Origin: Fuerstiella marisgermanici
Lineage (GTDB): Bacteria > Planctomycetota > Planctomycetia > Planctomycetales > Planctomycetaceae
NCBI RefSeq assembly: GCF_001983935.1
Contig: NZ_CP017641.1
Location: 1,302,001 to 1,366,000, forward strand
Length of the DNA: 64,000 nucleotides
Reading direction: 5' to 3'
The notes beneath the pieces were generated by a model. That model was not told the origin of the DNA. It worked only from the letters and a program-made list of their open reading frames with translations, and did no database searches. This document shows, one piece after another, positions 1 to 64,000 of this stretch (position 1 is the stretch's first letter; the number at the start of each line of letters is the position of its first letter). The position numbers were made by a program, and so were the translations under genes.

Positions 1-688
1 TTGCTCCTGCGGTGGCTTCGGAAAGCCAGCCGCCTTCGTCCCATACCCAGTGAGCGATCGGACAATAGATCAGCAGTCCCCACACCACGCTGAAAACTGC
101 CATCGTGGTGAATTTCATGCGTTCAGCAAACGCACCGCAGATCAGGGCCGGAGTAATGATGAAGAACATGCCCTGAAACGCGACGATGATTTGATCGTTT
201 ATGCACTGTTCCACCGTGAGACCGCTTGCGCTCGACGGTGTGACACCAGCCAGCAATAAATGTTCGAAGTTGCCAAAGTAAGCGCCGGAACCTCCGAACG
301 CCAGGCTGTAGCCGATAACGGCCCAGACGACGGACATCAGTCCCATCAGGAACACGCACTGCATCATCACGCTGAGGATGTTCTTTTTGCGAACCAGCCC
401 GCCGTAAAACAGAGCCAGTCCGGGACAGGTCATCATCAGCACGAAGGCGATACTGACCAACATCCACGCGACATCGGCTTTGTCGTAGACTGCCGCCGGC
501 GCCTCATCTTGTTGCTGAGTTGTTATTTCATCATCAGACGCTGTGTCTGAAGGTTGCGGTTCGGTTACGCCCGTCGTGGCGGGACTAATCACGTCGCCGT
601 TTTGGACGTCAGTGGTTTGAGCCACCAGGTTGCCACAGGAACTTAGAATTACCGCCAGCAGTAGCAATCGCCTAAACGAGTTCGTCAT
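1..688 (-). CDS. amt: Ammonium transporter (Amt family), N-terminal part, cut by window edge
   Basis: This inner-membrane channel moves ammonium/ammonia into the cell. The reading frame starts at the ATG at 688 and stays open to base 1, so 229 codons are visible and the C-terminal half lies outside the window. Residues 1-24 look like a cleavable signal peptide, followed by a polar Gln/Asp-rich stretch. The Amt core starts near residue 68: DKADVAWML, then PGLALFYGGLVRKKN (89-103), then the FQGMFFIITPALICGAF helix (171-187) and AERM. These match the first helices of AmtB-type channels closely. A signal peptide plus N-terminal extension is common in this family. No glnK-like PII gene is visible on this side of it. 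Confidence 0.93.
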   Translation of the reverse strand, partial: MTNSFRRLLLLAVILSSCGNLVAQTTDVQNGDVISPATTGVTEPQPSDTASDDEITTQQQDEAPAAVYDKADVAWMLVSIAFVLMMTCPGLALFYGGLVRKKNILSVMMQCVFLMGLMSVVWAVIGYSLAFGGSGAYFGNFEHLLLAGVTPSSASGLTVEQCINDQIIVAFQGMFFIITPALICGAFAERMKFTTMAVFSVVWGLLIYCPIAHWVWDEGGWLSEATAGA

Positions 689-910
689 GGTGAGGTTGTA
701 CCTTGCCCATTAGTTTTCGTTGAAACACACATTGTGCTCGAACTCGAGTGCGCGAAGCTTTTTTTCGTTTTGGAGAAGTGCTAGCTGATTGGAAACAGAC
801 GCCTCAAAGACGGTAATCCCTGAAGCGTTCTCGCCTGTTTTTATTCTGCCGCTGATTGTGGAATCGCGAAACGGCCGTTGGCGACCGTGTGATCGCCGTG
901 TGCGAAAAAT

Positions 911-2077
911 CTATTCGTCTTCGATTTTCTTGATCGCAGCCGGTAAGTCTTTATCCACAATCCCCTGTACGCCACGCCCATCACTATGAAGTCGGTCGTC
1001 GACTCCATACTGAATGTCCTCGTGATCGATCTCCCAGAACGCAGCAATTTCCTTACGAGGAACCGTTTTCAGGTTTCGGACTAGCCGAAAACCTACACCG
1101 CGAGCTGGGTCGTCCGTAAACCACCACGGGCTCTTAGGCAAATTTGGGTCCGTAGTTCGCCATTCTTCAGAATCGGACCCAAGTCGCGACGCACACCGGC
1201 ATTCTTCTGCTTCGAATTCCCACGATCCGCCGCGAATCGCACGAGGGTCAACCTCTTCGGGCCGCACCCAGTCTTTCGCCGCATTTAGCATTCCGTCAGT
1301 AGTTTTATAAGGCTGGAGATAGTCAATGACCCATTCGGCCGCGTTGCCGTGCATGTCGTACAGGCCCCACGGGTTCGGTTTTTTTTGGCCGACATTTTTT
1401 GTTCCTTCATCATCTGTGTTGTCGACATACCACGCGTAATCGCCTAGTTTTGAGGCATCGCTGCCGAAATGGTAAGCAGTTGAGGTGCCCGCTCGGCAGG
1501 CATATTCCCATTCCGCTTCTGTCGGGAGGCGGAATTGACACTCAGTAATTGCCGACAGCCACTTGCTGTATTGCTTGCAGGCGTACTGAGTCACCGTGAC
1601 GGCCGGTTGTCTGGGATCGGCTCCGTATTCGAACGTAAAATCTGGTTCGTAAAGCACTGTGGGAGCCGTGATGGCGTCAACTTTGTTCTCTTCCGTGACC
1701 GTTCGGATTTTGGCGACCTCGAACGCTTTGAAAGCATCGTACAGATCCATGAAGATCTTGTATTCGGCCCACGTGACTTCGTGGCGAGCCATCCAATACG
1801 GATCGACAGCGATTTTCCGTTGAGGGCCTTCAGTTTCCTCTCGGCCGGCTTCGTCCTGAGGGCTGCCCATTGTGAATTCGCCGCCTGGGATGGGTTCCAT
1901 CCAGAACGACACGTCTGTGCCTGGAATTTTCACTTCATAAGGAATCATGTAGCCGTCATCGACTTTGACAAAGCGACCGGATGACGGCTTTTCTTTGACC
2001 AAACCGGGCGTTTCGGCGGCCACGGCGATCCCGCTGGCTACCGACAGAAGTACACAAAGGGCGGTTCTTAGTCGCAT
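911..2077 (-). CDS. SUMF1/formylglycine-generating-enzyme-fold protein, exported
   Basis: The ATG at 2077 is preferred over an upstream in-frame GTG at 2179, because the protein then begins with a clear signal peptide (MRLRTALCVLLSVASGIAVA). The 388-aa product carries the FGE-sulfatase domain (PF03781 type): TMGSPQDE near the start, RLPTEAEWEYACRAGT in the middle, GLYDMHGNAAEW, and the terminal RGGSW...GVGFRLVRN. True formylglycine-generating enzymes use two conserved cysteines shortly after the RGGSW motif. Here the equivalent stretch is EAEECRCASR, and the usual Cys positions 5 and 10 residues before the CASR cysteine hold other residues. I therefore call it a SUMF1-fold protein of unknown role rather than a sulfatase activator. 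It follows no obvious operon. Confidence 0.85.
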   Translation of the reverse strand: MRLRTALCVLLSVASGIAVAAETPGLVKEKPSSGRFVKVDDGYMIPYEVKIPGTDVSFWMEPIPGGEFTMGSPQDEAGREETEGPQRKIAVDPYWMARHEVTWAEYKIFMDLYDAFKAFEVAKIRTVTEENKVDAITAPTVLYEPDFTFEYGADPRQPAVTVTQYACKQYSKWLSAITECQFRLPTEAEWEYACRAGTSTAYHFGSDASKLGDYAWYVDNTDDEGTKNVGQKKPNPWGLYDMHGNAAEWVIDYLQPYKTTDGMLNAAKDWVRPEEVDPRAIRGGSWEFEAEECRCASRLGSDSEEWRTTDPNLPKSPWWFTDDPARGVGFRLVRNLKTVPRKEIAAFWEIDHEDIQYGVDDRLHSDGRGVQGIVDKDLPAAIKKIEDE

Positions 2078-2391
2078 AAATATTACTTTCGCAGCTACGA
2101 TGCTGATGTTGGGCAGTGTCGGCACCGACGAACCGGCGCGATTAAAGTGGAACCTTTCCGAAATCTGCGTGAGTCGCAAGGGGTTACGGGCCGGTTGCTA
2201 TTATTGTTGCGTGATCACCAGGCCAGAACAACGTCATAGACAATTCCATGTTGCGCTGTCACGAAATTCGGCGTTGCAATCAGTGTTTTGGAAGCATGCG
2301 CGTGACATGAGCTGGCAATAGCGCCGCGCATCCATTCTTTCGAAATGCCATCATACGGCCCCTTTCGCCCACATTCCCCGATATCGCCATT
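2078..2391. other. Intergenic region between divergent genes
   Basis: This 314-base gap separates the SUMF1-fold gene (minus) from the zinc alcohol dehydrogenase (plus), so it must hold both promoters. I see no convincing -35/-10 pair, operator dyad or small coding sequence in it. Confidence 0.5.
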
Positions 2392-3438
2392 ATGCTTGCT
2401 GCAGTTTTTGAATCGTTTCAGGGGCCGCTGGAAATTTCCAGAACGGCCGCTCCGGTTCCCCGACCGGATTCCGCCATCATTAAGGTGGAAGCCTGTGGGA
2501 TCTGCCGTAGTGACTGGCACTGCTGGATGGGCCACGACAGCGATGTCCAGTTGCCTCACGTTCCCGGCCACGAACTGGCTGGCACGGTGGCTGAAGTGGG
2601 AACCACCGTGAAGCAATGGCAGCCGAACGCGCGAGTGACCGTGCCGTTCAGTTGTGGCTGCGGAACGTGCCAGCAGTGCGCTTCCGGTAACCAGCAGATT
2701 TGCGACAACTACACTCAACCGGGTTTCACGCATTGGGGAGCGTTCGCTGAGTTCGTGGAAATCCGGCACGCCGACGTCAACCTCGTAGCGCTGCCGGATT
2801 CGATCGACAGCGTTACGGCGGCGAGTCTGGGCTGCCGGTTTGCCACATCGTTTCGTGGTGTCGTGCATCAGGGGCGAGTCACCGCTAACGATATCGTGGC
2901 GGTCCACGGCTGCGGCGGAGTCGGGCTGTCCGCCATTATGATCGCGGCCGCTCTTGGCGCGCGAGTGATCGCGGTGGACATCAATGACGCTCAACTGCAG
3001 AAGGCGAAAGAATGCGGAGCCGACGTTGTCTTGAATGCAGCGGATGAATCCAACGTGCCGGACGCCATGCAGCAGCTTTCGTCCGGGGGAGCAACGGTTT
3101 CCATCGATGCATTGGGCAGTCGCGTCACGTGCTTCAATTCGATCGCGTGCCTGCGGAAGCGAGGACGGCATGTGCAGATTGGACTCACGCTGGGCGGCGA
3201 CTCCGACCCACCGATCCCTATGTCGCAGGTGATTGGCAGGGAACTGGAAATCGTCGGCAGCCACGGCATGCAGGCGTTCGAATACCCAGCAATGCTGAAG
3301 ATGATCGAAGACGGCCAACTGCAACCGAATAAGCTGGTCGGCGAACGCGTTTCGCTGTCGGAGGCGTGTCTGCGATTGCCAAACCTGAACAACTTCTCCA
3401 GCGTCGGCGCAGTCGTGATTGATCGGTTTGATGTTTAA
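2392..3438 (+). CDS. Zinc-dependent alcohol dehydrogenase
   Basis: This is a medium-chain NAD(P)-dependent dehydrogenase of 348 aa, a full-length size for the family. Catalytic zinc ligands are visible as C38 (GICRSDWH), H60-E61 (PGHE) and C148 (GCRFAT). The structural zinc set is C90, C93, C96 and C104 in GCGTCQQC...C. The nucleotide-binding Rossmann loop is GCGGVG at 173-178, followed by an acidic residue (VDIN), which favours NAD over NADP. The substrate cannot be read from the sequence. The gene stands alone, divergent from the SUMF1-fold gene and convergent with murG, so context does not help. Closest general description: class III-like zinc alcohol/sorbitol dehydrogenase superfamily. 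Confidence 0.9.
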   Translation: MLAAVFESFQGPLEISRTAAPVPRPDSAIIKVEACGICRSDWHCWMGHDSDVQLPHVPGHELAGTVAEVGTTVKQWQPNARVTVPFSCGCGTCQQCASGNQQICDNYTQPGFTHWGAFAEFVEIRHADVNLVALPDSIDSVTAASLGCRFATSFRGVVHQGRVTANDIVAVHGCGGVGLSAIMIAAALGARVIAVDINDAQLQKAKECGADVVLNAADESNVPDAMQQLSSGGATVSIDALGSRVTCFNSIACLRKRGRHVQIGLTLGGDSDPPIPMSQVIGRELEIVGSHGMQAFEYPAMLKMIEDGQLQPNKLVGERVSLSEACLRLPNLNNFSSVGAVVIDRFDV

Positions 3439-3507
3439 GCAACGCCGGCCTGCCAAAGTCCGCTCGATGACCGGATGTGCTTCGAAGCCGTTTACTGCGA
3501 GCGTTTC

Positions 3508-4650
3508 TTACTGCGAGGGCCTCTCCGCCGCTCCTATCAGCAGGGCCGCGATGCGTTTTGCCACGTCCGGCGTGTGCTGACGGGTCGCTGAGGTCGCCAT
3601 CTCAGACCTTCTTTCCGGTGTTTGACTCAGCATCTTAACAGCTTCCGCCAGCCGCTTCGTCACGTCGGGGGCTCGCTGATCAATAACGATTGCGGCACCG
3701 GCGTTCTGGAAGTAATCCGCGTTTACTGCCTGATGGTTGTCTTTGGCTGATGGCAACGGAATCAGAATTGAAGCTCGCCCTGCTGCTGCGATTTCCGCCA
3801 ACGTGATCGCGCCCGCTCGACTAATGACAAAATCAGCAGTGTCTAGCGCGGCCGGAACATCGGCAATGAAAGCTCGTACGTCCACTGTGATTCCTGCTTG
3901 TTTCCAGGCCGCAGCGATCCGAGATTCATCGGCCGATCCGGTTTGATGGATGATGCTTACCCTCCGCGCGTCGTCACAGCCAACAGCCAACTCCGCGTCA
4001 GTGAAGGTCTTGACCAGAAGATCGTTCAACGCGGAAGCTCCCTGGCTTCCGCCAAGAATTAGTAAGGTCGGCGGGCGTTCGCCATGAGGTCTGTCCTCGC
4101 CCGTAGCAGTCGTCGTTGACACCTTGTTGGTTTGTAGCAATGGGATTCCGCATTCCACCGCCAAACCCCAACGCGGCGGTTTTTCCACGGGCCAGCCAGT
4201 CAGCGTGCACGTCGCGACAAATCGCAGCCACAAATTCGCTCGACCAGGCACTCGGTTGGCTTCGAACAGCAGCGGCCGGATTCCGCGCGATCGAGCGGCC
4301 AGGACTCCGGGCACCGACGCAAACCCTCCCATGCCCAGCACAACATCAGGCGGATCCGTTTTGAAGTGGCGACGGCACTGGCGAAAGGATTTCCAGACGT
4401 TGGCCAGATATCGCAGCCCACGACCGGACGACGTCAACGGTAGTGCAACGATCGTGATGCGGTTGGCAGCGTCGCTGTTCGACTCGGTCCACGCGGCCAG
4501 CATCTTTCTGTCGATTTCGCGGTCGCTGGTGAAGAACGTGAACTTCGCGTCTGTGTTTTCTTTCAGGACCGCCTGCGCAATGGCCATGGCGGGGGTCAAA
4601 TGCCCGCCTGAACCGCCGCCGCAGAATGCAATATGCACGGGTTTCGCCAC
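3508..4650 (-). CDS. murG: UDP-GlcNAc:lipid I GlcNAc transferase MurG
   Basis: MurG transfers N-acetylglucosamine from UDP-GlcNAc to lipid I to make lipid II, the last cytoplasmic step of peptidoglycan synthesis, at the inner face of the membrane. The N-terminal glycine loop is CGGGSGGHLTPAMAIA (residues 10-25), matching the GGTGGH signature. A second glycine loop GGSQGA lies mid-protein. The donor-binding C-terminal half has SRAGAITLAEIAAAG and the HQAVNA stretch. At 380 aa it is full length; an insert around TATGEDRPHGERPP makes it slightly longer than usual. No other mur, fts or mra gene is near, so it sits outside a dcw-type cluster. It is divergent from dcd. Confidence 0.93.
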   Translation of the reverse strand: MAKPVHIAFCGGGSGGHLTPAMAIAQAVLKENTDAKFTFFTSDREIDRKMLAAWTESNSDAANRITIVALPLTSSGRGLRYLANVWKSFRQCRRHFKTDPPDVVLGMGGFASVPGVLAARSRGIRPLLFEANRVPGRANLWLRFVATCTLTGWPVEKPPRWGLAVECGIPLLQTNKVSTTTATGEDRPHGERPPTLLILGGSQGASALNDLLVKTFTDAELAVGCDDARRVSIIHQTGSADESRIAAAWKQAGITVDVRAFIADVPAALDTADFVISRAGAITLAEIAAAGRASILIPLPSAKDNHQAVNADYFQNAGAAIVIDQRAPDVTKRLAEAVKMLSQTPERRSEMATSATRQHTPDVAKRIAALLIGAAERPSQ

Positions 4651-4919
4651 TCTGCGTTCCTGTCGCTGCCGTCCGAACCAATCGTTGGGTGCCGGTTATA
4701 GCAGGCCCTGACTGTTGGGGCGATCATGGACTGGTTGAATTCAGGTATGCGGTCCTGCGCGCGGCCTTTGTTGTCCGTTTCCGCGATACAACCGTATCAG
4801 GCTGAGCCCGTCTTCGGCAATCGCAGGGCCGCTGCTTGAACACCGGCGACGCAGTGCCTACGCTGTGGGTCGCGATCGTTCACCGTGTCCGGGTCAGCCT
4901 CCATTCAGCAGCACTCCCT

Positions 4920-5492
4920 ATGATTCTCAGCGGCAGCGAAATCAAAAAGCAACTTGGCACCAATATTAAAATTGAGCCCTACTGCGACGACCAGCTCAAT
5001 CCCAACAGCTACAACCTGACGCTGCATGATGAATTGTTGGTGTACGAAGAGATCATTCTGGACATGAAGCGGCCGAATCGCTTTCGCCGCCTCACAATTC
5101 CGGAAGAAGGAATGGTGCTGCAGCCGAATCAGCTGTATCTGGGCCGCACGATCGAACACACGGAAACTCACAATTACGTGCCGATGCTGGAAGGTCGCTC
5201 GTCAATCGGCCGCCTTGGGCTGTTTGTTCACGTGACGGCGGGATTCGGCGACGTCGGCTTTTGTGGCTTCTGGACTCTGGAAATGTTTGCCGTGCAGCCG
5301 GTGAGAATCTATCCTGGCGTGCAGGTGTGCCAAATTTTCTATCACTCGGTGGATGGCGACGTGACGGAATATCAGAGCGGCAAATATCAGCACAACACCG
5401 ACATCCAGCCCAGCCTGCTGTTCAAAGAACTCGGCATCCGCGACGACAACCAAATGCGTCTGGAATTCGAAGACGGCAACCGCGACGCCTAA
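4920..5492 (+). CDS. dcd: dCTP deaminase
   Basis: Dcd deaminates dCTP to dUTP in pyrimidine deoxynucleotide synthesis. The start at 4920 (MILSGSEIKKQL) fits the family N-terminus; an in-frame start at 4836 would add 28 residues without family similarity. The 190-aa protein has the conserved trimer core: NPNSYNLTLHDEL, then the long signature EGRSSIGRLGLFVHVTAGFG and GFCGFWTLEMF. The TLE glutamate corresponds to the catalytic base of E. coli Dcd. The tail GKYQ near residue 160 also fits. I cannot decide from sequence alone whether it also hydrolyses dUTP. The gene is divergent from murG and convergent with the porin gene; a dispersed repeat lies in the convergent gap. Confidence 0.94.
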   Translation: MILSGSEIKKQLGTNIKIEPYCDDQLNPNSYNLTLHDELLVYEEIILDMKRPNRFRRLTIPEEGMVLQPNQLYLGRTIEHTETHNYVPMLEGRSSIGRLGLFVHVTAGFGDVGFCGFWTLEMFAVQPVRIYPGVQVCQIFYHSVDGDVTEYQSGKYQHNTDIQPSLLFKELGIRDDNQMRLEFEDGNRDA

Positions 5493-5548
5493 CCGACCAG
5501 CATCGTTCGAAAAGTACGAGACGGAATACGCCCGCCGCCCACCCGTCC

Positions 5549-5632
5549 GCGACCACCGGGAGCACCGCCGGCGATTCCGCCCTCAAACCGTCACCCGCCC
5601 ACCACGCCAACCGCCCGTCGGTGCGTACCGAC
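5549..5632 (-). repeat. 84-nt dispersed intergenic repeat, copy 1
   Basis: Read on the minus strand, this begins directly after the porin stop codon (TAG at 5633-5635). It starts with a perfect 6-bp hairpin, GTCGGT/ACCGAC around the 4-nt loop ACGC (5617-5632). About 68 nt of conserved G-rich sequence follow and end in GGTGGTCGC. Copy 2 at 12406-12489 has exactly the same length, also abuts a minus-strand TAG, and matches at roughly nine of ten positions outside the stem. Both copies lie in gaps between genes. It could act as a terminator-like or REP-like element. Confidence 0.85.
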
Positions 5633-7288
5633 CTAGAATTCGACGGCAAAGCGAGTTCCGGCGATGAGGTAGGTGCCGTCTGTCGCGCCGGTAATTGGGT
5701 CGCGGTCGTCGATGTCGCCGTAGATCAGATTGAACTGCAACTTCGAATACGCAGTCCAGTGCCAATTGACGGCCAGAGTCGCGGATTCGCCGACGCCGCC
5801 CAGGACGTCTGCGTCGCTGATGTCGAGGTACGAATACCGAGCGGCCACGCCCCACGCACCCCAGCCCCGTTTGGTACAGCGATCGCAACGGTCGACAAGG
5901 AAGAAGTCTTCGAACGGCTCAAGGCGGCCCAGCGTTCCACTTTTTCGGTCGTAAGGGATGTGTTCGCCGGTCAGCATGTAGTTGGCGTAGATGTAACCAC
6001 CGTGAAACTGAGTGTCAGCAAAACCATCTCGCTGCATATAGTTTTGCATGAGTTCGCCGGCGATCTGCAACGGTCCAACGTTGAAGATGCTTTCTAATCC
6101 GATGGTTTCAAACCATTCGGCACCAGCGATGCGTCCGGTGTTCAGCCAGCGAGCAGTGCTGCGGGCTTCTGGTCGCGTTCGAAAACGACCTTCGTTGCGG
6201 TGACCGTCGGTACCGTTGTCCGTTCCGTCCGGGTGACCCACCATGCCGGCGACGGCCCAGTGAAAATAGCCCTGGCCGTCTGAACATTCGTCGTACCACG
6301 GGCTGCCGGCGACACGAAAGTTCACACTCATCTGCCGCTCGTCGCCGAGGTACCGGCCATCGGTCGTGATGTTTTCAAGATAGAAAGCACCGTACTGCCA
6401 GATCAGACTTTCGTCATCTGTGTTACTGTAGAAACAAATGCCGGGTCGTCGAGCGTCTTCGTTGAAGGCTTCTGTGACAAAAGGACGCTCTAAGAAAACG
6501 TTGTACCGGCTGCTGTTCAGCGGGTCGAGACCGAGCGGTCGTTTTTGATTGCCGACTTGAATGCGATAGTTGTTCGGCAAGTTTTTGAAGCCGATATAGA
6601 CGTCCTTCATTTCGGCGGTTTGCGGATTGTTGAAGTCGACCTGTGTTCGCCAGTACATCGACTCCAGAATATCGCCCTTCATTTCCAGGCGGATGCGGCG
6701 GAACCTAAAACGGTCCTCCGGATCCGAACCATCGTTGGCCGCATTGCCGTCTGCACCGTCTCCAGCGATTGGGTTTTCGAAGAATCCCACGCCGCCGTCG
6801 TCGTTAAGGAAGTCCCAAAAGTCGGCATGAATACGGCCGTTAATTTTGAAGGTTGGCTTCTTTTTGGCGTCCGCTTTCTTCTTCTCTTCCGCCTCATCAA
6901 ACTCCGTCCATGCTTCGTCTAATTCTTTCCAACCTTCCTCCAGCTTCTTTAACCGCTCTTCGAAGGTTGGCTGTTTTTCTTCGTCTTCCGAACTCGCGTC
7001 TTCAGAATCATCGCTCGCGAAAGTTCCCGCCGCCTTGCGACTGGCAACCGTCGCGTTGGCCATGTAGTCACTCACGGGCGGGATGGGAAGCGGTTCGTCA
7101 AAAAGTCGCGTGTGGGACGACTGGCGAAACGGCGTGCCGGCTTGCTGTTCTAACTCGCGCACCCGCTCTTCAGTCTGTTGCAGGCGACTGAGCAATTCTT
7201 CGAACGTTACGTCGTTGTCCGCAGCGCCTGTCTCGCGCAGCGGCGACAGCACGAATAGCACGCAAAGAAGAAGGATTGGCTTTTGCAA
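5633..7288 (-). CDS. Phosphate-selective porin O/P-like outer-membrane protein
   Basis: This 551-aa exported protein begins with a signal peptide (MQKPILLLCVLFVLSPLRETGAA). A short coiled-coil segment follows (FEELLSRLQQTEERVRELEQQ), then an acidic, Lys-rich helical linker around residues 85-150. From about residue 150 the FKINGRIHADFWDF start and the alternating aromatic strands match the OprP/OprO porin barrel family (PF07396 type): RFRFRRIRLEMKGDI, YWRTQVDF, YRIQVGNQKRPLGLD. The last strand ends in ...TRFAVEF with a terminal Phe, as in many outer-membrane barrels. The coiled coil probably gives a trimeric stalk. Substrate is unknown; anion or phosphate uptake is the family's usual role. 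A dispersed repeat abuts its stop codon. Confidence 0.88.
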   Translation of the reverse strand: MQKPILLLCVLFVLSPLRETGAADNDVTFEELLSRLQQTEERVRELEQQAGTPFRQSSHTRLFDEPLPIPPVSDYMANATVASRKAAGTFASDDSEDASSEDEEKQPTFEERLKKLEEGWKELDEAWTEFDEAEEKKKADAKKKPTFKINGRIHADFWDFLNDDGGVGFFENPIAGDGADGNAANDGSDPEDRFRFRRIRLEMKGDILESMYWRTQVDFNNPQTAEMKDVYIGFKNLPNNYRIQVGNQKRPLGLDPLNSSRYNVFLERPFVTEAFNEDARRPGICFYSNTDDESLIWQYGAFYLENITTDGRYLGDERQMSVNFRVAGSPWYDECSDGQGYFHWAVAGMVGHPDGTDNGTDGHRNEGRFRTRPEARSTARWLNTGRIAGAEWFETIGLESIFNVGPLQIAGELMQNYMQRDGFADTQFHGGYIYANYMLTGEHIPYDRKSGTLGRLEPFEDFFLVDRCDRCTKRGWGAWGVAARYSYLDISDADVLGGVGESATLAVNWHWTAYSKLQFNLIYGDIDDRDPITGATDGTYLIAGTRFAVEF

Positions 7289-7550
7289 CGTGCGAACTTT
7301 CTGCGACGAATATCCCCGGATGTGCGTTCGGTACGTCCGATTTGATCGTCACCAACAGCACGATCGTCACAATTAGCCACAGCAAACATTAACAGTCTTA
7401 ACATTTCCGACACAGTTCTAACGGTCAGGTTTGCTACCCAGGCTAGGCTGCCAGGCGAGTTGCGGCAAACATTCCGGCCACGATGTTGCTGAAACTGACG
7501 TTGAGGCCGAAAAGCTCGCGAAAACATTAAAGCTCGGCGGTGTCCATGGT

Positions 7551-8090
7551 TTAGCGGTGAAGTTTCCGCAGGCCGATGTCCTGGCGGTGCTTGTTGAGCG
7601 TTTCCAGGGCCTCAGGCAACTTCGCAACGAAGCGAATCAGTTGAGACGACGAACAGCCCAACGCCGCGGCGGCTTTGCGGACGTCGTAATCCTTTGCACA
7701 TAGAGCATCCAGGGCTTCAGCCAGCATGGATGGAAAATCGGCATGTTGATCGCTGCAGCTGATTTTGCCGTTGCGGCAACGCGTCTGCCACAGTGTCGAC
7801 GGGAGCACCTGTTCTGAATTCGTCGCCCTATAATCCATTGCCAACTGCAACCGCAGCCGCCGGATGGCCACACGCCGATTTTGGTCCTGACTACGGCGTT
7901 CTGAAGCGGCAGCCGAAATCCCGGTCGGACGATGGATGATCTCGATGGCTGTTTCAACTTTGTTGCGATGCTGCCCGCCCGGTCCGCTGGCACGGGTGCG
8001 TCGAGTGTCGCAGTCCTGCGTTAGCGTTTGTTCGTCAACACACGCCGGGTGCCTGTGGACAGATTCTGTGTCGCTGGATTCGTCAGTCAT
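7551..8090 (-). CDS. Peptide chain release factor-like protein (RF-1 domain, GGQ)
   Basis: This 179-aa protein contains a stand-alone RF-1 catalytic domain: RRTRASGPGGQHRNKVETAI puts the GGQ loop at residues 38-40, and the basic stretch SERRSQDQNRRVAIRRLR follows. It lacks the codon-recognition domains of RF1/RF2, so like ArfB/YaeJ or mitochondrial C12orf65 it probably hydrolyses peptidyl-tRNA on stalled or unusual ribosomes. The C-terminal half (FPSMLAEALDALCAKDYDVRKAAAALGCSS) looks like a helical DNA/RNA-binding or HTH-like extension rather than the Lys/Arg-rich tail of ArfB, so rescue by the ArfB mechanism is not assured. It is upstream of the porin gene on the same strand with a 262-base gap. 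Confidence 0.85.
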   Translation of the reverse strand: MTDESSDTESVHRHPACVDEQTLTQDCDTRRTRASGPGGQHRNKVETAIEIIHRPTGISAAASERRSQDQNRRVAIRRLRLQLAMDYRATNSEQVLPSTLWQTRCRNGKISCSDQHADFPSMLAEALDALCAKDYDVRKAAAALGCSSSQLIRFVAKLPEALETLNKHRQDIGLRKLHR

Positions 8091-8198
8091 GAGTTATTCG
8101 GTAAACTATTACTGGTCATTTTTGCCAACCTGGTTTCGTCTGGTCAGGTTGCCTGTCGGCTGGATGTCTGTTTTTGAATTTGGTCCGGGAACACAACG

Positions 8199-8480
8199 AT
8201 GAGTCTGCCATCCGTCGAACTTCTGGAATCGCGTCACACGTTTCCTGGTCCTTATACGTTTAAGGTCATTGGATCGGCTGAGGCGAATTTCACCGGCCGC
8301 GTTATCGCTCATGTCCGCGACGAACTGCGAATGGAACTGGATCCTCCGTATTCGTTGCGGTCCACAAAAAAAGGCGATCATGTTTCGATCACCATCGAAC
8401 CGGAATGCGAATCGCCTCAACAGGTGATCGCCATCTACAGTCGCCTGACAGGCATGGATGGGTTGTTCATGTTGCTGTGA
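8199..8480 (+). CDS. DUF493 (YbeD-like) protein
   Basis: This 93-aa protein fits the YbeD/DUF493 family in length and pattern. FPGPYTFKVIG comes near the start, a central basic turn (STKKGDHVSITIEPECES) follows, and the end is a helix-strand PQQVIAIYSRLTGMDGLFMLL. The family has a ferredoxin-like fold resembling ACT/regulatory domains; its function is not established. The ATG at 8199 is the natural start. The gene is divergent from the release-factor-like gene and convergent with fxsA, so no operon partner suggests a role. Confidence 0.8.
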   Translation: MSLPSVELLESRHTFPGPYTFKVIGSAEANFTGRVIAHVRDELRMELDPPYSLRSTKKGDHVSITIEPECESPQQVIAIYSRLTGMDGLFMLL

Positions 8481-8512
8481 CGGCGTTGATTGCAGAACAG
8501 CACCGAGACCTG

Positions 8513-9028
8513 TCAGCCACGGTCTTCAAATCGCACATTTTTAATGTCCTCATCTGACGACGAATCTGAATCCGGATCCACGACTCGAACGCTGGGACCT
8601 TCGGCGTCAGAATCATCCGGCTGAAACTCCGGCCCCATGGTCCAGCTGTTCACCTGAAACGTCGCAACGGTGCGGGCCTTAAACCAGCGCACCAGAAACG
8701 TCGCCAGCTGGTTGCGAATTTTCGGCACCAACAATGAGAACCCAACACAGTCAGTCAGCAGGCCCGGCGTAATCAGGAACGCGCCCGCGAAAAGGATCAT
8801 GACACCGTCGAGAATCTCTTTCGATGGCGACTTACCATGAGCCATCTGCTGGTGCGCGTTCTTCCAGGCTTTCATGCCCTGTCGCCGAGTCAGGCTGATG
8901 CCCACTACGCCCGTGACCAGCACGATCAGTACCGTGACGAAGATGCTAGTGTGCTCAATCAGCTGCGTGAGCAACGCGAGCTCAATCAGCGGAATGAGGA
9001 CAATGAAGAGAATTGAACGACCAAACAC
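8513..9028 (-). CDS. fxsA: FxsA family membrane protein
   Basis: This 171-aa inner-membrane protein has the FxsA layout. Helix 1 (SILFIVLIPLIELALLTQL) is followed by a second helix (SIFVTVLIVLVTGVVGISLTRRQG) and the conserved soluble stretch KAWKNAHQQMAHGKSPSKEI. A hydrophobic hairpin DGVMILFAGAFLITPGLLTD comes next, and then an acidic cytoplasmic tail. In E. coli, FxsA overproduction relieves F-plasmid exclusion of phage T7; its normal function is unknown. The start at 9028 is 6 bases downstream of the HAD phosphatase stop, so the two are probably co-transcribed. Confidence 0.87.
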   Translation of the reverse strand: MFGRSILFIVLIPLIELALLTQLIEHTSIFVTVLIVLVTGVVGISLTRRQGMKAWKNAHQQMAHGKSPSKEILDGVMILFAGAFLITPGLLTDCVGFSLLVPKIRNQLATFLVRWFKARTVATFQVNSWTMGPEFQPDDSDAEGPSVRVVDPDSDSSSDEDIKNVRFEDRG

Positions 9029-9034
9029 GTGAAT

Positions 9035-9700
9035 TTACCCCGCGAGCAGCGTTTTCAATTCGTCAGCCGCCAGGCTGGAAACTCGCAACGTCGCCATGCT
9101 GAAATCGCCATGATCTGTGTGGCGGTTTGGAACCGACACCGTGACGGCTCCGGCTGCGCTCGCCGCTCGAGTGCCTGTTTCGCTGTCTTCCAACACCAGC
9201 ATGTTTGCCGTCGCCACATTTAACATTCCGGCCGCCGTTTCGTAAATCTCAGGATGAGGTTTTCCGTGAGTCACGTCCTCCGCCGTTAACGTAATGGGAA
9301 ATCGCGACAGCAGATCAAACTTTCCCAGAAGTGTTTCCATGTAATCGCGCGGTGAAGACGTGGCGACCGCCTTTGGCAGGCCGCGGCGTTCGACCAGATT
9401 CAGCAGCTCAAGCAACCCCGGCATCACGGCCAGGCAGTCGGACGCTGCGGCCCAGAATAATTCTCGTGTCTCCGTTTTCAGTTCTTCGATTGGATCGTCA
9501 ATGCCTGTCAGGTCTTTCATGGCCTGAAACGCTTCGTCCGGCCGACGTCCCAACATCGCACGGTGGATTTCGTCCGTCATCGACAGGCCGCGGCGAGACA
9601 ACAGTGCTCGACCGGCTATGTCGAACACGTCCTCGGTGTTCAGCATCAGGCCGTCCAGATCGAAGACAACCGCGTGAATTGCTGGTGCTGGAGCGGGCAT
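9035..9700 (-). CDS. HAD-superfamily phosphatase (beta-PGM/phosphoglycolate phosphatase-like)
   Basis: This 221-aa HAD hydrolase has the nucleophile motif VVFDLDGLMLNTE (residues 12-24), the motif II serine in VATSSPRDYM, the motif III lysine in THGKPHPEIY and the motif IV acids in MLVLEDSETG. The cap insertion between motifs I and II is the small helical type of the beta-phosphoglucomutase/Gph branch. It starts 2 bases after the glcF stop and is the next gene after glcD-glcE-glcF. That suggests 2-phosphoglycolate as substrate, which would feed glycolate to the oxidase. This is inference from context; the motif I text DLDGLMLNTE is also found in sugar-phosphate phosphatases. Confidence 0.85.
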   Translation of the reverse strand: MPAPAPAIHAVVFDLDGLMLNTEDVFDIAGRALLSRRGLSMTDEIHRAMLGRRPDEAFQAMKDLTGIDDPIEELKTETRELFWAAASDCLAVMPGLLELLNLVERRGLPKAVATSSPRDYMETLLGKFDLLSRFPITLTAEDVTHGKPHPEIYETAAGMLNVATANMLVLEDSETGTRAASAAGAVTVSVPNRHTDHGDFSMATLRVSSLAADELKTLLAG

Positions 9701-9702
9701 GG

Positions 9703-11058
9703 CTATTTCAGTTCGCTAAGTTTTGCGTTGCGATAGCTTAAATCCAGCAGCTCCATCGGGTGCAGGACGGGCGTGTCGTGCCCTGCTTTCTTAAGATGAG
9801 CCTGTAATTGCAGCGAACAGCCCGCGTTGCCGGAAGCAATGATGTCGGGATTCACAGCAAGCAGGTTGTTCGTCTTACGCTGACCCAGTCGGTCGGCCAT
9901 TTCCGGTTGAGTCAGGCTGTAACTTCCCGCCGCGCCGCAACACAGTTCCGGTTCGGCGATGGGCTTTAACTGAATGCCAGGGATCAGGTTCATCAAGTCG
10001 CGCGGTGGCTGACGAATCTGCTGAGCGTGTTGCAGGTGGCAGGCGTCCTGATAGGCCACCACAGCGTTGATTGGCCCGACGGGTTTGCGCGGTCCGAGGT
10101 CCGCCAGAAACTCAGACACGTCTTTGATCTTCGAGACAAACTTCGACGGATCGATACTGCTGCTTTTGGCAATTTCTTCGGCGACGTGCGAGTAATCTTT
10201 CAGCATCGAACCGCAGCCAGCCACATTCACGATCACAGCGTCCAGACTGTCGTTATCGAACGCCGCGACGTTTTGCTGCATTAGTTCAATCGCAGGTTCT
10301 GCCGCGCCACTGTGATAGTGGATCGCTCCGCAGCACGCCTGAGCCTGCGGGATCACGACGTCGCAGCCGTTTTCCTGCAGCACGCGAGCCGTCGCCCAGT
10401 GGACTCGGCGAAACATCGCGTCCGCGACGCATCCCAAAAACAGCCCGACTGTGGCTCGCCGTTCGCCCTTCGCGGGAAGGAATTCCGGCAACGCCGGCAG
10501 CGATTTGTTGAGAGTGGGCAATTGATCCTGCATGCGCCGCAGTCGAGCGGGAAGCAACTTTGTGAGTCCGACTGCATTCGCCAGCCGATCCAGTTTCAGC
10601 GTCTGCATTAAGCGCGCCGGAGCCAGCGCCCATGCCATTCGTTTTCGGCTGGGAAACAGACCATACATGATCCAGCGATGAAACCAGTCCGGCTTCTTCG
10701 GCTGGGGTGGAGTGGTGTCGTTGGAAGCAGCAGCTTGCAAACCCTGTTGCATTTCGACTCGGAAAGGTTCCAGCAACCTTCCGTATTGCACGCCGGACGG
10801 ACACGCGGTTTCGCAACTGCGGCAATCCAGACACAGGTCCAGATGCCCCCTCACTTTTTCCGTCAGGTCCAGCCGTCCATCGACAACCGACCGCATTAAA
10901 TAAATGCGTCCTCGAGGGCTGTCGTTTTCATCGCCGGTTTCGACATACGTCGGGCAGGCGGACGTACACAGGCCGCAATGGACGCAGTCCAGAAACCGAT
11001 CGTACGGAATGGATTGGCCAATGGTCGGCGGCTTTGGGGTGGGATCGTTGGCGGGCAT
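9703..11058 (-). CDS. glcF: Glycolate oxidase iron-sulfur subunit
   Basis: GlcF carries electrons from the flavin subunits of glycolate dehydrogenase/oxidase towards the quinone pool. The 451-aa product has two 4Fe-4S clusters near the N-terminus: C25, C28, C31, C35 (DCVHCGLCTSACPTY) and C76, C79, C82, C86 (CLDCRSCETACPSG). Two Cys-rich CCG domains follow, with QACCGAIHYHSG in the first and ELCCGAAGSY in the second, plus the DACHLQHAQQIRQPPRDLM stretch that is typical of GlcF. It lies directly after glcE (the glcE stop ends at 11059, the start is at 11058) and before the HAD phosphatase, all on the minus strand. Confidence 0.95.
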   Translation of the reverse strand: MPANDPTPKPPTIGQSIPYDRFLDCVHCGLCTSACPTYVETGDENDSPRGRIYLMRSVVDGRLDLTEKVRGHLDLCLDCRSCETACPSGVQYGRLLEPFRVEMQQGLQAAASNDTTPPQPKKPDWFHRWIMYGLFPSRKRMAWALAPARLMQTLKLDRLANAVGLTKLLPARLRRMQDQLPTLNKSLPALPEFLPAKGERRATVGLFLGCVADAMFRRVHWATARVLQENGCDVVIPQAQACCGAIHYHSGAAEPAIELMQQNVAAFDNDSLDAVIVNVAGCGSMLKDYSHVAEEIAKSSSIDPSKFVSKIKDVSEFLADLGPRKPVGPINAVVAYQDACHLQHAQQIRQPPRDLMNLIPGIQLKPIAEPELCCGAAGSYSLTQPEMADRLGQRKTNNLLAVNPDIIASGNAGCSLQLQAHLKKAGHDTPVLHPMELLDLSYRNAKLSELK

Positions 11059-12213
11059 TTATTCAACAAGAAAAACAGAGTGTGGATCAAACGTGCTTCG
11101 AAGTCGAGTCGACAGTGGGTCCGTCGCTTTGGCCGGGTGGTCGACATCCCATTCGCTGACAGTGCCGCCGTGTTTAGCCGCGACTTCTTCGCAAACGGAT
11201 CGCACTTTACCGTCTTTGATTTCGTCACCAGCGAACAGAATGGCGTTTCCGGCGTGGCCCTGAGTGGAATACCCGCGTTCTGAAAGTTCGGACACGATGG
11301 CGACCAGTTTTGACGGCAGGGTTCGAATCTGAACGTCGCCGTTGTGCCAGCCGTAGCCAAACGATCGACAATGTTGCGTGACCGACCAGCCAGGATGACC
11401 ACTGAAATCTATTTCTTCGCTGCCTGCGCAGTCCTGTCGCAGTTGTTTGATTTGCCAGTCGCAGGATGTTTCCGTTCCTTCGACGCCGATGCACAGCGAA
11501 TATGGCAGGTTCTTCCGTTCGCTGTCTGGCCCCGTGCGTTGCTTCGCGAGTTCCGGCGATGCAAACGTGAAGTCCATCATCACTGGCGTGGCCGCTGTGA
11601 CGTTCAACTTTTCCAAAGCGGCATCAAAATCTGCCACCTGGTCGAAGCGAAACGTTCTGAGGTCCGAATGCTCGGGAATCGGTTTCAGCTTAAACGTGAG
11701 CTGCGTGATAATTCCCAGCGAACCTCGTGAGCCAACCATCAGGCGACACAAATCGTAACCAGCCACGTTCTTGACGACTCGCCCGCCCGCGTGGAAAATT
11801 CGCCCCTGACCGTCGACCGCTTCGATGCCAATCACGTAGTCGCGCAGAGTCCCATACGCAAACTGCCTCGGCCCGGCCAGATCGCTGGCCACGAGTGCTC
11901 CGACGGTCATGGTGGGATCGAAGCAATCGACCGGCAGTTGCTGCTTTTCTTCGGCGAGGATTTTCTTCAGTTCCGTGAGCGGCATGCCCGCCTGCACGGT
12001 GATGGTCATGTCGCGAGCCGGGTAGTCGACGACAGCTTCCATGTTTCGCAAGCTAACCGGCCGTGAAGTGTCGGACTTTGTCCTGCCTTTGCCGCCAACT
12101 TTGCGAGCTGTCCGCAGCGCGAAGCCATCCTTTGCTGCGGCGCGCACAATGTCGGCCACTTCTTTTGTAGAAGCGGGTTTGAAGGCTTCGAATGGTGAGC
12201 TGTTGTTCAACAC
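11059..12213 (-). CDS. glcE: Glycolate oxidase FAD-binding subunit GlcE
   Basis: GlcE is the second flavin-type subunit of glycolate oxidase. The 384-aa protein has a PCMH-type FAD domain with VDYPARDMTITVQAGMPLTE, then DPTMTVGALVASDLAGP, YGTLRDYVIGIEAVDG and GRVVKNVAGYDLCRLMVGS, the characteristic GlcE stretch. The C-terminal half is shorter and more variable than in GlcD, as expected. It is separated from the upstream glcD by 276 bases that contain a dispersed repeat, and abuts glcF. The FAD subunit assignment is firm. In vivo the complex needs D, E and F together. Confidence 0.94.
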   Translation of the reverse strand: MLNNSSPFEAFKPASTKEVADIVRAAAKDGFALRTARKVGGKGRTKSDTSRPVSLRNMEAVVDYPARDMTITVQAGMPLTELKKILAEEKQQLPVDCFDPTMTVGALVASDLAGPRQFAYGTLRDYVIGIEAVDGQGRIFHAGGRVVKNVAGYDLCRLMVGSRGSLGIITQLTFKLKPIPEHSDLRTFRFDQVADFDAALEKLNVTAATPVMMDFTFASPELAKQRTGPDSERKNLPYSLCIGVEGTETSCDWQIKQLRQDCAGSEEIDFSGHPGWSVTQHCRSFGYGWHNGDVQIRTLPSKLVAIVSELSERGYSTQGHAGNAILFAGDEIKDGKVRSVCEEVAAKHGGTVSEWDVDHPAKATDPLSTRLRSTFDPHSVFLVE

Positions 12214-12405
12214 TTATCTCCGCTGTTGGGTGTTCTCTTGCCAGGCAGGTTATTACGTGTAAGTCGTTCGGCCAGTGCGACTGAGCGAACTGAATTCACG
12301 ACTAAAACCTTCCGACATGCAGAACCCAATAATCTCGACTCGGCGAGTCGAGCCACAATAAAACCAGACGACTCACGTCCTCGGCTCGCCCCTATTTTCT
12401 TTCCA

Positions 12406-12489
12406 GCGACCAACGGGAGCACCGCCGGCGCTTCAGCCGTCACACCGTCACCCGTCCACCACGCCAATCGCCAGGCGGGCCGTCCCGCC
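12406..12489 (-). repeat. 84-nt dispersed intergenic repeat, copy 2
   Basis: On the minus strand this starts directly after the glcD stop (TAG at 12490-12492) with a 6-bp hairpin GGCGGG/CCCGCC around loop ACGG (12474-12489). The conserved tail ends in GTTGGTCGC at 12406. It matches copy 1 (5549-5632) over its full 84 nt. Stem positions 2 and 6 differ, but both changes are compensated on the other arm. It sits inside the glcD-glcE gap and could reduce or process read-through between those genes. Confidence 0.85.
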
Positions 12490-13962
12490 CTACATGGCGG
12501 CGCGGCGTGAGGGGTGGGATTGTTGGATGTGTTCCATGCCGCAGGCTCCCGCGGTGGGCAGTAACTTGCCGGGGCTGCAGTGGCCGGATGGATTGAACAC
12601 TTTGCGGACGTCCTCCATTACGATTAAGTCCTCTTCTGTGAACAGACGATTCATGAAACTGATTTTCTCGACACCGATCCCGTGTTCGCCGGTCACGCTG
12701 CCGCCGAGGTCGATGCACTTGCTGAGGATTTCGTCGCTGGCCAGCATCACTCGCTTGATCTGTTCTGCGTCGCGTTCGTCAAACAGCAGAATCGGATGCA
12801 GGTTGCCGTCGCCCGCGTGGAAGACGTTCACCACACGAATGTCGTGCCGTTCGCTTACTTCGGCGATAAAACGCAGTATTTCCGGCACCTTCGTGCGCGG
12901 CACAACGCCGTCCTGCGTGCAATAGCTGGGACTAAGCCGCCCGATTGCGCCGAATGCCTGCTTGCGGCACTTCCACAACAAAGCTCGTTCTTCTTCGGTT
13001 TGTGAGAGTCGTACTTCGCGAGCTCCCGTGTCTTTGCAAAGCTGCGTGATTGTTTGTGCCTCGGCATCCACAGCCACTTCCAGGCCATCGACTTCGATCA
13101 GCAGAACAGCTTCAGCGTCCAGCGGGAAGCCAAAGTGGAACGCTTCTTCCAAGGCGCCGACAATGCCCTTGTCCATCATCTCCAGAGCTGCAGGAACGAT
13201 GCCGGCACCGATGATGTTGCTGATGGCCTGAGTTGTGTCGTCGATCGAATCGAAGATCGCAAGCATCGTGCGGTAGGCGGCTGGGTTGCGAACGACCTTT
13301 ACCCACACTTTTGTGACGATGCCGAATGTGCCTTCGCTGCCGACGAAAAGTCCGGTGAGGTCGAAGTTGTTGCCGCGGCCAGTTGGTCCTCCGAGTTGGA
13401 CAAGGTCGCCGTCTGGAGTGACGAACTCAATGCCAATGACGTGGTTGACCGTCACGCCGTATTTTAGGGTATGAGGCCCACCGCTGTTGGTGGCGATGTT
13501 GCCGCCGATTGTGCAGGCTCCCTGACTGGATGGATCTGGGGCATAATGGAAGCCACTCCCGGCGAGGGCTCGCGTGAGGTTGATGTTGACCACGCCCGGT
13601 TCAACCACGGCGTATCGATCTCGCAGATTGATCTCCAGAATTTGCCGCATCTTTGTCAGAGCGATCATCACGCCGCCACCGACCGGCAGGCAACCGCCCG
13701 CTAAACTCGTACCTGCACCACGCGGTACGAATGGGACATCGCTGGCTAGGCAAGCTTTGACGATGGCCACGATTTCGTCCGCGGTCTCCGGAAAGACCAC
13801 GACGTCGGGGACATTTTTTTCGACGATATAGCCGTCGCATTCGTAGACGAGCAATTCGTCTTCGGAAGACAACAGCCGCGCAGGCCCGACAATCCTCGCC
13901 AGGTCTCGCAGGAATTCCGGCGTGATGACACAAGTGGGTTGAGAAGACGTTGCCGCAGTCAT
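12490..13962 (-). CDS. glcD: Glycolate oxidase subunit GlcD (FAD-linked oxidase)
   Basis: GlcD is the catalytic flavin subunit that oxidises glycolate to glyoxylate. The 490-aa protein has the FAD-binding type 4 domain: VPFVPRGAGTSLAGGCLPV, DPSSQGACTIGGNIATNSGG, LKYGVTVNHVIGIEFVTPDG and GLFVGSEGTFGIVTKVWVK. Its C-terminal FAD-oxidase domain carries the family histidines in NVFHAGDGNLHPILL and GSVTGEHGIGVEKI. The last ~25 residues (MEHIQQSHPSRRAAM) run beyond the usual family end. The start at 13962 is the base next to the stop of the flavin reductase gene (13963), so the two are probably translated from one message. Confidence 0.95.
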   Translation of the reverse strand: MTAATSSQPTCVITPEFLRDLARIVGPARLLSSEDELLVYECDGYIVEKNVPDVVVFPETADEIVAIVKACLASDVPFVPRGAGTSLAGGCLPVGGGVMIALTKMRQILEINLRDRYAVVEPGVVNINLTRALAGSGFHYAPDPSSQGACTIGGNIATNSGGPHTLKYGVTVNHVIGIEFVTPDGDLVQLGGPTGRGNNFDLTGLFVGSEGTFGIVTKVWVKVVRNPAAYRTMLAIFDSIDDTTQAISNIIGAGIVPAALEMMDKGIVGALEEAFHFGFPLDAEAVLLIEVDGLEVAVDAEAQTITQLCKDTGAREVRLSQTEEERALLWKCRKQAFGAIGRLSPSYCTQDGVVPRTKVPEILRFIAEVSERHDIRVVNVFHAGDGNLHPILLFDERDAEQIKRVMLASDEILSKCIDLGGSVTGEHGIGVEKISFMNRLFTEEDLIVMEDVRKVFNPSGHCSPGKLLPTAGACGMEHIQQSHPSRRAAM

Positions 13963-14457
13963 TTAGTAGTTGAATCCGTTTTTACGCACGTGAACCTGAG
14001 GATCGAACTCCGCCGCATCTTTAAATGCCTTAGCTGCCGTAATGTCGGCCAGGTAAATCACATGATCGCCCGCTTCCATCTGAGACACGATCGTGCCTTC
14101 CATCGAAGCCATGGCGGCCATCAGCAATGGAAGTCCGTTTTCGGCGGTCGTCGTTTCCACACCTGTGAAAGCATCGGCGTCAGGTTCGAATCCTCTGCCA
14201 AAATGCTTGAACAGAACGCTATCGCCCTTCGACACCTGATTGACGGTGATTGGCGATCCCGCCTTCAACCAATCGGTTAGGTAGCGGGATTTGTTGACGG
14301 CGATTGTGATCTGCGGCGGTTCGAACGACGCTTGCTGCAGCCAACTGGCCAGCAATCCGGTTTGCTGACCGGCACCGTCGCCCGCCACCAGAATAAAAAC
14401 GCCACTGGGAACTCGGCCCAGCACGGGCGCGATTTGATCTTTGGTCTGCTGATTCAT
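13963..14457 (-). CDS. Flavin reductase-like domain protein
   Basis: This 164-aa protein has the FMN-binding split-barrel of flavin reductases and flavoredoxins (PF01613 type): LGRVPSGVFILVAGDG at the start, LLASWLQQASFEPPQITIAVNKSRY, SPITVNQVS and HVIYLADITAAKAF. It would reduce or carry FMN using NAD(P)H, possibly supplying reduced flavin to a partner. It is the first gene of the run flavin reductase-glcD-(repeat)-glcE-glcF-HAD-fxsA. A link with the glycolate oxidase flavoproteins is plausible from position only. No partner monooxygenase is visible nearby. Confidence 0.87.
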   Translation of the reverse strand: MNQQTKDQIAPVLGRVPSGVFILVAGDGAGQQTGLLASWLQQASFEPPQITIAVNKSRYLTDWLKAGSPITVNQVSKGDSVLFKHFGRGFEPDADAFTGVETTTAENGLPLLMAAMASMEGTIVSQMEAGDHVIYLADITAAKAFKDAAEFDPQVHVRKNGFNY

Positions 14458-14760
14458 CGTTGAAATTTCGTTGGTAGAAGACGTATGAGGTCCGCTCCAT
14501 CATAGTGGCGTGCGACGTCTTGATAAATCAAGTCGGGTGAAATCCGTCTTTAGCGCGGGAAAACGGCAAGCGATGCCCGAATTTAGTCATAAACCGCTTC
14601 AGGTTCCGCGTTTTGGATCGTATAACGTGTCAGAGTGGGAACGTCTCAGATGAACAGGAATACCACTGCTTTCTAATTCAGCACAACCTCGAGCCACAGC
14701 TAGACAATTAGGCAAACTTGACTGCCTTCATCCGACGGTGGTCAATTCAGTGAGTCATTA
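14458..14760. other. Intergenic region between divergent genes
   Basis: This 303-base gap lies between the flavin reductase gene (minus) and the sigma-54 activator gene (plus). It should contain both promoters. I looked for a sigma-54 -24/-12 element (TGGC...TTGC) and found none I would defend, and there is no credible small gene. Confidence 0.5.
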
Positions 14761-15798
14761 ATGACGGACGTAGGCGGAATAAACGGAATTATCGGTCACA
14801 GTCCTCAAATGCAGGAAGTGTTCCGAGTGACGCGAAAGGTGGCGCCTAGCTCCGCCACCGTGTTGCTAACCGGCGAAACGGGAACCGGCAAGGAACTGAT
14901 TGCGCGAGCTTTGCATGAACTCAGTTCGCGAGCGACCGGGCCGTTCGTCCGCGTAAACTGCGGCGCGCTGTCGGAAAGTTTGCTGGAAAGCGAGCTGTTC
15001 GGGCACATGAAGGGAGCCTTCACGGGGGCTCATGAGACGCGAACCGGGCGGTTTGAGGCGGCTCATGGCGGCACCGTGTTTCTGGACGAAATCAATTCGG
15101 TCAGCTACCAGTTGCAGGTCAAGTTGTTACGCGTGCTGCAGGAGCAGGAATTCGAACGCGTGGGGGACACGAAGACCATTCGAGTCGATTGCCGGGTTGT
15201 TGCCGCGACGAACGTGGACCTGACCGACGAAATCAAGGCCGGCCGGTTTCGCGAAGACCTTTACTATCGCCTGAATGTGATACCGATTTACCTGCCCGCC
15301 CTGCGCGAGCGGCGCGACGATATTCCCTCGCTGGTGAAGTTCTTCGTCCGGCGATATGCGGAGCAGAATGGTTTCGCCGTTGCACGAGTCACCACGAATG
15401 CGCTGAACTTTCTGAGTCAGTATGAATGGCCGGGCAACGTTCGCGAACTTCAGAACTACATCGAACGCGCGTTAGTGCTGGCGTCGTCTGACGAAATTGA
15501 CGCTGCTGACCTGCCGACTCATGTTCGCGGCCTTGCTCCCGTGAGAATTGGCCGCAACGAAGATAACGACATCGAGACCCTGTGCACATCTCTTGTGAGT
15601 CAGGGAATTGCGGCATCCGGCGAAGAATCGACCGACGTATACAATGCGGTCGTCAGTCAGGTCGAACGCGAAGTGATTCTGCAGGTGCTGAGGCAGTGCC
15701 AGGGCGTGCAGACTCGTACCGCGACGCGTCTTGGGATCAATCGCAACACACTGCATAAAAAAATCGACGAGTACGGTCTGCAGCAGGAATCACGGTAG
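14761..15798 (+). CDS. Sigma-54-dependent transcription activator lacking a receiver domain
   Basis: This 345-aa bacterial enhancer-binding protein opens sigma-54 RNA polymerase promoters using ATP. The AAA+ domain starts almost at residue 1. Walker A is GETGTGKE (38-45), the sigma-54-contacting loop GAFTGA is at 85-90, Walker B GGTVFLDE at 103-110, and the arginine-finger region [11 protein letters not shown] at 163-173. A C-terminal Fis-type helix-turn-helix ([18 protein letters not shown]) ends the protein. There is no receiver, GAF or PAS domain in front, so activity must be controlled by a partner protein or by expression, as with PspF. Target genes are unknown; none of the neighbours has an obvious -24/-12 promoter. 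Confidence 0.93.
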
Positions 15799-16012
15799 CG
15801 GGCGAGGCATCTCTGGGATTTTGCGGGAATTGTATTAATCCGTTGGTGAAGAACTATCGTTGACAGCCGTCGTGGCATAGAAAACCGGGCCGTTCGCCTT
15901 GCGCGCGGCGTCTTAAAATGGCAAGAGAAATTACGACTTGAAGTCGATTGCGGGGCGGATCCCGGTTGGCCGTGAATCTCACGCTGAATGTTAAATGGAA
16001 AGTGAACACCGA

Positions 16013-17023
16013 ATGACTCGACCCTTCATCTTGTTTCTGTTGCCTCTGGCGTTTGCGGTTGGCTGCAGTGAGGACAACAGTGCCACGACAGCTGAGGCCC
16101 CGGGTGTGCAGCTTGCGGAAGCTCCGTCTGAGGACACAGCCGAAGCCTCAGTTCGATACATTATGGAAGGCGTCAAGAACGGCCAACCGGTCGTTGCATG
16201 GAACGCCCTTCCAACCAGTTACCAAAAAGACATCACAGGGATCGTTCAAAAATTCGGTGAGACAATGGACCCGCAGGTCTGGGGGCAAATCACCGGCCTG
16301 ATCAAAAACGTTCACGAACTGCTGGTGGAAAAACAGGACTTTATCGCAGGTCACCCGATGGTCGCTCAAAGCGGCGATCCCGCGACGACGAAGGAAGCCA
16401 TCGCTCAGGTCACGAACCTGCTTAAGACCGTTCTGGATAGTGCGGGCGATCTGGAAAACCTGAAGACATTTGACGGTGCCGAATTCATGAAGACCACCGG
16501 AGCCGACCTGCTGACTCAGTTCGACGCACTCAGCAAACTGGCACCTCCCGGTTCGACGCCCGGCCCAATTGGCTTAGCGGCACTTGAGAATGCTAAAGTG
16601 GAAACTCTGGAATCCACAGATACGACCGCCAAACTAAAAATCACCACGGGCGACAACGAACAGGTGGAAGACTACACAAAAGTGGACGGCAAATGGCTTC
16701 CAGTAAGTCTGACAAAAGACTGGGACCAGCAGGTCGCAGACGCCAATCAGGCGATTGCTGAGCTGCCGAACAGTATCGGACAAATTCAACAGGGCGTGGG
16801 AATGGCGTCTGGAATTCTTCCCGGACTGCTGGCCCCGTTGAAGGCGGCAGAGACCCAGGAACAGTTCAACGCAGCCGTCAATAACCTTCAGCAATCGGCG
16901 ATGATGATGATGGGAGGAATGGGCGGCCGTCCACCTTCCGGTGGTCCACCTGCATCAGATAGCCAGAGCAGTGGTTCGCAAAGTGATCCCGTTCCTGAAC
17001 CGGCCAAGCCACCTGAAGAATAA
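16013..17023 (+). CDS. Hypothetical lipoprotein
   Basis: I choose the ATG at 16013 over the in-frame ATG at 15995, because the upstream GGAAAG then serves as ribosome site and the protein starts directly with MTRPFILFLLPLAFAVGC. This is a lipoprotein signal with lipobox AVGC. The mature 336-aa protein has a small acidic spacer and an alpha-helical body (AEASVRYIMEGVKNGQPVVAWNALP, then DWDQQVADANQAIAELPNSI). It ends in a Met/Gly/Pro/Ser-rich tail that contains a run of four Met. I do not recognise a family. The ionic, helix-rich body could be a periplasmic scaffold; nothing in the neighbourhood assigns a job. Confidence 0.75.
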   Translation: MTRPFILFLLPLAFAVGCSEDNSATTAEAPGVQLAEAPSEDTAEASVRYIMEGVKNGQPVVAWNALPTSYQKDITGIVQKFGETMDPQVWGQITGLIKNVHELLVEKQDFIAGHPMVAQSGDPATTKEAIAQVTNLLKTVLDSAGDLENLKTFDGAEFMKTTGADLLTQFDALSKLAPPGSTPGPIGLAALENAKVETLESTDTTAKLKITTGDNEQVEDYTKVDGKWLPVSLTKDWDQQVADANQAIAELPNSIGQIQQGVGMASGILPGLLAPLKAAETQEQFNAAVNNLQQSAMMMMGGMGGRPPSGGPPASDSQSSGSQSDPVPEPAKPPEE

Positions 17024-17111
17024 GGCTTGTGTGCAGCTTGGGGCTACCGGTCAGTGCGTTGATATTGTGATCAGCTGCCAGCAGCCCCGTGCAACCTGAT
17101 GAATTCCAATC

Positions 17112-17609
17112 ATGTTGACTGACGGATTTCTTGGCTACCGCACATCGTTCATGCTCGACTTCGTCGTGTGTGCGCTGGTTATTATCGTGCCTGTCCTTTG
17201 CTACAGCCTGTGGCTGGCAAAGTTCAAACGCCGCTATCAGCAGCACAAGTGGCTGCAGATTGCGCTGGGTGTGATTCTGCTGGTGGCGGTTGGGGCGTTT
17301 GAAGTTGACCTGCAGTTGGTGCATGGTGGCTGGGAGAACATCGTTGCAAAATCGCATCCCGAAGAAGCGGCTCTGGCTGCAAAGGTCGCAGAATCGCGAC
17401 CCTATCTGTGGGTGCACCTGCTATTTGCTGTGACCACGCCAGTGCTTTGGTGCGTCACTTTGGTGCTGGCTTTGAAACGATTTCCGAATCCGCCGACGCC
17501 AGGCCCTCACAGTCGGCTGCACAAGACGCTGGGCTGGCTTTCGGCCGTCGACATCACATTGACGGCCGTCACCGGGCTGGTCTTCTACTACGTGGCGTTC
17601 ATGCAATAA
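17112..17609 (+). CDS. DUF420 family membrane protein
   Basis: This 165-aa integral membrane protein has about four transmembrane helices: FMLDFVVCALVIIVPVLCY, WLQIALGVILLVAVGAFEV, LWVHLLFAVTTPVLWCVTLV and a last one ending VTGLVFYYVAFM. Conserved-looking histidines occur at QQHKW, VHLL and RLHKTLGWLS, a pattern seen in DUF420 proteins such as Bacillus CtaM, a factor for cytochrome oxidase maturation. The histidines may bind haem or metal. No oxidase genes are present here, so the oxidase link is only by family. It is convergent with the Gfo/Idh/MocA gene. Confidence 0.72.
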   Translation: MLTDGFLGYRTSFMLDFVVCALVIIVPVLCYSLWLAKFKRRYQQHKWLQIALGVILLVAVGAFEVDLQLVHGGWENIVAKSHPEEAALAAKVAESRPYLWVHLLFAVTTPVLWCVTLVLALKRFPNPPTPGPHSRLHKTLGWLSAVDITLTAVTGLVFYYVAFMQ

Positions 17610-17671
17610 ACGTCTCGGCCTTTCGGAAGCCGTCGGGCGATCTTTTCGAAGGTTGATGGCTGGCTGCTGGC

Positions 17672-18841
17672 CTACCACTTCTGCCACGCTGAATCCGCCG
17701 CTGCGCTGTCCAGACATCTTGTCATGAATCTTACGCCGGCCACGCCGTCCGCCACCGACGGATACAGCGACTTCGAACGATCGAAACTTTCGCCCGCGTC
17801 GACTCGCCGCATGTCTTCAAACGCGTTGCGATACACATTCGCAAACGCTTCAAAAAACGCCTCGGGATGTCCGCCCGGTAGTCGGCAGGCGGCGATGGCG
17901 TCGGGCGAAGCGTAGCTGGAGTTAGGATCGCGTTCGTAGATTTTCGTGGGCTGCCCGAGTGCCCTCACAAACATCTGATTCGGTTCTTCCTGCCGCCAGG
18001 TCAGCGCGGCTTTGGTGCCGTCGACTTCGATCGACAGATCGTTTTGTCGGCCGTGAGTCATCTGACTCCATGTGATCATGCCGGTGGCTCCCTGATCGAA
18101 TCGAACAAGCGAGTGGCCGTAGTCGTCTAATTCGTGGTGACGAGAATACGACTGCATGTTGCTTAGCAGTGCCTCAGGATGCAGCCCGGTGACAAAGCTG
18201 GCCAGGTGAAAAGCATGAGTTCCCACGTCGCCGAGTGAGCCGGCTCGACCATTTTTCAGCGGGTCCGATTTCCATGCACCGCGAGCCTGTTCTGCCTGCG
18301 GGTCCATGCCGTGCATCCAGCCCTGAACGTAGGTGGCTCGCACGGCGATGATTTCGCCCAGTTCGCCATTGGCGATCATTTCTCTCGCCTGCCGCATCAG
18401 TGGGTAGCCCGAATAGTTGTGCGTCAACGCAAAGACGCGTCCGGTTGTTTCGACCGTGTCCAGCATGCGCTGAGCGTCATCAAGGTTGGTGGTCATCGGT
18501 TTGTCGCACACGGCATGAAAACCGGCCTCCATCGCTGCGCAGGCGATGTCGCAATGGGTGAAGTTTGGCGTCGCGATGGATACGAAGTTCACTCGCCTAT
18601 CAGCGGGCAATTTGCTTTCCGCGTCCAGCAGTTCCTGGTAAGAACCGTACGCTCGATCTGGAGCGATTCCAAAGGCTGCAGCCGCTGCCTTCGACTTGTC
18701 TGGATTGGAAGACAAAGCTCCCGCAACCAGTTCAGCCTGACGATCGAGAGTCGCTGCCGTGGCGTGAACCTTGCCAATAAAGCCCGCTCCGCCACCACCG
18801 ATAAGAGCCATACGGAGTGGTTGATTTGGTGCATTGGACAT
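17672..18841 (-). CDS. Gfo/Idh/MocA family oxidoreductase
   Basis: This 389-aa NAD(P)-dependent sugar-type oxidoreductase has an N-terminal Rossmann fold (MALIGGGGAGFIGKVHA), then FVSIATPNFTHCDIA and the family catalytic lysine in AVCDKPMT. The C-terminal alpha/beta domain has GSLGDVGTHAFHLASFVTG, where the conserved Asp and His lie. Planctomycetes carry many paralogues of unknown substrate, likely acting on inositols or glycan-derived sugars. No signal peptide is present, so it is probably cytoplasmic. It is convergent with the DUF420 gene and has no operon partner. Confidence 0.92.
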   Translation of the reverse strand: MSNAPNQPLRMALIGGGGAGFIGKVHATAATLDRQAELVAGALSSNPDKSKAAAAAFGIAPDRAYGSYQELLDAESKLPADRRVNFVSIATPNFTHCDIACAAMEAGFHAVCDKPMTTNLDDAQRMLDTVETTGRVFALTHNYSGYPLMRQAREMIANGELGEIIAVRATYVQGWMHGMDPQAEQARGAWKSDPLKNGRAGSLGDVGTHAFHLASFVTGLHPEALLSNMQSYSRHHELDDYGHSLVRFDQGATGMITWSQMTHGRQNDLSIEVDGTKAALTWRQEEPNQMFVRALGQPTKIYERDPNSSYASPDAIAACRLPGGHPEAFFEAFANVYRNAFEDMRRVDAGESFDRSKSLYPSVADGVAGVRFMTRCLDSAAADSAWQKW

Positions 18842-19014
18842 GGATGCGTGATATCCTGAAAGTGTGTTGTTTAGTGTCAGTGCAGGCGCAGAAATCGCAT
18901 GCTAGCAACATGACAGAAAACTGCGAATTGACTCGTGCGGCTCGTAGCCGACGTCAACGGGTGACGCGGTGAAGTCGACACGTTCGCAAACCAGCGTAAC
19001 GTGGTGCAATGGAT

Positions 19015-20031
19015 TTAGATGACCCAATCCGCGGAAACGCCTTCCGCAGCTTTTGTTACGCCACGGCGCACACCATTCATGGCCGCTCGGTCCGCGTTTG
19101 TGATTTCCACCGTGGATTGGCTGAGCTGCCGAATGCGGTCCCAAACGCTCTGGTAGCAGTAAAGGAATTCGGGCCGCTCTTCGTGTTCGCTTAACGACAT
19201 CGCAATCCGTTCGATCGGTGTCGCGGTGAGACGCTTTTGTAGATCGGTGATTGAGTTTTGTTTGTCATCGGTTGCGGCATGAGTCGCCTCAATCGCCTGC
19301 AGGAATGCGGCGACCAGCACCATTCGACTGGAACGTAGTTTTAAATTCACTTCGGCACACTTCAGCGGTTCCGTCGCATGCAACCATGTGGCTCGAGCTC
19401 GAATGCTGCGCCAGTAGCGTTGCACGTCCTGCCACAGCCAGTGAAACACGCCGGCTTCGGCAAACTGATCCGCGATTCGCGTTTCTGCGTACCAGTTCAG
19501 CAGGTCGAGCTGAAGGTTTTGACAAGAGGAATGCCCGGTGACCGGCTGTGCGTCCAGCAGCAACTGCATGCGCTGCCCGTAAGTTGTGACGTCCTCGTTG
19601 ACGATGCCGCGAACTTCTGGATCAATCAGCTTTCGCCACGAAACGCAACTTGAAAAGACACCGCCAGGCTTCGGTCGCTTCAGCGATTCGTCTGCAGCTA
19701 ACGTTTTCAGCTGGTGCCAAACCTGATCGTAGATGGCGCGTCTGGCGTCTTCAGCAATTTCGACGCTGCGGTCGTCCAGCACAATCAGTACGTCCAGATC
19801 CGAACCTGAGTGTGCTTCCATGCGGCTTAACGAACCGGAAATGGCGACGGTCGCCACCTGGTCCGGCAATGGATTCTTTGCCAACGCCGTTTGCAATTGC
19901 GAAATGCGGTTGCGTGAATAGTCCCAGGCCGTGGCGAGCAGCGGAAATTCTGTGGCCAGGTACGGAAACGTTCGTTGCTGTGCCCAGTCGCATGTTGCAA
20001 TCGATTGTTCAACGGAATCCGGATTCGTCAC
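19015..20031 (-). CDS. Nucleotidyltransferase-domain protein
   Basis: The frame is open from a GTG at 20106, but the GTG at 20031 is a better start: AAAGG precedes it, and the longer form would begin directly beside a perfect dyad. The protein of about 338 aa carries the pol-beta-type nucleotidyltransferase motif AISGSLSRMEAHSGSDLDVL, i.e. GS followed by the DxD metal pair, near residue 65. The remaining two thirds is helical, with the pattern of a DUF294/GlnD-like substrate-binding region (SCQNLQLDLLNWYAETRIAD). Such proteins attach nucleotides to proteins or small molecules; the target is unknown. No antitoxin-like or HEPN gene is adjacent. Confidence 0.78.
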   Translation of the reverse strand: MTNPDSVEQSIATCDWAQQRTFPYLATEFPLLATAWDYSRNRISQLQTALAKNPLPDQVATVAISGSLSRMEAHSGSDLDVLIVLDDRSVEIAEDARRAIYDQVWHQLKTLAADESLKRPKPGGVFSSCVSWRKLIDPEVRGIVNEDVTTYGQRMQLLLDAQPVTGHSSCQNLQLDLLNWYAETRIADQFAEAGVFHWLWQDVQRYWRSIRARATWLHATEPLKCAEVNLKLRSSRMVLVAAFLQAIEATHAATDDKQNSITDLQKRLTATPIERIAMSLSEHEERPEFLYCYQSVWDRIRQLSQSTVEITNADRAAMNGVRRGVTKAAEGVSADWVI

Positions 20032-20107
20032 GAGCTGCCTTTGTTTTGGGGCGTGCCTGATAGCCTTCCGGGAGACGAATCGGGTATGCTGGTGGCGACG
20101 CCCCACA

Positions 20108-20137
20108 TTATTCTACGGTTATTCAACCGTAGAATAA
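20108..20137. promoter_or_regulatory. Perfect 13-bp inverted repeat between divergent genes
   Basis: TTATTCTACGGTT at 20108-20120 and its exact complement at 20125-20137 flank a 4-nt loop (ATTC). It lies in the shared upstream region of the nucleotidyltransferase gene (minus) and the WD40 gene (plus). It could be an operator for a dimeric regulator or an RNA hairpin in either leader. The arms are AT-rich at the ends and there is no U-tract, so a terminator is less likely. Confidence 0.7.
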
Positions 20138-20189
20138 CGACCTCCCGCCCAGTTCCCCGCCCGCCACGCTTGCCTGAAAGAGAATTTCG

Positions 20190-21182
20190 ATGGATGTCAC
20201 CAAGACTCACGTCGCGACTGACTTGAAGCACGACAGCCCCCTGATTTCGTGCCGGTTCGATCCGTCCGGAAAGTTCGCCTTTGTGGGGGCTCAGGATTAC
20301 AACGTCTGGCGGTTCGAAATTGCATCGGGCAATAAGGTGGCCTATCCGACGGACGCCTGGGTGAGATCGTTGGCGTTTAGCACCGACGGCAGCAAGTTGT
20401 TCACCGGCGGCTACGATGGTCGTTTGATCGCCTGGGACGCGCATGCGGAAAAGCCGGAACCCCTTTACGCGATCGAAGCTCATAAAGGCTGGATTCGAGC
20501 CATCGACGTTAGCCCGGACGGAACGCTACTCGCGTCAGTCGGAAACGACCTTGTTGTGCGTTTATGGAGCACGTCGGATGGCAAGCTCGTGCGTGAAATG
20601 AAGGGCCACGAATCTCATGTTTACAATGTCCGCTTTCATCCTTCGGGCGAGCACCTCGCGACCGGCGATTTGATGTGTCACCTGATTCATTGGGACGTTG
20701 CCTCCGGCAAGAAAATGCGGACGTGGCAGGCTGAATCGTTACAGATCTACGACAAGACATTTGTGGCCACGATCGGTGGATTTCGCGGCATGGAATTTTC
20801 CGCCGACGGCAGCGAAGTTTTGTGCAGTGGTATCACGAATGTCACGAACGCGTTTGCAGGAATCGGCAATCCGTCTGTTGTGGCGTTCGATTGGGAATCG
20901 GGTAAGCAGACGACGGAACATCTTTCGAAGGGAAAACTTCAGGGGGTCGCGTGGGGCCTGGCCGTTCATCCGGATGGAACTCGGATAGCCGCTACCGGCG
21001 GACGTGGTGGCTACCTGTTGTTCTGGAAGCCGAAAGAAGTGAACGAGTTTCACAATACAAAGATGCCCAACGACGCGATGGACCTGGACATCAGCAGCGA
21101 CGGGCTGCACTTACTGACTGCTCATTACAACAGCCATGCTTATGTGAGTCTCATGGACGCCAAAAAGAAGCCAGCGGGATAA
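20190..21182 (+). CDS. WD40-repeat protein
   Basis: This 330-aa protein is built of WD40 repeats. I count about seven blade-like units with the usual GH...SPDG...LASVGND...VRLW signature, the clearest being HKGWIRAIDVSPDG, ASVGNDLVVRLW and HESHVYNVRFHPSGEHL. It therefore folds as a beta-propeller scaffold for protein-protein contacts. No signal peptide or membrane segment is visible, so it should be cytoplasmic. No partner is apparent; the next gene encodes an exported arylsulfotransferase-like protein. Confidence 0.9.
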   Translation: MDVTKTHVATDLKHDSPLISCRFDPSGKFAFVGAQDYNVWRFEIASGNKVAYPTDAWVRSLAFSTDGSKLFTGGYDGRLIAWDAHAEKPEPLYAIEAHKGWIRAIDVSPDGTLLASVGNDLVVRLWSTSDGKLVREMKGHESHVYNVRFHPSGEHLATGDLMCHLIHWDVASGKKMRTWQAESLQIYDKTFVATIGGFRGMEFSADGSEVLCSGITNVTNAFAGIGNPSVVAFDWESGKQTTEHLSKGKLQGVAWGLAVHPDGTRIAATGGRGGYLLFWKPKEVNEFHNTKMPNDAMDLDISSDGLHLLTAHYNSHAYVSLMDAKKKPAG

Positions 21183-21276
21183 CGCTGGCTCAGGTTTCCT
21201 GCCGTACAGGGGCCTTCCAGCGGCGCCACACACACTCCTTCTTTCCGAGTCCGGTATTCGTACCCACGCTTTCCTG

Positions 21277-22677
21277 ATGAAGCAAAATTCGATGCAACGA
21301 TTTGTGATCATTGTCGCGTGTTGTTTTGTGATGAATTTCGCGGGCGCGTACGCTCAGCCGATCAAACGGGGCGTGGTTCGGAAAACTGATCAGGCAAGCC
21401 TCGGCTATACGCTTATCGCGCCGTTCGGCGGGCAGGAAACGTTTCTGATCGATATCGACGGTAACGTCGTTCATTCGTGGACCACAGAACGTAAACCGAG
21501 CCAGGCCGCCTATCTTCTGGAAGACGGCAGTTTGCTACGGACGGCAAAGATCCCGAACGAATCCTTTAATGTTCCAGGCGGCCCGGCGGGTGGCATTCAG
21601 AAGTTTGACTGGGACGGAAACCTGACATGGGACTATGTAGTCTCCGACGATCGACGGCATTCGCATCATGACATCGAACCCCTACCCAATGGCAACGTCC
21701 TGGTCGTGGCTTGGGAAGTGAAGACGAAAGCTGAAGCCATCGAGGCCGGTCGCGATCCCGCGAAAATTAGCGACGGTGTGCTGTGGCCCGAGGTTGTGTT
21801 GGAGATCAAGCCGATCGGAAAAACCGGGGGCGAAGTCGTTTGGGAATGGTGTCTGTGGGATCACCTGGTGCAGTCGTTTGATAAGTCGAAACAGAACTTC
21901 GGCCAGCCGGCAGACCATCCGGAATTAATTGACCTTAACTACATCGAACGCCCAATTGCCGATTGGATCCATGCGAATTCAATCGACTACAACCCACAGC
22001 TTGACCAGATCCTCCTGTGTGGTCGCACGTTCGACGAAGTCTGGGTGATTGATCACAGCACAACAACCGCTGAAGCGGCCAGTCATTCCGGCGGGCGTTA
22101 TGGCAAGGGAGGTGACTTGCTGTATCGCTGGGGAAATCCGTTCGCGTACTTTGCAGGCACGCCGTTCGACCAGGTCCTGTTTGGTCACCATGATCCTCAC
22201 TGGATTCAGCCCGGCTTGCCCGGTGCCGGCAACATATTGATTTTCAATAATGGCAGCGATCGTGACCAGCGAGCGTTCTCAACGGTCGACGAAATTGTTC
22301 CGCCAATCAAGTCAGCCGGCAGCTATGCTCGCGATCCAAACGCGCCGTTTGGTCCAGCGAAGATGCACTGGACGTATAAGGATCCGGCGAATCTGTATTC
22401 GCCACGAGTTTCGGGAGCCCAACGAATGCCGAACGGAAACACCCTGATTTGTTCCGGCGAAACTGGCCACGTCTTTGAAGTGACACCCGCAGGCGACGTG
22501 GTCTGGGATCTGTGGAACAAGCTTGGCGCAACAGAAGCGGAACTAGTGCACGCGGCAACGGCCGCGACGGGGGCTCCACCGGGACCGCTCGGTGGAGTGG
22601 CCATGTTTCGAGCGACAAGATACGCACCGGACTACCCGGCGTTTCGAGGTCGGACGCTGAAGCCTCTGAAACAGTAG
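21277..22677 (+). CDS. Arylsulfotransferase (ASST)-like exported protein
   Basis: This 466-aa protein starts with a signal peptide (QRFVIIVACCFVMNFAGAYA) and continues as a beta-propeller typical of ASST-type sulfotransferases: TFLIDIDGNVVHSW, the repeated HHDIEPLPNGNVLVV, WIHANSIDYNP, FGHHDPHWIQPG and RMPNGNTLICSGETGHVFEV. The histidines in these motifs correspond to the family's catalytic region. ASST enzymes move sulfate between phenolic compounds without PAPS. The in-frame ATG at 21292 is an alternative start that keeps the signal peptide. It is convergent with the ATP sulfurylase gene, and a strong terminator separates them. Confidence 0.85.
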   Translation: MKQNSMQRFVIIVACCFVMNFAGAYAQPIKRGVVRKTDQASLGYTLIAPFGGQETFLIDIDGNVVHSWTTERKPSQAAYLLEDGSLLRTAKIPNESFNVPGGPAGGIQKFDWDGNLTWDYVVSDDRRHSHHDIEPLPNGNVLVVAWEVKTKAEAIEAGRDPAKISDGVLWPEVVLEIKPIGKTGGEVVWEWCLWDHLVQSFDKSKQNFGQPADHPELIDLNYIERPIADWIHANSIDYNPQLDQILLCGRTFDEVWVIDHSTTTAEAASHSGGRYGKGGDLLYRWGNPFAYFAGTPFDQVLFGHHDPHWIQPGLPGAGNILIFNNGSDRDQRAFSTVDEIVPPIKSAGSYARDPNAPFGPAKMHWTYKDPANLYSPRVSGAQRMPNGNTLICSGETGHVFEVTPAGDVVWDLWNKLGATEAELVHAATAATGAPPGPLGGVAMFRATRYAPDYPAFRGRTLKPLKQ

Positions 22678-22707
22678 CAGATGCAGAGGGCAATGGCGGG
22701 ACACGAA

Positions 22708-22740
22708 AGAAGCTCAGCTTTGTGACAAAGCTGAGCTTCT
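22708..22740. terminator. Bidirectional terminator hairpin
   Basis: A perfect 15-bp stem (arms 22708-22722 and 22726-22740) closes a 3-nt loop between the convergent arylsulfotransferase and ATP sulfurylase genes. The core arm is AAGCTCAGCTTTG. The stem ends in short A/T tracts in both directions, as expected for a shared terminator. Confidence 0.85.
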
Positions 22741-22803
22741 GGTTCGATCGCTTAAACGTGCGTTGTGCAACCAGCGGACTTACGGCGCTGGCTTGTCAAT
22801 TCG

Positions 22804-24063
22804 CTACGCCTGCTTCATGGCAGCGGCCAGAATTTCTGACGTGCTTTCTCGCATGATACGAGGATCAACAAGCTCGCCTTTCTGCAAAGTCGCTCGAACA
22901 TCTTTGCCGGAGATGAAGACTGGCTTTTCGTCCTTGTGGTTTTCCATCAGGTCGACTCGGCCCATTCCTTCGTAGAAGGCCGCGAAACCAACTTTGATCG
23001 GCGTGATTTTTAGATCGCCGTTCAGGTTTTCGAAGATTTCCTGAGCATCGAAGTCGCCCCAGATGGCAGTGCCGTCTTCGTAAGGAGCGTCTGCGTGTTT
23101 GCGGCCAATCACGATGTGCGTGTAGCCCATGTTCTGACGGTAGATGCCGTGCATGACGGCTTCCTTTGGTCCGCCGTAGAACATTTTGATGTCCAGACCC
23201 AGCAGCAGAACTCGGTCCGGCACGCTGTCGTCGCGGCTGCCCCAGAGTTCCGGATCGCTGTCGCCTTCGCCCATGCCGCGACCGTCGATCAGCTTTTCGT
23301 AAGTCTGCATGCGGATTTCCGCACTGACGTCGTCGCCTTTGGTTTCACCGATCAGCGGATTCAGCACGGCTCCGGCATTTTTGCCAGCCTTCAGCAGCGA
23401 TTCGAGGCCGTACACCAAAGCGTACTCGTGAGCTCGATGCAGCGGGTTGCGAGTCTGGAAAGCGACAACGGCATCCCAGCCGGTTTCCGCCAGCTTGGCT
23501 CGTACTTCGCGTGGCGTCAGCGCGTACTTGCCGAAGTTTGGGTTCTTCGGTTGTGGCAGAGCCTTCAGTTCGCCGCCGATCAGATGAGTCATCTTTTCGT
23601 CGTTGACCATCACCATCTTGCCGCCTGGATGATCGGTGCGGTCAGTCAGGTAGACGCTCTTGATGTACTTCGGCTTGTCCCACGGATACACGTCGCTAAC
23701 GTCAACAGTCGCAACGATTTCGCCATCGGGGTTCGTCAAAGCAACCTCCTGGCCTGCTTTGATCTGTCCGGCCAACGCTTCATCCACGGGGAAGGCCAGT
23801 GGAATGGTCCAGGCGTACTTGGCACCCTGGGAATCGATGGTTGAATCATCCAGCACCTGATTCCACTGCTGTGAATTCATCGGGCCGGTAAGTGGGCTTA
23901 GAGTTCCATCGCCGATGCGGTACACGGTAGACAGATCAGCTGCGGAAACAGGAACCTTTGTCAGGCCTTCGGCTTCCTGCAGGAAAGCAGCTTTTTCGTT
24001 TTCAGAGACGGTACAACAAACGGGTTCTGACAGACCTCCGTGAGGAACAATCAGTTCGGACAT
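22804..24063 (-). CDS. sat: Sulfate adenylyltransferase (ATP sulfurylase)
   Basis: Sat makes adenosine 5'-phosphosulfate from ATP and sulfate, the first step of sulfate activation. The start at 24063 ([10 protein letters not shown]) fits the family; an in-frame upstream start at 24141 adds 26 residues without similarity. The 419-aa protein has the N-terminal PUA-like domain with PLTGPM, and the catalytic domain with the active-site loop [24 protein letters not shown], the GPKEAVMH stretch and the second loop [11 protein letters not shown]. No APS kinase domain is fused at the C-terminus, so this is the single-domain form. It stands opposite the arylsulfotransferase gene. Confidence 0.95.
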
Positions 24064-24719
24064 TCGGGATGACTTTCTGAGGACGGAACGGAAACGGACG
24101 CCGAAACAGGCCGTGGCAACGACCACGCGACCGCAAAACACTACGTTTGATCGGCTCTTAAGCGGCAGACACTAGGAAAACAGCATCCCGTCGTCAAGAA
24201 GTTCCTGCCATGGGGAAGAGTGGTGTGCGTTTGTACTCAGAATCGGGGAATTTTGGCCTATAAAGGCGTCAGAACGGGTTGCTTCCCCGGCGATATCGCA
24301 CTCCACCGGCGGCATGCTGATTCGGCGGGTTATTCCGATTCTGCGGAATGTGGTGATTGTTTCGCCGCCCGGATGCCGATGAAACTCTGCGTGAGCGACC
24401 GCTCGCACAGACCACAATGAAATCAATCCTGCGGATCGGCTTTCGGCCCGCTTGGAGTGCGGCGTAACGGTTCGGTAGACGGCAATCGTGACGGCAGCAC
24501 CTGAGCTTAAACACGCAGCATCTGCCGACGACCTGTGAGTGTCTGACGCAGAGTGGATTTACGACGAACTCGGCCTTGCGAACCAAAATTGTTTCCGGGG
24601 GCGACCAGGACAACGTTGAGTTGTCAGTTCTGGTTCGCAAGCCGGGTCCTCGTCAATTTCCCAGCCGTCAGGTATCTGAAACCATCCAGCTCGGATTCAT
24701 TGAAAAACGGAGAGAACCG
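24064..24719. other. Intergenic region, 656 bases
   Basis: This long gap lies between sat (minus) and the small Tyr-rich protein gene (plus), so it carries two divergent promoters. I see a 6-bp dyad ATTCCG/CGGAAT (24332-24349) and a TATAAA box at 24259-24264, but no convincing -35 partner. A minus-strand frame at 24172-24426 has no protein-like composition. No RNA gene is recognisable. Confidence 0.45.
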
Positions 24720-25010
24720 ATGATGAAACGATTTCTGATGGTCACCATGCTGGCCATGGCGACCTTCGTCACCTTTAGCAGCGACGCAGAAGCCGCGCCA
24801 CCAAATCAGCCGGCCAACTGGCAGCGATTTTATCATTATCCGTACGTGTACTATCCACACTCGTTCCGCAAGCCGCAGCAAAGCAACAGCTTGTACTACA
24901 AGTATTCACCGGAAATGCGAATCCCGGTCTACAACAAGGCATGGTACAACTTTTACCCAACGGAAAAGCCGTACCATAGCGGACACCACTTCATCCTGGA
25001 CGTCTTCTAA
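24720..25010 (+). CDS. Small exported Tyr/Pro-rich protein
   Basis: The start is the ATG at 24720, just after GGAGAG at 24709-24714; earlier in-frame starts add nothing protein-like. The 96-aa product begins with a signal peptide (MMKRFLMVTMLAMATFVTFS, cut near DAEA). The mature part of about 70 residues is dominated by Tyr, His, Pro and Asn: WQRFYHYPYVYYPHSFRKP, then SLYYKYSPEMRIPVYNKAWY. Comparable small secreted Tyr-rich proteins occur in planctomycetes, often annotated only as hypothetical. A role in the surface layer or envelope is a guess. A terminator follows directly. Confidence 0.78.
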   Translation: MMKRFLMVTMLAMATFVTFSSDAEAAPPNQPANWQRFYHYPYVYYPHSFRKPQQSNSLYYKYSPEMRIPVYNKAWYNFYPTEKPYHSGHHFILDVF

Positions 25011-25043
25011 GAAGACGCAACTCAGGCACCACGTGGACAACTT

Positions 25044-25075
25044 AGAAGCCCGGCTTTTTCAAAAGCCAGGCTTCT
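25044..25075. terminator. Terminator hairpin
   Basis: A 15-bp stem with one mismatch (arms 25044-25058 and 25061-25075) ends in a T-rich run. It sits 33 bases after the small Tyr-rich gene and before the convergent thioredoxin-like gene, so it probably terminates both. Confidence 0.82.
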
Positions 25076-25103
25076 TTGCGTTCCGTGTTTCGACGAATGC
25101 GAG

Positions 25104-25694
25104 CTACACCGCCGACTGTCCCGTAAAGTAATCCGGCTCCGCGCCTGCCTTCCACTTGATGTTGCATCCGATGCTGGGCATTTGTTCCGTAGGCACGTTT
25201 TTGCCGCTTAGCACGGCATCGCAGGCGGCTTTCAGGTCTTCGCCCGTGATCGGCGTGTCGCCACCCGGACGGCTGGAATCGAATTGACCGCGATACACCA
25301 GGCTGTGATCTTTGTCGAACAGAAAGAAGTCAGGCGTGCAGGCTGCTCGATAAGCCTTTGCGACGGATTGATCGGCATCGTACAGATACGGGAAGTTGTA
25401 CCCGGCCGATGCCGCTTCCTGCTTCATTTCTTCCGGTCCGTCCTGAGGATATCCTTCGACATCGTTTGAGCTGATGCCGACGACCGCCAGCCCTTTTGCC
25501 TGGTACTCGTCCGCAAATGCTGCCAGTGCACTGCGAAGATGCACAACAAATGGACAGTGGTTGCACATAAAAATCACCAGCAGCGGCTTGCCGGCGAAGT
25601 CCGATCGTGACACCGATTTGTCATCGACGTTTTGAAGAGAAAAGTCCGGCGCGCTGGTGCCGAGACTTAGCATCGTGGAAGCTGTTTTGACCAT
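25104..25694 (-). CDS. Thioredoxin-like (redoxin/AhpC-TSA) protein
   Basis: This 196-aa thioredoxin-fold protein has MLSLGTSAPDFSLQNVDDK at the start and a CxxC active site MCNHCPFV, with C44 and C47. The Pro of the cis loop is in RAACTPDFFLF. The pattern, including YPYLYDADQSVAKAY, resembles the redoxin family annotated as 'thioredoxin family protein' across planctomycetes; CNHC in place of CGPC or CPHC is a family variant. No signal peptide is seen, so a cytoplasmic thiol reductase or peroxidase role is most likely. It lies upstream of nothing in its direction, with coaD 25 bases before it on the same strand. Confidence 0.88.
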   Translation of the reverse strand: MVKTASTMLSLGTSAPDFSLQNVDDKSVSRSDFAGKPLLVIFMCNHCPFVVHLRSALAAFADEYQAKGLAVVGISSNDVEGYPQDGPEEMKQEAASAGYNFPYLYDADQSVAKAYRAACTPDFFLFDKDHSLVYRGQFDSSRPGGDTPITGEDLKAACDAVLSGKNVPTEQMPSIGCNIKWKAGAEPDYFTGQSAV

Positions 25695-25719
25695 TGTTCG
25701 TATTCTTTCCGTGGTGGGT

Positions 25720-26235
25720 TTACGTTTTATTTAAGCGAGACAGCAGCGGGGCGATGATGACCTCCGGGACGAAGTCCTTCAATCGTTCGCTCACGTTTCC
25801 TTCTGCCATCCGGGCGATTTGCTTAATCAGCGAACTGGATACGTGGTTGTAGTGTTCGCTTGACATCAGGAACACCGACTCGATCTCAGCGTCGAGTACG
25901 CGGTTGGCCAGCGACATGGTGAATTCCGCGTCGATGTCCGTCAAACTGCGAACGCCACGCAGCAGAATGCGGCTGCCGCACTTTCGCACAAATTCTACTG
26001 CGAGCCCCTCGAATGTTGTGACTTCGACGTTGTCCAGATGCTGCACAGCAGCCCGCGATAACTCGATACGCAACTGGGGTTCAAACAGCGGGTCTTTGTC
26101 GGGATTGATCCCGATCCCGACGGTCAGCTTTTCGAACATCCGCGCGCCACGCTCGATAATATCAAGATGGCCCAGCGTAAGAGGATCGAAGCTTCCGACG
26201 TAGACGGCGTGCGACGGACGAGTGGATTCGCTCAT
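25720..26235 (-). CDS. coaD: Phosphopantetheine adenylyltransferase
   Basis: CoaD makes dephospho-CoA from 4'-phosphopantetheine and ATP. I place the start at 26235 (MSESTRPSHAVYVGSFDP); the in-frame upstream extension to 26346 has no family similarity. The 171-aa protein carries the nucleotidyltransferase motif GSFDPLTLGHLDII, then RGVRSLTDIDAEF and the C-terminal SSSLIKQIARMAEG, matching the ISSTxVR-type motif. Its length is normal. It is 25 bases upstream of the thioredoxin-like gene on the same strand, so the two may share a message. Confidence 0.94.
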   Translation of the reverse strand: MSESTRPSHAVYVGSFDPLTLGHLDIIERGARMFEKLTVGIGINPDKDPLFEPQLRIELSRAAVQHLDNVEVTTFEGLAVEFVRKCGSRILLRGVRSLTDIDAEFTMSLANRVLDAEIESVFLMSSEHYNHVSSSLIKQIARMAEGNVSERLKDFVPEVIIAPLLSRLNKT

Positions 26236-26581
26236 GGATGGCTTTCCGGAACCTGGATGCGTTTGACTTCGGCTGATTCTCGAAACGCAGGCAGCCGTGG
26301 CAATCGAACGGAACGGCAAGGTGCTAATTTGGCAGGGAATTCGCACCGGATGCCGGTCGCTCCCACAGGCTGGTGTCGTACGTAAAACATTTGACCTGAG
26401 AGGTTTACGTGAAATATTCGGTTCTGGCTGGTCGAATCGCCAGAAGCGGCACGGTCTGTGCTGAGGCAGAGAGTGACGTAATGTTTATTGGAGTGAGCTG
26501 AAAGGCAGGGCGAATTTTCCTGCCGCTCGCGAGAACAGAGTTGAATTAACGGTCGTGGCGCTGAAGTTGGAGTCTATCTGA
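26236..26581. other. Intergenic region upstream of small heat-shock genes
   Basis: This 346-base divergent gap lies between coaD (minus) and the first Hsp20 gene (plus). A candidate promoter is annotated separately. I looked for a CIRCE element (TTAGCACTC dyad) and did not find one. Confidence 0.5.
26391..26420 (+). promoter_or_regulatory. Possible promoter of the small heat-shock pair
   Basis: TTGACC at 26391-26396 is followed after 18 bases by TATTCG (26415-26420), a weak sigma-70-like pair, about 160 bases upstream of the first Hsp20 start. It overlaps an imperfect dyad ACGTAAAAC...GTTTACGT (26380-26410) that could be an operator. Both are weak on their own. Confidence 0.3.
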
Positions 26582-27025
26582 ATGCCCGTTTTTCGTTGGG
26601 GACAAAGCTGGGATCCGCTACACGATCTTGAGCGGGAGGTTGATCGGCTGCTGCAGGGCATGAATATGTCGCTGCAAGGCCGGTCAAATCGCCGGTTCCC
26701 GCTCGTCAATTTGCTGGACCACGGCGATTGTTTCGTGCTGACGGCCGAAATTCCGGGCGTTGATCTGGCGGATTTGGATGTCAGCGTCGCCAATGGCGTG
26801 CTCTGCATCAAAGGGGTTCGGAAGGTGCCGCCTGAAGCTCGCGAAGACTCGTTCCGTCGACAGGAACGCTTCCAGGGGGCATGGCAACGAAACCTGCAGT
26901 TACCTGAAAGAATTGACGAAGAGGGGATGAAGGCAGACTACACAGCGGGTATCCTACGGGTTGCCCTCCCTAAGACACAGGATTCTTCTGTTCGAAGTAT
27001 TCCTGTGACCGAAGGACCGGGCTAG
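26582..27025 (+). CDS. Small heat-shock protein (Hsp20/alpha-crystallin), copy 1
   Basis: This 147-aa ATP-independent chaperone has the alpha-crystallin domain: a short N-terminal arm (WDPLHDLEREVDRLLQG), then FPLVNLLDHGDCFVLTAEIPG, the central ADLDVSVANGVLCIKGVRK and the diagnostic end ADYTAGILRVALPK, which matches the AxxxxGVLxIxxPK pattern. Such proteins bind unfolding clients in large oligomers. It is followed 154 bases later by a second Hsp20 gene, so they form a tandem pair likely expressed together under stress. Confidence 0.93.
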   Translation: MPVFRWGQSWDPLHDLEREVDRLLQGMNMSLQGRSNRRFPLVNLLDHGDCFVLTAEIPGVDLADLDVSVANGVLCIKGVRKVPPEAREDSFRRQERFQGAWQRNLQLPERIDEEGMKADYTAGILRVALPKTQDSSVRSIPVTEGPG

Positions 27026-27150
27026 AGCAATTTACGTTTCGTTGTGGACGGTTCGGGCTTGCGGGAAACAGCCATCATCGTCCGAAAAGCTTGTTCCCCG
27101 GCCACAAGTCAGCGAGATTCGCTGTCGCCGTTTTTTTCGACTTGCCCGTC

Positions 27151-27180
27151 GAGCACACCGATCTGTCGGAGCACACCGAT
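27151..27180. repeat. 12-bp direct repeat at Hsp20 start
   Basis: GAGCACACCGAT occurs at 27151-27162 and again at 27169-27180, 18 bases apart. The second copy provides the GGAG-like ribosome site and the first two bases of the start codon of the second Hsp20 gene, so duplication here may have moved or strengthened its start. Confidence 0.6.
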
Positions 27181-27604
27181 GAACGAATCGCAAAATGTAT
27201 CTCGAAGTCACGACGACAATCCACAGACGGCTCGTGCGCAGATGCCTAATGAACCCTCGGTCCCTCGACTACTATTCAACCCACCAATCGATATCTACGA
27301 AACGACGGACGGGCTGGTGCTTTACGCCGACTTGCCCGGCGTGTCCGCCGACGGCCTCGATCTGCAAGTGCAGGACAACCGACTGGCATTGTTTGGGCGA
27401 GTCACGCGAAAGCCCACCGAGGTAAACGACGCGGAAGTCGTGCATCAGGAATACAAGATCGGCGACTATCTGCGGTCGTTCATCTTAAGTGACGAAGTTG
27501 ACCACGACCGAATCACGGCTCGCCTGAACAACGGTGTTTTACGTGTCGAGCTGCCTCGCGCAAAACGCACCGAACCGCGCCGCATCGAAGTCTCTGCCGA
27601 CTAA
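27179..27604 (+). CDS. Small heat-shock protein (Hsp20/alpha-crystallin), copy 2
   Basis: The ATG at 27179, preceded by GGAG, is preferred; an upstream in-frame GTG at 27044 gives a Ser/Thr/Pro-rich extension without family similarity. The 141-aa protein has the alpha-crystallin domain: LLFNPPIDIYETTDGLVLYA, LPGVSADGLDLQVQDNRLAL, YLRSFILSDEVDHDRI and ARLNNGVLRVELPRAK. It differs enough from copy 1 to be an old duplicate or a separate subfamily; pairs of this sort often co-oligomerise. It is convergent with tex. Confidence 0.92.
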   Translation: MNESQNVSRSHDDNPQTARAQMPNEPSVPRLLFNPPIDIYETTDGLVLYADLPGVSADGLDLQVQDNRLALFGRVTRKPTEVNDAEVVHQEYKIGDYLRSFILSDEVDHDRITARLNNGVLRVELPRAKRTEPRRIEVSAD

Positions 27605-27667
27605 CGATTTTGGTCGGACCTGCGTCACCGGGGGCGGACCAAGCTCCGTGGCTGTGCAGTCTGCCTG

Positions 27668-29830
27668 TCACGCATCTCGTTTTCTTGACAAGCTAATTCG
27701 TTTTCGCGGCGCGTCGATCTCCATTACGGTCACGTGGACGATGTCGCCCACGCTGACTTCCTGAGCCGGATCTTTGACGAAGTGGTCGGCCAGTTGCGAA
27801 ATGTGGATTAAGCCGTCCTGATGCACGCCGATGTCGACGAAGGCTCCGAAGTGAGTCACGTTTGTGACAACGCCTTCCAGCTTCATCCCGATCGCCAGGT
27901 CGCTGATTTCTTCCACGCCCTCTGCAAAGCTCACGGCTTTGAATTCCGCTCGCGGGTCGCGGCCGGGGCGAGCGAGTTCTGTCAGCAGATCCTTCACCGT
28001 GAACTGCCCCAGTGTGTCCTTTAGTGACTGGTCCGCCTGAAGCTGGCTGACCAGTGTCGCGTTGCCCACCAGATCGGACGCGGTGACGTTTAGCTTGCGA
28101 GCCATGTCTGCGACAACCGGATAGCTTTCCGGGTGCACGGCCGAATTATCGAGCGGTTCTTTGCCATCACGAATTCGCAGAAAGCCAGCGCACTGTTCGA
28201 AGGCTTTCGCACCTAGTTTTGGAACCTTCAGCAATTCAGATCGACTGCGAAACGCGCCGCTTTCGTCGCGGCGTTTGACGATATTCTTCGCCACGGCCGG
28301 ACCGATTCCCGGAACGTATGACAACAGCGGCGCGCTCGCCATGTTGACGTCCACGCCGACAGAACTAACGCACGATTCGACTTCGCGATCCAGCGACCGT
28401 TGCAACTGGTTTTGATTGACGTCGTGCTGGTACTGTCCGACGCCAACGGCCTTTGGATCGATCTTCACCAATTCCGCCAGCGGGTCCTGCAACCGGTGAG
28501 CGATACTGATGGCGCCTCGGACAGTCAGGTCGAGATCCGGGAACTCTTTGGCCGCCAGTTCGCTGGCCGAGTACACAGACGCACCGGCTTCGCTGACGAC
28601 GACTTTTGTGATCTGCAGGTCGTTATCCTTCAACACCCCAGCCACAAACGCATCGGTTTCTCGCGATGCCGTGCCGTTGCCAATCGCGATCATGGTGGCG
28701 TCGTACTTTTGGATCAGCGACAGCAGCGTGCTGGCGGCACCGGCCGTGTCACTGCGCGGCGGGGTTGGAAAGATGGTGGCGTTTTCCAGGAACCGGCCTG
28801 TGCGGTCAACGACGGCCACTTTGCAGCCGGTGCGGAAGCCGGGGTCGATTCCGATCGTTACATGAGGCCCCGCCGGAGCGGCCAGCAACAGTTCTCGCAC
28901 GTTGCTCGCGAAAACCGCAATCGCTTCTTCATCGGCCTTCGCTTTCAACTGCTGCAGCATGGCCGACTCCGCAGCGGGTTGCAGCAGTCGCTTGTAGCAA
29001 TCAACGACTGTGTTCTGCAGTGCATCCGCGAATTCGAAGTTGGTATTCTGAATCAGTCGGCTCTGCAATCTGGGCAGCACGTAGTCTTCGTCCAGTTCGA
29101 TCGCAAGTCGCAGCACGCCTTCCGATTCGCCTCGTTTCATGGCCAGAAAACGGTGCGACGGCATGCGGTCGATTCGTTCGTTGTGATCGAAGTAGGTTTC
29201 GAAACTTCCCCCCGCTTCTTTTTTGCCGCGTTTTACGGTCGACGTCATTCGTCCCCGCGCCGCTCGTTCGTGCATCCACTGTCGCAAATCTGGTTTTTCT
29301 GACCACACTTCGGCCACGATGTCGCACGCGCCGGCGAGTGCTTCGTCCGCGTTGGTGACACCCTTGTCGGCGGAGACGAAACGCTGAAGGAGTTGTCCGA
29401 CCGGTTCGTTGAGGCGTCGTTGAGCCAACAGCAAATCTGCCAACGGCTGCAAGCCTTTTTCACGCGCGGCGGAGGCTCGTGTTTTGCGTTTGGGTTTGAA
29501 GGGAAGGTAAATGTCTTCCAGCCGCTGTTTGTCGTCGCAATCCAGAATCTGCTGCTTCAGCGCGGGCGTGAGCTGCCCGGATTCTTCGATCGTTTTCAGT
29601 ATGGTCTTGCGGCGGTCGGCCAGTTCATGAGCCTTCGCCAGTGCGTCCTGAATCTTGCGCAGTTGAAGCTCATCCAGCCCTCGCGTCGCTTCCTTGCGGT
29701 ACCGAGCGATGAAAGGCAGCGTGTTGCCGTCTTCCAACAGTTGGACGGCGCTGTGGACCTGTTCCACGGATACGTTCAACTCCGCCGCGATGGCGGCAAC
29801 GATTTTGCTGAGATCGAATAGCTCGGTCAT
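27668..29830 (-). CDS. tex: Tex-family RNA-binding transcription accessory protein
   Basis: Tex binds RNA and affects transcription and ribosome-related processes. The start at 29830 (MTELFDLSKIV) gives 720 aa; an in-frame upstream start at 29926 has no family match. The N-terminal helical Tex region contains LPFIARYRKEATRGLDELQLR. The YqgF-like RNase H fold follows (VTIGIDPGFRTGCKVAVVD), then a helix-hairpin-helix (LLSYVPGIGPAVAKNIVKRR) and a C-terminal S1 RNA-binding domain (GMKLEGVVTNVTHFGAFVDI). All domains are in the expected order and complete. It is convergent with the second Hsp20 gene and divergent from the pentapeptide protein. Confidence 0.95.
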   Translation of the reverse strand: MTELFDLSKIVAAIAAELNVSVEQVHSAVQLLEDGNTLPFIARYRKEATRGLDELQLRKIQDALAKAHELADRRKTILKTIEESGQLTPALKQQILDCDDKQRLEDIYLPFKPKRKTRASAAREKGLQPLADLLLAQRRLNEPVGQLLQRFVSADKGVTNADEALAGACDIVAEVWSEKPDLRQWMHERAARGRMTSTVKRGKKEAGGSFETYFDHNERIDRMPSHRFLAMKRGESEGVLRLAIELDEDYVLPRLQSRLIQNTNFEFADALQNTVVDCYKRLLQPAAESAMLQQLKAKADEEAIAVFASNVRELLLAAPAGPHVTIGIDPGFRTGCKVAVVDRTGRFLENATIFPTPPRSDTAGAASTLLSLIQKYDATMIAIGNGTASRETDAFVAGVLKDNDLQITKVVVSEAGASVYSASELAAKEFPDLDLTVRGAISIAHRLQDPLAELVKIDPKAVGVGQYQHDVNQNQLQRSLDREVESCVSSVGVDVNMASAPLLSYVPGIGPAVAKNIVKRRDESGAFRSRSELLKVPKLGAKAFEQCAGFLRIRDGKEPLDNSAVHPESYPVVADMARKLNVTASDLVGNATLVSQLQADQSLKDTLGQFTVKDLLTELARPGRDPRAEFKAVSFAEGVEEISDLAIGMKLEGVVTNVTHFGAFVDIGVHQDGLIHISQLADHFVKDPAQEVSVGDIVHVTVMEIDAPRKRISLSRKRDA

Positions 29831-30138
29831 GAATTGAGTCTGATAATGTGCTGGCGACTTTCCGGACGATGGACGGAATTTAGCTTCTGGATCGTCACGT
29901 GGCCAGACGGCAAAATGACCGAACAATCCTTAACCACGTGCTTCGAACTGAATCTTTGTTTCGGCAGAGTCTTACGTTCACAGAAAGTGGCCCTGCGTTC
30001 TGAAGGGGGCCAACGCAACGGTTGCTCATGAAACCAGCGTTGATAATGTTGGCCCTCAGGGTGACAATGATTCAGAGATTTCTTTTGGCACGTCTTTGTT
30101 GCAGGTGATATCGTTTTGTACGTCGAAAGTGGGGACAA
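29831..30138. other. Intergenic region between divergent genes
   Basis: This 308-base gap separates tex (minus) from the pentapeptide-repeat gene (plus). It should hold promoters for both. I see no clear promoter pair, dyad or small gene. Confidence 0.45.
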
Positions 30139-30801
30139 ATGCGGAAACGTGACTTGCTCTGCGGCCTGCTATGCCTTGTAGTATTTGTTGCGGCAGCCAC
30201 GTGGCTGAGCTTCGCTTACAGACGACACAACGCAACTGTCGCACAAAAGTTCAACCGCACACTAGGCGAGCGTCTCCGGAGTCGCCTACTCGACGGGACG
30301 GGTAAGGAGTTGTCCGGCGAGGATTTTAAGAATGCGAAAATGCGAGGTGTGGTGCTTCAACGGCCCGGAAACGCTTTCCAACGAGCGAACTTTTCGTCAG
30401 CAGAACTCGATCAATCGACACTCGAAGCAGGCGCAGGATCATTCCAGCTCGCCTGCTTTGACAACTCATCAATCAAGAACGCGCAATTAATCGGAGGAGG
30501 AGCTTCATTTCAAGTGGCGTCCTTCGATAGCGCTGATCTAAGCGGTACAAGTCTGGAAGGTAATTTTCAACTCGCTTCGTTTCAGAATGCCGTACTTCGT
30601 GACTCAACACTTCACGGATCTTTCCAGGGGTGCGACATCAGCGGAGCTGACTTTTCTGGTGCGGACCTGACAGGCATTAATCGGAATTCACTTGAGTCCT
30701 GCTATTTCTCCGTACCGCCTGCCTTCAGCTCCGAGACAATCTTCCCGCCTGGTTTTTCGCCCGGAATTCAAGGTTGGCAGCGTTCGCCACCGCCGCAGTA
30801 G
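30139..30801 (+). CDS. Membrane-anchored pentapeptide-repeat protein
   Basis: This 220-aa protein starts after a GGGG ribosome site with an N-terminal membrane anchor (LLCGLLCLVVFVAAATWLSFAY, residues 6-27). From about residue 60 it consists of pentapeptide-type repeats A(N/D)LxG/F: DFKNAKMRG, RANFSSAELDQSTLE, SFDSADLSGTSLEG, NFQLASFQNAVLRDS and DISGADFSGADLTG. These form a right-handed quadrilateral helix. Some such proteins shield DNA gyrase, but an external anchored form more likely has a structural or binding role. A Pro-rich tail ends it. It is convergent with the PhoD-LamG gene. Confidence 0.8.
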   Translation: MRKRDLLCGLLCLVVFVAAATWLSFAYRRHNATVAQKFNRTLGERLRSRLLDGTGKELSGEDFKNAKMRGVVLQRPGNAFQRANFSSAELDQSTLEAGAGSFQLACFDNSSIKNAQLIGGGASFQVASFDSADLSGTSLEGNFQLASFQNAVLRDSTLHGSFQGCDISGADFSGADLTGINRNSLESCYFSVPPAFSSETIFPPGFSPGIQGWQRSPPPQ

Positions 30802-30888
30802 GTCCGTATCGCGAGCTCATTCCATTTTTTTTAACGAACACTGCGAACACGGACCACACCACCGTTACCTGCTTTCGAGTTATGCGGG

Positions 30889-32946
30889 TTAGTTTTCACG
30901 CACGGCCGGTGGTGTACCGTTGCTGTAGATCGCGGCAATTTCGGATTCGGCCAGGACGCGGTTCCAGATCGCGACTTCATCGATCATGCCGTCGAAGTTT
31001 CGGCCTGTGCCAGCGCGGTGGCCGCCGATGACCAGACCGCCCGTTTCAGCGATCGGTGCGCTGATCGGAAGCTTGTGAGTTCCCGCGAGCTTGCCGTTTA
31101 CAAACAGCTGCAGCTGTGACGAATCGAATGTGACCGCGACGTGGGTCCAATCTGAAAGTTGTGAACGGTGCATCAGGTGGTCGAAGCCGCCCTGCACCTT
31201 TGTGCCCGGCGGACGCTCTGAGCCGACAGGTTGCGGAACAAGCGTCTCCGTGTAGAGCTGAAGGTTGATTCTGTCGGCGTCTTCACACGCTCTGAATCCA
31301 ATCGAGATCGGAAGACCAGTGTTGGAGGCATAAGGCAGGTCGCAGTGATTGTTGACGTTGCTTTCCATGACGAAGGAGCGGTCTGTGCTGCCATGGGCGG
31401 GAAGCGACGCTGGTTTGATCAAACTGGAAACCGTATAGACGCTGGCGTTGTCATCAAGCATCGAACGCGGCACAGTTAGGTGTTGGCTGTCAGCCCGACT
31501 TAGCTGCAACGCGCCGCCGCGCACGCCATTTTCTTTGCTCACTTCAGCGCCGCCGTTGAGTTCTCCATCAAGGCGATCGCCCAGTCGTGAGTTGTTTTTT
31601 GTGTTGCCGTCGAAACTCCAATAGGCTCGCAAAGCTTTGGCAATGCCGGTTTCAGGCTGAGGTGTGAGTTGGTCGTAGGTGATGGTCTTCGTGAGGTTCT
31701 CCTGGCCATCTTTGTCCAGGAACTTGACGGTCAGTACGGGCGGTTCTTTGGTGGTATCGGCCGTCATCTTCAGAAACTGATTCGGTTCGACTCGTGACCA
31801 CTCAAGATCCTGGTGGTACACATTCAGCGAAGGAATGGTGCTGGTGTGGCCAGGTGAAATGATGAAATCGTGCAGGTCGTAGCCCACACGTTGGGCGTGC
31901 ATCAGATAGCGAGAAACATGGATGTCACCACCGACCAACACGACACCGGGAATGCGTTCATTCTTGATGAAGTCCAGCAGCGCATCGCGTTCGGCGTAGT
32001 AGGTGTACATGTCGTCGGTTTCGCGGTTCTTTTTGTCCTGCCAGATTTGTCCCTGCAACAGGACTTTGAACGGTGCCTTGGACTTGCGGAGGCTTTCCAA
32101 CAACCACTGCCATTGGTCGTTGCCAAAACACGTCGATTGATCGGGGCTGACAGGTGACGGGCCGGTTTGCGAATACCACCGAGCATCGAGCAGGAACACC
32201 TCCATCGCGCCTCGATCTGTTTTCTGGTAGATGCCTGCGTCTCCGGTTCCGTATTGATCCTGAACGCGGTATTCCACAAACGATCGGCGAGTGTTGTCTT
32301 TCAACGCGGCGGCACTTTTGCCGTTGCCGTTGTTCTTGCCGAAGTCGTGATCGTCCCAGGTTCCGAGAAGTGAAACGTTTTTACCCAACGCCGCAAGTGG
32401 CGGACGCTGAAGCAGGTGGCGATGTTTGTTTCGCAGGTCCACAAGGTCGCCGGTGTCGGCGTACGGCGTGTCGCCACCGAAGCAAAGCAGATCGAGATCA
32501 TGATTGGCCATCTCCTGCCAAACTGGATCTGTGGCGTCGTTGACACAGGAAATGAAAGCGACGTTCAACACCTGACCGCCGCGTTCCGTTGGCACAGTTG
32601 TGAAATGGAAATCAGGCGTGCCACCAGCAACAAGGGTTGCGTTACCGTCTTTTATGTTTTCGATCTGGTATCGGTAAGTGGTGCCGGGATTGAGTCCCGC
32701 GACATGAAACTTCGCGACGAAGTCATGCTCAGCTTCGCTGCGGCTTTCAACGGCGGCGACTTTCTTTCCTTGTTCATCGTTAACAGTCAAACGCAGTTCG
32801 GCCGCAATATTTCCCGGCCGGTAAAGAAGGTAGGCTTCCGTGGTTTTCAAAGTACCAACATAAGGACCGACCGTGTCCTCTGCGTGCAGTTGAGTTCCGG
32901 ATGAAAGCAGAAAGACGATCGATAAACCGAGGAATTGTTTCGCCAT
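30889..32946 (-). CDS. PhoD-like phosphatase with LamG-like C-terminal domain
   Basis: This 685-aa exported protein starts with a signal peptide (LGLSIVFLLSSGTQLHA). Residues 28-130 form a fibronectin-like PhoD N-domain (AELRLTVNDEQGKKVAAV, TTYRYQIENI). The metallophosphatase core has FISCVNDATDPVW, LLCFGGDTPYADTGDL, LLGTWDDHDFGKNNG, LLQGQIWQDKK and VLVGGDIHVSRY, matching the Ca/Fe-binding PhoD family. From about residue 440 a LamG/concanavalin-like domain follows (ALRAYWSFDGN, SDWTHVAVTFDSSQLQLFVNG, DGMIDEVAIWNRVL). PhoD removes phosphate from phosphodiesters or phospholipid headgroups; the LamG part could attach the enzyme to a polysaccharide. The fusion is typical of planctomycetes. Confidence 0.9.
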   Translation of the reverse strand: MAKQFLGLSIVFLLSSGTQLHAEDTVGPYVGTLKTTEAYLLYRPGNIAAELRLTVNDEQGKKVAAVESRSEAEHDFVAKFHVAGLNPGTTYRYQIENIKDGNATLVAGGTPDFHFTTVPTERGGQVLNVAFISCVNDATDPVWQEMANHDLDLLCFGGDTPYADTGDLVDLRNKHRHLLQRPPLAALGKNVSLLGTWDDHDFGKNNGNGKSAAALKDNTRRSFVEYRVQDQYGTGDAGIYQKTDRGAMEVFLLDARWYSQTGPSPVSPDQSTCFGNDQWQWLLESLRKSKAPFKVLLQGQIWQDKKNRETDDMYTYYAERDALLDFIKNERIPGVVLVGGDIHVSRYLMHAQRVGYDLHDFIISPGHTSTIPSLNVYHQDLEWSRVEPNQFLKMTADTTKEPPVLTVKFLDKDGQENLTKTITYDQLTPQPETGIAKALRAYWSFDGNTKNNSRLGDRLDGELNGGAEVSKENGVRGGALQLSRADSQHLTVPRSMLDDNASVYTVSSLIKPASLPAHGSTDRSFVMESNVNNHCDLPYASNTGLPISIGFRACEDADRINLQLYTETLVPQPVGSERPPGTKVQGGFDHLMHRSQLSDWTHVAVTFDSSQLQLFVNGKLAGTHKLPISAPIAETGGLVIGGHRAGTGRNFDGMIDEVAIWNRVLAESEIAAIYSNGTPPAVREN

Positions 32947-33256
32947 AGCAGTGGTTTCAGGATTCTCGTTTTAGGCATAAGGAAAACAGGACGGCATTGA
33001 TAATACAGAAGCGAGGCACGATTTTCGCTTCTGCACATTCTTGAGGATGCCCGGCTGGCCAATGGACGCCGCAATCTAGACTTACCAGTTTTGACCGCGT
33101 TGTTCATCAAAGCCATTGAGAAGTGGCAGGTAACTTGGCGGGATCGTTCTCTAGATCTGTCTCGGCGTCAACACGTGAGCCTACGTGATTCTGCCATTCT
33201 TAATCAAACATTCAGATTGATGTGACCGCTTTCAGAGTCAGCGTGATGAGCGAAGA
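32947..33256. other. Intergenic region upstream of PhoD-LamG gene
   Basis: This 310-base gap separates the ceramidase-like gene from the PhoD-LamG gene, both on the minus strand. It should contain the PhoD-LamG promoter. I see no strong hairpin or additional gene. Confidence 0.45.
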
Positions 33257-34648
33257 TTACTCGGCCTGCAGTTTCGGTTCGGCTGCAGAAAGCAATTCGG
33301 TCAGCACCAACTTCAATTGGCCTTCTACGCAGCCACCGAACGACCACTTCTGTTCATAGCCGCCTTTGTCCTTGTAGATCTGGTCCGGGCCGATGTACCA
33401 CATTCCGCAGTCTCCGTAGGCCGCAACAGCTACGAAAGCATTGCTGCGCAATTGTTGAGCGGACAGCTGATAGTCGACGAAAACTTCGCCAGGCAGATGC
33501 ACCAAACATACATCGCCGATCGTCAGGCAACTGGCTTCGACATCCTGCTGTGCCCTAATGCGTTGGATCCACGCCAGATTCATCGCGGCTTTTAGCTTTG
33601 CACTGGATGACGCGTTGCTGTTGAGGATCGATTCGTGTGTGGTCGCGGCAAAGTTCGGGCCAGCGGTGAGTGGGAAATGAAGTACCTTCGTCTGCCAACG
33701 TGCGCCGTTTACGGCTTGGCGTTTGAAGGTTTTTACTGAGGCTTCCATCGCTGCATACAGGCGATTTGCAAGAGCTTCGCGGTCTTCTGTCGTGCCGGAG
33801 TTGTACTTTCCCATTGCGATGTCGCCGCCACATCCGGTGAAGTAGATCTGGAAGACGCCAGTTTCCTTCTGCAATCGTTCTCGAGCAATCCCGGGCACGT
33901 CCGGTGTGATGTTACCGCCGGAACTTGTTTGCGGGTGCGTCGCGTAGTAACTCAGATGAGCAATTTCTTGTTCGTTTTCATACAGTGCGACAGAACGCAG
34001 CCAGGGATCAATCGTGCCTTCGGGCGCCGACTGTAAACCGGCGTCTGTCGTGCTGCTCATCCGTGCCACGACAGAACCATCGGGCTGCCTGAGTCGTCGT
34101 GACGAAGCAACGCGATCGACTTTGGCCTTCGACGTACCCACATGCGTCAACGACCGAAAGTTCGATGTGGCGTCACTCACCGCGCGGGCAATTTTTTCGG
34201 CCGTCAGCGTTTCAAACTCCGCGCGGCGGTCGATTTGGTCACGTTGGTCGCGATACAGAATCCGTCGTGCGTTGGCGTCCAGGACGGGGGCCGTGTGTTG
34301 ATGCAGCGATTGCACTGCCACGTTTTGAGGCGTGGTGTTCGCGGCGGCTGCGATTTTGTTGCGGAAGAGTTCGTAGGAATCATTGCACAAGCCGCAATAA
34401 TCAATCGCGCAGATCACAAACGTACCGCTGTCGCTTTTTAGTACGAATCCTTTGGCCAGCAGCGGTTGCTCAACTTCGACAAACTGCTTCACAAACCCAA
34501 TGCCGATGCCATCACCCAAAGGCGGCGTGACGTCAGTGCTGAACACAGCGACCTTCAGTTCCGCGGCACAGGCGGGCGACCAGACCAACGTCGCAAAATT
34601 TGCGATGAGAAACAAAATAATGGGCAGCGTGTGTCGACTAACCTTCAT
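33257..34648 (-). CDS. Neutral/alkaline ceramidase-like exported protein
   Basis: The start at 34648 gives a signal peptide (MKVSRHTLPIILFLIANFAT...CAA); an in-frame start at 34720 adds only a polar prefix. The 463-aa protein carries the neutral/alkaline non-lysosomal ceramidase N-terminal domain: VAVFSTDVTPPLGDGIGIG, VICAIDYCGLCNDSYELF, VQSLHQHTAPVLDANAR, LSYYATHPQTS and YFTGCGGDIAMG. The histidines in HQHTAP and THPQT match the family zinc site. The usual C-terminal Ig-like domain of full ceramidases seems absent. Many planctomycete proteins with this domain act on unknown lipids or amides, so the substrate is uncertain. Confidence 0.85.
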   Translation of the reverse strand: MKVSRHTLPIILFLIANFATLVWSPACAAELKVAVFSTDVTPPLGDGIGIGFVKQFVEVEQPLLAKGFVLKSDSGTFVICAIDYCGLCNDSYELFRNKIAAAANTTPQNVAVQSLHQHTAPVLDANARRILYRDQRDQIDRRAEFETLTAEKIARAVSDATSNFRSLTHVGTSKAKVDRVASSRRLRQPDGSVVARMSSTTDAGLQSAPEGTIDPWLRSVALYENEQEIAHLSYYATHPQTSSGGNITPDVPGIARERLQKETGVFQIYFTGCGGDIAMGKYNSGTTEDREALANRLYAAMEASVKTFKRQAVNGARWQTKVLHFPLTAGPNFAATTHESILNSNASSSAKLKAAMNLAWIQRIRAQQDVEASCLTIGDVCLVHLPGEVFVDYQLSAQQLRSNAFVAVAAYGDCGMWYIGPDQIYKDKGGYEQKWSFGGCVEGQLKLVLTELLSAAEPKLQAE

Positions 34649-35000
34649 GAAAGTGATCCGGCGGATGGGGGCGTCTGAGGAAGCATCCAGCATCGTCGGC
34701 GGTTGTACACTCATGGTCAACCCAGCGAGTGAGCGGCGTCGTCGTCGACGGGGCGCGGCAGATTCAATCGCGTTACTGCAGGTTTTGGGTTTGAGGGGGA
34801 TTGCCGCGTTCCTCGTGATCTGCTCAAGACCGGCTTCGAGGTATCGCGCGCAGACCCGCGGCGGTTTCGCATTTCGGTGCCGTCGCCAGCGAAATGCTGG
34901 CTGTTGTTATTCCTGAAGAATCTAAGTAATCTCCTTCCCGCCAACGAGAAGTCTGTGTCCCGCCGGCGTTTTATATTTTGCTGTAAGAGGTTTGTGAATT
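34649..35000. other. Intergenic region between divergent genes
   Basis: This 352-base gap lies between the ceramidase-like gene (minus) and the APC permease (plus). AAGAGG at 34985-34990 serves as ribosome site for the permease GTG start. No other feature is recognisable. Confidence 0.5.
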
Positions 35001-37100
35001 GTGGCCGAATCGACTTTGGATGCGCCGCCCATCGAACATCACACGCGATTGGGAGAACTCGCCTCAACAGCCATTTGTGGCAACGACATCACGTCTTCGT
35101 GTTTGTACGTGTCGGCTCTGGCCATCGTGTACGCCGGAAAGCTCGCCCCGATCTCCCTGCTGATGGTGGCGGGGGTGCTGTTTCTGTTCCGCAAAATCTA
35201 CGCCGAAGTTGTCGGTGCGCTGCCGTTGAACGGCGGGGCTTACAACGCGTTGCTGAACACGACCAGCAAGCGAGCCGCTTCAGTCGCAGCGTGTTTGACG
35301 GTTTTGTCTTACATGGCGACAGCCGTTATTTCTGCGCTGGAAGGGATGCACTACGTCCACAATCTGTGGCACGGCCTGGATGTGATGATAGGCACCATCG
35401 CGCTGCTGGCTTTTTTTATGGTTCTGACAATCATTGGAATCACAGAATCGGCTGTGGTTGCGATCGGAATTTTTATTACTCATTTGGTCACGCTCACACT
35501 GCTGCTGGTTGTCGGGATTGTGTTCGTCTTTTCCAATGGCGGCGATCACGACGACGGCGGCCTGGCGACGGCGCGGCAGAACTTTGCGGAACCGCTACCG
35601 GCCGCACCAGGAACCAATGACGAGTTTGCTGATATTTCCAGCGACGAAGAATCCAGCGAATCCGGTTCGCTGTGGCTGGCGTTGTTCTTCGGCTTTTCGG
35701 TCTCCATGCTGGGCATTTCCGGCTTCGAAAGTTCGTCCAACTTTGTGGAAGAGCAGAAGGATGGCGTCTTCCCGAAGACACTTCGCAACATGTGGATTGC
35801 GGTGTCTTTCTTCAATCCGTTGATGGCGCTGTTGGCTTTGACCGTGCTGAGCATGGTTGAAGTCGACAAGAACCAAACGGCTCTGCTGGCGCACATGGGC
35901 CAGGTGGTTGGTGGTGACTGGCTAAGGATTTTGATTTCTGTTGACGCGGCTTTGGTTTTGAGTGGTGCGGTGCTGACCAGCTTTGTTGGTGTCACGGGAC
36001 TCGTCCATCGCATGACGCTCGACCGCTGCCTGCCGCAGTTTCTGTTAAAAACCAACCGACGCGGCACAACTCACCGCATTATCGTGGCGTTCTTTTTGTT
36101 GTGCGTGTCCGTGCTGTTTATCACCCACAATGGCGTGCCCGATGGCACTGCGAAGTCCATCGGCGATGCCATGGCTCAAGCCCCGCCCCCCACCGACGAA
36201 ACATCGCCCGACCTTGTACGCCGCTCAGTCAATCGAGCGGTGCTGTCGATGCATGAAGATAGTTTTTCCGATGAAAGTCGACGGCTGTTCATGTTGCTTT
36301 CGAAGGACGATCGATCGAAGTTGCCGACGCTCTCTCGGGAAGATCTGGACGAAAAGCTAAAGATGGCTGGCGAAAATGCGCAAATCAAAAAGCTGGCCGG
36401 CATCTACACCATCTCGTTCCTGTCTGTGATGGCTTTGTTTGGGCTTGGCAATGTCCTGTTAAAAATTAAGCGAGGCAACCTGCCGCGGCCCGCTCAGGCT
36501 CGCTGGGTTTCTGTGCTCGTCGCCATCGGTGCGGTGCTGGCGGCGTTGATCGGTAACGCGCTTATCGACAGCGATTATGTGTTTACATTTCTGCAGTACT
36601 TTGTGCCGGCGATGCTGGGCATCATCGTTATGTTGGCACGCATCACGCTGCTGAAGGGCTTCCTGTCGATGCTCCGCAGTCTGACCGCGAGTATCGTTGG
36701 CCCCATGACCCGCCTGGCTCGCTGGGTGCGTGAGAAGATCGATGAAATTAACGCTCAGCAAATCGTGTTCTTTACTCGTGGCGACAACATCGCCAACCTG
36801 AATAACGCACTGCTGTACGTTCGCCAGAATGAGCACACAAACCGGCTGAAGATCGTGACGGTGACCAATGACAAAGTCCACCTTCCCGAAAATCTGGCGA
36901 AGGAACTGGAATTCCTGGACAAAGCGTATCCGGAGATCGATGTCGAGTTCGTGAATTTGGAAGGGAAGTTCAGTCCGCAGTTAATTCAAAAGCTGTCCGA
37001 CGAATGGAAAATTCCCAAGAACCTGATGTTCATTGGGTCACCAGGCGGCCGTTTGCCGTATGACCTCGCGGAACTCGGCGGCGTCCGGCTGATTATCTGA
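35001..37100 (+). CDS. APC-superfamily amino acid permease with extra cytoplasmic domains
   Basis: Translation starts at a GTG, set by AAGAGG at 34985-34990. The 699-aa protein is a secondary transporter of the amino acid/polyamine/organocation superfamily. The first helices carry the signature LASTAICGNDITSSCLYVSALAIVYAG split by a short loop, followed by about 12 hydrophobic segments. A soluble insert of about 65 residues (TDETSPDLVRRSVNRAV ... AGENAQIKK) breaks the helices near residue 395-455. The last ~115 residues form a cytoplasmic alpha/beta domain (QIVFFTRGDNIANLN, LKIVTVTNDKVHLPENLA) that resembles a universal-stress-like fold and may sense ligands. The substrate is unknown. Confidence 0.85.
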   Translation: MAESTLDAPPIEHHTRLGELASTAICGNDITSSCLYVSALAIVYAGKLAPISLLMVAGVLFLFRKIYAEVVGALPLNGGAYNALLNTTSKRAASVAACLTVLSYMATAVISALEGMHYVHNLWHGLDVMIGTIALLAFFMVLTIIGITESAVVAIGIFITHLVTLTLLLVVGIVFVFSNGGDHDDGGLATARQNFAEPLPAAPGTNDEFADISSDEESSESGSLWLALFFGFSVSMLGISGFESSSNFVEEQKDGVFPKTLRNMWIAVSFFNPLMALLALTVLSMVEVDKNQTALLAHMGQVVGGDWLRILISVDAALVLSGAVLTSFVGVTGLVHRMTLDRCLPQFLLKTNRRGTTHRIIVAFFLLCVSVLFITHNGVPDGTAKSIGDAMAQAPPPTDETSPDLVRRSVNRAVLSMHEDSFSDESRRLFMLLSKDDRSKLPTLSREDLDEKLKMAGENAQIKKLAGIYTISFLSVMALFGLGNVLLKIKRGNLPRPAQARWVSVLVAIGAVLAALIGNALIDSDYVFTFLQYFVPAMLGIIVMLARITLLKGFLSMLRSLTASIVGPMTRLARWVREKIDEINAQQIVFFTRGDNIANLNNALLYVRQNEHTNRLKIVTVTNDKVHLPENLAKELEFLDKAYPEIDVEFVNLEGKFSPQLIQKLSDEWKIPKNLMFIGSPGGRLPYDLAELGGVRLII

Positions 37101-37293
37101 CGAGCAACTGACGGCGTGGCAAAAATTCCGCCGTTCTTCGCCGGCTCGCCGCGATTGTGAGCGGTTGGACGGCCTTTTAGTGGACTGTTGTCGACCGAAC
37201 TTGTGCGCGGTAGACTGTTGAGCCTCGCCTGCTGTATCCCGTCCTCCTGTCTTACCGTGCCGCCACCGGTTCGGAAATTTATTCAAGCCGGTT

Positions 37294-38514
37294 ATGAGTT
37301 CAGCCACAGAAACAGCTGTTAGCGCCGTGCAATCCGGCCACCCGTCTTTCGACTATACTCCACGGACGCGAGTTGTTTTTGGAGCCGGGGCGTTTGCGAA
37401 GCTGGGCGATCTCGCGAGCAATTTCGTTGATCCGGATTCCGGCCGGAATGGCGTTCTGCTGGTCACAGACCCTGGCCTGACGGCCGCAGGCCACAGCGCA
37501 ACGGCAGTCGCGTCGCTGGAAGCGGCTGGTCTGTCAGTGGCCGTGTTCGACAATGTATCGCCGAATCCCACGACGGATGATGTTGATCGGTGTGTCGCGT
37601 TCGCGGCCGAGCGAAATGTGAGTTTGATTGTGGGGCTCGGTGGCGGCAGCAGTATGGACTGCGGCAAAGGAGCCAACTTCCTGCTGACTAACGGCGGTCG
37701 CATGCAGGACTACCACGGAGTCGGAAAAGCCACAAAAACGATGCTGCCGATGATCGCGGTGCCGACAACGTCCGGCACCGGTAGCGAAGCTCAATCGTTT
37801 GCCGTCATTGCCGACGCTGCCACGCATATGAAGATGCCGTGCGGCGATCATAAAGCGGCCTGCAAAGTTGCAATTCTCGACCCGGAACTGACCATCACCA
37901 TGCCGCGTTCGGTCGCCTCCGCCACCGGCATTGATGCGATGACGCACGCCATCGAAAGCTACGTGACATCCAAACGCAATCCTGTGTCGCAGATGTTCTC
38001 ACGTCAGGCATGGCAGCTGCTGTCAAAGTCTTATTCTCAGGTAATGAACTCACCGAGTGACATCGAAGCTCGCGGTAACATGTTGTTGGGAGCTCACCTG
38101 GCGGGTGCCGCCATTGAAAACAGTATGTTGGGATCGGCTCATGCAACGGCCAATCCGCTTTCCGCACATTTCAATACGGTTCACGGCGTTGCCGTTGGCA
38201 TTATGCTGCCGCATATCATCCGCTGGAATGCACCTGAAGTCGGGGCACTCTACCACGATCTCGCAATTGCCGCCGGTTGGGCCGGGCCCGCAGATACGCC
38301 ATCTGATGCGGCAGAATCACTCGCTTCAGGAATCCAGGATTTGTTGCGAGTGTCAGACATGCCGACAAAGCTGTCCGACGCCATTGAACAGGAAATCAGC
38401 AACGATATGCTGACGACCCTGGCCACTGAAGCGAGTCGGCAATGGACGGCAAACTTCAACCCCCGCCCTATGACTATTGATGCGTTTCAGCAGGTCTATC
38501 GCAACGCGATGTAA
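37294..38514 (+). CDS. Iron-containing alcohol dehydrogenase
   Basis: This 406-aa group III dehydrogenase has the NAD-binding loop GLGGGSSMDCGKG (114-126) and VPTTSGTGSEA (156-166). The metal ligands fall at D214, H218, H283 and H297 (GIDAMTHAIE, GSAHATANPLSAHFNTVHG), with spacing like that of E. coli FucO. It therefore reduces or oxidises small alcohols or aldehydes with NAD(H). The substrate cannot be told from sequence. It is followed by a metallophosphoesterase gene on the same strand after 114 bases that contain a hairpin. Confidence 0.93.
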   Translation: MSSATETAVSAVQSGHPSFDYTPRTRVVFGAGAFAKLGDLASNFVDPDSGRNGVLLVTDPGLTAAGHSATAVASLEAAGLSVAVFDNVSPNPTTDDVDRCVAFAAERNVSLIVGLGGGSSMDCGKGANFLLTNGGRMQDYHGVGKATKTMLPMIAVPTTSGTGSEAQSFAVIADAATHMKMPCGDHKAACKVAILDPELTITMPRSVASATGIDAMTHAIESYVTSKRNPVSQMFSRQAWQLLSKSYSQVMNSPSDIEARGNMLLGAHLAGAAIENSMLGSAHATANPLSAHFNTVHGVAVGIMLPHIIRWNAPEVGALYHDLAIAAGWAGPADTPSDAAESLASGIQDLLRVSDMPTKLSDAIEQEISNDMLTTLATEASRQWTANFNPRPMTIDAFQQVYRNAM

Positions 38515-38568
38515 AGCGAAGCCCCTTCAGGCATGGCGGCCTCACCTGATTACAACACCAGCCTACGC

Positions 38569-38593
38569 CTTGGCAGACCACGACGCTGCCAAG
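38569..38593 (+). terminator. Possible terminator hairpin after the Fe-alcohol dehydrogenase
   Basis: CTTGGCAG at 38569-38576 pairs perfectly with CTGCCAAG at 38586-38593 around a 9-nt loop, followed by a T/C-rich run. It lies between the dehydrogenase stop (38514) and the next start (38629). It may terminate the first gene or shape the leader of the second. Confidence 0.4.
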
Positions 38594-38628
38594 CTTCCTT
38601 CCTCTGATCTTCTTTCGGGTCTGTATCC

Positions 38629-40215
38629 ATGTACCGCCATTTTTTACTTACCTCGGTCACTGTCGGTGTCATCTTTTCGTTGGCTCCGCAAAGTCTGGTC
38701 GCTCAGCAACAGGCTTCAGGGACAGTCTTCGTCGATGCCAACAGCAACGGCAAATTCGATGACGGCGAAGAAACGAAAGCCGGTGTGTTTGTGTCTAATG
38801 GGCGTGAACTTGTTGCTACAGACGAAGAGGGCAAGTATCAGATCGCTGTCGGCGATGATACAATCGTTTTTGTGGTCAAACCGACTGGGTACCGAGTCCC
38901 CACGGATCAGGACCACATTTCACGGTTCTACTACATTCATAAGCCCAACGGTTCGCCGAAGGATTTGAAGTTTCCGGGTGTTGAGCCCACCGGGCCACTG
39001 CCTCAGACGATCAACTTTCCACTGCATAAACAGGACGAACCAACAGCGTTTGATGTTTTGTTCTTTGGCGATCCTCAACCACGTAATCAGCAGGAAATTG
39101 ACTATATCGCTCATGATGTCGTTGAGCCGCTGATTGGTTTCGACGCCGCCTTTGGCGTGACGCTGGGTGATATTCTGTTTAACGATCTGAATTTGTTTGA
39201 CAGCTTCAATCGTACGATCGGCAAGATTGGGATTCCGTGGTACAACGTGATCGGAAATCACGACATCAACTTTGCAACCGACAAAGACGAACTCAGCGAC
39301 GAGACCTACGAACGGGTTTACGGGCCGGCTTATTACTCGTTCAACTACGGTGGCGTTCACTTTGTGGTGGTGGACGACGTTCACTGGATGACGGACGGAA
39401 AACGCAAGTTCTATCGATCCGGCTTAAGCGACGCTCAACTGGACTTCATCGAAAACGATCTGAAGACCGTCCCGCAGGACCAGTTGGTGGTGGCGATGAT
39501 GCACATACCATTGGTGAAGTCGACACCGTGGCTGGAACCGAAACGCGATCGCCTGTTTCGTATTCTGGAAACGCGAGACCACTGCATTTCGCTTTCCGGA
39601 CATACTCACCATCACGAACATGTGATGATCGGCGAAGAATCCGGCTGGAAGAAGCCTCAGCCACATCACCACATTATTAACGTGACCGTGTGCGGCTCCT
39701 GGTGGTCCGGACGCCCTGACGAAAATGACATTCCTCACACCATGTGTGCGGACGGCACGCCTAACGGTTACACCGTCATGCATTTTGACGGCGACAAATA
39801 CGAACTGGAATATCGAGCTGCTCGTCGGCTGCCGGATTACCAGGTTCGTGTGATGGCGGATGAAGAATATGCGGCCGACCGGGAAGTACCGGGATCATTC
39901 TTCGCCAACGTCTTCAACGCCATGCCGGAAGCCAAAGTGGAATGGAAGCTGCAAACCGGCGAGCAGTGGCTGCCGATGACAAAAACGGTGGAGGCGGATC
40001 CGCTGTTCCTGAAGCGACATGAAGAAGAAAAAGCGATCAAGGCAAAAACAGGCTCCGTCCCTTGGCGTGAGCTCCCGAAACCCATGCCCAGCCCTCACTT
40101 GTGGACCGCCAAAGTGCCGACGAACCTGAAAGCGGGCACTTATGCGATCGAAGTTCGCTGCACCAATCCCAATGGTCAGGTGCTGACAGGCGAACGGATT
40201 TTTCGAGTGAAGTAG
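38629..40215 (+). CDS. Exported calcineurin-like metallophosphoesterase
   Basis: This 528-aa protein begins with a signal peptide (HFLLTSVTVGVIFSLAPQSLVAQ). Residues 28-75 look like an SdrD-B/MetallophosN beta-domain with a calcium-type loop (VFVDANSNGKFDDGEE). The catalytic core has the five calcineurin blocks: FFGDPQPR, GVTLGDILF, VIGNHDINF, MMHIPLV and LSGHTHHHEH. The C-terminal domain (from about 360) matches the MetallophosC type. It probably cleaves phosphoesters in the periplasm or outside, with a di-metal centre. The partner substrate is unknown. Confidence 0.92.
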   Translation: MYRHFLLTSVTVGVIFSLAPQSLVAQQQASGTVFVDANSNGKFDDGEETKAGVFVSNGRELVATDEEGKYQIAVGDDTIVFVVKPTGYRVPTDQDHISRFYYIHKPNGSPKDLKFPGVEPTGPLPQTINFPLHKQDEPTAFDVLFFGDPQPRNQQEIDYIAHDVVEPLIGFDAAFGVTLGDILFNDLNLFDSFNRTIGKIGIPWYNVIGNHDINFATDKDELSDETYERVYGPAYYSFNYGGVHFVVVDDVHWMTDGKRKFYRSGLSDAQLDFIENDLKTVPQDQLVVAMMHIPLVKSTPWLEPKRDRLFRILETRDHCISLSGHTHHHEHVMIGEESGWKKPQPHHHIINVTVCGSWWSGRPDENDIPHTMCADGTPNGYTVMHFDGDKYELEYRAARRLPDYQVRVMADEEYAADREVPGSFFANVFNAMPEAKVEWKLQTGEQWLPMTKTVEADPLFLKRHEEEKAIKAKTGSVPWRELPKPMPSPHLWTAKVPTNLKAGTYAIEVRCTNPNGQVLTGERIFRVK

Positions 40216-40242
40216 TTTCGCCGTGGCGGTGGCCTGGCCTCG

Positions 40243-40857
40243 TTACGGGGCCAGCCAGTCGATGGTTCGACTGCCATCTGCGTCGTATCGGACCTTCAGC
40301 CGAAGATTGCCGGACGGCCTTAACAGCAGCCATTCGATGCTGGAGGCCACGCACGAAATTGCCGCGAAATTCTGTTTCGCGGCGGCCAGTTCAGTCGCGT
40401 CCGGCACGCGATCTCGAACATTGGCTGGCAGATTGACTTCTGCGGTTTCGCATCGGGTGCCCGGCGGCAGCGGTGCAAGATACCCGCGTAGACTGCTGAG
40501 TGGCTGCTGGTCCCACAGCTGCTGTGACAATCGGTCGTGGTGGTGAATCTGCGTGTGTCCCACAAACTGCATTTGTACTTTTAGCGATGCGTCGTAGAAC
40601 AGCCACGATGCGGTTGCGCCGTTTTTCAGTGCGGACACTTTCGCAGACCGAATATCTGTGTGAGCAAGGATCGTGCGTGTGGCCGCGTCCACGGAACGCA
40701 GAACCACAATCCGCTGACGGCATGCTCCGTTGTCGACGGTCGCCAAAACCGGCAGTCGCCAGCCGCAGTCATTGGCTTCAACCGCGTGATGCAAGAGCTT
40801 CCAGCAGTCGGCTTCGACGGCATCACGATCGTCCGGTCGTTCAAAAAGCTTCTTCAT
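40243..40857 (-). CDS. Pyridoxamine 5'-phosphate oxidase-like (FMN-binding split-barrel) protein
   Basis: This 204-aa protein fits the PNPOx-like split barrel: WRLPVLATVDNGACRQRIVVLR near the start, ILAHTDIRSAKVSALKNG and ATASWLFYDASLKVQMQFVG in the middle. The short C-terminal part with YLAPLPPGT matches the PNPOx extension. Its start overlaps the stop of the upstream FHA-cyclase gene by 4 bases (ATGA type, 40854-40857), indicating translational coupling. True PdxH activity is possible but not certain: some members bind haem or F420 instead of FMN. The coupling to a nucleotide cyclase suggests a shared response. Confidence 0.8.
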   Translation of the reverse strand: MKKLFERPDDRDAVEADCWKLLHHAVEANDCGWRLPVLATVDNGACRQRIVVLRSVDAATRTILAHTDIRSAKVSALKNGATASWLFYDASLKVQMQFVGHTQIHHHDRLSQQLWDQQPLSSLRGYLAPLPPGTRCETAEVNLPANVRDRVPDATELAAAKQNFAAISCVASSIEWLLLRPSGNLRLKVRYDADGSRTIDWLAP

Positions 40858-42668
40858 GCTTTCTTCTTCATTCGCACAATGCCGTCCCAGTCTGGTGGTG
40901 CCGTGCGGTCATGCAGCGTGATCTGCATCGCCAGAAAATCCTGAGCTCGATCGTCGGCGGGCATGCTGTGTAGATACCGCCAGGCTTCTGGCCATTGCCC
41001 GTCGATGAATTTTTGTAGTCCGTGTTCGAAATCGGCAAGGTGTTTGTTCGTCAGTTGAGGCAGGCTGCTTTCCGGTGGCACCAGTTCGCTGACGATCAAA
41101 GAATTGTCCATTCCATAGGGCAGAACATGCAGCAGACGTCGCACACGACCTTCAAACGAACCCGGATTCTTGCGGATCAGTTTGTCCAGGTTGTCGTCGA
41201 TCAGAATCGGCACGTGCAACTGTCGCGTCATGCTTTCCAAACGGCTGGCCAAATTGACGACCGGGCCGAACACCGTGACTTTCACCTGTTCACGAGTTCC
41301 AATCTTTCCCGCGACCGCTCGCCCGTGAGCGATCCCGATGCTGGTTTCGAAATCGGCCAGCGGATGACCGGGCGTTGCCTGGGCCTTCGCGAATTCTTCC
41401 CGAATAGCCATCGCTGCGCGGCAGGCGTTTAGGGGGGCTTCTTCTGAACTAATGGGCCAGCCCCAAAATCCCAAAGCGGCGTCGCCCTGAAAGTCTCCGG
41501 TGACGCCGCCAAACCTCAGGATCTGGCTGGTCATCACTTCCAGAGCCAGGCTGACTCGTTCCAGCAGCCCGGTCAGGTCATCCGCCTGTTCTTCGGCCTG
41601 CTGGCTGAAGCCACGAAGGTCACAAAACAGCACCGTCACATCACATTCGCGCGGTTCAAGCAGCGACGTGTCCAGATCCTGTCCCAAAGCTTCCAGAATG
41701 GGTGGCGAGAAAAACTGACGCAGTCCCGACTGCTGCCGCTCCAGTTCTCGCTGCCTCTGCAGTGAACTGACGATTTCCGCGATGAATTCTGTGAACTTCA
41801 CATCCGCGTGAATTCGCTTTTGATTGACTTTCGCGCCTTCTCCCGGACTGCGGCCTGCCACGTAAATTGCCAGCGGGCCATCGGCCGGGTCGTCTGCTGC
41901 TGAGTTCCTGTCGACTGCCGGACTGTTCCCGGAGGCATGTGCTACAAAGGGCGTGCAATACGCCCAGTGGAAGCCGGCGTGCTGTGTGTACCCGCCATCG
42001 GTATCGTTGGCGTCGTCCCACACATGCACGACCGTCCGGCCCTGTTCCTGAGTATTCTGCACCAGACGAGTGCTCGGTCGCAGCGACCCGTCTGCCTCGA
42101 AGCGGCGTTCCTGATGCAATGCGACCGCTCGTTTGTGCGATCGGTCCATGGAAACGATCGCCACGCCTTCTGCATGCTGAATTCCGGCCAGCAGCAGATT
42201 GCAAAGTCGCACAAACAAGTCGCGCTGCACGCCGGATTCGCGAATCACGGCGGGCAAACTGGCCAGCACTTCAATGCGTTTGTCGGCGTCTTCGTAGCGG
42301 ATCTGCTGCAGTTGTTTGCGATCAATCGGCAACTGTTGGACGGCGTTGTTGCGAGGCGAATCTGATTGCGTGACCTGATGAAGTTCGAACCGCGTGGCTC
42401 CGATTACGAACGACTGACCTGGTTTCAGCACAATGCGCGAAACCGGTTGACCGTCGACAAAGACGGGATTCGAAGCCTGCTTCAGCCGATTCAGCACCAC
42501 ACCGTCCGGCTGTGGAATCAGCAGTGCATGCTGGCGGGAAATCTTTTCGTCCCAATCGACGACGATCTCGCTGTCGATCGACCGGCCCAGCACATACGTA
42601 CGACCGTCGGCCAGCAGGATCTGGCGGTCCAGCATTCGCGAATTATGAAAGGCAAGCAGTCGATACAT
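40854..42668 (-). CDS. FHA-domain class III nucleotide cyclase with altered substrate site
   Basis: The 604-aa protein begins with an FHA phosphothreonine-binding domain (YVLGRSIDSEIVVDWD, ISRQHALL, residues 22-98). A GAF-like middle region (about 130-300) follows, then a class III cyclase catalytic domain (about 343-500). Metal-binding aspartates D350 (FCDLRGF) and D396 (GDFQGDAA) and the transition-state pair N472/R476 (VNLASRLE) are present. The residues that choose the purine base are not the usual ones: the lysine position of KxxGD holds D392, and the aspartate of FGDTVN is P469. So the product may be non-standard, or the site may be regulatory. It is co-translated with the PNPOx-like gene. 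Confidence 0.88.
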   Translation of the reverse strand: MYRLLAFHNSRMLDRQILLADGRTYVLGRSIDSEIVVDWDEKISRQHALLIPQPDGVVLNRLKQASNPVFVDGQPVSRIVLKPGQSFVIGATRFELHQVTQSDSPRNNAVQQLPIDRKQLQQIRYEDADKRIEVLASLPAVIRESGVQRDLFVRLCNLLLAGIQHAEGVAIVSMDRSHKRAVALHQERRFEADGSLRPSTRLVQNTQEQGRTVVHVWDDANDTDGGYTQHAGFHWAYCTPFVAHASGNSPAVDRNSAADDPADGPLAIYVAGRSPGEGAKVNQKRIHADVKFTEFIAEIVSSLQRQRELERQQSGLRQFFSPPILEALGQDLDTSLLEPRECDVTVLFCDLRGFSQQAEEQADDLTGLLERVSLALEVMTSQILRFGGVTGDFQGDAALGFWGWPISSEEAPLNACRAAMAIREEFAKAQATPGHPLADFETSIGIAHGRAVAGKIGTREQVKVTVFGPVVNLASRLESMTRQLHVPILIDDNLDKLIRKNPGSFEGRVRRLLHVLPYGMDNSLIVSELVPPESSLPQLTNKHLADFEHGLQKFIDGQWPEAWRYLHSMPADDRAQDFLAMQITLHDRTAPPDWDGIVRMKKKA

Positions 42669-42799
42669 AAGGTTTTTGCTACGCGGCGGGACCGCCGTCC
42701 GTCTGTCTGTCGTGAATGAGAACTTGCGATTCAGATCAGAAGCTACGATGCGGTTTAATTAGTTGTTAGAGGTAGATTGTGGCCCGACTCTCCGAGTTG

Positions 42800-42813
42800 G
42801 GTGCCGAACACTG
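42800..42813 (+). repeat. 14-bp direct repeat, copy 1
   Basis: GGTGCCGAACACTG here is repeated exactly at 43106-43119. The flanks are also partly alike (GAGT two bases upstream in both). The pair brackets the repeat-rich gap between the cyclase and helicase genes. Confidence 0.65.
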
Positions 42814-42869
42814 TTCGATTGCAGGGGCGTTAGATTTACGAATTGCGTTTTCACTCTCCGCGCCTGGCC

Positions 42870-42897
42870 CTCCCCCGATCTTGCTTCGCTCGATCGA
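42870..42897 (+). repeat. Short repeat arm, left of helicase gene
   Basis: This stretch ends in CTTCGCTCGATCGA (42884-42897). The same 14 bases occur in opposite orientation at 46064-46077, with a similar C-rich/AT segment beside them. The two therefore form an imperfect inverted repeat around the helicase gene. Confidence 0.5.
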
Positions 42898-42925
42898 CCC
42901 CTCCCGCAATAAATTGCGAGAGGGG
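42898..42925. terminator. Hairpin CCCCTC..GAGGGG
   Basis: Arms CCCCTCCCGCAAT and ATTGCGAGAGGGG pair with one mismatch around an AA loop. It may be a terminator for the helicase message or part of a dispersed element; the T-tract after it is poor. Confidence 0.5.
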
Positions 42926-43105
42926 TTGAAGCGACAGCGCACCCAAATTGTTCCTGTTGTGATTGTATCTGCTTCCTGTTGCACGACTGATTGGCCTTTT
43001 CCAAAGCCGTACGATCCTGTGATGCGAGAGGCTAACGTCTTCCGGTCACACTATTCCATTCTCGATAACACAAACAAACTATTTCATCTCACGTCCGCTG
43101 AGTCA

Positions 43106-43119
43106 GGTGCCGAACACTG
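43106..43119 (+). repeat. 14-bp direct repeat, copy 2
   Basis: This is the exact second copy of the repeat at 42800-42813, 306 bases away and 47 bases from the helicase stop. Confidence 0.65.
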
Positions 43120-43166
43120 CCCGGCTCCAAGGGGCAGGCCACAAAGGGAAACCGGCTGCGGTCTGT

Positions 43167-45875
43167 TTACACGACCAGTTGATCGGGGTCCAGCTTGCAG
43201 CTTTCCAGAGCGGTCAGGGTTTCGTCCGTGCTGGAAGGATGCACGGCTCGACACGAATCGGTTAGCAGTGCGGCCAGCTCTGCCAAATCACTGCGCCACT
43301 GGACGGGGTCCATTTCCGGCGGTTCGATTTGAGCGTACTCGCCGCACAGTAAAATCATACGCAGGCAATGACGGAAGATAATGCCTTCCTGTTTCGTTAA
43401 GTCGCGAGCTCGCACATACTTGTTAAAGTCGCCGCCAAATTGCAGCAAATCGCCGACGCACCAGACCGCCGTGATGCGAGCGTCGTGGATGCTGGGGAAT
43501 TCGTTGCGGAACAGCAGGTGCATTTTTTCCGCCAGCATCAGTGGTGGAATAAAGCGGCCTGTGTCTTCTTCGCGGTAGCCGGTAAGTTCCTCCTGAGTTG
43601 CCAGGCCCTGAGTCAGCACTTGCGGATCGGCGTATCCGGTGGCCAGAGTTCCCGGTGGCATACGTTCCGGCAAAGGAACTCGCACGCTTTTGCGAACCGA
43701 CCCCGGCATGTTCAGCGACGCTTCCAGCAACAGCAGCCGTTCTTCATACGTGGCCTTATGGAAGTGTTCCGCCAGGAAGATGGCAAAGATGGAATTGATG
43801 CTGCGGAAGGCGAACAGCATCTCAAGCTGAGGCGTGGCGACCGCTCGATCGGGTTCGTAGTCGTCGAGCCGCATACTGGCTTGTTCAGCTTCTGTTGAGG
43901 TACTCAGGTCGGGTTTCGAACGCTTCGTCTTCTTCGCCGCACTGGTCGAAGCGACGCCGCCCGATTCGCGGGCTTCGTTGATGAGTGCACCCAGCAGTCC
44001 CGCGCCGGGACCGGCCGGTTTTTCGGGCTCCGGTTCCGGCTCGTCCGCGGTGGTTGTTTCTTGCGATGAGTCTTCCGGTGCTTCTGTTGTTGTGACGGAT
44101 TCTGCGTCGTCACAGGAATCATCTTCGAAAAGGACTCCGACGCCAAATCCGTCGTCTTCATCCTCAGGCCGTGAGCTGAAGTCGACGACATCGCCCATCG
44201 GGTCATCTTCCATCTGCAGGCCCGTGCCCCAGACGGACGTCGTGACCGAACGGCCTTCCTGCACGTCTTCGATCGCCAGTTCAACACCCGAACCGACGGC
44301 CTGGCTGCGAAACACGGGTTCCGGCGATTCTTCCGTAGCGTCAAGGCGGTTTGGTGGGGGCGGACTTAGCGTGATGAAGCCGCCAGCATCCAGCGTGATC
44401 AGCATCCGCTTCATGTTGCGTTCGGCGTCCTCTTTCTCTTTTGAATCCAGCAGACGCTTGCGGATCGCTTCCTGTAACAAAAATACTGAACCCGACTTGC
44501 GAATCAAAAACGCGAGCAACCGCCATGGCAGACGGCCTCGGCTGGAGAGCTTCCCGGGCGAAGCGTCTCGCAACTGTTCAAGCTGCTTTTCCGTCCAGTA
44601 CTGCTGCCCAGGCCGCTTCTTGGGCATTTTTTTCTTCAGGTTCTTCTTGGCTCGACGCAGGCCTGGATCCTTGGTGTCTTCCGGAATGGAGTCGTATTTC
44701 TGTTGCCAGCGATGCAGCCGCACATCGTCTTCGTGAGCGACCGCGTACACGTAGCCCTGGCTGTCAAACTGCGGCCGGCCAGCTCGACCAAACATCTGCT
44801 GAGCCGAACTGGCGTCAATCAGTTTCAGCGCGCGCGGCGGGCCCTTCAGCAGCGACGTCATGACGACTGATCGAGCGGGAAGGTTGATCCCAGCCGCCAG
44901 CGTTTCGGTGCAGACGCACACCGAAAGCAGCTTTTGCTGAAACAGGTACTCTACGGCTCGACGGTATTTCGGCAGCAGCCCGGCGTGGTGAATGCCAACT
45001 CCACGAATCAAAATCTGCTTCAGCTTTCCACCGGCACCGATCGACCAATCCATCTGCTCAATTTCGGCCTGTAACGCCTTCTGCTGCCCTGACGCCAGCA
45101 GGTTCTTGCCCTTCAGTTGTTCGGCCGTACTCCAGCATTCCGCTCGATTAAAACAAAACACCAGCGCGGGCGTGTAGCGTTCTTCGTCTTCGCCCGCTGC
45201 CATCAGTTGCAGTTGGTCGGATAGCAATTCGTCGATCACCCAGCGAAAGCTAAGCGGCACACGGCGTTCCTGACTTTGCAGCAGTCGAAGCTTCCGGTTG
45301 TGTTGTTTGTTAAGCCACATGACGAATTCCGGCGCGTTGCCGACGGTGGCGCTGATAAGCAGCACTCGCACATTTTTTGGCAGCATGCCAAGCGATAGCT
45401 CCCACACGATGCCTCGTTCGGGATCGTTGAAACTGTGAAATTCGTCCATCACCACGGCAGCAACGTCGTCGAAGGCGAAGTCGTCCGGTGATAGCAGGCG
45501 GTTCAGCAGGATTTCGGCGACGACTACCAGAATCGGAGCGTCCGGGTTGACTCTGCGATTTCCCGTCACCAGACCCACGTCTTCACGAGCGAACCCCCAG
45601 CGTTCGACGGAATCCTGCAGCTCATGGAACTTTTGTTCTGTGAGCGCAATCAGCGGCGTGGTGTAGTACGCTTTGCGGCGGGTTTGTAACGCTTCGAACA
45701 AAGCCGTTTCGGCGATGACGGTCTTACCCGTGCCTGTGGGAGCACACACCAGCAGACCGTCTTCGCTGTCGAACCATGTGAAGATCGCCTGTTCCTGAAA
45801 CGGGTACGGCGGCCACGGAAGCTGGTCAAGATATTGAAGAGCGATCTCTTCCGACGACGGCAGTTCCGATTCCAT
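43167..45875 (-). CDS. Ski2-like DExH-box helicase
   Basis: This 902-aa superfamily 2 helicase has Walker A APTGTGKT (45-52), the DExH box MDEFH (143-147), motif III SAT (175-177) and motif VI QQMFGRAGRPQF. The Ski2-like start AGRPQFDSQGYVYA and the chain of winged-helix regions after it fit RNA/DNA helicases of the Ski2 group. A very acidic, Ser/Thr-rich insert of about 150 residues (near 540-690) separates the core from the C-terminal helical part. It probably unwinds structured RNA, using ATP. It is flanked on each side by short inverted repeats. No partner exonuclease gene is adjacent. Confidence 0.9.
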   Translation of the reverse strand: MESELPSSEEIALQYLDQLPWPPYPFQEQAIFTWFDSEDGLLVCAPTGTGKTVIAETALFEALQTRRKAYYTTPLIALTEQKFHELQDSVERWGFAREDVGLVTGNRRVNPDAPILVVVAEILLNRLLSPDDFAFDDVAAVVMDEFHSFNDPERGIVWELSLGMLPKNVRVLLISATVGNAPEFVMWLNKQHNRKLRLLQSQERRVPLSFRWVIDELLSDQLQLMAAGEDEERYTPALVFCFNRAECWSTAEQLKGKNLLASGQQKALQAEIEQMDWSIGAGGKLKQILIRGVGIHHAGLLPKYRRAVEYLFQQKLLSVCVCTETLAAGINLPARSVVMTSLLKGPPRALKLIDASSAQQMFGRAGRPQFDSQGYVYAVAHEDDVRLHRWQQKYDSIPEDTKDPGLRRAKKNLKKKMPKKRPGQQYWTEKQLEQLRDASPGKLSSRGRLPWRLLAFLIRKSGSVFLLQEAIRKRLLDSKEKEDAERNMKRMLITLDAGGFITLSPPPPNRLDATEESPEPVFRSQAVGSGVELAIEDVQEGRSVTTSVWGTGLQMEDDPMGDVVDFSSRPEDEDDGFGVGVLFEDDSCDDAESVTTTEAPEDSSQETTTADEPEPEPEKPAGPGAGLLGALINEARESGGVASTSAAKKTKRSKPDLSTSTEAEQASMRLDDYEPDRAVATPQLEMLFAFRSINSIFAIFLAEHFHKATYEERLLLLEASLNMPGSVRKSVRVPLPERMPPGTLATGYADPQVLTQGLATQEELTGYREEDTGRFIPPLMLAEKMHLLFRNEFPSIHDARITAVWCVGDLLQFGGDFNKYVRARDLTKQEGIIFRHCLRMILLCGEYAQIEPPEMDPVQWRSDLAELAALLTDSCRAVHPSSTDETLTALESCKLDPDQLVV

Positions 45876-46063
45876 TCTGATTGTTGCTCCCGTCGGCGTG
45901 CTCAGCCTGTGATTTCAAATGATGTCCTGTAAACCTTCATTGTAGGCGACGCGGGATTTCGTTGTAGTGAGGGTTCCGGGAACGCGTTTATGTTTCGCGA
46001 CGATCTTCCGCAGGAACGCCGGAGCCTGGTAACAACCTCGCCCACCATTTAATGTGCGCTTGA

Positions 46064-46092
46064 TCGATCGAGCGAAGTAAAATTGCGGGGAG
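46064..46092 (-). repeat. Short repeat arm, right of helicase gene
   Basis: TCGATCGAGCGAAG (46064-46077) is the reverse complement of the sequence at 42884-42897, followed by a similar AT/C-rich segment. It lies just before the hydratase gene start. Confidence 0.5.
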
Positions 46093-46120
46093 ATTAACCT
46101 TTGGCAAGGTGGGGAACGGA

Positions 46121-47002
46121 ATGAGCACGAAGATACAAATTGATGACCTGGAATTCGCGAACCGACCCGTGGATGGCCACAAAGGCACGTTCGGGAAAGT
46201 GGCGGTCATCGGTGGTTCGCTCGGAATGAGCGGCTCGATTACGTTGTCCGCGACAGCCGCGTTGCGTGGCGGCGCGGGGTTGGTGACGGCAGCGGTGCCG
46301 CAATCGATTCAGGCGATCGTCGCGGGGTATGAGCCTTCTTACATGACCGTGGCGTTGCCGACTGATGTGCACGGACAGCTGGCTGCGGTCGACGCTGACA
46401 TTGTCACCGAGTTGCTCGACGGGAAGTCGGCTGTGGCCATCGGCCCGGGACTCGGACAGACGAAACTTGCCGCCGATCTGGTGCTGGCCGTGTTAAAACA
46501 GGCAGACTGCCCGGTTGTCCTGGACGCGGACGCTCTAAATTTGGCGGCGGAATTCGAACTGCTGCACGGAATTCCACGCCGTTCGCGATGGGTAATTACC
46601 CCCCATCCCGGCGAGTTTGCTCGACTGACCGGTGAATCGATTTCGCATGTGAGTGCGAATCGTGAGTCGCTTGCAGAACGTTTTGCGGCCGAACACGAGC
46701 TGACTGTTGTGCTGAAGGGGGCGAACACGGTGGTCACGGACGGTAGCAGAACCTACGTGAACCAGACGGGGAACTCAGGAATGGCCACCGGCGGCAGCGG
46801 CGACATTTTAACGGGGCTGACAGCGGCCGTTTTGGGGCAGCATGCCGACGCGCTGGAGGGTGCGATACTGGCGGTTTACGTCCACGGTATCGCGGGCGAT
46901 CTGGCGGCCGAGGCGTTGTCACAACGCGGGATGATTGCTTCTGATTTGCTGCGTTTTCTGAGTGCGGCATGGCGGAATCTTTCGCACGAGCCATCTGATT
47001 GA
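46121..47002 (+). CDS. nnrD: ADP/ATP-dependent NAD(P)H-hydrate dehydratase
   Basis: This enzyme repairs hydrated NAD(P)H (NADHX/NADPHX) to NAD(P)H. The start at 46121 is set by GGGGA at 46111-46115; an in-frame GTG at 46109 is less likely. The 293-aa protein has the YjeF C-terminal ribokinase-like fold: VIGGSLGMSGSITLSATAAL, AIGPGLGQT, VLDADALNL, WVITPHPGEFARLTG and the ATP site TGGSGDILTGLTAAVLG. The usual NAD(P)HX epimerase half (YjeF N-terminal) is not fused here, so the epimerase must be encoded elsewhere or be absent. Confidence 0.92.
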   Translation: MSTKIQIDDLEFANRPVDGHKGTFGKVAVIGGSLGMSGSITLSATAALRGGAGLVTAAVPQSIQAIVAGYEPSYMTVALPTDVHGQLAAVDADIVTELLDGKSAVAIGPGLGQTKLAADLVLAVLKQADCPVVLDADALNLAAEFELLHGIPRRSRWVITPHPGEFARLTGESISHVSANRESLAERFAAEHELTVVLKGANTVVTDGSRTYVNQTGNSGMATGGSGDILTGLTAAVLGQHADALEGAILAVYVHGIAGDLAAEALSQRGMIASDLLRFLSAAWRNLSHEPSD

Positions 47003-47214
47003 TGCAGAAGCGTCAGTTGCGGCGGTATTTGGCGTTCAAGTGTTCAGAGCCATCAGTTTGTTGACATTCTGACTTCCGAACGGCTAGCATCCGACGTCCT
47101 TTCTTTGGTTTCTCACCAGGGTGAGAAGAATTTCGCCATCGACGGCCACGTGATGCTCGTATGCAGCCTTGCATTCGAGCTGATTTCCTTTCTGACTTCA
47201 TTCGCAGGATTGCC

Positions 47215-48120
47215 ATGCCAACATCAGTACCGGATCGAAAGTCCCGGCACGTGACTGGTCGCGTACCGCGAATGTCAGAAACGAAGTACGACATTGCCAC
47301 GTCCGCTCAAATTGCCGCCGCGCTAAGTTTGGGAGCTTTGGTGGCATTGTTGGTCGCAATTTGGCTAAGCAATCTGCTGCCCGATCAGCAGTCGATTCCG
47401 ATCCTGATGGAGACCGGCGACGGCGGTTGGGAAGATGGTGACCCGAACGAGAGTCTGGACGTCGAATCTCCTGAAGACCCCAGCGATGATCCTTCGCTGT
47501 CAAACGACCAGGAAGTCAGTCAGCTTGAACAGATCACCGAACAGGTGCTGAAGCTTTCGGACACTGCGGCATCGATGGTGCAGCCCAACAACTTCACCGA
47601 CCCCAGCGGCGGCGGAAACCCCGGCAGCGCCGAAGGCAGCGGCGGCCGCCCATATGGCAGCGGTGGACCGGGAAAAGGCGGCACCAAACGCGAAAATCGC
47701 TGGGTGGTCACGTTTGCGGACAAGGGAAATCTGAAGTCTTATGCTCGGCAGCTGGATCAGTTCAAAATTGAAATCGGCTGTGCGTTCCCGGATGGCCGCA
47801 TTTATTACCTCAGTAATATGTCGACGACTCCGGTTGTCCGAGAAGGTCGACAATCGGCGAAGGATCAGCGGTTATTTATGAACTGGACGGACGGTGACCG
47901 CATGAAGGCTGATGCTGAACTGCTGGCGGCAGCGGGTGTTCCCGATCCAACCAGCGGAAAGATTTTGCACTTCTACAACCCGAACACAGAACAACAGTTG
48001 GCTCGGCTTGAGCTGGACTACGCTAATAAGCCGATCGAGCAAATTCGCCGCACGTATTTTGAGGTGAGGCGAAAAGGTAATGAGTTTGAATTCGCAGTTG
48101 TGAATCAAAAGTTAAAGTAG
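47215..48120 (+). CDS. TonB/TolA-shaped membrane protein, unknown family
   Basis: The ATG at 47215 has AGGA just upstream; an in-frame start at 47161 and an ATG at 47272 are alternatives. The 301-aa protein has one transmembrane helix (about 33-55), then a long flexible acidic and Gly/Ser-rich linker (SPEDPSDDPSL, GGGNPGSAEGSGGRPY). A folded C-terminal domain of about 130 residues comes last (WVVTFADKGNLKSYARQL, IRRTYFEVRRKGNEFEFAV). That layout matches TonB/TolA-type force-transducing proteins, but I see no TonB signature in the end domain. It is the first gene of the run that includes ExbB and ExbD homologues, which supports an energy-transducing role. Confidence 0.7.
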   Translation: MPTSVPDRKSRHVTGRVPRMSETKYDIATSAQIAAALSLGALVALLVAIWLSNLLPDQQSIPILMETGDGGWEDGDPNESLDVESPEDPSDDPSLSNDQEVSQLEQITEQVLKLSDTAASMVQPNNFTDPSGGGNPGSAEGSGGRPYGSGGPGKGGTKRENRWVVTFADKGNLKSYARQLDQFKIEIGCAFPDGRIYYLSNMSTTPVVREGRQSAKDQRLFMNWTDGDRMKADAELLAAAGVPDPTSGKILHFYNPNTEQQLARLELDYANKPIEQIRRTYFEVRRKGNEFEFAVVNQKLK

Positions 48121-48180
48121 ACTTCGTTTATTAAATGGAATTTGGCTGCGGCGTGCCGCATTGGGTGCAGGAAACATTTC

Positions 48181-48903
48181 ATGCAATTCGTGAGTTCATT
48201 GGGATCGGCACCGGACGTGATGTTTGCCGCTGTTGACCTGTCGGGCATCCTGTATTGGTTTGGTCAAGGTATCTATCTTGCGATGGCACTGGCGGCAGGT
48301 TTTGGCCTGTACTGCATTGTGATCCTGATGCGGCGGATCAAACAGAAGAGTTTTCCCAGCCGGGAATCTGCCGCCGTGTTTCTGGATGAGATCGGTGACT
48401 CACTGGAAGAAGGCAAGTTCGAAAGTGTGGCCGATGCATGCGATCAACCGGAAGTGTGGGCAAAAGCAGTTCCGCAGCTGATCACCGTGGCGATCGAAAA
48501 TCGCAATAAGCCCATTCGGAAAATTAAGATCATCGTCGCCGAATTCTTCTCCCGTGAAATTCTGGCCGAATTCGACGCTCGGACTGGCTGGGTCAACACG
48601 GTGGTCAAGTCGGCTCCTATGTTAGGGCTGTTGGGAACGGTATCGGGGATGATCATGGCGTTCGGCAAGATCGCCGGCACCGGGGAATCCGGGGTGAAGC
48701 CTTCTGCACTCGCCGGCGACATTAGTTTCGCACTGTTCACCACGGCGGCAGGCCTTTCGATCGCAATTCCACTGGTAGTTTTGGGCAATATGACTCAAAC
48801 CCGCATCTCGAAATTGCAGGATTCTGTTCAGGAAAACATGGGGATATTTTTTGACGATCTCGAAGCCGCTCAGGTGCGAGGCGGCGACGTTGACGACGCG
48901 TAA
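48181..48903 (+). CDS. ExbB/TolQ/MotA-type proton channel
   Basis: Start at 48181, after CAGGAAA. The 240-aa inner-membrane protein has three transmembrane helices (about 31-50, 142-163, 180-202) in the ExbB/TolQ layout, with the diagnostic stretch VVKSAPMLGLLGTVSGMIMAFG. T153 and T187-T188 correspond to the threonines that line the ExbB proton path. The cytoplasmic loop between helices 1 and 2 is large. With an ExbD-type partner it should form a proton-driven rotary or force-generating complex. It lies 61 bases after the TonB/TolA-shaped gene and 150 bases before the ExbD gene. Confidence 0.92.
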   Translation: MQFVSSLGSAPDVMFAAVDLSGILYWFGQGIYLAMALAAGFGLYCIVILMRRIKQKSFPSRESAAVFLDEIGDSLEEGKFESVADACDQPEVWAKAVPQLITVAIENRNKPIRKIKIIVAEFFSREILAEFDARTGWVNTVVKSAPMLGLLGTVSGMIMAFGKIAGTGESGVKPSALAGDISFALFTTAAGLSIAIPLVVLGNMTQTRISKLQDSVQENMGIFFDDLEAAQVRGGDVDDA

Positions 48904-49052
48904 AGAGTGGTTGGTTCTTTCGCAATTGCAGATGGACCAGTGATAGACCCAGTCATAGCTGCAGACAAACCGGAGTTGAAGCTATGCGGGACAGGGCGAT
49001 TTAGGCAGCGTTTGAAGAGCGGATCACTTCGGCATCGCAGGAGACAGACAAC

Positions 49053-49496
49053 GTGCTGACAGACAGCGGCTTTGGCCGGAAGAAGAAAAAGGAAGAGGCC
49101 GATCTGGACATTACGCCCATGATCGACGTCGTGTTCCTTCTGCTGATCTTCTTCATGGTGACATCCACCATGCAGGCGACGCCTGATCGCGATATTCCGC
49201 CAGCCACGTCAGGCACAAATGCCAATGCGTCCGGCTTTTTCGACATCGTGGTGCTGGCCCCCGTATCGGCGGGATCCGAAGCCGAAGTGAAGATTGACGA
49301 TTCACTGGTGTCGCTTGAGCAGTTGAGGGCTGAGCTGATTCAGAAATCGGCTGGCCCGCCGTTAAAGGTGATGATCTACGCCGAACGTGATGTGCCGTCG
49401 GGCACGGTTAGCGAGGTCGAGGGTATCATCGGCGAAGTTGCGTCGGAACAGGAAATCGAGATCGAAATGAAATTCGCCGTACGCGACCGTAAGTAG
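49053..49496 (+). CDS. ExbD/TolR-type biopolymer transport protein
   Basis: Translation starts at a GTG with GCAGGAG upstream. The 147-aa protein has a basic cytoplasmic end, one helix carrying DITPMIDVVFLLLIFFMV, and a periplasmic domain. D25 in TPMIDV is at the same position as the proton-carrying Asp25 of E. coli ExbD. It is therefore the likely proton-conducting partner of the preceding ExbB-type channel. Its C-terminal EIEMKFAVRDRK is the family's terminal strand. Confidence 0.93.
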   Translation: MLTDSGFGRKKKKEEADLDITPMIDVVFLLLIFFMVTSTMQATPDRDIPPATSGTNANASGFFDIVVLAPVSAGSEAEVKIDDSLVSLEQLRAELIQKSAGPPLKVMIYAERDVPSGTVSEVEGIIGEVASEQEIEIEMKFAVRDRK

Positions 49497-49567
49497 TTCA
49501 CGGGGCCAGTTAATGTATCGGCCGCCAGGAACCGGCCCTCATTTAGTAACAGATTATTATTCCAGGC

Positions 49568-51142
49568 ATGACAGACCTTGTTGACAGAACACTTGGCGAA
49601 TTTCGCCTGCTGAGGCATCTCGGCAGCGGCGGTATGGCCGATGTGTATCTGGCAGAACAAACGACGCTTAGTCGTCATGTGGCTGTCAAAATCATGAAGC
49701 CAGCTTTGATCGCCACGTCCGGCGAAGTCATGCTGGCTCGCTTCAAACAGGAAGCCATGATGGCGGCGGGGTTGAATCACCCCAACATTGTTCAGGTCTA
49801 CACGATTGGTGAAGAAGACGGTTTCCACTTTATCGCTCAGGAATTTGTACAAGGTCGCAACCTCGCCACCATTCTAAAATCCAAGGGCGTGCCGGATCTG
49901 GGTTCATCGCTGCACGTCATTCGCCAGGTGACGTCAGCGCTGAAGGCTGCCGGTCAGGCCGGGATCGTGCATCGCGATATCAAGCCGGAAAACATTCTGG
50001 TGACGAAAAAGGGCGACGTGAAGGTAGCCGATTTCGGGCTCGCTCAACTTCACAAGAGTGCTGAAGAAGGAAACCTGACGCGAGAGAACACCACGCTGGG
50101 GACTCCACTTTACATGAGTCCCGAACAGGTCAACGGTCGTGAACTTGACCCTCGATCGGACATCTATTCGTTCGGTGTCACGTGCTATCAACTGTTGTGC
50201 GGCAAGACGCCGTTCACCGGCACCACAGCGATGGGAATTGCCGTCCAGCATCTGAACACAATACCGCCGCCGCTGAAGGAGCAGAATCCGAAACTGCCCG
50301 ATGTCATTTGCCGCATGGTTCATCGCATGATGGCCAAACGCCGAGTGCTGCGGTACCAGTCAGCGGCGGACGTTTCGTCTGATCTGAAGAAACTGATCAC
50401 CTACTACAAGCAGGGCCGAAGCCTTGATCTGGTCAAGCTGCCAATTCTGGAAGAACTGGACAAAGCGGCGGCGGAAGCAAAAGCGGCCGCCGCCAACGAA
50501 TCGCAGCGTACAGCAGCGGCCAGACTTCAGAACGGCGGCGATCTGGAATTGCCGCCAGGGGCGGCTGCCGGTGCCACGATGGCTCTGCCTAGTGCTTCGT
50601 CACTTTCTGGAAGACAGGGCGGAGGTTCACAACGCAAATCTGGTGCAAAATCGCAGAAGGCGAAGCGGCCGACGCTGGTCACGGTTTCACTGCCTTCGTG
50701 GGAAGAAGAAGACGATGACGATTTCGCGCTGGGGCGCCCCGAGCCGGAATTTGAGGAAATGGACCTGACGCCGATGGTGGATGTGACTTTCCTGTTGCTG
50801 ATTTTCTTCATGATCACAGCGGCGTTTAACCTGCAAAAGAAAATCGACATGCCACCGGCCACTGCGGAAGAAGGTATGTCGACGTCTGTGCCCCAGCAGG
50901 AGAATTCATCGGTCGAAGCTGAGATTGATCGAGACAATCAGATCTATATTGGCGGGACGCAGGGCACGGCTTTCGACGAAATTGTGCGTCTGCTGGAATC
51001 TGAAAAGGCGGGCATTGATGACATTGAACTACGAGTCAAAATCGATCCGGAATCGACTCACGAAAAACGAATTCTGGTGGCAGACGCGGCGGCGAAAGCC
51101 GGCTTCGTCAAAGTGAAATCATTGATCATGGAATTGAATTAG
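49568..51142 (+). CDS. Ser/Thr protein kinase fused to an ExbD/TolR domain
   Basis: This 524-aa protein joins two modules that normally occur apart. Residues 1-285 form a complete Hanks-type kinase: glycine loop HLGSGGMADVY (18-27), K41, catalytic loop HRDIKPEN (135-142), DFG at 155-157, and the MSPEQ anchor at 183-187. An Ala-rich, then basic, then acidic linker (286-395) leads into an ExbD/TolR unit: MDLTPMVDVTFLLLIFFMIT (398-417), with the proton-site aspartate at D405, and a periplasmic domain to the end. So the kinase is cytoplasmic and tied to a proton-channel rotor subunit. It lies 71 bases after the first ExbD gene, and no PASTA domain is present. Confidence 0.93.
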   Translation: MTDLVDRTLGEFRLLRHLGSGGMADVYLAEQTTLSRHVAVKIMKPALIATSGEVMLARFKQEAMMAAGLNHPNIVQVYTIGEEDGFHFIAQEFVQGRNLATILKSKGVPDLGSSLHVIRQVTSALKAAGQAGIVHRDIKPENILVTKKGDVKVADFGLAQLHKSAEEGNLTRENTTLGTPLYMSPEQVNGRELDPRSDIYSFGVTCYQLLCGKTPFTGTTAMGIAVQHLNTIPPPLKEQNPKLPDVICRMVHRMMAKRRVLRYQSAADVSSDLKKLITYYKQGRSLDLVKLPILEELDKAAAEAKAAAANESQRTAAARLQNGGDLELPPGAAAGATMALPSASSLSGRQGGGSQRKSGAKSQKAKRPTLVTVSLPSWEEEDDDDFALGRPEPEFEEMDLTPMVDVTFLLLIFFMITAAFNLQKKIDMPPATAEEGMSTSVPQQENSSVEAEIDRDNQIYIGGTQGTAFDEIVRLLESEKAGIDDIELRVKIDPESTHEKRILVADAAAKAGFVKVKSLIMELN

Positions 51143-51300
51143 CCGCGATGGCAGTCCGGCCGTATCGTGCGGTTATCTGAAACCTATCAGCCGCACGACG
51201 GCAGGCAGGAAAGCTCATCACGAATCCACGGCTGGCGTCATGCCGCTCACAGAAAACAGAGGAACCGGACAGACTGCTGAAAGTTCGTGAGAACACAGTC

Positions 51301-54300
51301 GTGGCCGGGCACTCAACCAGCCACCTCCTCATTTCGATCTCCTGCCTTATTGGGCAACGAAAACTCAACCGACCTATACATCAGAAACCGGGTGCCAACG
51401 TGCCGAGGGAAGACTACGACGAAATCGAAGAACTGGACGACTTTGAAGAAGTCGAGGAGATCGACGAATTCGAAGACGACTTCGAGGAAGTCGAAGAGGT
51501 CGAAGCCGTCGAGGAAGTAGACGACGTAAAAGACGTTAGCGAAGAAAAAGGCCGCCGACATCTTCGACGCGGTCGCATGGCCGAGTTCAGCGACAAGCTC
51601 GCTGGCGGTGCAGTTCGCCCCGGCGAAGAATCGGTCAAGAAGTCGCCGTTCGTGATGACCATGTGGATCACGCTTATCGGCCTGGCGCTGCTGGCGATCA
51701 TCTTCATGGTGATGATCATGTCAGAAGGCGAACGTCGCAGTTTTGATGCGGCGATGGCCAAGCTTAAAGAACAAGCCTTCCCTGAAGCTGAATCTCGTTT
51801 GATGACACACCTGCAGGCGTACGCCGGCGGCACATACGAAGACGAAGCCCGCATCGCGTTGCACAAGGCTCGCGTGCAAAAATACAGCAAGGCTACCAAC
51901 TATTCCGCTCCTCAGGTCAAAGACGGCGTGGCGGAACTGAACGACTTCATCCGCGTTTGCCGCGACCTGACCGGCTTTGCGGACGAAAAAGAGAACGTGC
52001 GACGATATGCGGAACGCCTGGCTCGAGTCGGCGCTCTTGTTGCCGAAGATCAGAAAAGCGCCGAAGCCCTTGAAAACAGCCGTGAGGCGACCGCGATTCT
52101 GGAAGCATATTACAAGCCGGAAGACGTGCCTTTGGCGCTCGCGAATGACCTGCGCGATCTGCAGCGAAAGGCGGAAGCTGCAATTTTAAAAGCCGGTAAA
52201 CTCAACGAGTTCATGACCGAGATCAAAACCAAGCTGGACGTCGGCGACACGTTCGGAGCCCTCGAATCCCGCCAGGCTTTGATCGATCGCTACGATTCGC
52301 TTACCGACGACGCCGACGTCTCAAAAATTCTGGCCGACATCCTGACAAAGGAAAAGGCCCAGACAACTCAGGAAGACCTTGGGCAGGACGCAGTCACCGA
52401 AGACATTCCCACGTCCGGCATTCCGGCCGCCACTCTGTCTTTGCGAACTCAGGCCACAGTCGATGCTGTTTCACGCGGAACCCGCGTCTTTGGTGTGGGC
52501 TTGGACAGTTGTTTTGGCCTCGACGCGGAAACCGGCGAGCCGCTTTGGAAACGAAGCGTGGGTAAGAATGCTCCCTTCGCGCCGGTAAGAGTCGACGCGT
52601 CGCAACCAGCGTTGCTCGTGTATCACACTGACTTAAACCAATTGATGTTGCTTGAACAGGCCAGCGGAAAGCTGATCTGGCGGCAAACGATTCCATCTCG
52701 ACCATCAGGCCCGCCGCTGATCTTTCAGCAGCAAATCTTTATCACGACAGCGTCGGGTGAACTGTGGCGTCTGTCAGTCGACAACGGAAAAGCGATTTCG
52801 CGAGTCGTCTTTAACCAACCGGTGGTCGGCCCGCCAACGCTGACTCGCGATCAGAAATACCTCGTGATCCCTGGCGACCAGTCAGTGGTCTACACGCTGA
52901 CGGTGAATCCGTTCGAATGCGTTGCGGTGTCGTATGTTGAGCACCGTTTGGGCAGCGTCGAAGCGCCGATGTTGACGCTCGGAAAGCTACTTCTGCTTTG
53001 CGATAACGACGAAGCCAACGTCGCTCGACTACGAGTGCTGGACATGAATGAAGGCACGGGCGAAGTCACGGTGCGTCGGACGACAGATCCGATCACGGTA
53101 CTTGGGCAAATTCGCGATCCGGGTCTTCTGCGTGGGACAGAATTGTTCATCCCTTCCACGCCTCAGCGAGTCACTGCATTCAGTGTGAATGATTCGCCCG
53201 ACGCCGATCCGCCCCTGTCTCGGATTGGTTCCAACCAACTGGAAAATGCATCTCCCGCGCCAGTGCACTTGCTGGCCGGACCACAGGGCCAGTTATGGAT
53301 GGCCAGCGAAGCGTTGCGGAAATTCCGGGTTCGCACGAATGCTGTAGAATTGGAAACCGCGTCGGCCGCCAACGGCGTGCATCGTCAGCCGATTCAGTTT
53401 CTGGATCAAAATGTGTACGTCACGACCAACGAGCCATATTCGTCGTCCGTCTTTTTCTCCAAAGTCGATCCGCAGGCGATGGAGGGCCGTTGGCGAACGG
53501 TTGTGGGAACTCATGTCGTCGCGGCTGGCCCAACTAACGAAAACCAATCACTGTTAGCAGTCAGCGATTTCGGTGATGTGTTCCGAGTTCCTATGCAGAC
53601 CATCAAAGCAGGTGGATTCGTGCTGGACCAGGTGAGTCGCCATTCGCTACCGGATAAGCTTAAGGAACAGGTCGGCGGGCTGGCTCTCAATGATGGCCGA
53701 CTGGCGTCATTCTGCGGCGGTGACGAACCGGCCGTGTGGACGTTCGCTCCGTCTGGTCAGCTGGAACAGCGCTGGCCTTTGAGTGGGGCGCCTCAAACGC
53801 AACCCGTTTCTCTTTCGGACGGGATCGTTGTGGCCATGTCAGGCCGTTTGCAAATGACGGCCAATAGCAGCGGAGCCCGCGTTCAGGATTTCCAGGCAGC
53901 TCAGGGCGTTGAAAAACAAACCAACTGGAAAAGCCTTGTTGCCCTCAACGAAAATCAGGTGTTGGCTATTACGTCCGACAACGTGGCGATGCGAGTTGAA
54001 TACCGAGCGTCGCCGCGACCACATTTGACTCATATCAGCGATACGCCGCTGCAGCAGTCTGTGGATTTACGGCCAACGTCTGCTGGCGATCTGTTGGTTG
54101 CCTGTACGTCAGAAGGAAACCTTCAGGCCATGGCCACCACAACGTTGGAGGTGCTTGGCGAAGCGTCGCTGGGGGCCGTCGCCAGTGCTTCGCCGTTTGT
54201 TTCCGGCGACCGCATCTTCGTCGAGGTGGCTCGCCGGGAATTGAAGGTCTTTGGACGATCTCCCGATCTGCCGGTCACCGCCACGATCCCGTTGAATGGA

Positions 54301-54516
54301 CGGTTTCTTGTTGGGCCACCGTTGGATGTCGGCGGCGGTTTTATCGCGTGTCTGTCTGACGGTGACGTGCTGTTGCTGGACAAAGACGGCAACCCCACGG
54401 ACAAGAAGATCTCCCTCGCCCAGGACGCTCAAAAGGGGCCGATCGCCGTTGGTTCGTCCATCATTGTGATTGGTCTGGATGGAAGCCTGTACTCAATAGA
54501 AGATCTGCTGAAGTAG
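51301..54516 (+). CDS. Membrane-anchored PQQ-like beta-propeller with acidic cytoplasmic tail
   Basis: The frame opens at a GTG at 51301; a second in-frame GTG at 51400 (VPREDYDE) is an equally plausible start. Ribosome sites are weak for both. After it comes a region of about 45 residues that is almost only Glu, Asp and Val (codons 37-80), then a basic patch and one transmembrane helix (117-140). The outer part has a helical segment (about 150-350, with KAEAAILKAGKLNE) and then a propeller with repeated PQQ-like strands: CFGLDAETGEPLWKRSVG, LLEQASGKLIWRQTIPSRP, LWRLSVDNGKAI, LLLDKDGNPTD. It probably reads or binds something outside the membrane. The next gene starts 1 base after its stop. 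Confidence 0.82.
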   Translation: MAGHSTSHLLISISCLIGQRKLNRPIHQKPGANVPREDYDEIEELDDFEEVEEIDEFEDDFEEVEEVEAVEEVDDVKDVSEEKGRRHLRRGRMAEFSDKLAGGAVRPGEESVKKSPFVMTMWITLIGLALLAIIFMVMIMSEGERRSFDAAMAKLKEQAFPEAESRLMTHLQAYAGGTYEDEARIALHKARVQKYSKATNYSAPQVKDGVAELNDFIRVCRDLTGFADEKENVRRYAERLARVGALVAEDQKSAEALENSREATAILEAYYKPEDVPLALANDLRDLQRKAEAAILKAGKLNEFMTEIKTKLDVGDTFGALESRQALIDRYDSLTDDADVSKILADILTKEKAQTTQEDLGQDAVTEDIPTSGIPAATLSLRTQATVDAVSRGTRVFGVGLDSCFGLDAETGEPLWKRSVGKNAPFAPVRVDASQPALLVYHTDLNQLMLLEQASGKLIWRQTIPSRPSGPPLIFQQQIFITTASGELWRLSVDNGKAISRVVFNQPVVGPPTLTRDQKYLVIPGDQSVVYTLTVNPFECVAVSYVEHRLGSVEAPMLTLGKLLLLCDNDEANVARLRVLDMNEGTGEVTVRRTTDPITVLGQIRDPGLLRGTELFIPSTPQRVTAFSVNDSPDADPPLSRIGSNQLENASPAPVHLLAGPQGQLWMASEALRKFRVRTNAVELETASAANGVHRQPIQFLDQNVYVTTNEPYSSSVFFSKVDPQAMEGRWRTVVGTHVVAAGPTNENQSLLAVSDFGDVFRVPMQTIKAGGFVLDQVSRHSLPDKLKEQVGGLALNDGRLASFCGGDEPAVWTFAPSGQLEQRWPLSGAPQTQPVSLSDGIVVAMSGRLQMTANSSGARVQDFQAAQGVEKQTNWKSLVALNENQVLAITSDNVAMRVEYRASPRPHLTHISDTPLQQSVDLRPTSAGDLLVACTSEGNLQAMATTTLEVLGEASLGAVASASPFVSGDRIFVEVARRELKVFGRSPDLPVTATIPLNGRFLVGPPLDVGGGFIACLSDGDVLLLDKDGNPTDKKISLAQDAQKGPIAVGSSIIVIGLDGSLYSIEDLLK

Positions 54517-54517
54517 A

Positions 54518-57100
54518 ATGGCTATTCACCTTCACACGCACCATCGCTTGGCATTGGTTTCGAATTCGCGGCTTCAGCTTTGTTTAGTTGTCGTCATCGC
54601 ACTGTTGTGCGCGCCACAGGGACGTGCTCAGGACGAAGAAAACCCTACGGCCGAACTTCCGAAGTTGGCCGATATGGAATTGCCAACCTTCGAAGAATTA
54701 ATGACGACGGAAGATCCGTTTGACTGGCTTGTTCTGAAAGACGATTCAGTATTAGTCACGGAGCCAATCTTCCCACGTCCCGATCCGTTGGTGGCACGGA
54801 TGAAGGAAAAGCAAGAACTGGAAGCGGAGACCGGCGGTTCAACGGAGCAACGTCAGGCAAGACGTGATCGTTTGCTGGAACTGCGAAAGATCAACGTTGT
54901 ACTGCTGGAAGACAGCAATTCCGATTACAGAATTCCGCTCTCACAGGTCGCGCAGATTATTTCCTTTCCACGGCTGATGCTAAGCCGGATCGATCAGCTG
55001 TTAGAAGCTGGTGAGATCCGCAAGGCTTATGAAATGCTGATGCAGGTCGAAATCCAGGCGCCGGGATGGGAATTGTCACAGCCTCGCTTCGACGCTCTGC
55101 TGTTGCGCGAAGCGAATATGAAGCTCGACGATAACGATACCATCGCGGCTCTGGCACTATTGGACGAACTAGCCATTCGAAATATTGAAAATCAGCAACT
55201 GCCGATAATGATGTCTCAAATTATCGACGGGCAGATTGAAGCCGCGATGGCCGATGAGGACATGGCGAAGACAAAATACTTCCTCAGCCGGCTAAGCCGC
55301 CATTTTCCTCAGCACCCTGTCGTTTCAAAATGGGAGCAGCAGCTTCAGAAAACCGCTCGGCAACTATTGCAGAAAACTCAGCAACTCACAGCCGCAGGCC
55401 AGCACGCCGAAGCTGCCATGGCGGCCAAAGATGCAGCCATGTTTTGGTCCGCTTCTGGAACGGAACTGGGCGGCAACGATCGAGTGCTTTACACGCAGGC
55501 CATGCTGCGGTATCAAATTTTGCGAGTTCCCGTGCGGCGGTTTTGTGGCGAACAGTTGATTTCGCCCGTCCCGCTGGAAGCCGACTTCCGGCATCAGGAA
55601 CTGACCACCGTTCCGCTTTTTGAACCGAGCGGTGCTGACGAACTCACGTATTTTCAGTCCAGCTATTTTGATCTGTGGGACCCACAGGATCTGGGCCGAG
55701 AAGTCGTGTTCAGCGTGCGTCAAACGAGACCCTATTGGCAGTCGCAGCCACTGCTGACGGCCAATCAGATTGCGGACACCCTGGCCGATTTGCTGGATCC
55801 GCTTCGGCCTACGTTCAATCCGCGATTGGCGTCGTTCGTGAAGGAATTCTCCGTCCATTCTCCGACGGAACTGCAGGTTAGCTTTCATCGCGTTCCGCTA
55901 AATCTGGAAGCATTGTTTCGGTTTCCAATTGTTGGCGTCCCGCCGGAGAAACAACCCGCTCCGCCCGGCACTGCCTCCGAAGTGTTGTCCACTCGGTTTA
56001 CGCTGGCAGACGAAACGCCGGATCGACGCCGCTATCTGCGCTCGGTACCGGAAGAAGACGGCCTGATCGCTCAGCGGTACCACGTGGCCGAGATTCAGGA
56101 GATCAAATACCCCGATCGCCATGCCGTTATCCAGGCATTCAATCGCAACGAGGTCGACGTGATTCCTCATCTTCGGCCGTGGGAAGTGGATGTCTTCAAA
56201 TCGCAGGATCAGTTCTTCGTCCAAAAGTACGCGATCCCGCAGACGCATGTGCTGGTGTTCAACCCGATGTCGTCGGCGGTTTCCAGTCCGCAACTGCGTC
56301 GAGCACTCTCGTTTGGGATTGATCGCGAAGGGCTGCTGAAGATTGTGCTGTTACGTGATGAAGAGATGAAATATGGAAGGCCGATCAGCGCGCCGTGGCA
56401 CACGGGCAGCTATGCCAACAGCCCGCTGGTCAAAGTGACTCCTTATGATCACTACCTTTCGTATCTGCTGAGGTTAGCGGCGCTGGAACAGCTTCGGATT
56501 CCGGACAAACAGAAGTTTGTCGCCGATGCCAAAGCCGCCGCGCTGGCCGCGAAGGAAGACTGGGACGAAGAAGTTTTCCGCCAGGACCATGCGGCCGAAA
56601 TCAACGCGGCGGGTGAACACGTTCAGTTACCAAAGCTACGAATGCTGTGCGACCCGGACGAAATGGCCATGCTGCCAGCCGAACAAATGGTCAAACGCTG
56701 GAATGCATTGGGCTTCGATGTCGAACTGATTTCTGCCGATCGTCAAGGCGAACCATTGGGCGACGAAGGTTGGGACATCATGTATCGTCGGATTCGGATG
56801 GAAGAACCGCTGCTGGACCTGTGGCCGGTTTTGTTGACGGACGATAAGTTCCAGGTGGAGCGTCTGGCCGGGTTTCCCGACTGGCTGCGTCAGGAATTGA
56901 TCAATCTGGATTACGCCACCAGCTTTATTGACGCTCAGCAACGGCTGCACACAATTCACCGTCACATTGCGGCGCAGGCATTTTTGATTCCGCTATGGGA
57001 AATTGACGACTTCATGGTGTTTCGCAACAACGTCAAAAACTTCCAGGGACGCCCGTTAAGCACCTATCATGGAGCCGAACGTTGGGTGGTGACACCATGA
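54518..57100 (+). CDS. Exported protein with SBP_bac_5 (peptide/nickel-type) module
   Basis: This 860-aa protein starts with a signal peptide (LQLCLVVVIALLCAPQGRAQ). Residues about 40-330 form a helical, TPR-like region (IRKAYEMLMQVEIQAPGW, AALALLDELAIRNIE). From about 390 the solute-binding protein family 5 fold is clear: LGREVVFSVRQTRPYW, LTANQIADTLADLLDP, IQAFNRNEVDVIPHL, SSPQLRRALSFGIDREGLL and WDIMYRRIRMEEPL. SBP family 5 normally feeds oligopeptides or nickel to ABC transporters, yet no permease or ATPase is nearby. It starts 1 base after the propeller gene and overlaps the next gene by 4 bases. Confidence 0.85.
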   Translation: MAIHLHTHHRLALVSNSRLQLCLVVVIALLCAPQGRAQDEENPTAELPKLADMELPTFEELMTTEDPFDWLVLKDDSVLVTEPIFPRPDPLVARMKEKQELEAETGGSTEQRQARRDRLLELRKINVVLLEDSNSDYRIPLSQVAQIISFPRLMLSRIDQLLEAGEIRKAYEMLMQVEIQAPGWELSQPRFDALLLREANMKLDDNDTIAALALLDELAIRNIENQQLPIMMSQIIDGQIEAAMADEDMAKTKYFLSRLSRHFPQHPVVSKWEQQLQKTARQLLQKTQQLTAAGQHAEAAMAAKDAAMFWSASGTELGGNDRVLYTQAMLRYQILRVPVRRFCGEQLISPVPLEADFRHQELTTVPLFEPSGADELTYFQSSYFDLWDPQDLGREVVFSVRQTRPYWQSQPLLTANQIADTLADLLDPLRPTFNPRLASFVKEFSVHSPTELQVSFHRVPLNLEALFRFPIVGVPPEKQPAPPGTASEVLSTRFTLADETPDRRRYLRSVPEEDGLIAQRYHVAEIQEIKYPDRHAVIQAFNRNEVDVIPHLRPWEVDVFKSQDQFFVQKYAIPQTHVLVFNPMSSAVSSPQLRRALSFGIDREGLLKIVLLRDEEMKYGRPISAPWHTGSYANSPLVKVTPYDHYLSYLLRLAALEQLRIPDKQKFVADAKAAALAAKEDWDEEVFRQDHAAEINAAGEHVQLPKLRMLCDPDEMAMLPAEQMVKRWNALGFDVELISADRQGEPLGDEGWDIMYRRIRMEEPLLDLWPVLLTDDKFQVERLAGFPDWLRQELINLDYATSFIDAQQRLHTIHRHIAAQAFLIPLWEIDDFMVFRNNVKNFQGRPLSTYHGAERWVVTP

Positions 57101-58704
57101 TGCGGATAACTAATTACATCGCTTTTGCGGCGTTTTGCCTGCATGTCGCCTGTTCGGTTGCACACGGTCAGGAAGCTCCGGCGCCCGTCGCTGAGGCATC
57201 TGCCGAACCGTCAGCCGCGACTCCGGCAGAAGAACCTTCATCTGAAGACACTGCGACGCCCGCGCCGAAAAAGCCAGCGGAACCGCCGGAAGAAATTCTC
57301 TTCAAGAACCTGCCGTACACAGTCAACGTGTCAGTCGCGATTGATAATCGCAGCCTGCCCGATCAGGCCGATCGAGATGACATGATCATGTCGATTCGCC
57401 ATGCAATCGCGCGGATGTATGGGCGCATGTGGGTCGCGGATGTGCAGGCCAACGACTGGCTGATTCCGGCCACACGGCGGCATCTGGAATGGCTAACTGA
57501 AGGCGAAATGCTGGACCGCTATCCGGAACAAGAATACCACAAGGCGTTTCTGGTGACGGTCGAGGCCTCCGGTTCGTCGTTTAACATCAGTTGCCGCGAA
57601 TACGATTCACGCATTCAGGAACTGACCCCCGTCACCACGCGAACGACTCACGACATTCGTTCGATTGCGTCGGTCGCTACTCAGCTGGTGCGTGACTCCT
57701 TTCGTCCGTGCGTGCTGTACCAGCGCATGTTCGTCGACGAAACGGGTCGCAACTTTATGGAAATGCAGGTTCAGGCGGGTGAGATCCCGCCGCCGGATTC
57801 GTCGGCCGAGCAAGTGGTAGAAGAGGACGTCCTGCGACCTTTCGTTCGCCAGATGAATCGTCGAGAACCAGAGAAGCTGGACAAGCTGCTGCGGCTTGAT
57901 CTGTCTTACATCCGAGTCATGGCGGTCGACCGTGAGAATGCTCCCGGCCTGCTGAAGGGATACTTCATTACACACTCACCCTATTCATTGTTTGGCGGAA
58001 AAGGGCGAGCGATCCAGCATCTTGCGGTTCGCCAGCGACCGTCAGCCGATCAAAGCAAAGTGCGGTTGGTGTTGCAGGGCCGGCCGGACAAGCCGCTGGT
58101 GTCGCACCGGCTTGCGCTCGCATATCAATTGAACTGGAATGATCCGGAAGACGGGCCTCAAACAAAACTTGTTAGCGATCGAAACGGCGAAGTCGTCATC
58201 CACACGCATCCGGGCCATCCCACGTTCTGGATCCGAGTTTACAGCGGCGCGTCTTTGCTCGCTCGAGTCCCATACGCACCTGGGCTGATCCCCAGCGACA
58301 CGATCGAATTACCAGACGATTCTATTCGGCTGGCGGTGGAAGGTGAGATGCAATTGCTGGCCGACGAACTGATCGACGCCATCGCGTTGCGAGCCGTACT
58401 GTTGGCGCGAGCCCGAAAGGCAGCTGAAGCTGGTGATGAGTCGCAGCTTGAAGCCCTGTTCACACGCTACGACGAAGTCTCCGCGAAGGACTACTTTCTG
58501 GAAAAGGTGAATAATGTCCGTATTCCGGCAATCCGAGAAGCCAACGAAAGGCGGCTGGGCACAAGTCGCATCCGGCAACTCTGTGACGGACTGCAGTCAA
58601 CTGTTGACCTGTTCTTCAGTGATGAAAAACGTAACGAACGTCAGATCGAAATACAGCAGTTGAAAGCGATGGCTGCCGCCAAAGCCAAGGCGGCCGGAAA
58701 CTAA
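57097..58704 (+). CDS. Exported protein of unknown family, last gene of the ExbB/ExbD-kinase run
   Basis: The ATG at 57097 overlaps the previous stop (ATGA), so translation is coupled; an in-frame GTG at 57082 is less likely. The 535-aa protein has a signal peptide (AFAAFCLHVACSVAHGQ), then an Ala/Pro/Glu-rich linker. The folded part begins with NLPYTVNVSVAIDNRSLPD and includes IRVMAVDRENAPGLLKGYF, VRLVLQGRPDKPLVSHRLA and GHPTFWIRVYSGASLLA. A charged helical end (RARKAAEAGDESQLEALFTRYDE) and a Lys/Ala tail close it. I do not recognise a family. Because it is coupled to the SBP gene, it should work with that protein or with the propeller. Confidence 0.8.
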   Translation: MMRITNYIAFAAFCLHVACSVAHGQEAPAPVAEASAEPSAATPAEEPSSEDTATPAPKKPAEPPEEILFKNLPYTVNVSVAIDNRSLPDQADRDDMIMSIRHAIARMYGRMWVADVQANDWLIPATRRHLEWLTEGEMLDRYPEQEYHKAFLVTVEASGSSFNISCREYDSRIQELTPVTTRTTHDIRSIASVATQLVRDSFRPCVLYQRMFVDETGRNFMEMQVQAGEIPPPDSSAEQVVEEDVLRPFVRQMNRREPEKLDKLLRLDLSYIRVMAVDRENAPGLLKGYFITHSPYSLFGGKGRAIQHLAVRQRPSADQSKVRLVLQGRPDKPLVSHRLALAYQLNWNDPEDGPQTKLVSDRNGEVVIHTHPGHPTFWIRVYSGASLLARVPYAPGLIPSDTIELPDDSIRLAVEGEMQLLADELIDAIALRAVLLARARKAAEAGDESQLEALFTRYDEVSAKDYFLEKVNNVRIPAIREANERRLGTSRIRQLCDGLQSTVDLFFSDEKRNERQIEIQQLKAMAAAKAKAAGN

Positions 58705-58716
58705 TCCCAATTTCTC

Positions 58717-59904
58717 ATGCGTAATCTGGTTCGTCAGGAGGTCTTCGATTCGTCCCGCACACTGATCATCAAGATCGGTTCCAATGTGCTCACGCGCAGC
58801 GACGACCAGTTAAACGAAGAACGCATTCGACACCTGTCCGACCAAATCGACCGACTGATGAACACCGGCCGCAAAGTGGTGGTGGTTTCCAGCGGTGCAG
58901 TGGCGGCCGGCATTGGCGTGCTGGGCCTGACCCAACGACCTCAAACGCTGCCCGAACTACAAGCGTCGGCCGCTGCTGGTCAAACAAGGCTGATGAAGGC
59001 CTGGGGCGACAGCTTTGGTGCCAGTGGACACAAAGTCGCGCAGATTCTGTTGACGGTCAACGACTTTCGCAGCCGCCGACGTTACCTGAATATCCGCAAC
59101 ACCATTCGCACGCTTCTGGCATTTGGCGTCACGCCGGTCATTAACGAAAACGACAGCGTCAGCATCGCGGAGATCACGTTAGGCGACAACGATCAGCTTG
59201 CCGCCATGATTGCCGCACTGGTGCCGAACCCGTTGATGATCATTCTGTCGTCCGTCGACGGCCTGTACGACGGACCACCAGATAGCCCTGGCAGCAAGGT
59301 GATTTCTTTGGTGGAACAGCCCAACTCTTCGATGCTGCAGCACGTGTCTTCAGACCAGAGTTCTCGGGGTCGCGGCGGCATGGGGGCCAAGCTGCAGGCC
59401 ATCTTAAACGCGACTCAGACGGGGGAAAGCGTGATTCTGGCCAACGGACTGGCAGATGATGTCCTGGACCAAATTTCCACTGGTGAGGAAGTTGGAACCC
59501 TGTTTCTGGCGTCGGGCTCCACGATCCCTGCATGGAAACGCTGGATCGGTTATTCGGCCCGCCCGGAAGGCACTCTGCAACTCGACGACGGTGCCTGCAA
59601 AGCGGTCGTGCAAAATGGCAAGTCATTGCTGGCCGTGGGTATCAAGAACGTGGTCGGCACTTTCGGGCAGGGAGCCAGCGTGTCGCTCACCCAGGCAGGC
59701 GGCCGCGAAGTCGCTCGCGGGCTAGTCAACTACACGGCGGAAGAAATTCGGCGGATCGCCGGACACCGCTCCGAAAGCATCCCGGAGTTGCTGGGACATA
59801 TCCCGTATCGCGAAGTTATTCATCGCGATAATCTTGTCGTCACAGACGACAGCCGGGTTTTTTCTCTCGGTGAAACAACCGATGCGCCGCCCGTGCAGCC
59901 GTAA
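58717..59904 (+). CDS. proB: Glutamate 5-kinase
   Basis: ProB phosphorylates glutamate, the first and feedback-controlled step of proline synthesis. The 395-aa protein has the amino acid kinase fold: IIKIGSNVLT, KVVVVSSGAVAAGIGVLG, VTPVINENDSVS, LGDNDQLAAMIAAL and RGRGGMGAKLQAI. A C-terminal PUA domain (from about 295) follows with GACKAVVQNGKSLLAVGIKN and GREVARGLVNYTAEEIRRI. The long form with PUA is typical of full-length enzymes. It begins 13 bases after the exported-protein gene, so it may be read through from the ExbB/ExbD-kinase run. No proA is adjacent. Confidence 0.95.
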   Translation: MRNLVRQEVFDSSRTLIIKIGSNVLTRSDDQLNEERIRHLSDQIDRLMNTGRKVVVVSSGAVAAGIGVLGLTQRPQTLPELQASAAAGQTRLMKAWGDSFGASGHKVAQILLTVNDFRSRRRYLNIRNTIRTLLAFGVTPVINENDSVSIAEITLGDNDQLAAMIAALVPNPLMIILSSVDGLYDGPPDSPGSKVISLVEQPNSSMLQHVSSDQSSRGRGGMGAKLQAILNATQTGESVILANGLADDVLDQISTGEEVGTLFLASGSTIPAWKRWIGYSARPEGTLQLDDGACKAVVQNGKSLLAVGIKNVVGTFGQGASVSLTQAGGREVARGLVNYTAEEIRRIAGHRSESIPELLGHIPYREVIHRDNLVVTDDSRVFSLGETTDAPPVQP

Positions 59905-59905
59905 C

Positions 59906-59923
59906 ATTCAGCACAGGCTGAAT
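59906..59923 (+). terminator. Hairpin just after proB
   Basis: ATTCAGC and GCTGAAT pair perfectly (7 bp) around loop ACAG, beginning 1 base after the proB stop. No T-tract follows, so it may be a weak terminator or an mRNA-stabilising end. Confidence 0.4.
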
Positions 59924-59940
59924 AATCCGACCGTCAGTTG

Positions 59941-60204
59941 ATGACGGACGAACCAATTAGGAAAGAAATTCGGATCATCTCACCGCGCGTGCCCCATGCT
60001 CAAAGCAGAGTTGAAATTCAATCAAAACGCGTGGCCATCGGTGCATCCATGATTTCCGAAATCAAACGAGAATTTGTCCAGTGGGCAGGTCAGGTGAACG
60101 GAATCATCTCTGACAAGCTTATCCATCTGAGTCCACAGGATTACAGCATTGGCGGTGTATTCATCATCGCCATCGGCTTTGTGCTGCTGTCCGGACGCCG
60201 ATAG
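59941..60204 (+). CDS. Small hypothetical protein with C-terminal membrane helix
   Basis: If the ATG at 59941 is used, the product has 87 aa; an ATG at 60049 would give about 51 aa, and both lack a strong ribosome site. The end (YSIGGVFIIAIGFVLLSGRR) is a single membrane helix with a positively charged tail, like a C-tail-anchored or single-span protein. The preceding part is charged and helical (SEIKREFVQWAGQVNGII). I do not recognise a family, and this could be non-coding. Confidence 0.45.
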   Translation: MTDEPIRKEIRIISPRVPHAQSRVEIQSKRVAIGASMISEIKREFVQWAGQVNGIISDKLIHLSPQDYSIGGVFIIAIGFVLLSGRR

Positions 60205-60215
60205 CCAACGGCCGT

Positions 60216-62036
60216 CTACCGCAGTGTCCGTGCGAAGCGGATCATTTGTTGTCGCTCTGTTGTCGACAGCGATGGCGGTGGAAAATTGGCCAACCGCAGC
60301 GTGTCTGGAAGCGTCACCACGGAAATGGGTTCCGGAACAAACCATACGCCACGAAATCTTGTCCGAATCGTATCTGTCGTTTCTTCATGGGCGGCCGGGC
60401 CGTAAATGATGATGGGCGAATTTTGAGTTCGGTAATCGGCACGAAGGTTGGTGATCGTGTCGGACAGCGACCAACGCAAACAGTTGCTGTGCACAAGAAT
60501 GAGCTCACACTGCAATTGAGCTGCCGCCGCTTCGAAGCCGGACCGCCCCGTGTTTCTGGCCGCGACACGGTAGTTCATGTCGGTCAGCACGCCAGCGACT
60601 GCGGAACTTTCACCTGCGCGAGAATCAATGACCACGGCTTCCGGTTGCGGGCTTCCGGCCACGGCGGCTTTGATCGTCTGGCGACTCAGCAGGTTCGTTA
60701 ATTCACCACGTTTTGCCACCGCCGCGGCCAACAAACGCACTCGAACATCGCCGCACAGTAGCGACTCTCGCAGTAGCTTTGGGTGCTGCTGTGCAACGTT
60801 CACGGCCAGATTCTGACGGACCAATAATGGCAGAATCGCGCCCGGGTTTTTCGTTGAAACAGCCAATTCCAATGCTTCCGCGAATGTGTCAGCACCGATG
60901 GAGTCGTCTTCGACGTCAGCGTCTGTGACTTCCGGCCACTGTGCGGGCCATGATTGTTCTGCCGCCTGAGTCGCCACTTGAGCGGCCAGCACGGCTTGCG
61001 AATTCGGATCAACAATCGCCGCTTTACTCGCCAGCCCAACGGCACGGGCAAGGTACACGCTGCCGTATGGTCGTTCGGCAGATTCTTCTGCGTCAGGCTC
61101 CACAGCCGCGATCTTCTGAGGCGCACTGGTTGTCGATAGTTGCCGAGCGAGCGCCTGTTCGGCCAGCACGTCGCTGTCTGCTGGAAAGTCCTTCCCAGCC
61201 AACGTTAGTAGTCGTTGAATTTCGTACAGCAACACTGTCACGGCCTGCTCGCGCGACGAGCCCCACGCGGGATCAGCCTGCAGTTTCTCTAACGCAAGTT
61301 TGGCCGCTGCAGCAATCTCAGACGATTCAGAAAATCGATACGGCAGGACATCCAGTGAAAGCTCAGGAGCAGCGGTTTGACTCAGCAAGGTAAGGATTCG
61401 AACGGCAGTGCTTTCGTCGGCGTCGGGCAAAGCGGCCACAAGCCCGCGACGGTACCGACGCACGTATTTGTTAAGAAGTCCAGCGGCCAGATCACCCTGA
61501 GGCGTTTCACGGTCCGCGGCAAGGAGCGGGACAACGGCTGCGTCTTCGGCTGCGAGAATCTTCAAGGCGGCTTCTGTTGTTTGCTGTTGGGACCGCCCCA
61601 GCTGTTGAATAAGCACCTCGACAGCGTCGGCAGTCGGTGCGGGCTCGTGAGTCGCTTCATTAACCATTTTTAGCAGTTCACCAGAAGCCGGTTGCAGCAG
61701 CGGTGCCGCACTTAGTTTGAGGAAGGCGCCGATCCCGAATTCCGTCCTCAGTTTACGAAGCTGTTCGGCCGACGGATTCGCATCGATCAGGTCATTCAGA
61801 TACCCGAGTGCCAGGTCTGGTCGATCCAGTCGTTCCGCCAAAATCGCTCCTCGGACCTGCCGTTCAGGAGTGTTCGGGCGGAAGAAGAACAGATCGTCGC
61901 TCGCTGGGGCCGCGTCTTCCGGCTGAGCGGCCCCGATGGCCCCCGTCATCAGCAAGATGGCGACGGTACACAGCCGCACTGTCGCCGAAGGACGAACTCT
62001 GAAGATGTGAACTGAGTTAAGGAGAGTCTTATTCAT
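60216..62036 (-). CDS. Exported HEAT-like repeat protein with a receiver-like end domain
   Basis: The ATG at 62036 gives a signal peptide (FRVRPSATVRLCTVAILLM... GAIGAAQ); an upstream in-frame start at 62096 is less convincing. The 606-aa protein is mostly alpha-helical with repeated Ala/Leu-rich pairs (AVEVLIQQLGRSQQQTTEAAL, EIAAAAKLALEKLQ), suggesting HEAT- or TPR-like repeats. The last ~150 residues show a Rossmann-like pattern: AVVIDSRAGESSAVAGVL, then ELILVHSNCLRWSLSDTI, then SPIIIYGPAAH. It resembles a degenerate CheY-type receiver, which is unusual in an exported protein. The function is unknown. It is convergent with the small protein gene. Confidence 0.78.
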   Translation of the reverse strand: MNKTLLNSVHIFRVRPSATVRLCTVAILLMTGAIGAAQPEDAAPASDDLFFFRPNTPERQVRGAILAERLDRPDLALGYLNDLIDANPSAEQLRKLRTEFGIGAFLKLSAAPLLQPASGELLKMVNEATHEPAPTADAVEVLIQQLGRSQQQTTEAALKILAAEDAAVVPLLAADRETPQGDLAAGLLNKYVRRYRRGLVAALPDADESTAVRILTLLSQTAAPELSLDVLPYRFSESSEIAAAAKLALEKLQADPAWGSSREQAVTVLLYEIQRLLTLAGKDFPADSDVLAEQALARQLSTTSAPQKIAAVEPDAEESAERPYGSVYLARAVGLASKAAIVDPNSQAVLAAQVATQAAEQSWPAQWPEVTDADVEDDSIGADTFAEALELAVSTKNPGAILPLLVRQNLAVNVAQQHPKLLRESLLCGDVRVRLLAAAVAKRGELTNLLSRQTIKAAVAGSPQPEAVVIDSRAGESSAVAGVLTDMNYRVAARNTGRSGFEAAAAQLQCELILVHSNCLRWSLSDTITNLRADYRTQNSPIIIYGPAAHEETTDTIRTRFRGVWFVPEPISVVTLPDTLRLANFPPPSLSTTERQQMIRFARTLR

Positions 62037-62662
62037 GCAACCGTTTACCGTTTCGCACTGTATCAGCCTGAACCGCGCTAACGGCGGCATCGACACTCAT
62101 CTTGATGTTGTAACCGCACCACGTCCAGAGATTACCGCCGCGCCAGCGATGATTGATGCACGACGACGTAACAGATCTCACTGTTTTTCTGATCGTCTTT
62201 TCCGGCAAACTGGCTTGATCGGGCGGCAATCAGGTCGGACTACAGAAACTGGACGTACATCGACAGCGGCGCTGAGGACCGCTTGAAACGATTATTCCGG
62301 CTCTTCCTCCACCCGTCGCAGCAGCCGGAGAGAGGCGCATGGTTTGCGGCAGTAGTCGGATCTTAAGTCGCCCCCCCCGGGTGGGTCTGGATTTGTCACT
62401 CTGAGTCTGAACGCAGATCGCCTCAAACAGGCAGGTCCTAAACACGACAAACCCCCATTTCAGCGGTCGGTCGCCGTCTTCGCTACGGATTTCCGCTTCT
62501 CAAAACTGCGAGCCGGATGTCGCTTGGCCGGTTCTGCAAAATCGGCACCCGGCCGAAGTTGAATTGCGTGAACCTCGCCCCCAAACTGCGGTCCATTCAC
62601 TGCGTGTTAACTGCCAATTCGGCGTGACGCCCGATAGACGAATCACCACGAAACAGCCATTC
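62037..62662. other. Intergenic region, 626 bases
   Basis: This gap lies between the HEAT-like gene (minus) and the decarboxylase gene (plus), so it must contain both promoters. A C8 run is at 62371-62378. I see no credible gene, tRNA or strong hairpin, although part of this could be untranslated leader. Confidence 0.45.
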
Positions 62663-63922
62663 ATGCCCAACACCAAATCTCTGCCATTCGACGAAGCGAC
62701 CATCAAGGCCATCGCCGAAAAGTATCCAACGCCGTTTTATTTGTACGACGAGAAGGGGATTCGCGAAACGTGCCGGCAGCTTAACAGCGCCTTTTCGTGG
62801 GTCGATGGCTTTCGGAACTATTTCGCTGTTAAAGCGACGCCGAACCCGCACATTTTGCAAATCGTGAAAGAAGAGGGCCTGGGCGGCGATTGCTCCAGCC
62901 CGGCAGAACTGACTCTGTGCGACAAAGTCGGGCTTCACGGTGAAGAGATCATGTTCACGTCGAACAACACTCCGGCCAGCGAGTACAAGGCCGCGAAAGA
63001 CGTCGGCGCCGTCATTAACCTCGACGACATCTCCCACATCGACTACGCCGATAAGACGGTCGGGCTGCCTGAATTGGTTTCGTTCCGTTACAACCCCGGC
63101 CCCGCTCGTACAGGCAACGTGATTATCGGAAATCCTTCAGAGGCCAAGTATGGCTTTACAGAAGCTCAGCTTTTTGAAGGTTACGAAATGCTGAAGCAGC
63201 GAGGCGTAAAGCGGTTCGCCCTGCATACGATGGTCGCCAGTAACGAATTGGACGGCAGCTTCTTCGTCGAAACCTCGCGGATGTTGTTCGACCTTGCCAT
63301 TCGCATTCAGAAGCAGGTTGGCGTGCGAATCGAATTCGTAAACCTCGGCGGCGGCATCGGCATTCCATACCGGCCCGAAGAATCACCCGTCGATTTGGCG
63401 AAACTCGGCAGCGAAGTGCGAGCCTTATACGAAGAAATGATCGTGCCAGCTGGACTCGATCCACTACGCGTGGTTTTGGAAAACGGCCGCGTGATCACCG
63501 GGCCGCACGGTTATTTGATCACCGAGTGCATTCACCACAAACACATTTATCGTGACTACGTGGGTGTTGATGCATGCATGGCCAATCTGATGCGGCCGGG
63601 CATGTACGGAGCCTACCATCACATTACAGTTTTGGGAAAAGAAGACGCGGCCGCCGATCGCAAAGTGGATGTGGTTGGTTCGCTGTGTGAGAACAACGAT
63701 AAGTTTGCGATCGAACGGGAACTGCCAGCGATCGAACGAGGCGACCTGTTGGCGATTCACGACGCTGGAGCTCACGGCCACGCGATGGGCTTCCAGTACA
63801 ATGGCAAGCTACGAAGCGCAGAACTGCTGCTTCAGGAAAATGGCGACGTCAGACAAATCCGCCGAGCCGAAACCTATGACGACTACTTCGCAACTCTGGA
63901 CTTCGCGCCGTTTGGCGGATGA
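62663..63922 (+). CDS. lysA: Diaminopimelate decarboxylase-like PLP enzyme
   Basis: The start at 62663 (MPNTKSLPFDE) gives 419 aa; an in-frame upstream start at 62564 adds nothing similar. It has the alanine racemase-type TIM barrel with the PLP lysine K57 in NYFAVKATPNPHIL, the DCSSPAEL stretch, the glycine loop FVNLGGGIGIPY and the RVVLENGRVI block. The C-terminal beta domain has VGSLCENNDKFAIERELP. The usual CHIGSQ motif is replaced by ALHTMVASNE, so this is a divergent branch. Lysine/meso-diaminopimelate decarboxylation is the most likely role, but another ornithine/arginine-type or D-amino acid-like substrate is possible. Confidence 0.85.
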   Translation: MPNTKSLPFDEATIKAIAEKYPTPFYLYDEKGIRETCRQLNSAFSWVDGFRNYFAVKATPNPHILQIVKEEGLGGDCSSPAELTLCDKVGLHGEEIMFTSNNTPASEYKAAKDVGAVINLDDISHIDYADKTVGLPELVSFRYNPGPARTGNVIIGNPSEAKYGFTEAQLFEGYEMLKQRGVKRFALHTMVASNELDGSFFVETSRMLFDLAIRIQKQVGVRIEFVNLGGGIGIPYRPEESPVDLAKLGSEVRALYEEMIVPAGLDPLRVVLENGRVITGPHGYLITECIHHKHIYRDYVGVDACMANLMRPGMYGAYHHITVLGKEDAAADRKVDVVGSLCENNDKFAIERELPAIERGDLLAIHDAGAHGHAMGFQYNGKLRSAELLLQENGDVRQIRRAETYDDYFATLDFAPFGG

Positions 63923-64000
63923 TCTGTCAGTCGAGCGATAAGGCGATCTCGCACTTCTGAAGCTTCATCGCGATTGTACTTCGGTGATTGGGCGGCCCTT

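What the first reader, a model, noticed from the sequence alone, without database searches (positions are those of the whole stretch)
49568..51142. Ser/Thr kinase fused to an ExbD/TolR proton-channel subunit
One frame joins a complete Hanks-type kinase (K41, HRD 135-137, DFG 155-157 all present) to an ExbD/TolR unit whose proton-site aspartate D405 is intact. A kinase tied to a proton-driven rotor subunit suggests that proton flow or stator engagement could control phosphorylation, or the reverse. I know of no described system with this fusion. The frame is continuous, with no sign of an assembly join.
Basis: partly seen in the sequence, partly recalled or inferred. Interest (0 to 1): 0.88.

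Follow-up and report, generated by a model that had tools for sequence, protein, structure and literature searches.

The report
Kinase fused to proton-motor subunit
In one group of planctomycete bacteria a protein-phosphorylating enzyme has been welded onto a part of a small proton-driven membrane motor, taking the place of a zinc-binding tag that related bacteria carry there, so the motor may have its own built-in signalling switch.

Summary
Window 49568-51142 (+) encodes one 524-aa protein: a PknB/StkP-like kinase (PF00069, 13-258) plus a complete ExbD unit (PF02472, 396-517). K41, E62, HRD, DFG and D405 are invariant in 25 of 25 aligned homologues. It is no assembly join: 28 of 170 genomes of its family show the full-length fusion, in 6 of 58 genera. 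One relative is split in the linker (L062).

The gene is the fourth of a conserved cassette: UP, ExbB, ExbD1, kinase-ExbD2, beta-propeller, SBP_bac_5, and a seventh gene. In the kinase-free cassettes examined, ExbD2 carries a four-cysteine zinc ribbon (40 of 40; kinase cassettes 0 of 28), and Pfam finds FHA on the propeller partner in 26 of 38, against 0 of 28. The cassette tree needs one kinase gain (support 86); the kinase tree does not resolve the most distant copy.

Best reading: a motor-tethered kinase that regulates, or reports on, this ExbBD-type complex. An unconserved, apparently disordered 88-163-residue linker suggests a tether, not a lever. My paper searches surfaced no description. 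New variant of a known kind.

The parts
49568..51142 (+). kinase-ExbD2 fusion (524 aa): kinase residues 13-258, linker about 286-398, ExbD with TM helix 401-425 and Asp405, periplasmic domain to 524
49568..50422 (+). PknB/StkP-like Ser/Thr kinase part (residues 1-285); K41, E62, HRD 135-137, N142, DFG 155-157, loop T176 invariant
   Evidence: nearest solved relatives StkP and PknB
50423..50761 (+). linker of 113 residues (19 acidic, 13 basic), low-confidence in the model
50762..51139 (+). ExbD2 unit (residues 399-524): D399-LTPMV-D405, one TM helix, periplasmic domain
49053..49496 (+). ExbD1 (PF02472), separate gene, with its own D.TPMID motif
   Evidence: motif in relatives
48142..48903 (+). 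ExbB/TolQ (PF01618); TTG at 48142, ATG at 48181 is the likelier start
47161..48120 (+). UP: one TM helix, acidic/Gly-rich linker, folded C-terminal alpha/beta domain; no Pfam family; TonB-like layout only; start unsure (relatives begin later)
   Evidence: no significant PDB fold match
51301..54516 (+). membrane-anchored beta-propeller protein (PQQ_2); acidic N-terminus, no FHA here; exact start unsure
54518..57100 (+). secreted-looking protein with SBP_bac_5 domain
57082..58704 (+). seventh gene, secreted-looking 540-aa protein; homologues beside the cassette in sister genera and in the four class-level outgroup loci

Best explanation
The protein is the second ExbD subunit of an ExbB-ExbD1-ExbD2 proton-driven membrane motor, carrying a kinase with complete catalytic motifs on its cytoplasmic N-terminus. 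SHOWN from sequence: domains, catalytic residues, ion-site Asp, cassette, clade distribution, and the exchange of zinc ribbon for kinase with no FHA on the partner. INFERRED: ExbD topology puts the kinase in the cytoplasm, where ATP is. INFERRED: the kinase took the place of a cytoplasmic module of this subunit, so it most likely controls, or reports on, assembly and engagement of this motor by phosphorylating itself and nearby proteins. INFERRED: because the linker is long and apparently disordered, the ExbD part is a tether that sets position and copy number (one or two kinases per motor axle, more where motors cluster), so activation is by proximity (trans-autophosphorylation of an RD kinase), not by torque passed along the chain.
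For: Domain matches and invariant residues. Cassette order constant in the fused loci wherever the stretch reaches. Homologous cassettes in sister genera and in four class-level outgroup genomes carry a zinc ribbon on the same ExbD2: 40 of 40, kinase cassettes 0 of 28. FHA on the propeller protein: Pfam 26 of 38 kinase-free N-termini scanned, 0 of 28 in kinase cassettes; my own profile, built from the kinase-free rows themselves, gave 27 of 40 and 0 of 28. Kinase state needs 1 change on the concatenated cassette tree, SH-aLRT 86. Linker 88-163 residues, low pLDDT, not conserved. The nearest kinases are unfused PknB-like paralogues found in the other family and class genomes searched, so the module has a plausible donor. 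2 of 25 fusions have no Met in the 120 residues before the ExbD motif, so a separate ExbD2 from an internal ATG there cannot be general.
Against: No cytoplasmic Ser/Thr in ExbB, ExbD1 or the juxtamembrane propeller segment is conserved in the kinase clade (80% or more) and rare outside it; the only two such sites (ExbD1 S60, ExbD2 S496) lie on the periplasmic side by ExbD topology. So no partner substrate is visible. The FHA domains of sister cassettes lack the usual pThr-pocket Ser (0 of 25) and mostly the Arg (7 of 25) by my reading of the alignment (the motif is recalled), which weakens the idea that the complex was already phospho-controlled. 10 zinc-ribbon cassettes with a full-length propeller frame show no FHA, so its absence is not tied to the kinase. 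One split relative (L062). In the kinase tree the G021 fusion falls apart from the other 28. No expression, interaction or activity data.
Confidence: 0.5

Rival explanations
1. Receptor-kinase reading: signal flows outside-in. The ExbD periplasmic domain, with the propeller, SBP and UP proteins, senses envelope state or motor engagement, and the kinase is the output to distant cytoplasmic targets, as in PASTA-type PknB/StkP.
For: A cytoplasmic kinase with a single TM helix and a periplasmic domain is common among planctomycete membrane kinases (PMC11032199, passages). Nearest solved kinases are StkP and PknB. Periplasmic ExbD2 residue S496 is invariant in the clade and rare outside it.
Against: The periplasmic ExbD domain is also present in the kinase-free cassettes, so no new sensor domain came with the kinase; the disordered linker makes signal passage indirect.
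Confidence: 0.3
2. Direct electromechanical coupling: proton passage at D405 or axle rotation switches the kinase on or off, a proton-motive-force-gated kinase.
For: D405 and the kinase catalytic residues are conserved together in one chain in 25 of 25 rows.
Against: Linker of 88-163 unconserved residues with low pLDDT. Nothing here tests coupling.
Confidence: 0.12
3. Passive fusion: the kinase merely uses ExbD2 as a membrane anchor and the two parts work independently.
For: One relative (L062) has kinase and ExbD2 in separate frames; low-confidence linker; no partner substrate site found.
Against: The exchange with the zinc ribbon at exactly this position and retention in 6 genera suggest a role at the motor; L062 is one MAG whose close relatives L050 and L052 are fused.
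Confidence: 0.08

Closest known systems
Myxococcus xanthus Agl-Glt / Agl-Nfs machinery (AglR, AglQ, AglS with GltG/NfsG)
   Same: One TolQ/ExbB homologue with two TolR/ExbD homologues, and, in sister genera of the window, an FHA domain on a membrane partner; GltG is listed with FHA PF00498 and TonB PF03544, AglQ and AglS with PF02472 (PMC3169522, passages); an aglQ D28N mutant is described as paralysed and unable to sporulate (PMC3858216, passages).
   Different: No kinase in an Agl subunit in the passages seen; here the FHA (where present) sits on a beta-propeller protein, no TonB domain was found on UP, and the zinc ribbon or kinase is on the ExbD itself.
TonB-ExbB-ExbD and Tol-Pal (TolQ-TolR) 5:2 motors
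   Same: ExbB/TolQ and ExbD/TolR families, D.TP.(V/I)D motif and single TM helix.
   Different: Two ExbD genes, large cytoplasmic modules on ExbD2, propeller and SBP partners; the five ExbD/TolR equivalog models listed all fall short of their NCBIfam cut-offs.
PknB/StkP-type membrane Ser/Thr kinases
   Same: Kinase fold family and catalytic motifs; best solved-structure matches.
   Different: No PASTA match in Pfam; PknB_PASTA_kin 317.5 bits against a cut-off of 450; the extracytoplasmic part is an ExbD with an ion-site Asp.
Planctomycete Ser/Thr kinases with accessory domains (PMC11032199)
   Same: Membrane-spanning kinases with a cytoplasmic kinase and periplasmic partner domains; 105 accessory domains reported (passages).
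   Different: ExbD does not occur in its searched text (0 occurrences), nor does Fuerstiella; its supplementary architecture tables could not be read, so the fusion may be listed there.

Membership tests
ExbD/TolR (PF02472) | profile match above the curated cut-off | tested here: met
   70.7 bits against 25.4, residues 396-517
ExbD/TolR (PF02472) | ion-site Asp in the single TM helix | tested here: met
   D405 invariant in 25 of 25, inside modelled helix 401-425, though pLDDT there is low; equivalence to E. coli ExbD D25 is recalled
ExbD/TolR (PF02472) | works with an ExbB/TolQ partner | tested here: inconclusive
   exbB is two genes upstream and conserved there; complex formation not testable here
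Hanks-type (PknB-like) kinase | VAIK-type Lys, C-helix Glu, HRD, catalytic-loop Asn, DFG | tested here: met
   K41, E62, H135-D137, N142, D155-G157 invariant in 25 of 25
Hanks-type (PknB-like) kinase | kinase activity | not testable with these tools
   needs protein
PASTA kinase (PknB_PASTA_kin, NF033483) | curated score cut-off | tested here: not met
   317.5 against 450 bits
Agl-Glt machinery | one TolQ/ExbB plus two TolR/ExbD | tested here: met
Agl-Glt machinery | GltG-type TM protein with FHA plus TonB domains | tested here: not met
   no FHA in the window cassette, no Pfam family on UP
Agl-Glt machinery | further Glt envelope partners (GltA-F, GltH and others) | not tested
   not searched
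TonB / TolA energy transducer (for UP) | TonB/TolA C-terminal domain | tested here: not met
   0 Pfam families at E 0.001; 0 PDB fold matches at E 0.001 (model mean pLDDT 65.6, so a weak test)

The most novel reading that the evidence does not exclude
A proton-motive-force- or engagement-gated Ser/Thr kinase built into the axle of a 5:2 ion-driven motor, evolved by swapping the module on the motor's cytoplasmic face (zinc ribbon out, kinase in) while the partner lacks the FHA module: the same motor chassis wired to different signalling inputs in sister genera.
Probability: 0.15. Interest if true: 0.85.

Novelty: new variant of a known kind. Interest (0 to 1): 0.62.

Why it matters
ExbBD/TolQR/MotAB-type motors are usually discussed as machines whose control lies in other proteins. 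Here a signalling enzyme is covalently part of the axle subunit, and a natural series (zinc ribbon plus FHA, zinc ribbon alone, kinase) exists at one locus in one bacterial family. That makes two open questions testable in one system: how the cytoplasmic face of a 5:2 motor is controlled, and whether motor state can be read out as phosphorylation. It also draws attention to a conserved planctomycete envelope cassette for which my few paper searches found no description.

Tried and rejected
Assembly join or frameshift: rejected, 28 full-length fusions in 170 family genomes. Chance ORF: rejected. Homologues always split: false for the clade; one split case seen (L062). ExbD2 also made from an internal start: not general, 2 of 25 have no Met in the 120 residues before the ExbD motif. 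UP as a TonB/TolA relative: not supported by Pfam or Foldseek (best E 0.028, GyrB, not meaningful).

Other phyla were not searched by profile. The one scan of genome contigs finds close relatives only: 25 loci, 23 fused, 1 split, 1 kinase without ExbD. A listing of ExbD matches in 150 family genomes was capped too and was used only for leads.

Single origin on the kinase tree: G021's kinase falls apart from the other 28; holding all 29 together is not rejected (p-AU 0.308), and its N-lobe frame is broken, so a second fusion is not excluded. Partner phospho-sites special to the clade: none on the cytoplasmic side. The separate 528-aa ExbD frame in G044 (L163) has no kinase match.

Literature: searches aimed at a kinase-ExbD fusion (on planctomycete kinase architectures gave 0 papers) surfaced none; only 20 of 135 papers were listed, all 20 with 0 occurrences of ExbD. 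The papers holding all terms (PMC2754498, PMC3222651) were opened for passages and mention ExbD and kinases as separate proteins. Searches were about Agl-Glt (51: 0 papers). Supplements could not be read. Absence from print is not claimed beyond this.

Rows dropped before counts: 79 stretches went in; L145-L148 (second copies of contigs already in), L168 and L170 were left out beforehand. L129, L131, L135, L136, L172, L178 and L182 had no ExbD2 in the stretch taken, leaving 72: 28 with kinase, 40 with ribbon and 4 set aside (L062 the split fusion; L152 and L153 show ExbD1 only, on short contigs; L163 unrelated). Of the 13 ribbon rows without FHA, 3 have no full-length propeller frame. Pfam scans took 38 of the 40 (L150 and L176 have no propeller) and 28 of 28, stretches from the start of the frame to about 140 residues past the profile start (300 codons for the window). 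In one search, L139, L157 and L183 and rows with a missing gene or short propeller were left out (58 kept). Recalled, from no call: E. coli ExbD D25, FHA pocket residues, RD-kinase loop activation, ExbD topology.

Full report
WHAT IS THERE. Window 49568-51142 (+) is one open frame of 524 aa. Pfam places a protein kinase at 13-258 (E 1.1e-48) and ExbD/TolR at 396-517 (E 1.6e-19). The window lies in a one-contig 8.92 Mb genome; several contigs of same-genus genomes bear the name Fuerstiella. The genome has eight ExbD matches; the fused one has a frame of 530 codons stop to stop, the others 145-206.

CONSERVATION. A scan of genome contigs with the protein gave 25 loci, all with planctomycete record titles: in 23 the kinase and ExbD are in one frame, in one (L062) they are in two overlapping frames, and one (L063) is a kinase without ExbD. 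In the 25-row alignment A1 (window, the 23 loci and L018) K41, E62, HRD135-137, N142, DFG155-157, T176 and D405 are invariant, while the linker hardly aligns. A profile of A1 against the 170 genomes of the family found full-length matches in 28: genera g1 (8 of 8 genomes), g60 (4 of 4), g6 (1 of 1), g43 (3 of 3), g15 (1 of 1) and g66 (11 of 18). Five more g66 genomes had partial matches (G153, G139, G132, G176, G177; G139 holds the split L062, G132 starts at a contig end), and two (G157, G175) showed only weaker, kinase-level best scores. That is 6 of 58 genera. Against 392 genomes drawn over the phylum, only G000 and G051 covered both parts among the matches listed, a capped list with three candidates scored per genome.

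SURROUNDINGS. The fused gene is the fourth of a cassette: UP (47161), ExbB (48142), ExbD1 (49053), fusion, beta-propeller protein (51301), SBP_bac_5 protein (54518), with a seventh gene at 57082-58704 whose homologues also lie beside the cassette in other genera. The order is the same in the fused loci wherever the stretch reaches, with an extra UP-like gene in L045, L046 and L055. UP matches in 162 of 170 family genomes, so at least UP is near-universal in the family, though in some genera it stands apart from the ExbBD genes (L129, L131, L135, L136, L182). The SBP profile matched 27 of 294 phylum genomes, best within the family.

THE EXCHANGE. Reading the same cassette in other genera gave the main result. 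There ExbD2 has no kinase but a four-cysteine zinc ribbon of the form CxxC...CxxC in its N-terminal part, and the propeller protein often begins with an FHA domain. Counted over the cassettes taken: ribbon pattern in 40 of 40 kinase-free ExbD2 and 0 of 28 kinase-bearing ones. For FHA, Pfam PF00498 matches 26 of 38 kinase-free propeller N-termini and 0 of 28 from kinase cassettes at E 0.01; my own profile gave 27 of 40 and 0 of 28, but was built from the kinase-free rows themselves. The ribbon is a pattern match; Pfam zinc-ribbon models hit the two ExbD2 scanned only below their cut-offs. Four class-level outgroup genomes (L164-L167) also have the ribbon, without FHA. On a tree of UP, ExbB, ExbD1 and propeller (58 rows, 1589 columns) the kinase state needs one change (branch support 86, not among the starred branches) and FHA four; the nearest kinase-free row (G040) has both ribbon and FHA. 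So a kinase most likely replaced the ribbon once, and FHA is absent from the whole kinase clade; FHA is also absent from 10 ribbon cassettes with a full-length propeller, so the two losses are not strictly linked. The kinase tree groups 28 of 29 fused kinases with support 100 among unfused paralogues; the G021 copy falls elsewhere on a long branch, but one clade is not rejected (p-AU 0.308) and its N-lobe frame is broken in that MAG. A second, independent fusion in G021 is therefore not excluded.

HOW IT MAY WORK. The ExbD part keeps its ion-site motif and a modelled helix at 401-425; kinase core and periplasmic domain are modelled with fair confidence, the linker (pLDDT about 26-43) and activation segment are not (mean pLDDT 69.4, TM region mostly below 50, so the model says nothing on packing). 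By ExbD topology (established knowledge) the kinase is cytoplasmic. The linker is 88-163 residues long and unconserved, so torque or a helix shift in ExbD is unlikely to reach the kinase directly; a tether that sets location and copy number is the simpler reading. In a 5:2 motor with two different ExbD proteins the axle could be ExbD1:ExbD2 (one kinase) or ExbD2:ExbD2 (two side by side); for AglQ and AglS the same question is called open in PMC9389320 (passages). A search for Ser/Thr conserved only in the kinase clade found none on the cytoplasmic side of ExbB, ExbD1 or the juxtamembrane propeller segment, so no substrate is proposed.

COMPARISON. The closest described layout that I know is the Agl-Glt machinery: one TolQ-like and two TolR-like proteins and a membrane partner with an FHA domain (PMC3169522, passages). 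The cassette here is not filed as a member: the FHA/TonB partner is missing, and no TonB domain was found on UP. FHA domains of sister cassettes lack the usual pocket Ser in 25 of 25 and have the Arg in 7 of 25 (my reading; motif recalled), so they may bind something other than phosphothreonine. A survey of planctomycete kinases reports 105 accessory domains; ExbD does not occur in its searched text, and its supplements were not readable (PMC11032199, passages).

VERDICT. Observation confirmed; interpretation partly supported. The fusion is real, stable and has intact motifs on both sides, with an evolutionary history as a domain exchange on a motor subunit. What the kinase does to the motor, or the motor to the kinase, is open.

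Noticed in passing
window 57082-58704: Seventh gene of the cassette: secreted-looking protein, family not determined, start overlapping the SBP gene end; homologues lie beside the cassette in sister genera and the four outgroup loci.
   Followed up: partly
L126:4573-8268 and the other FHA-bearing loci: FHA domain on the N-terminus of the propeller protein; usual pThr-pocket Ser missing in 25 of 25 aligned and Arg missing in 18 of 25, so possibly a non-canonical FHA.
   Followed up: partly
L166:7333-10728, L167:4856-8266: In class-level outgroups the propeller protein begins with a different, helical-looking N-terminal stretch instead of FHA.
   Followed up: no
L062:6498-8062: Kinase and ExbD2 in two overlapping frames that part in the linker; close relatives L050 and L052 are fused. 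MAG error or a recent split.
   Followed up: partly
L144:9664-11256 (G021): The most distant fusion has a frame break inside the kinase N-lobe in this MAG; the other cassette genes match normally.
   Followed up: partly
L045:2920-5028, L046:3143-5125, L055:3101-5054: A second, diverged UP-like gene next to UP (27-31% identical to the window UP).
   Followed up: no
L129, L131, L135, L136, L182: UP found without the other cassette genes in the stretch taken, so the cassette is dispersed in those genomes.
   Followed up: no
L169 and L183: Cassettes with ExbB-ExbD1-ExbD2 on the strand opposite to UP and the propeller gene.
   Followed up: no
G000:C1:4649279-4650125 and 6529897-6530814 (L004, L007, L006, L008): The same genome has two more loci with paired ExbD genes, so paired-ExbD motors may be common here.
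   Followed up: no
G000:C1:1750099-1750932 (L184) and the kinases L019-L038: PknB-like kinases about 50-67% identical to the fused one, without an ExbD match, in other genera of the family and class; likely related to the donor of the fused kinase.
   Followed up: partly
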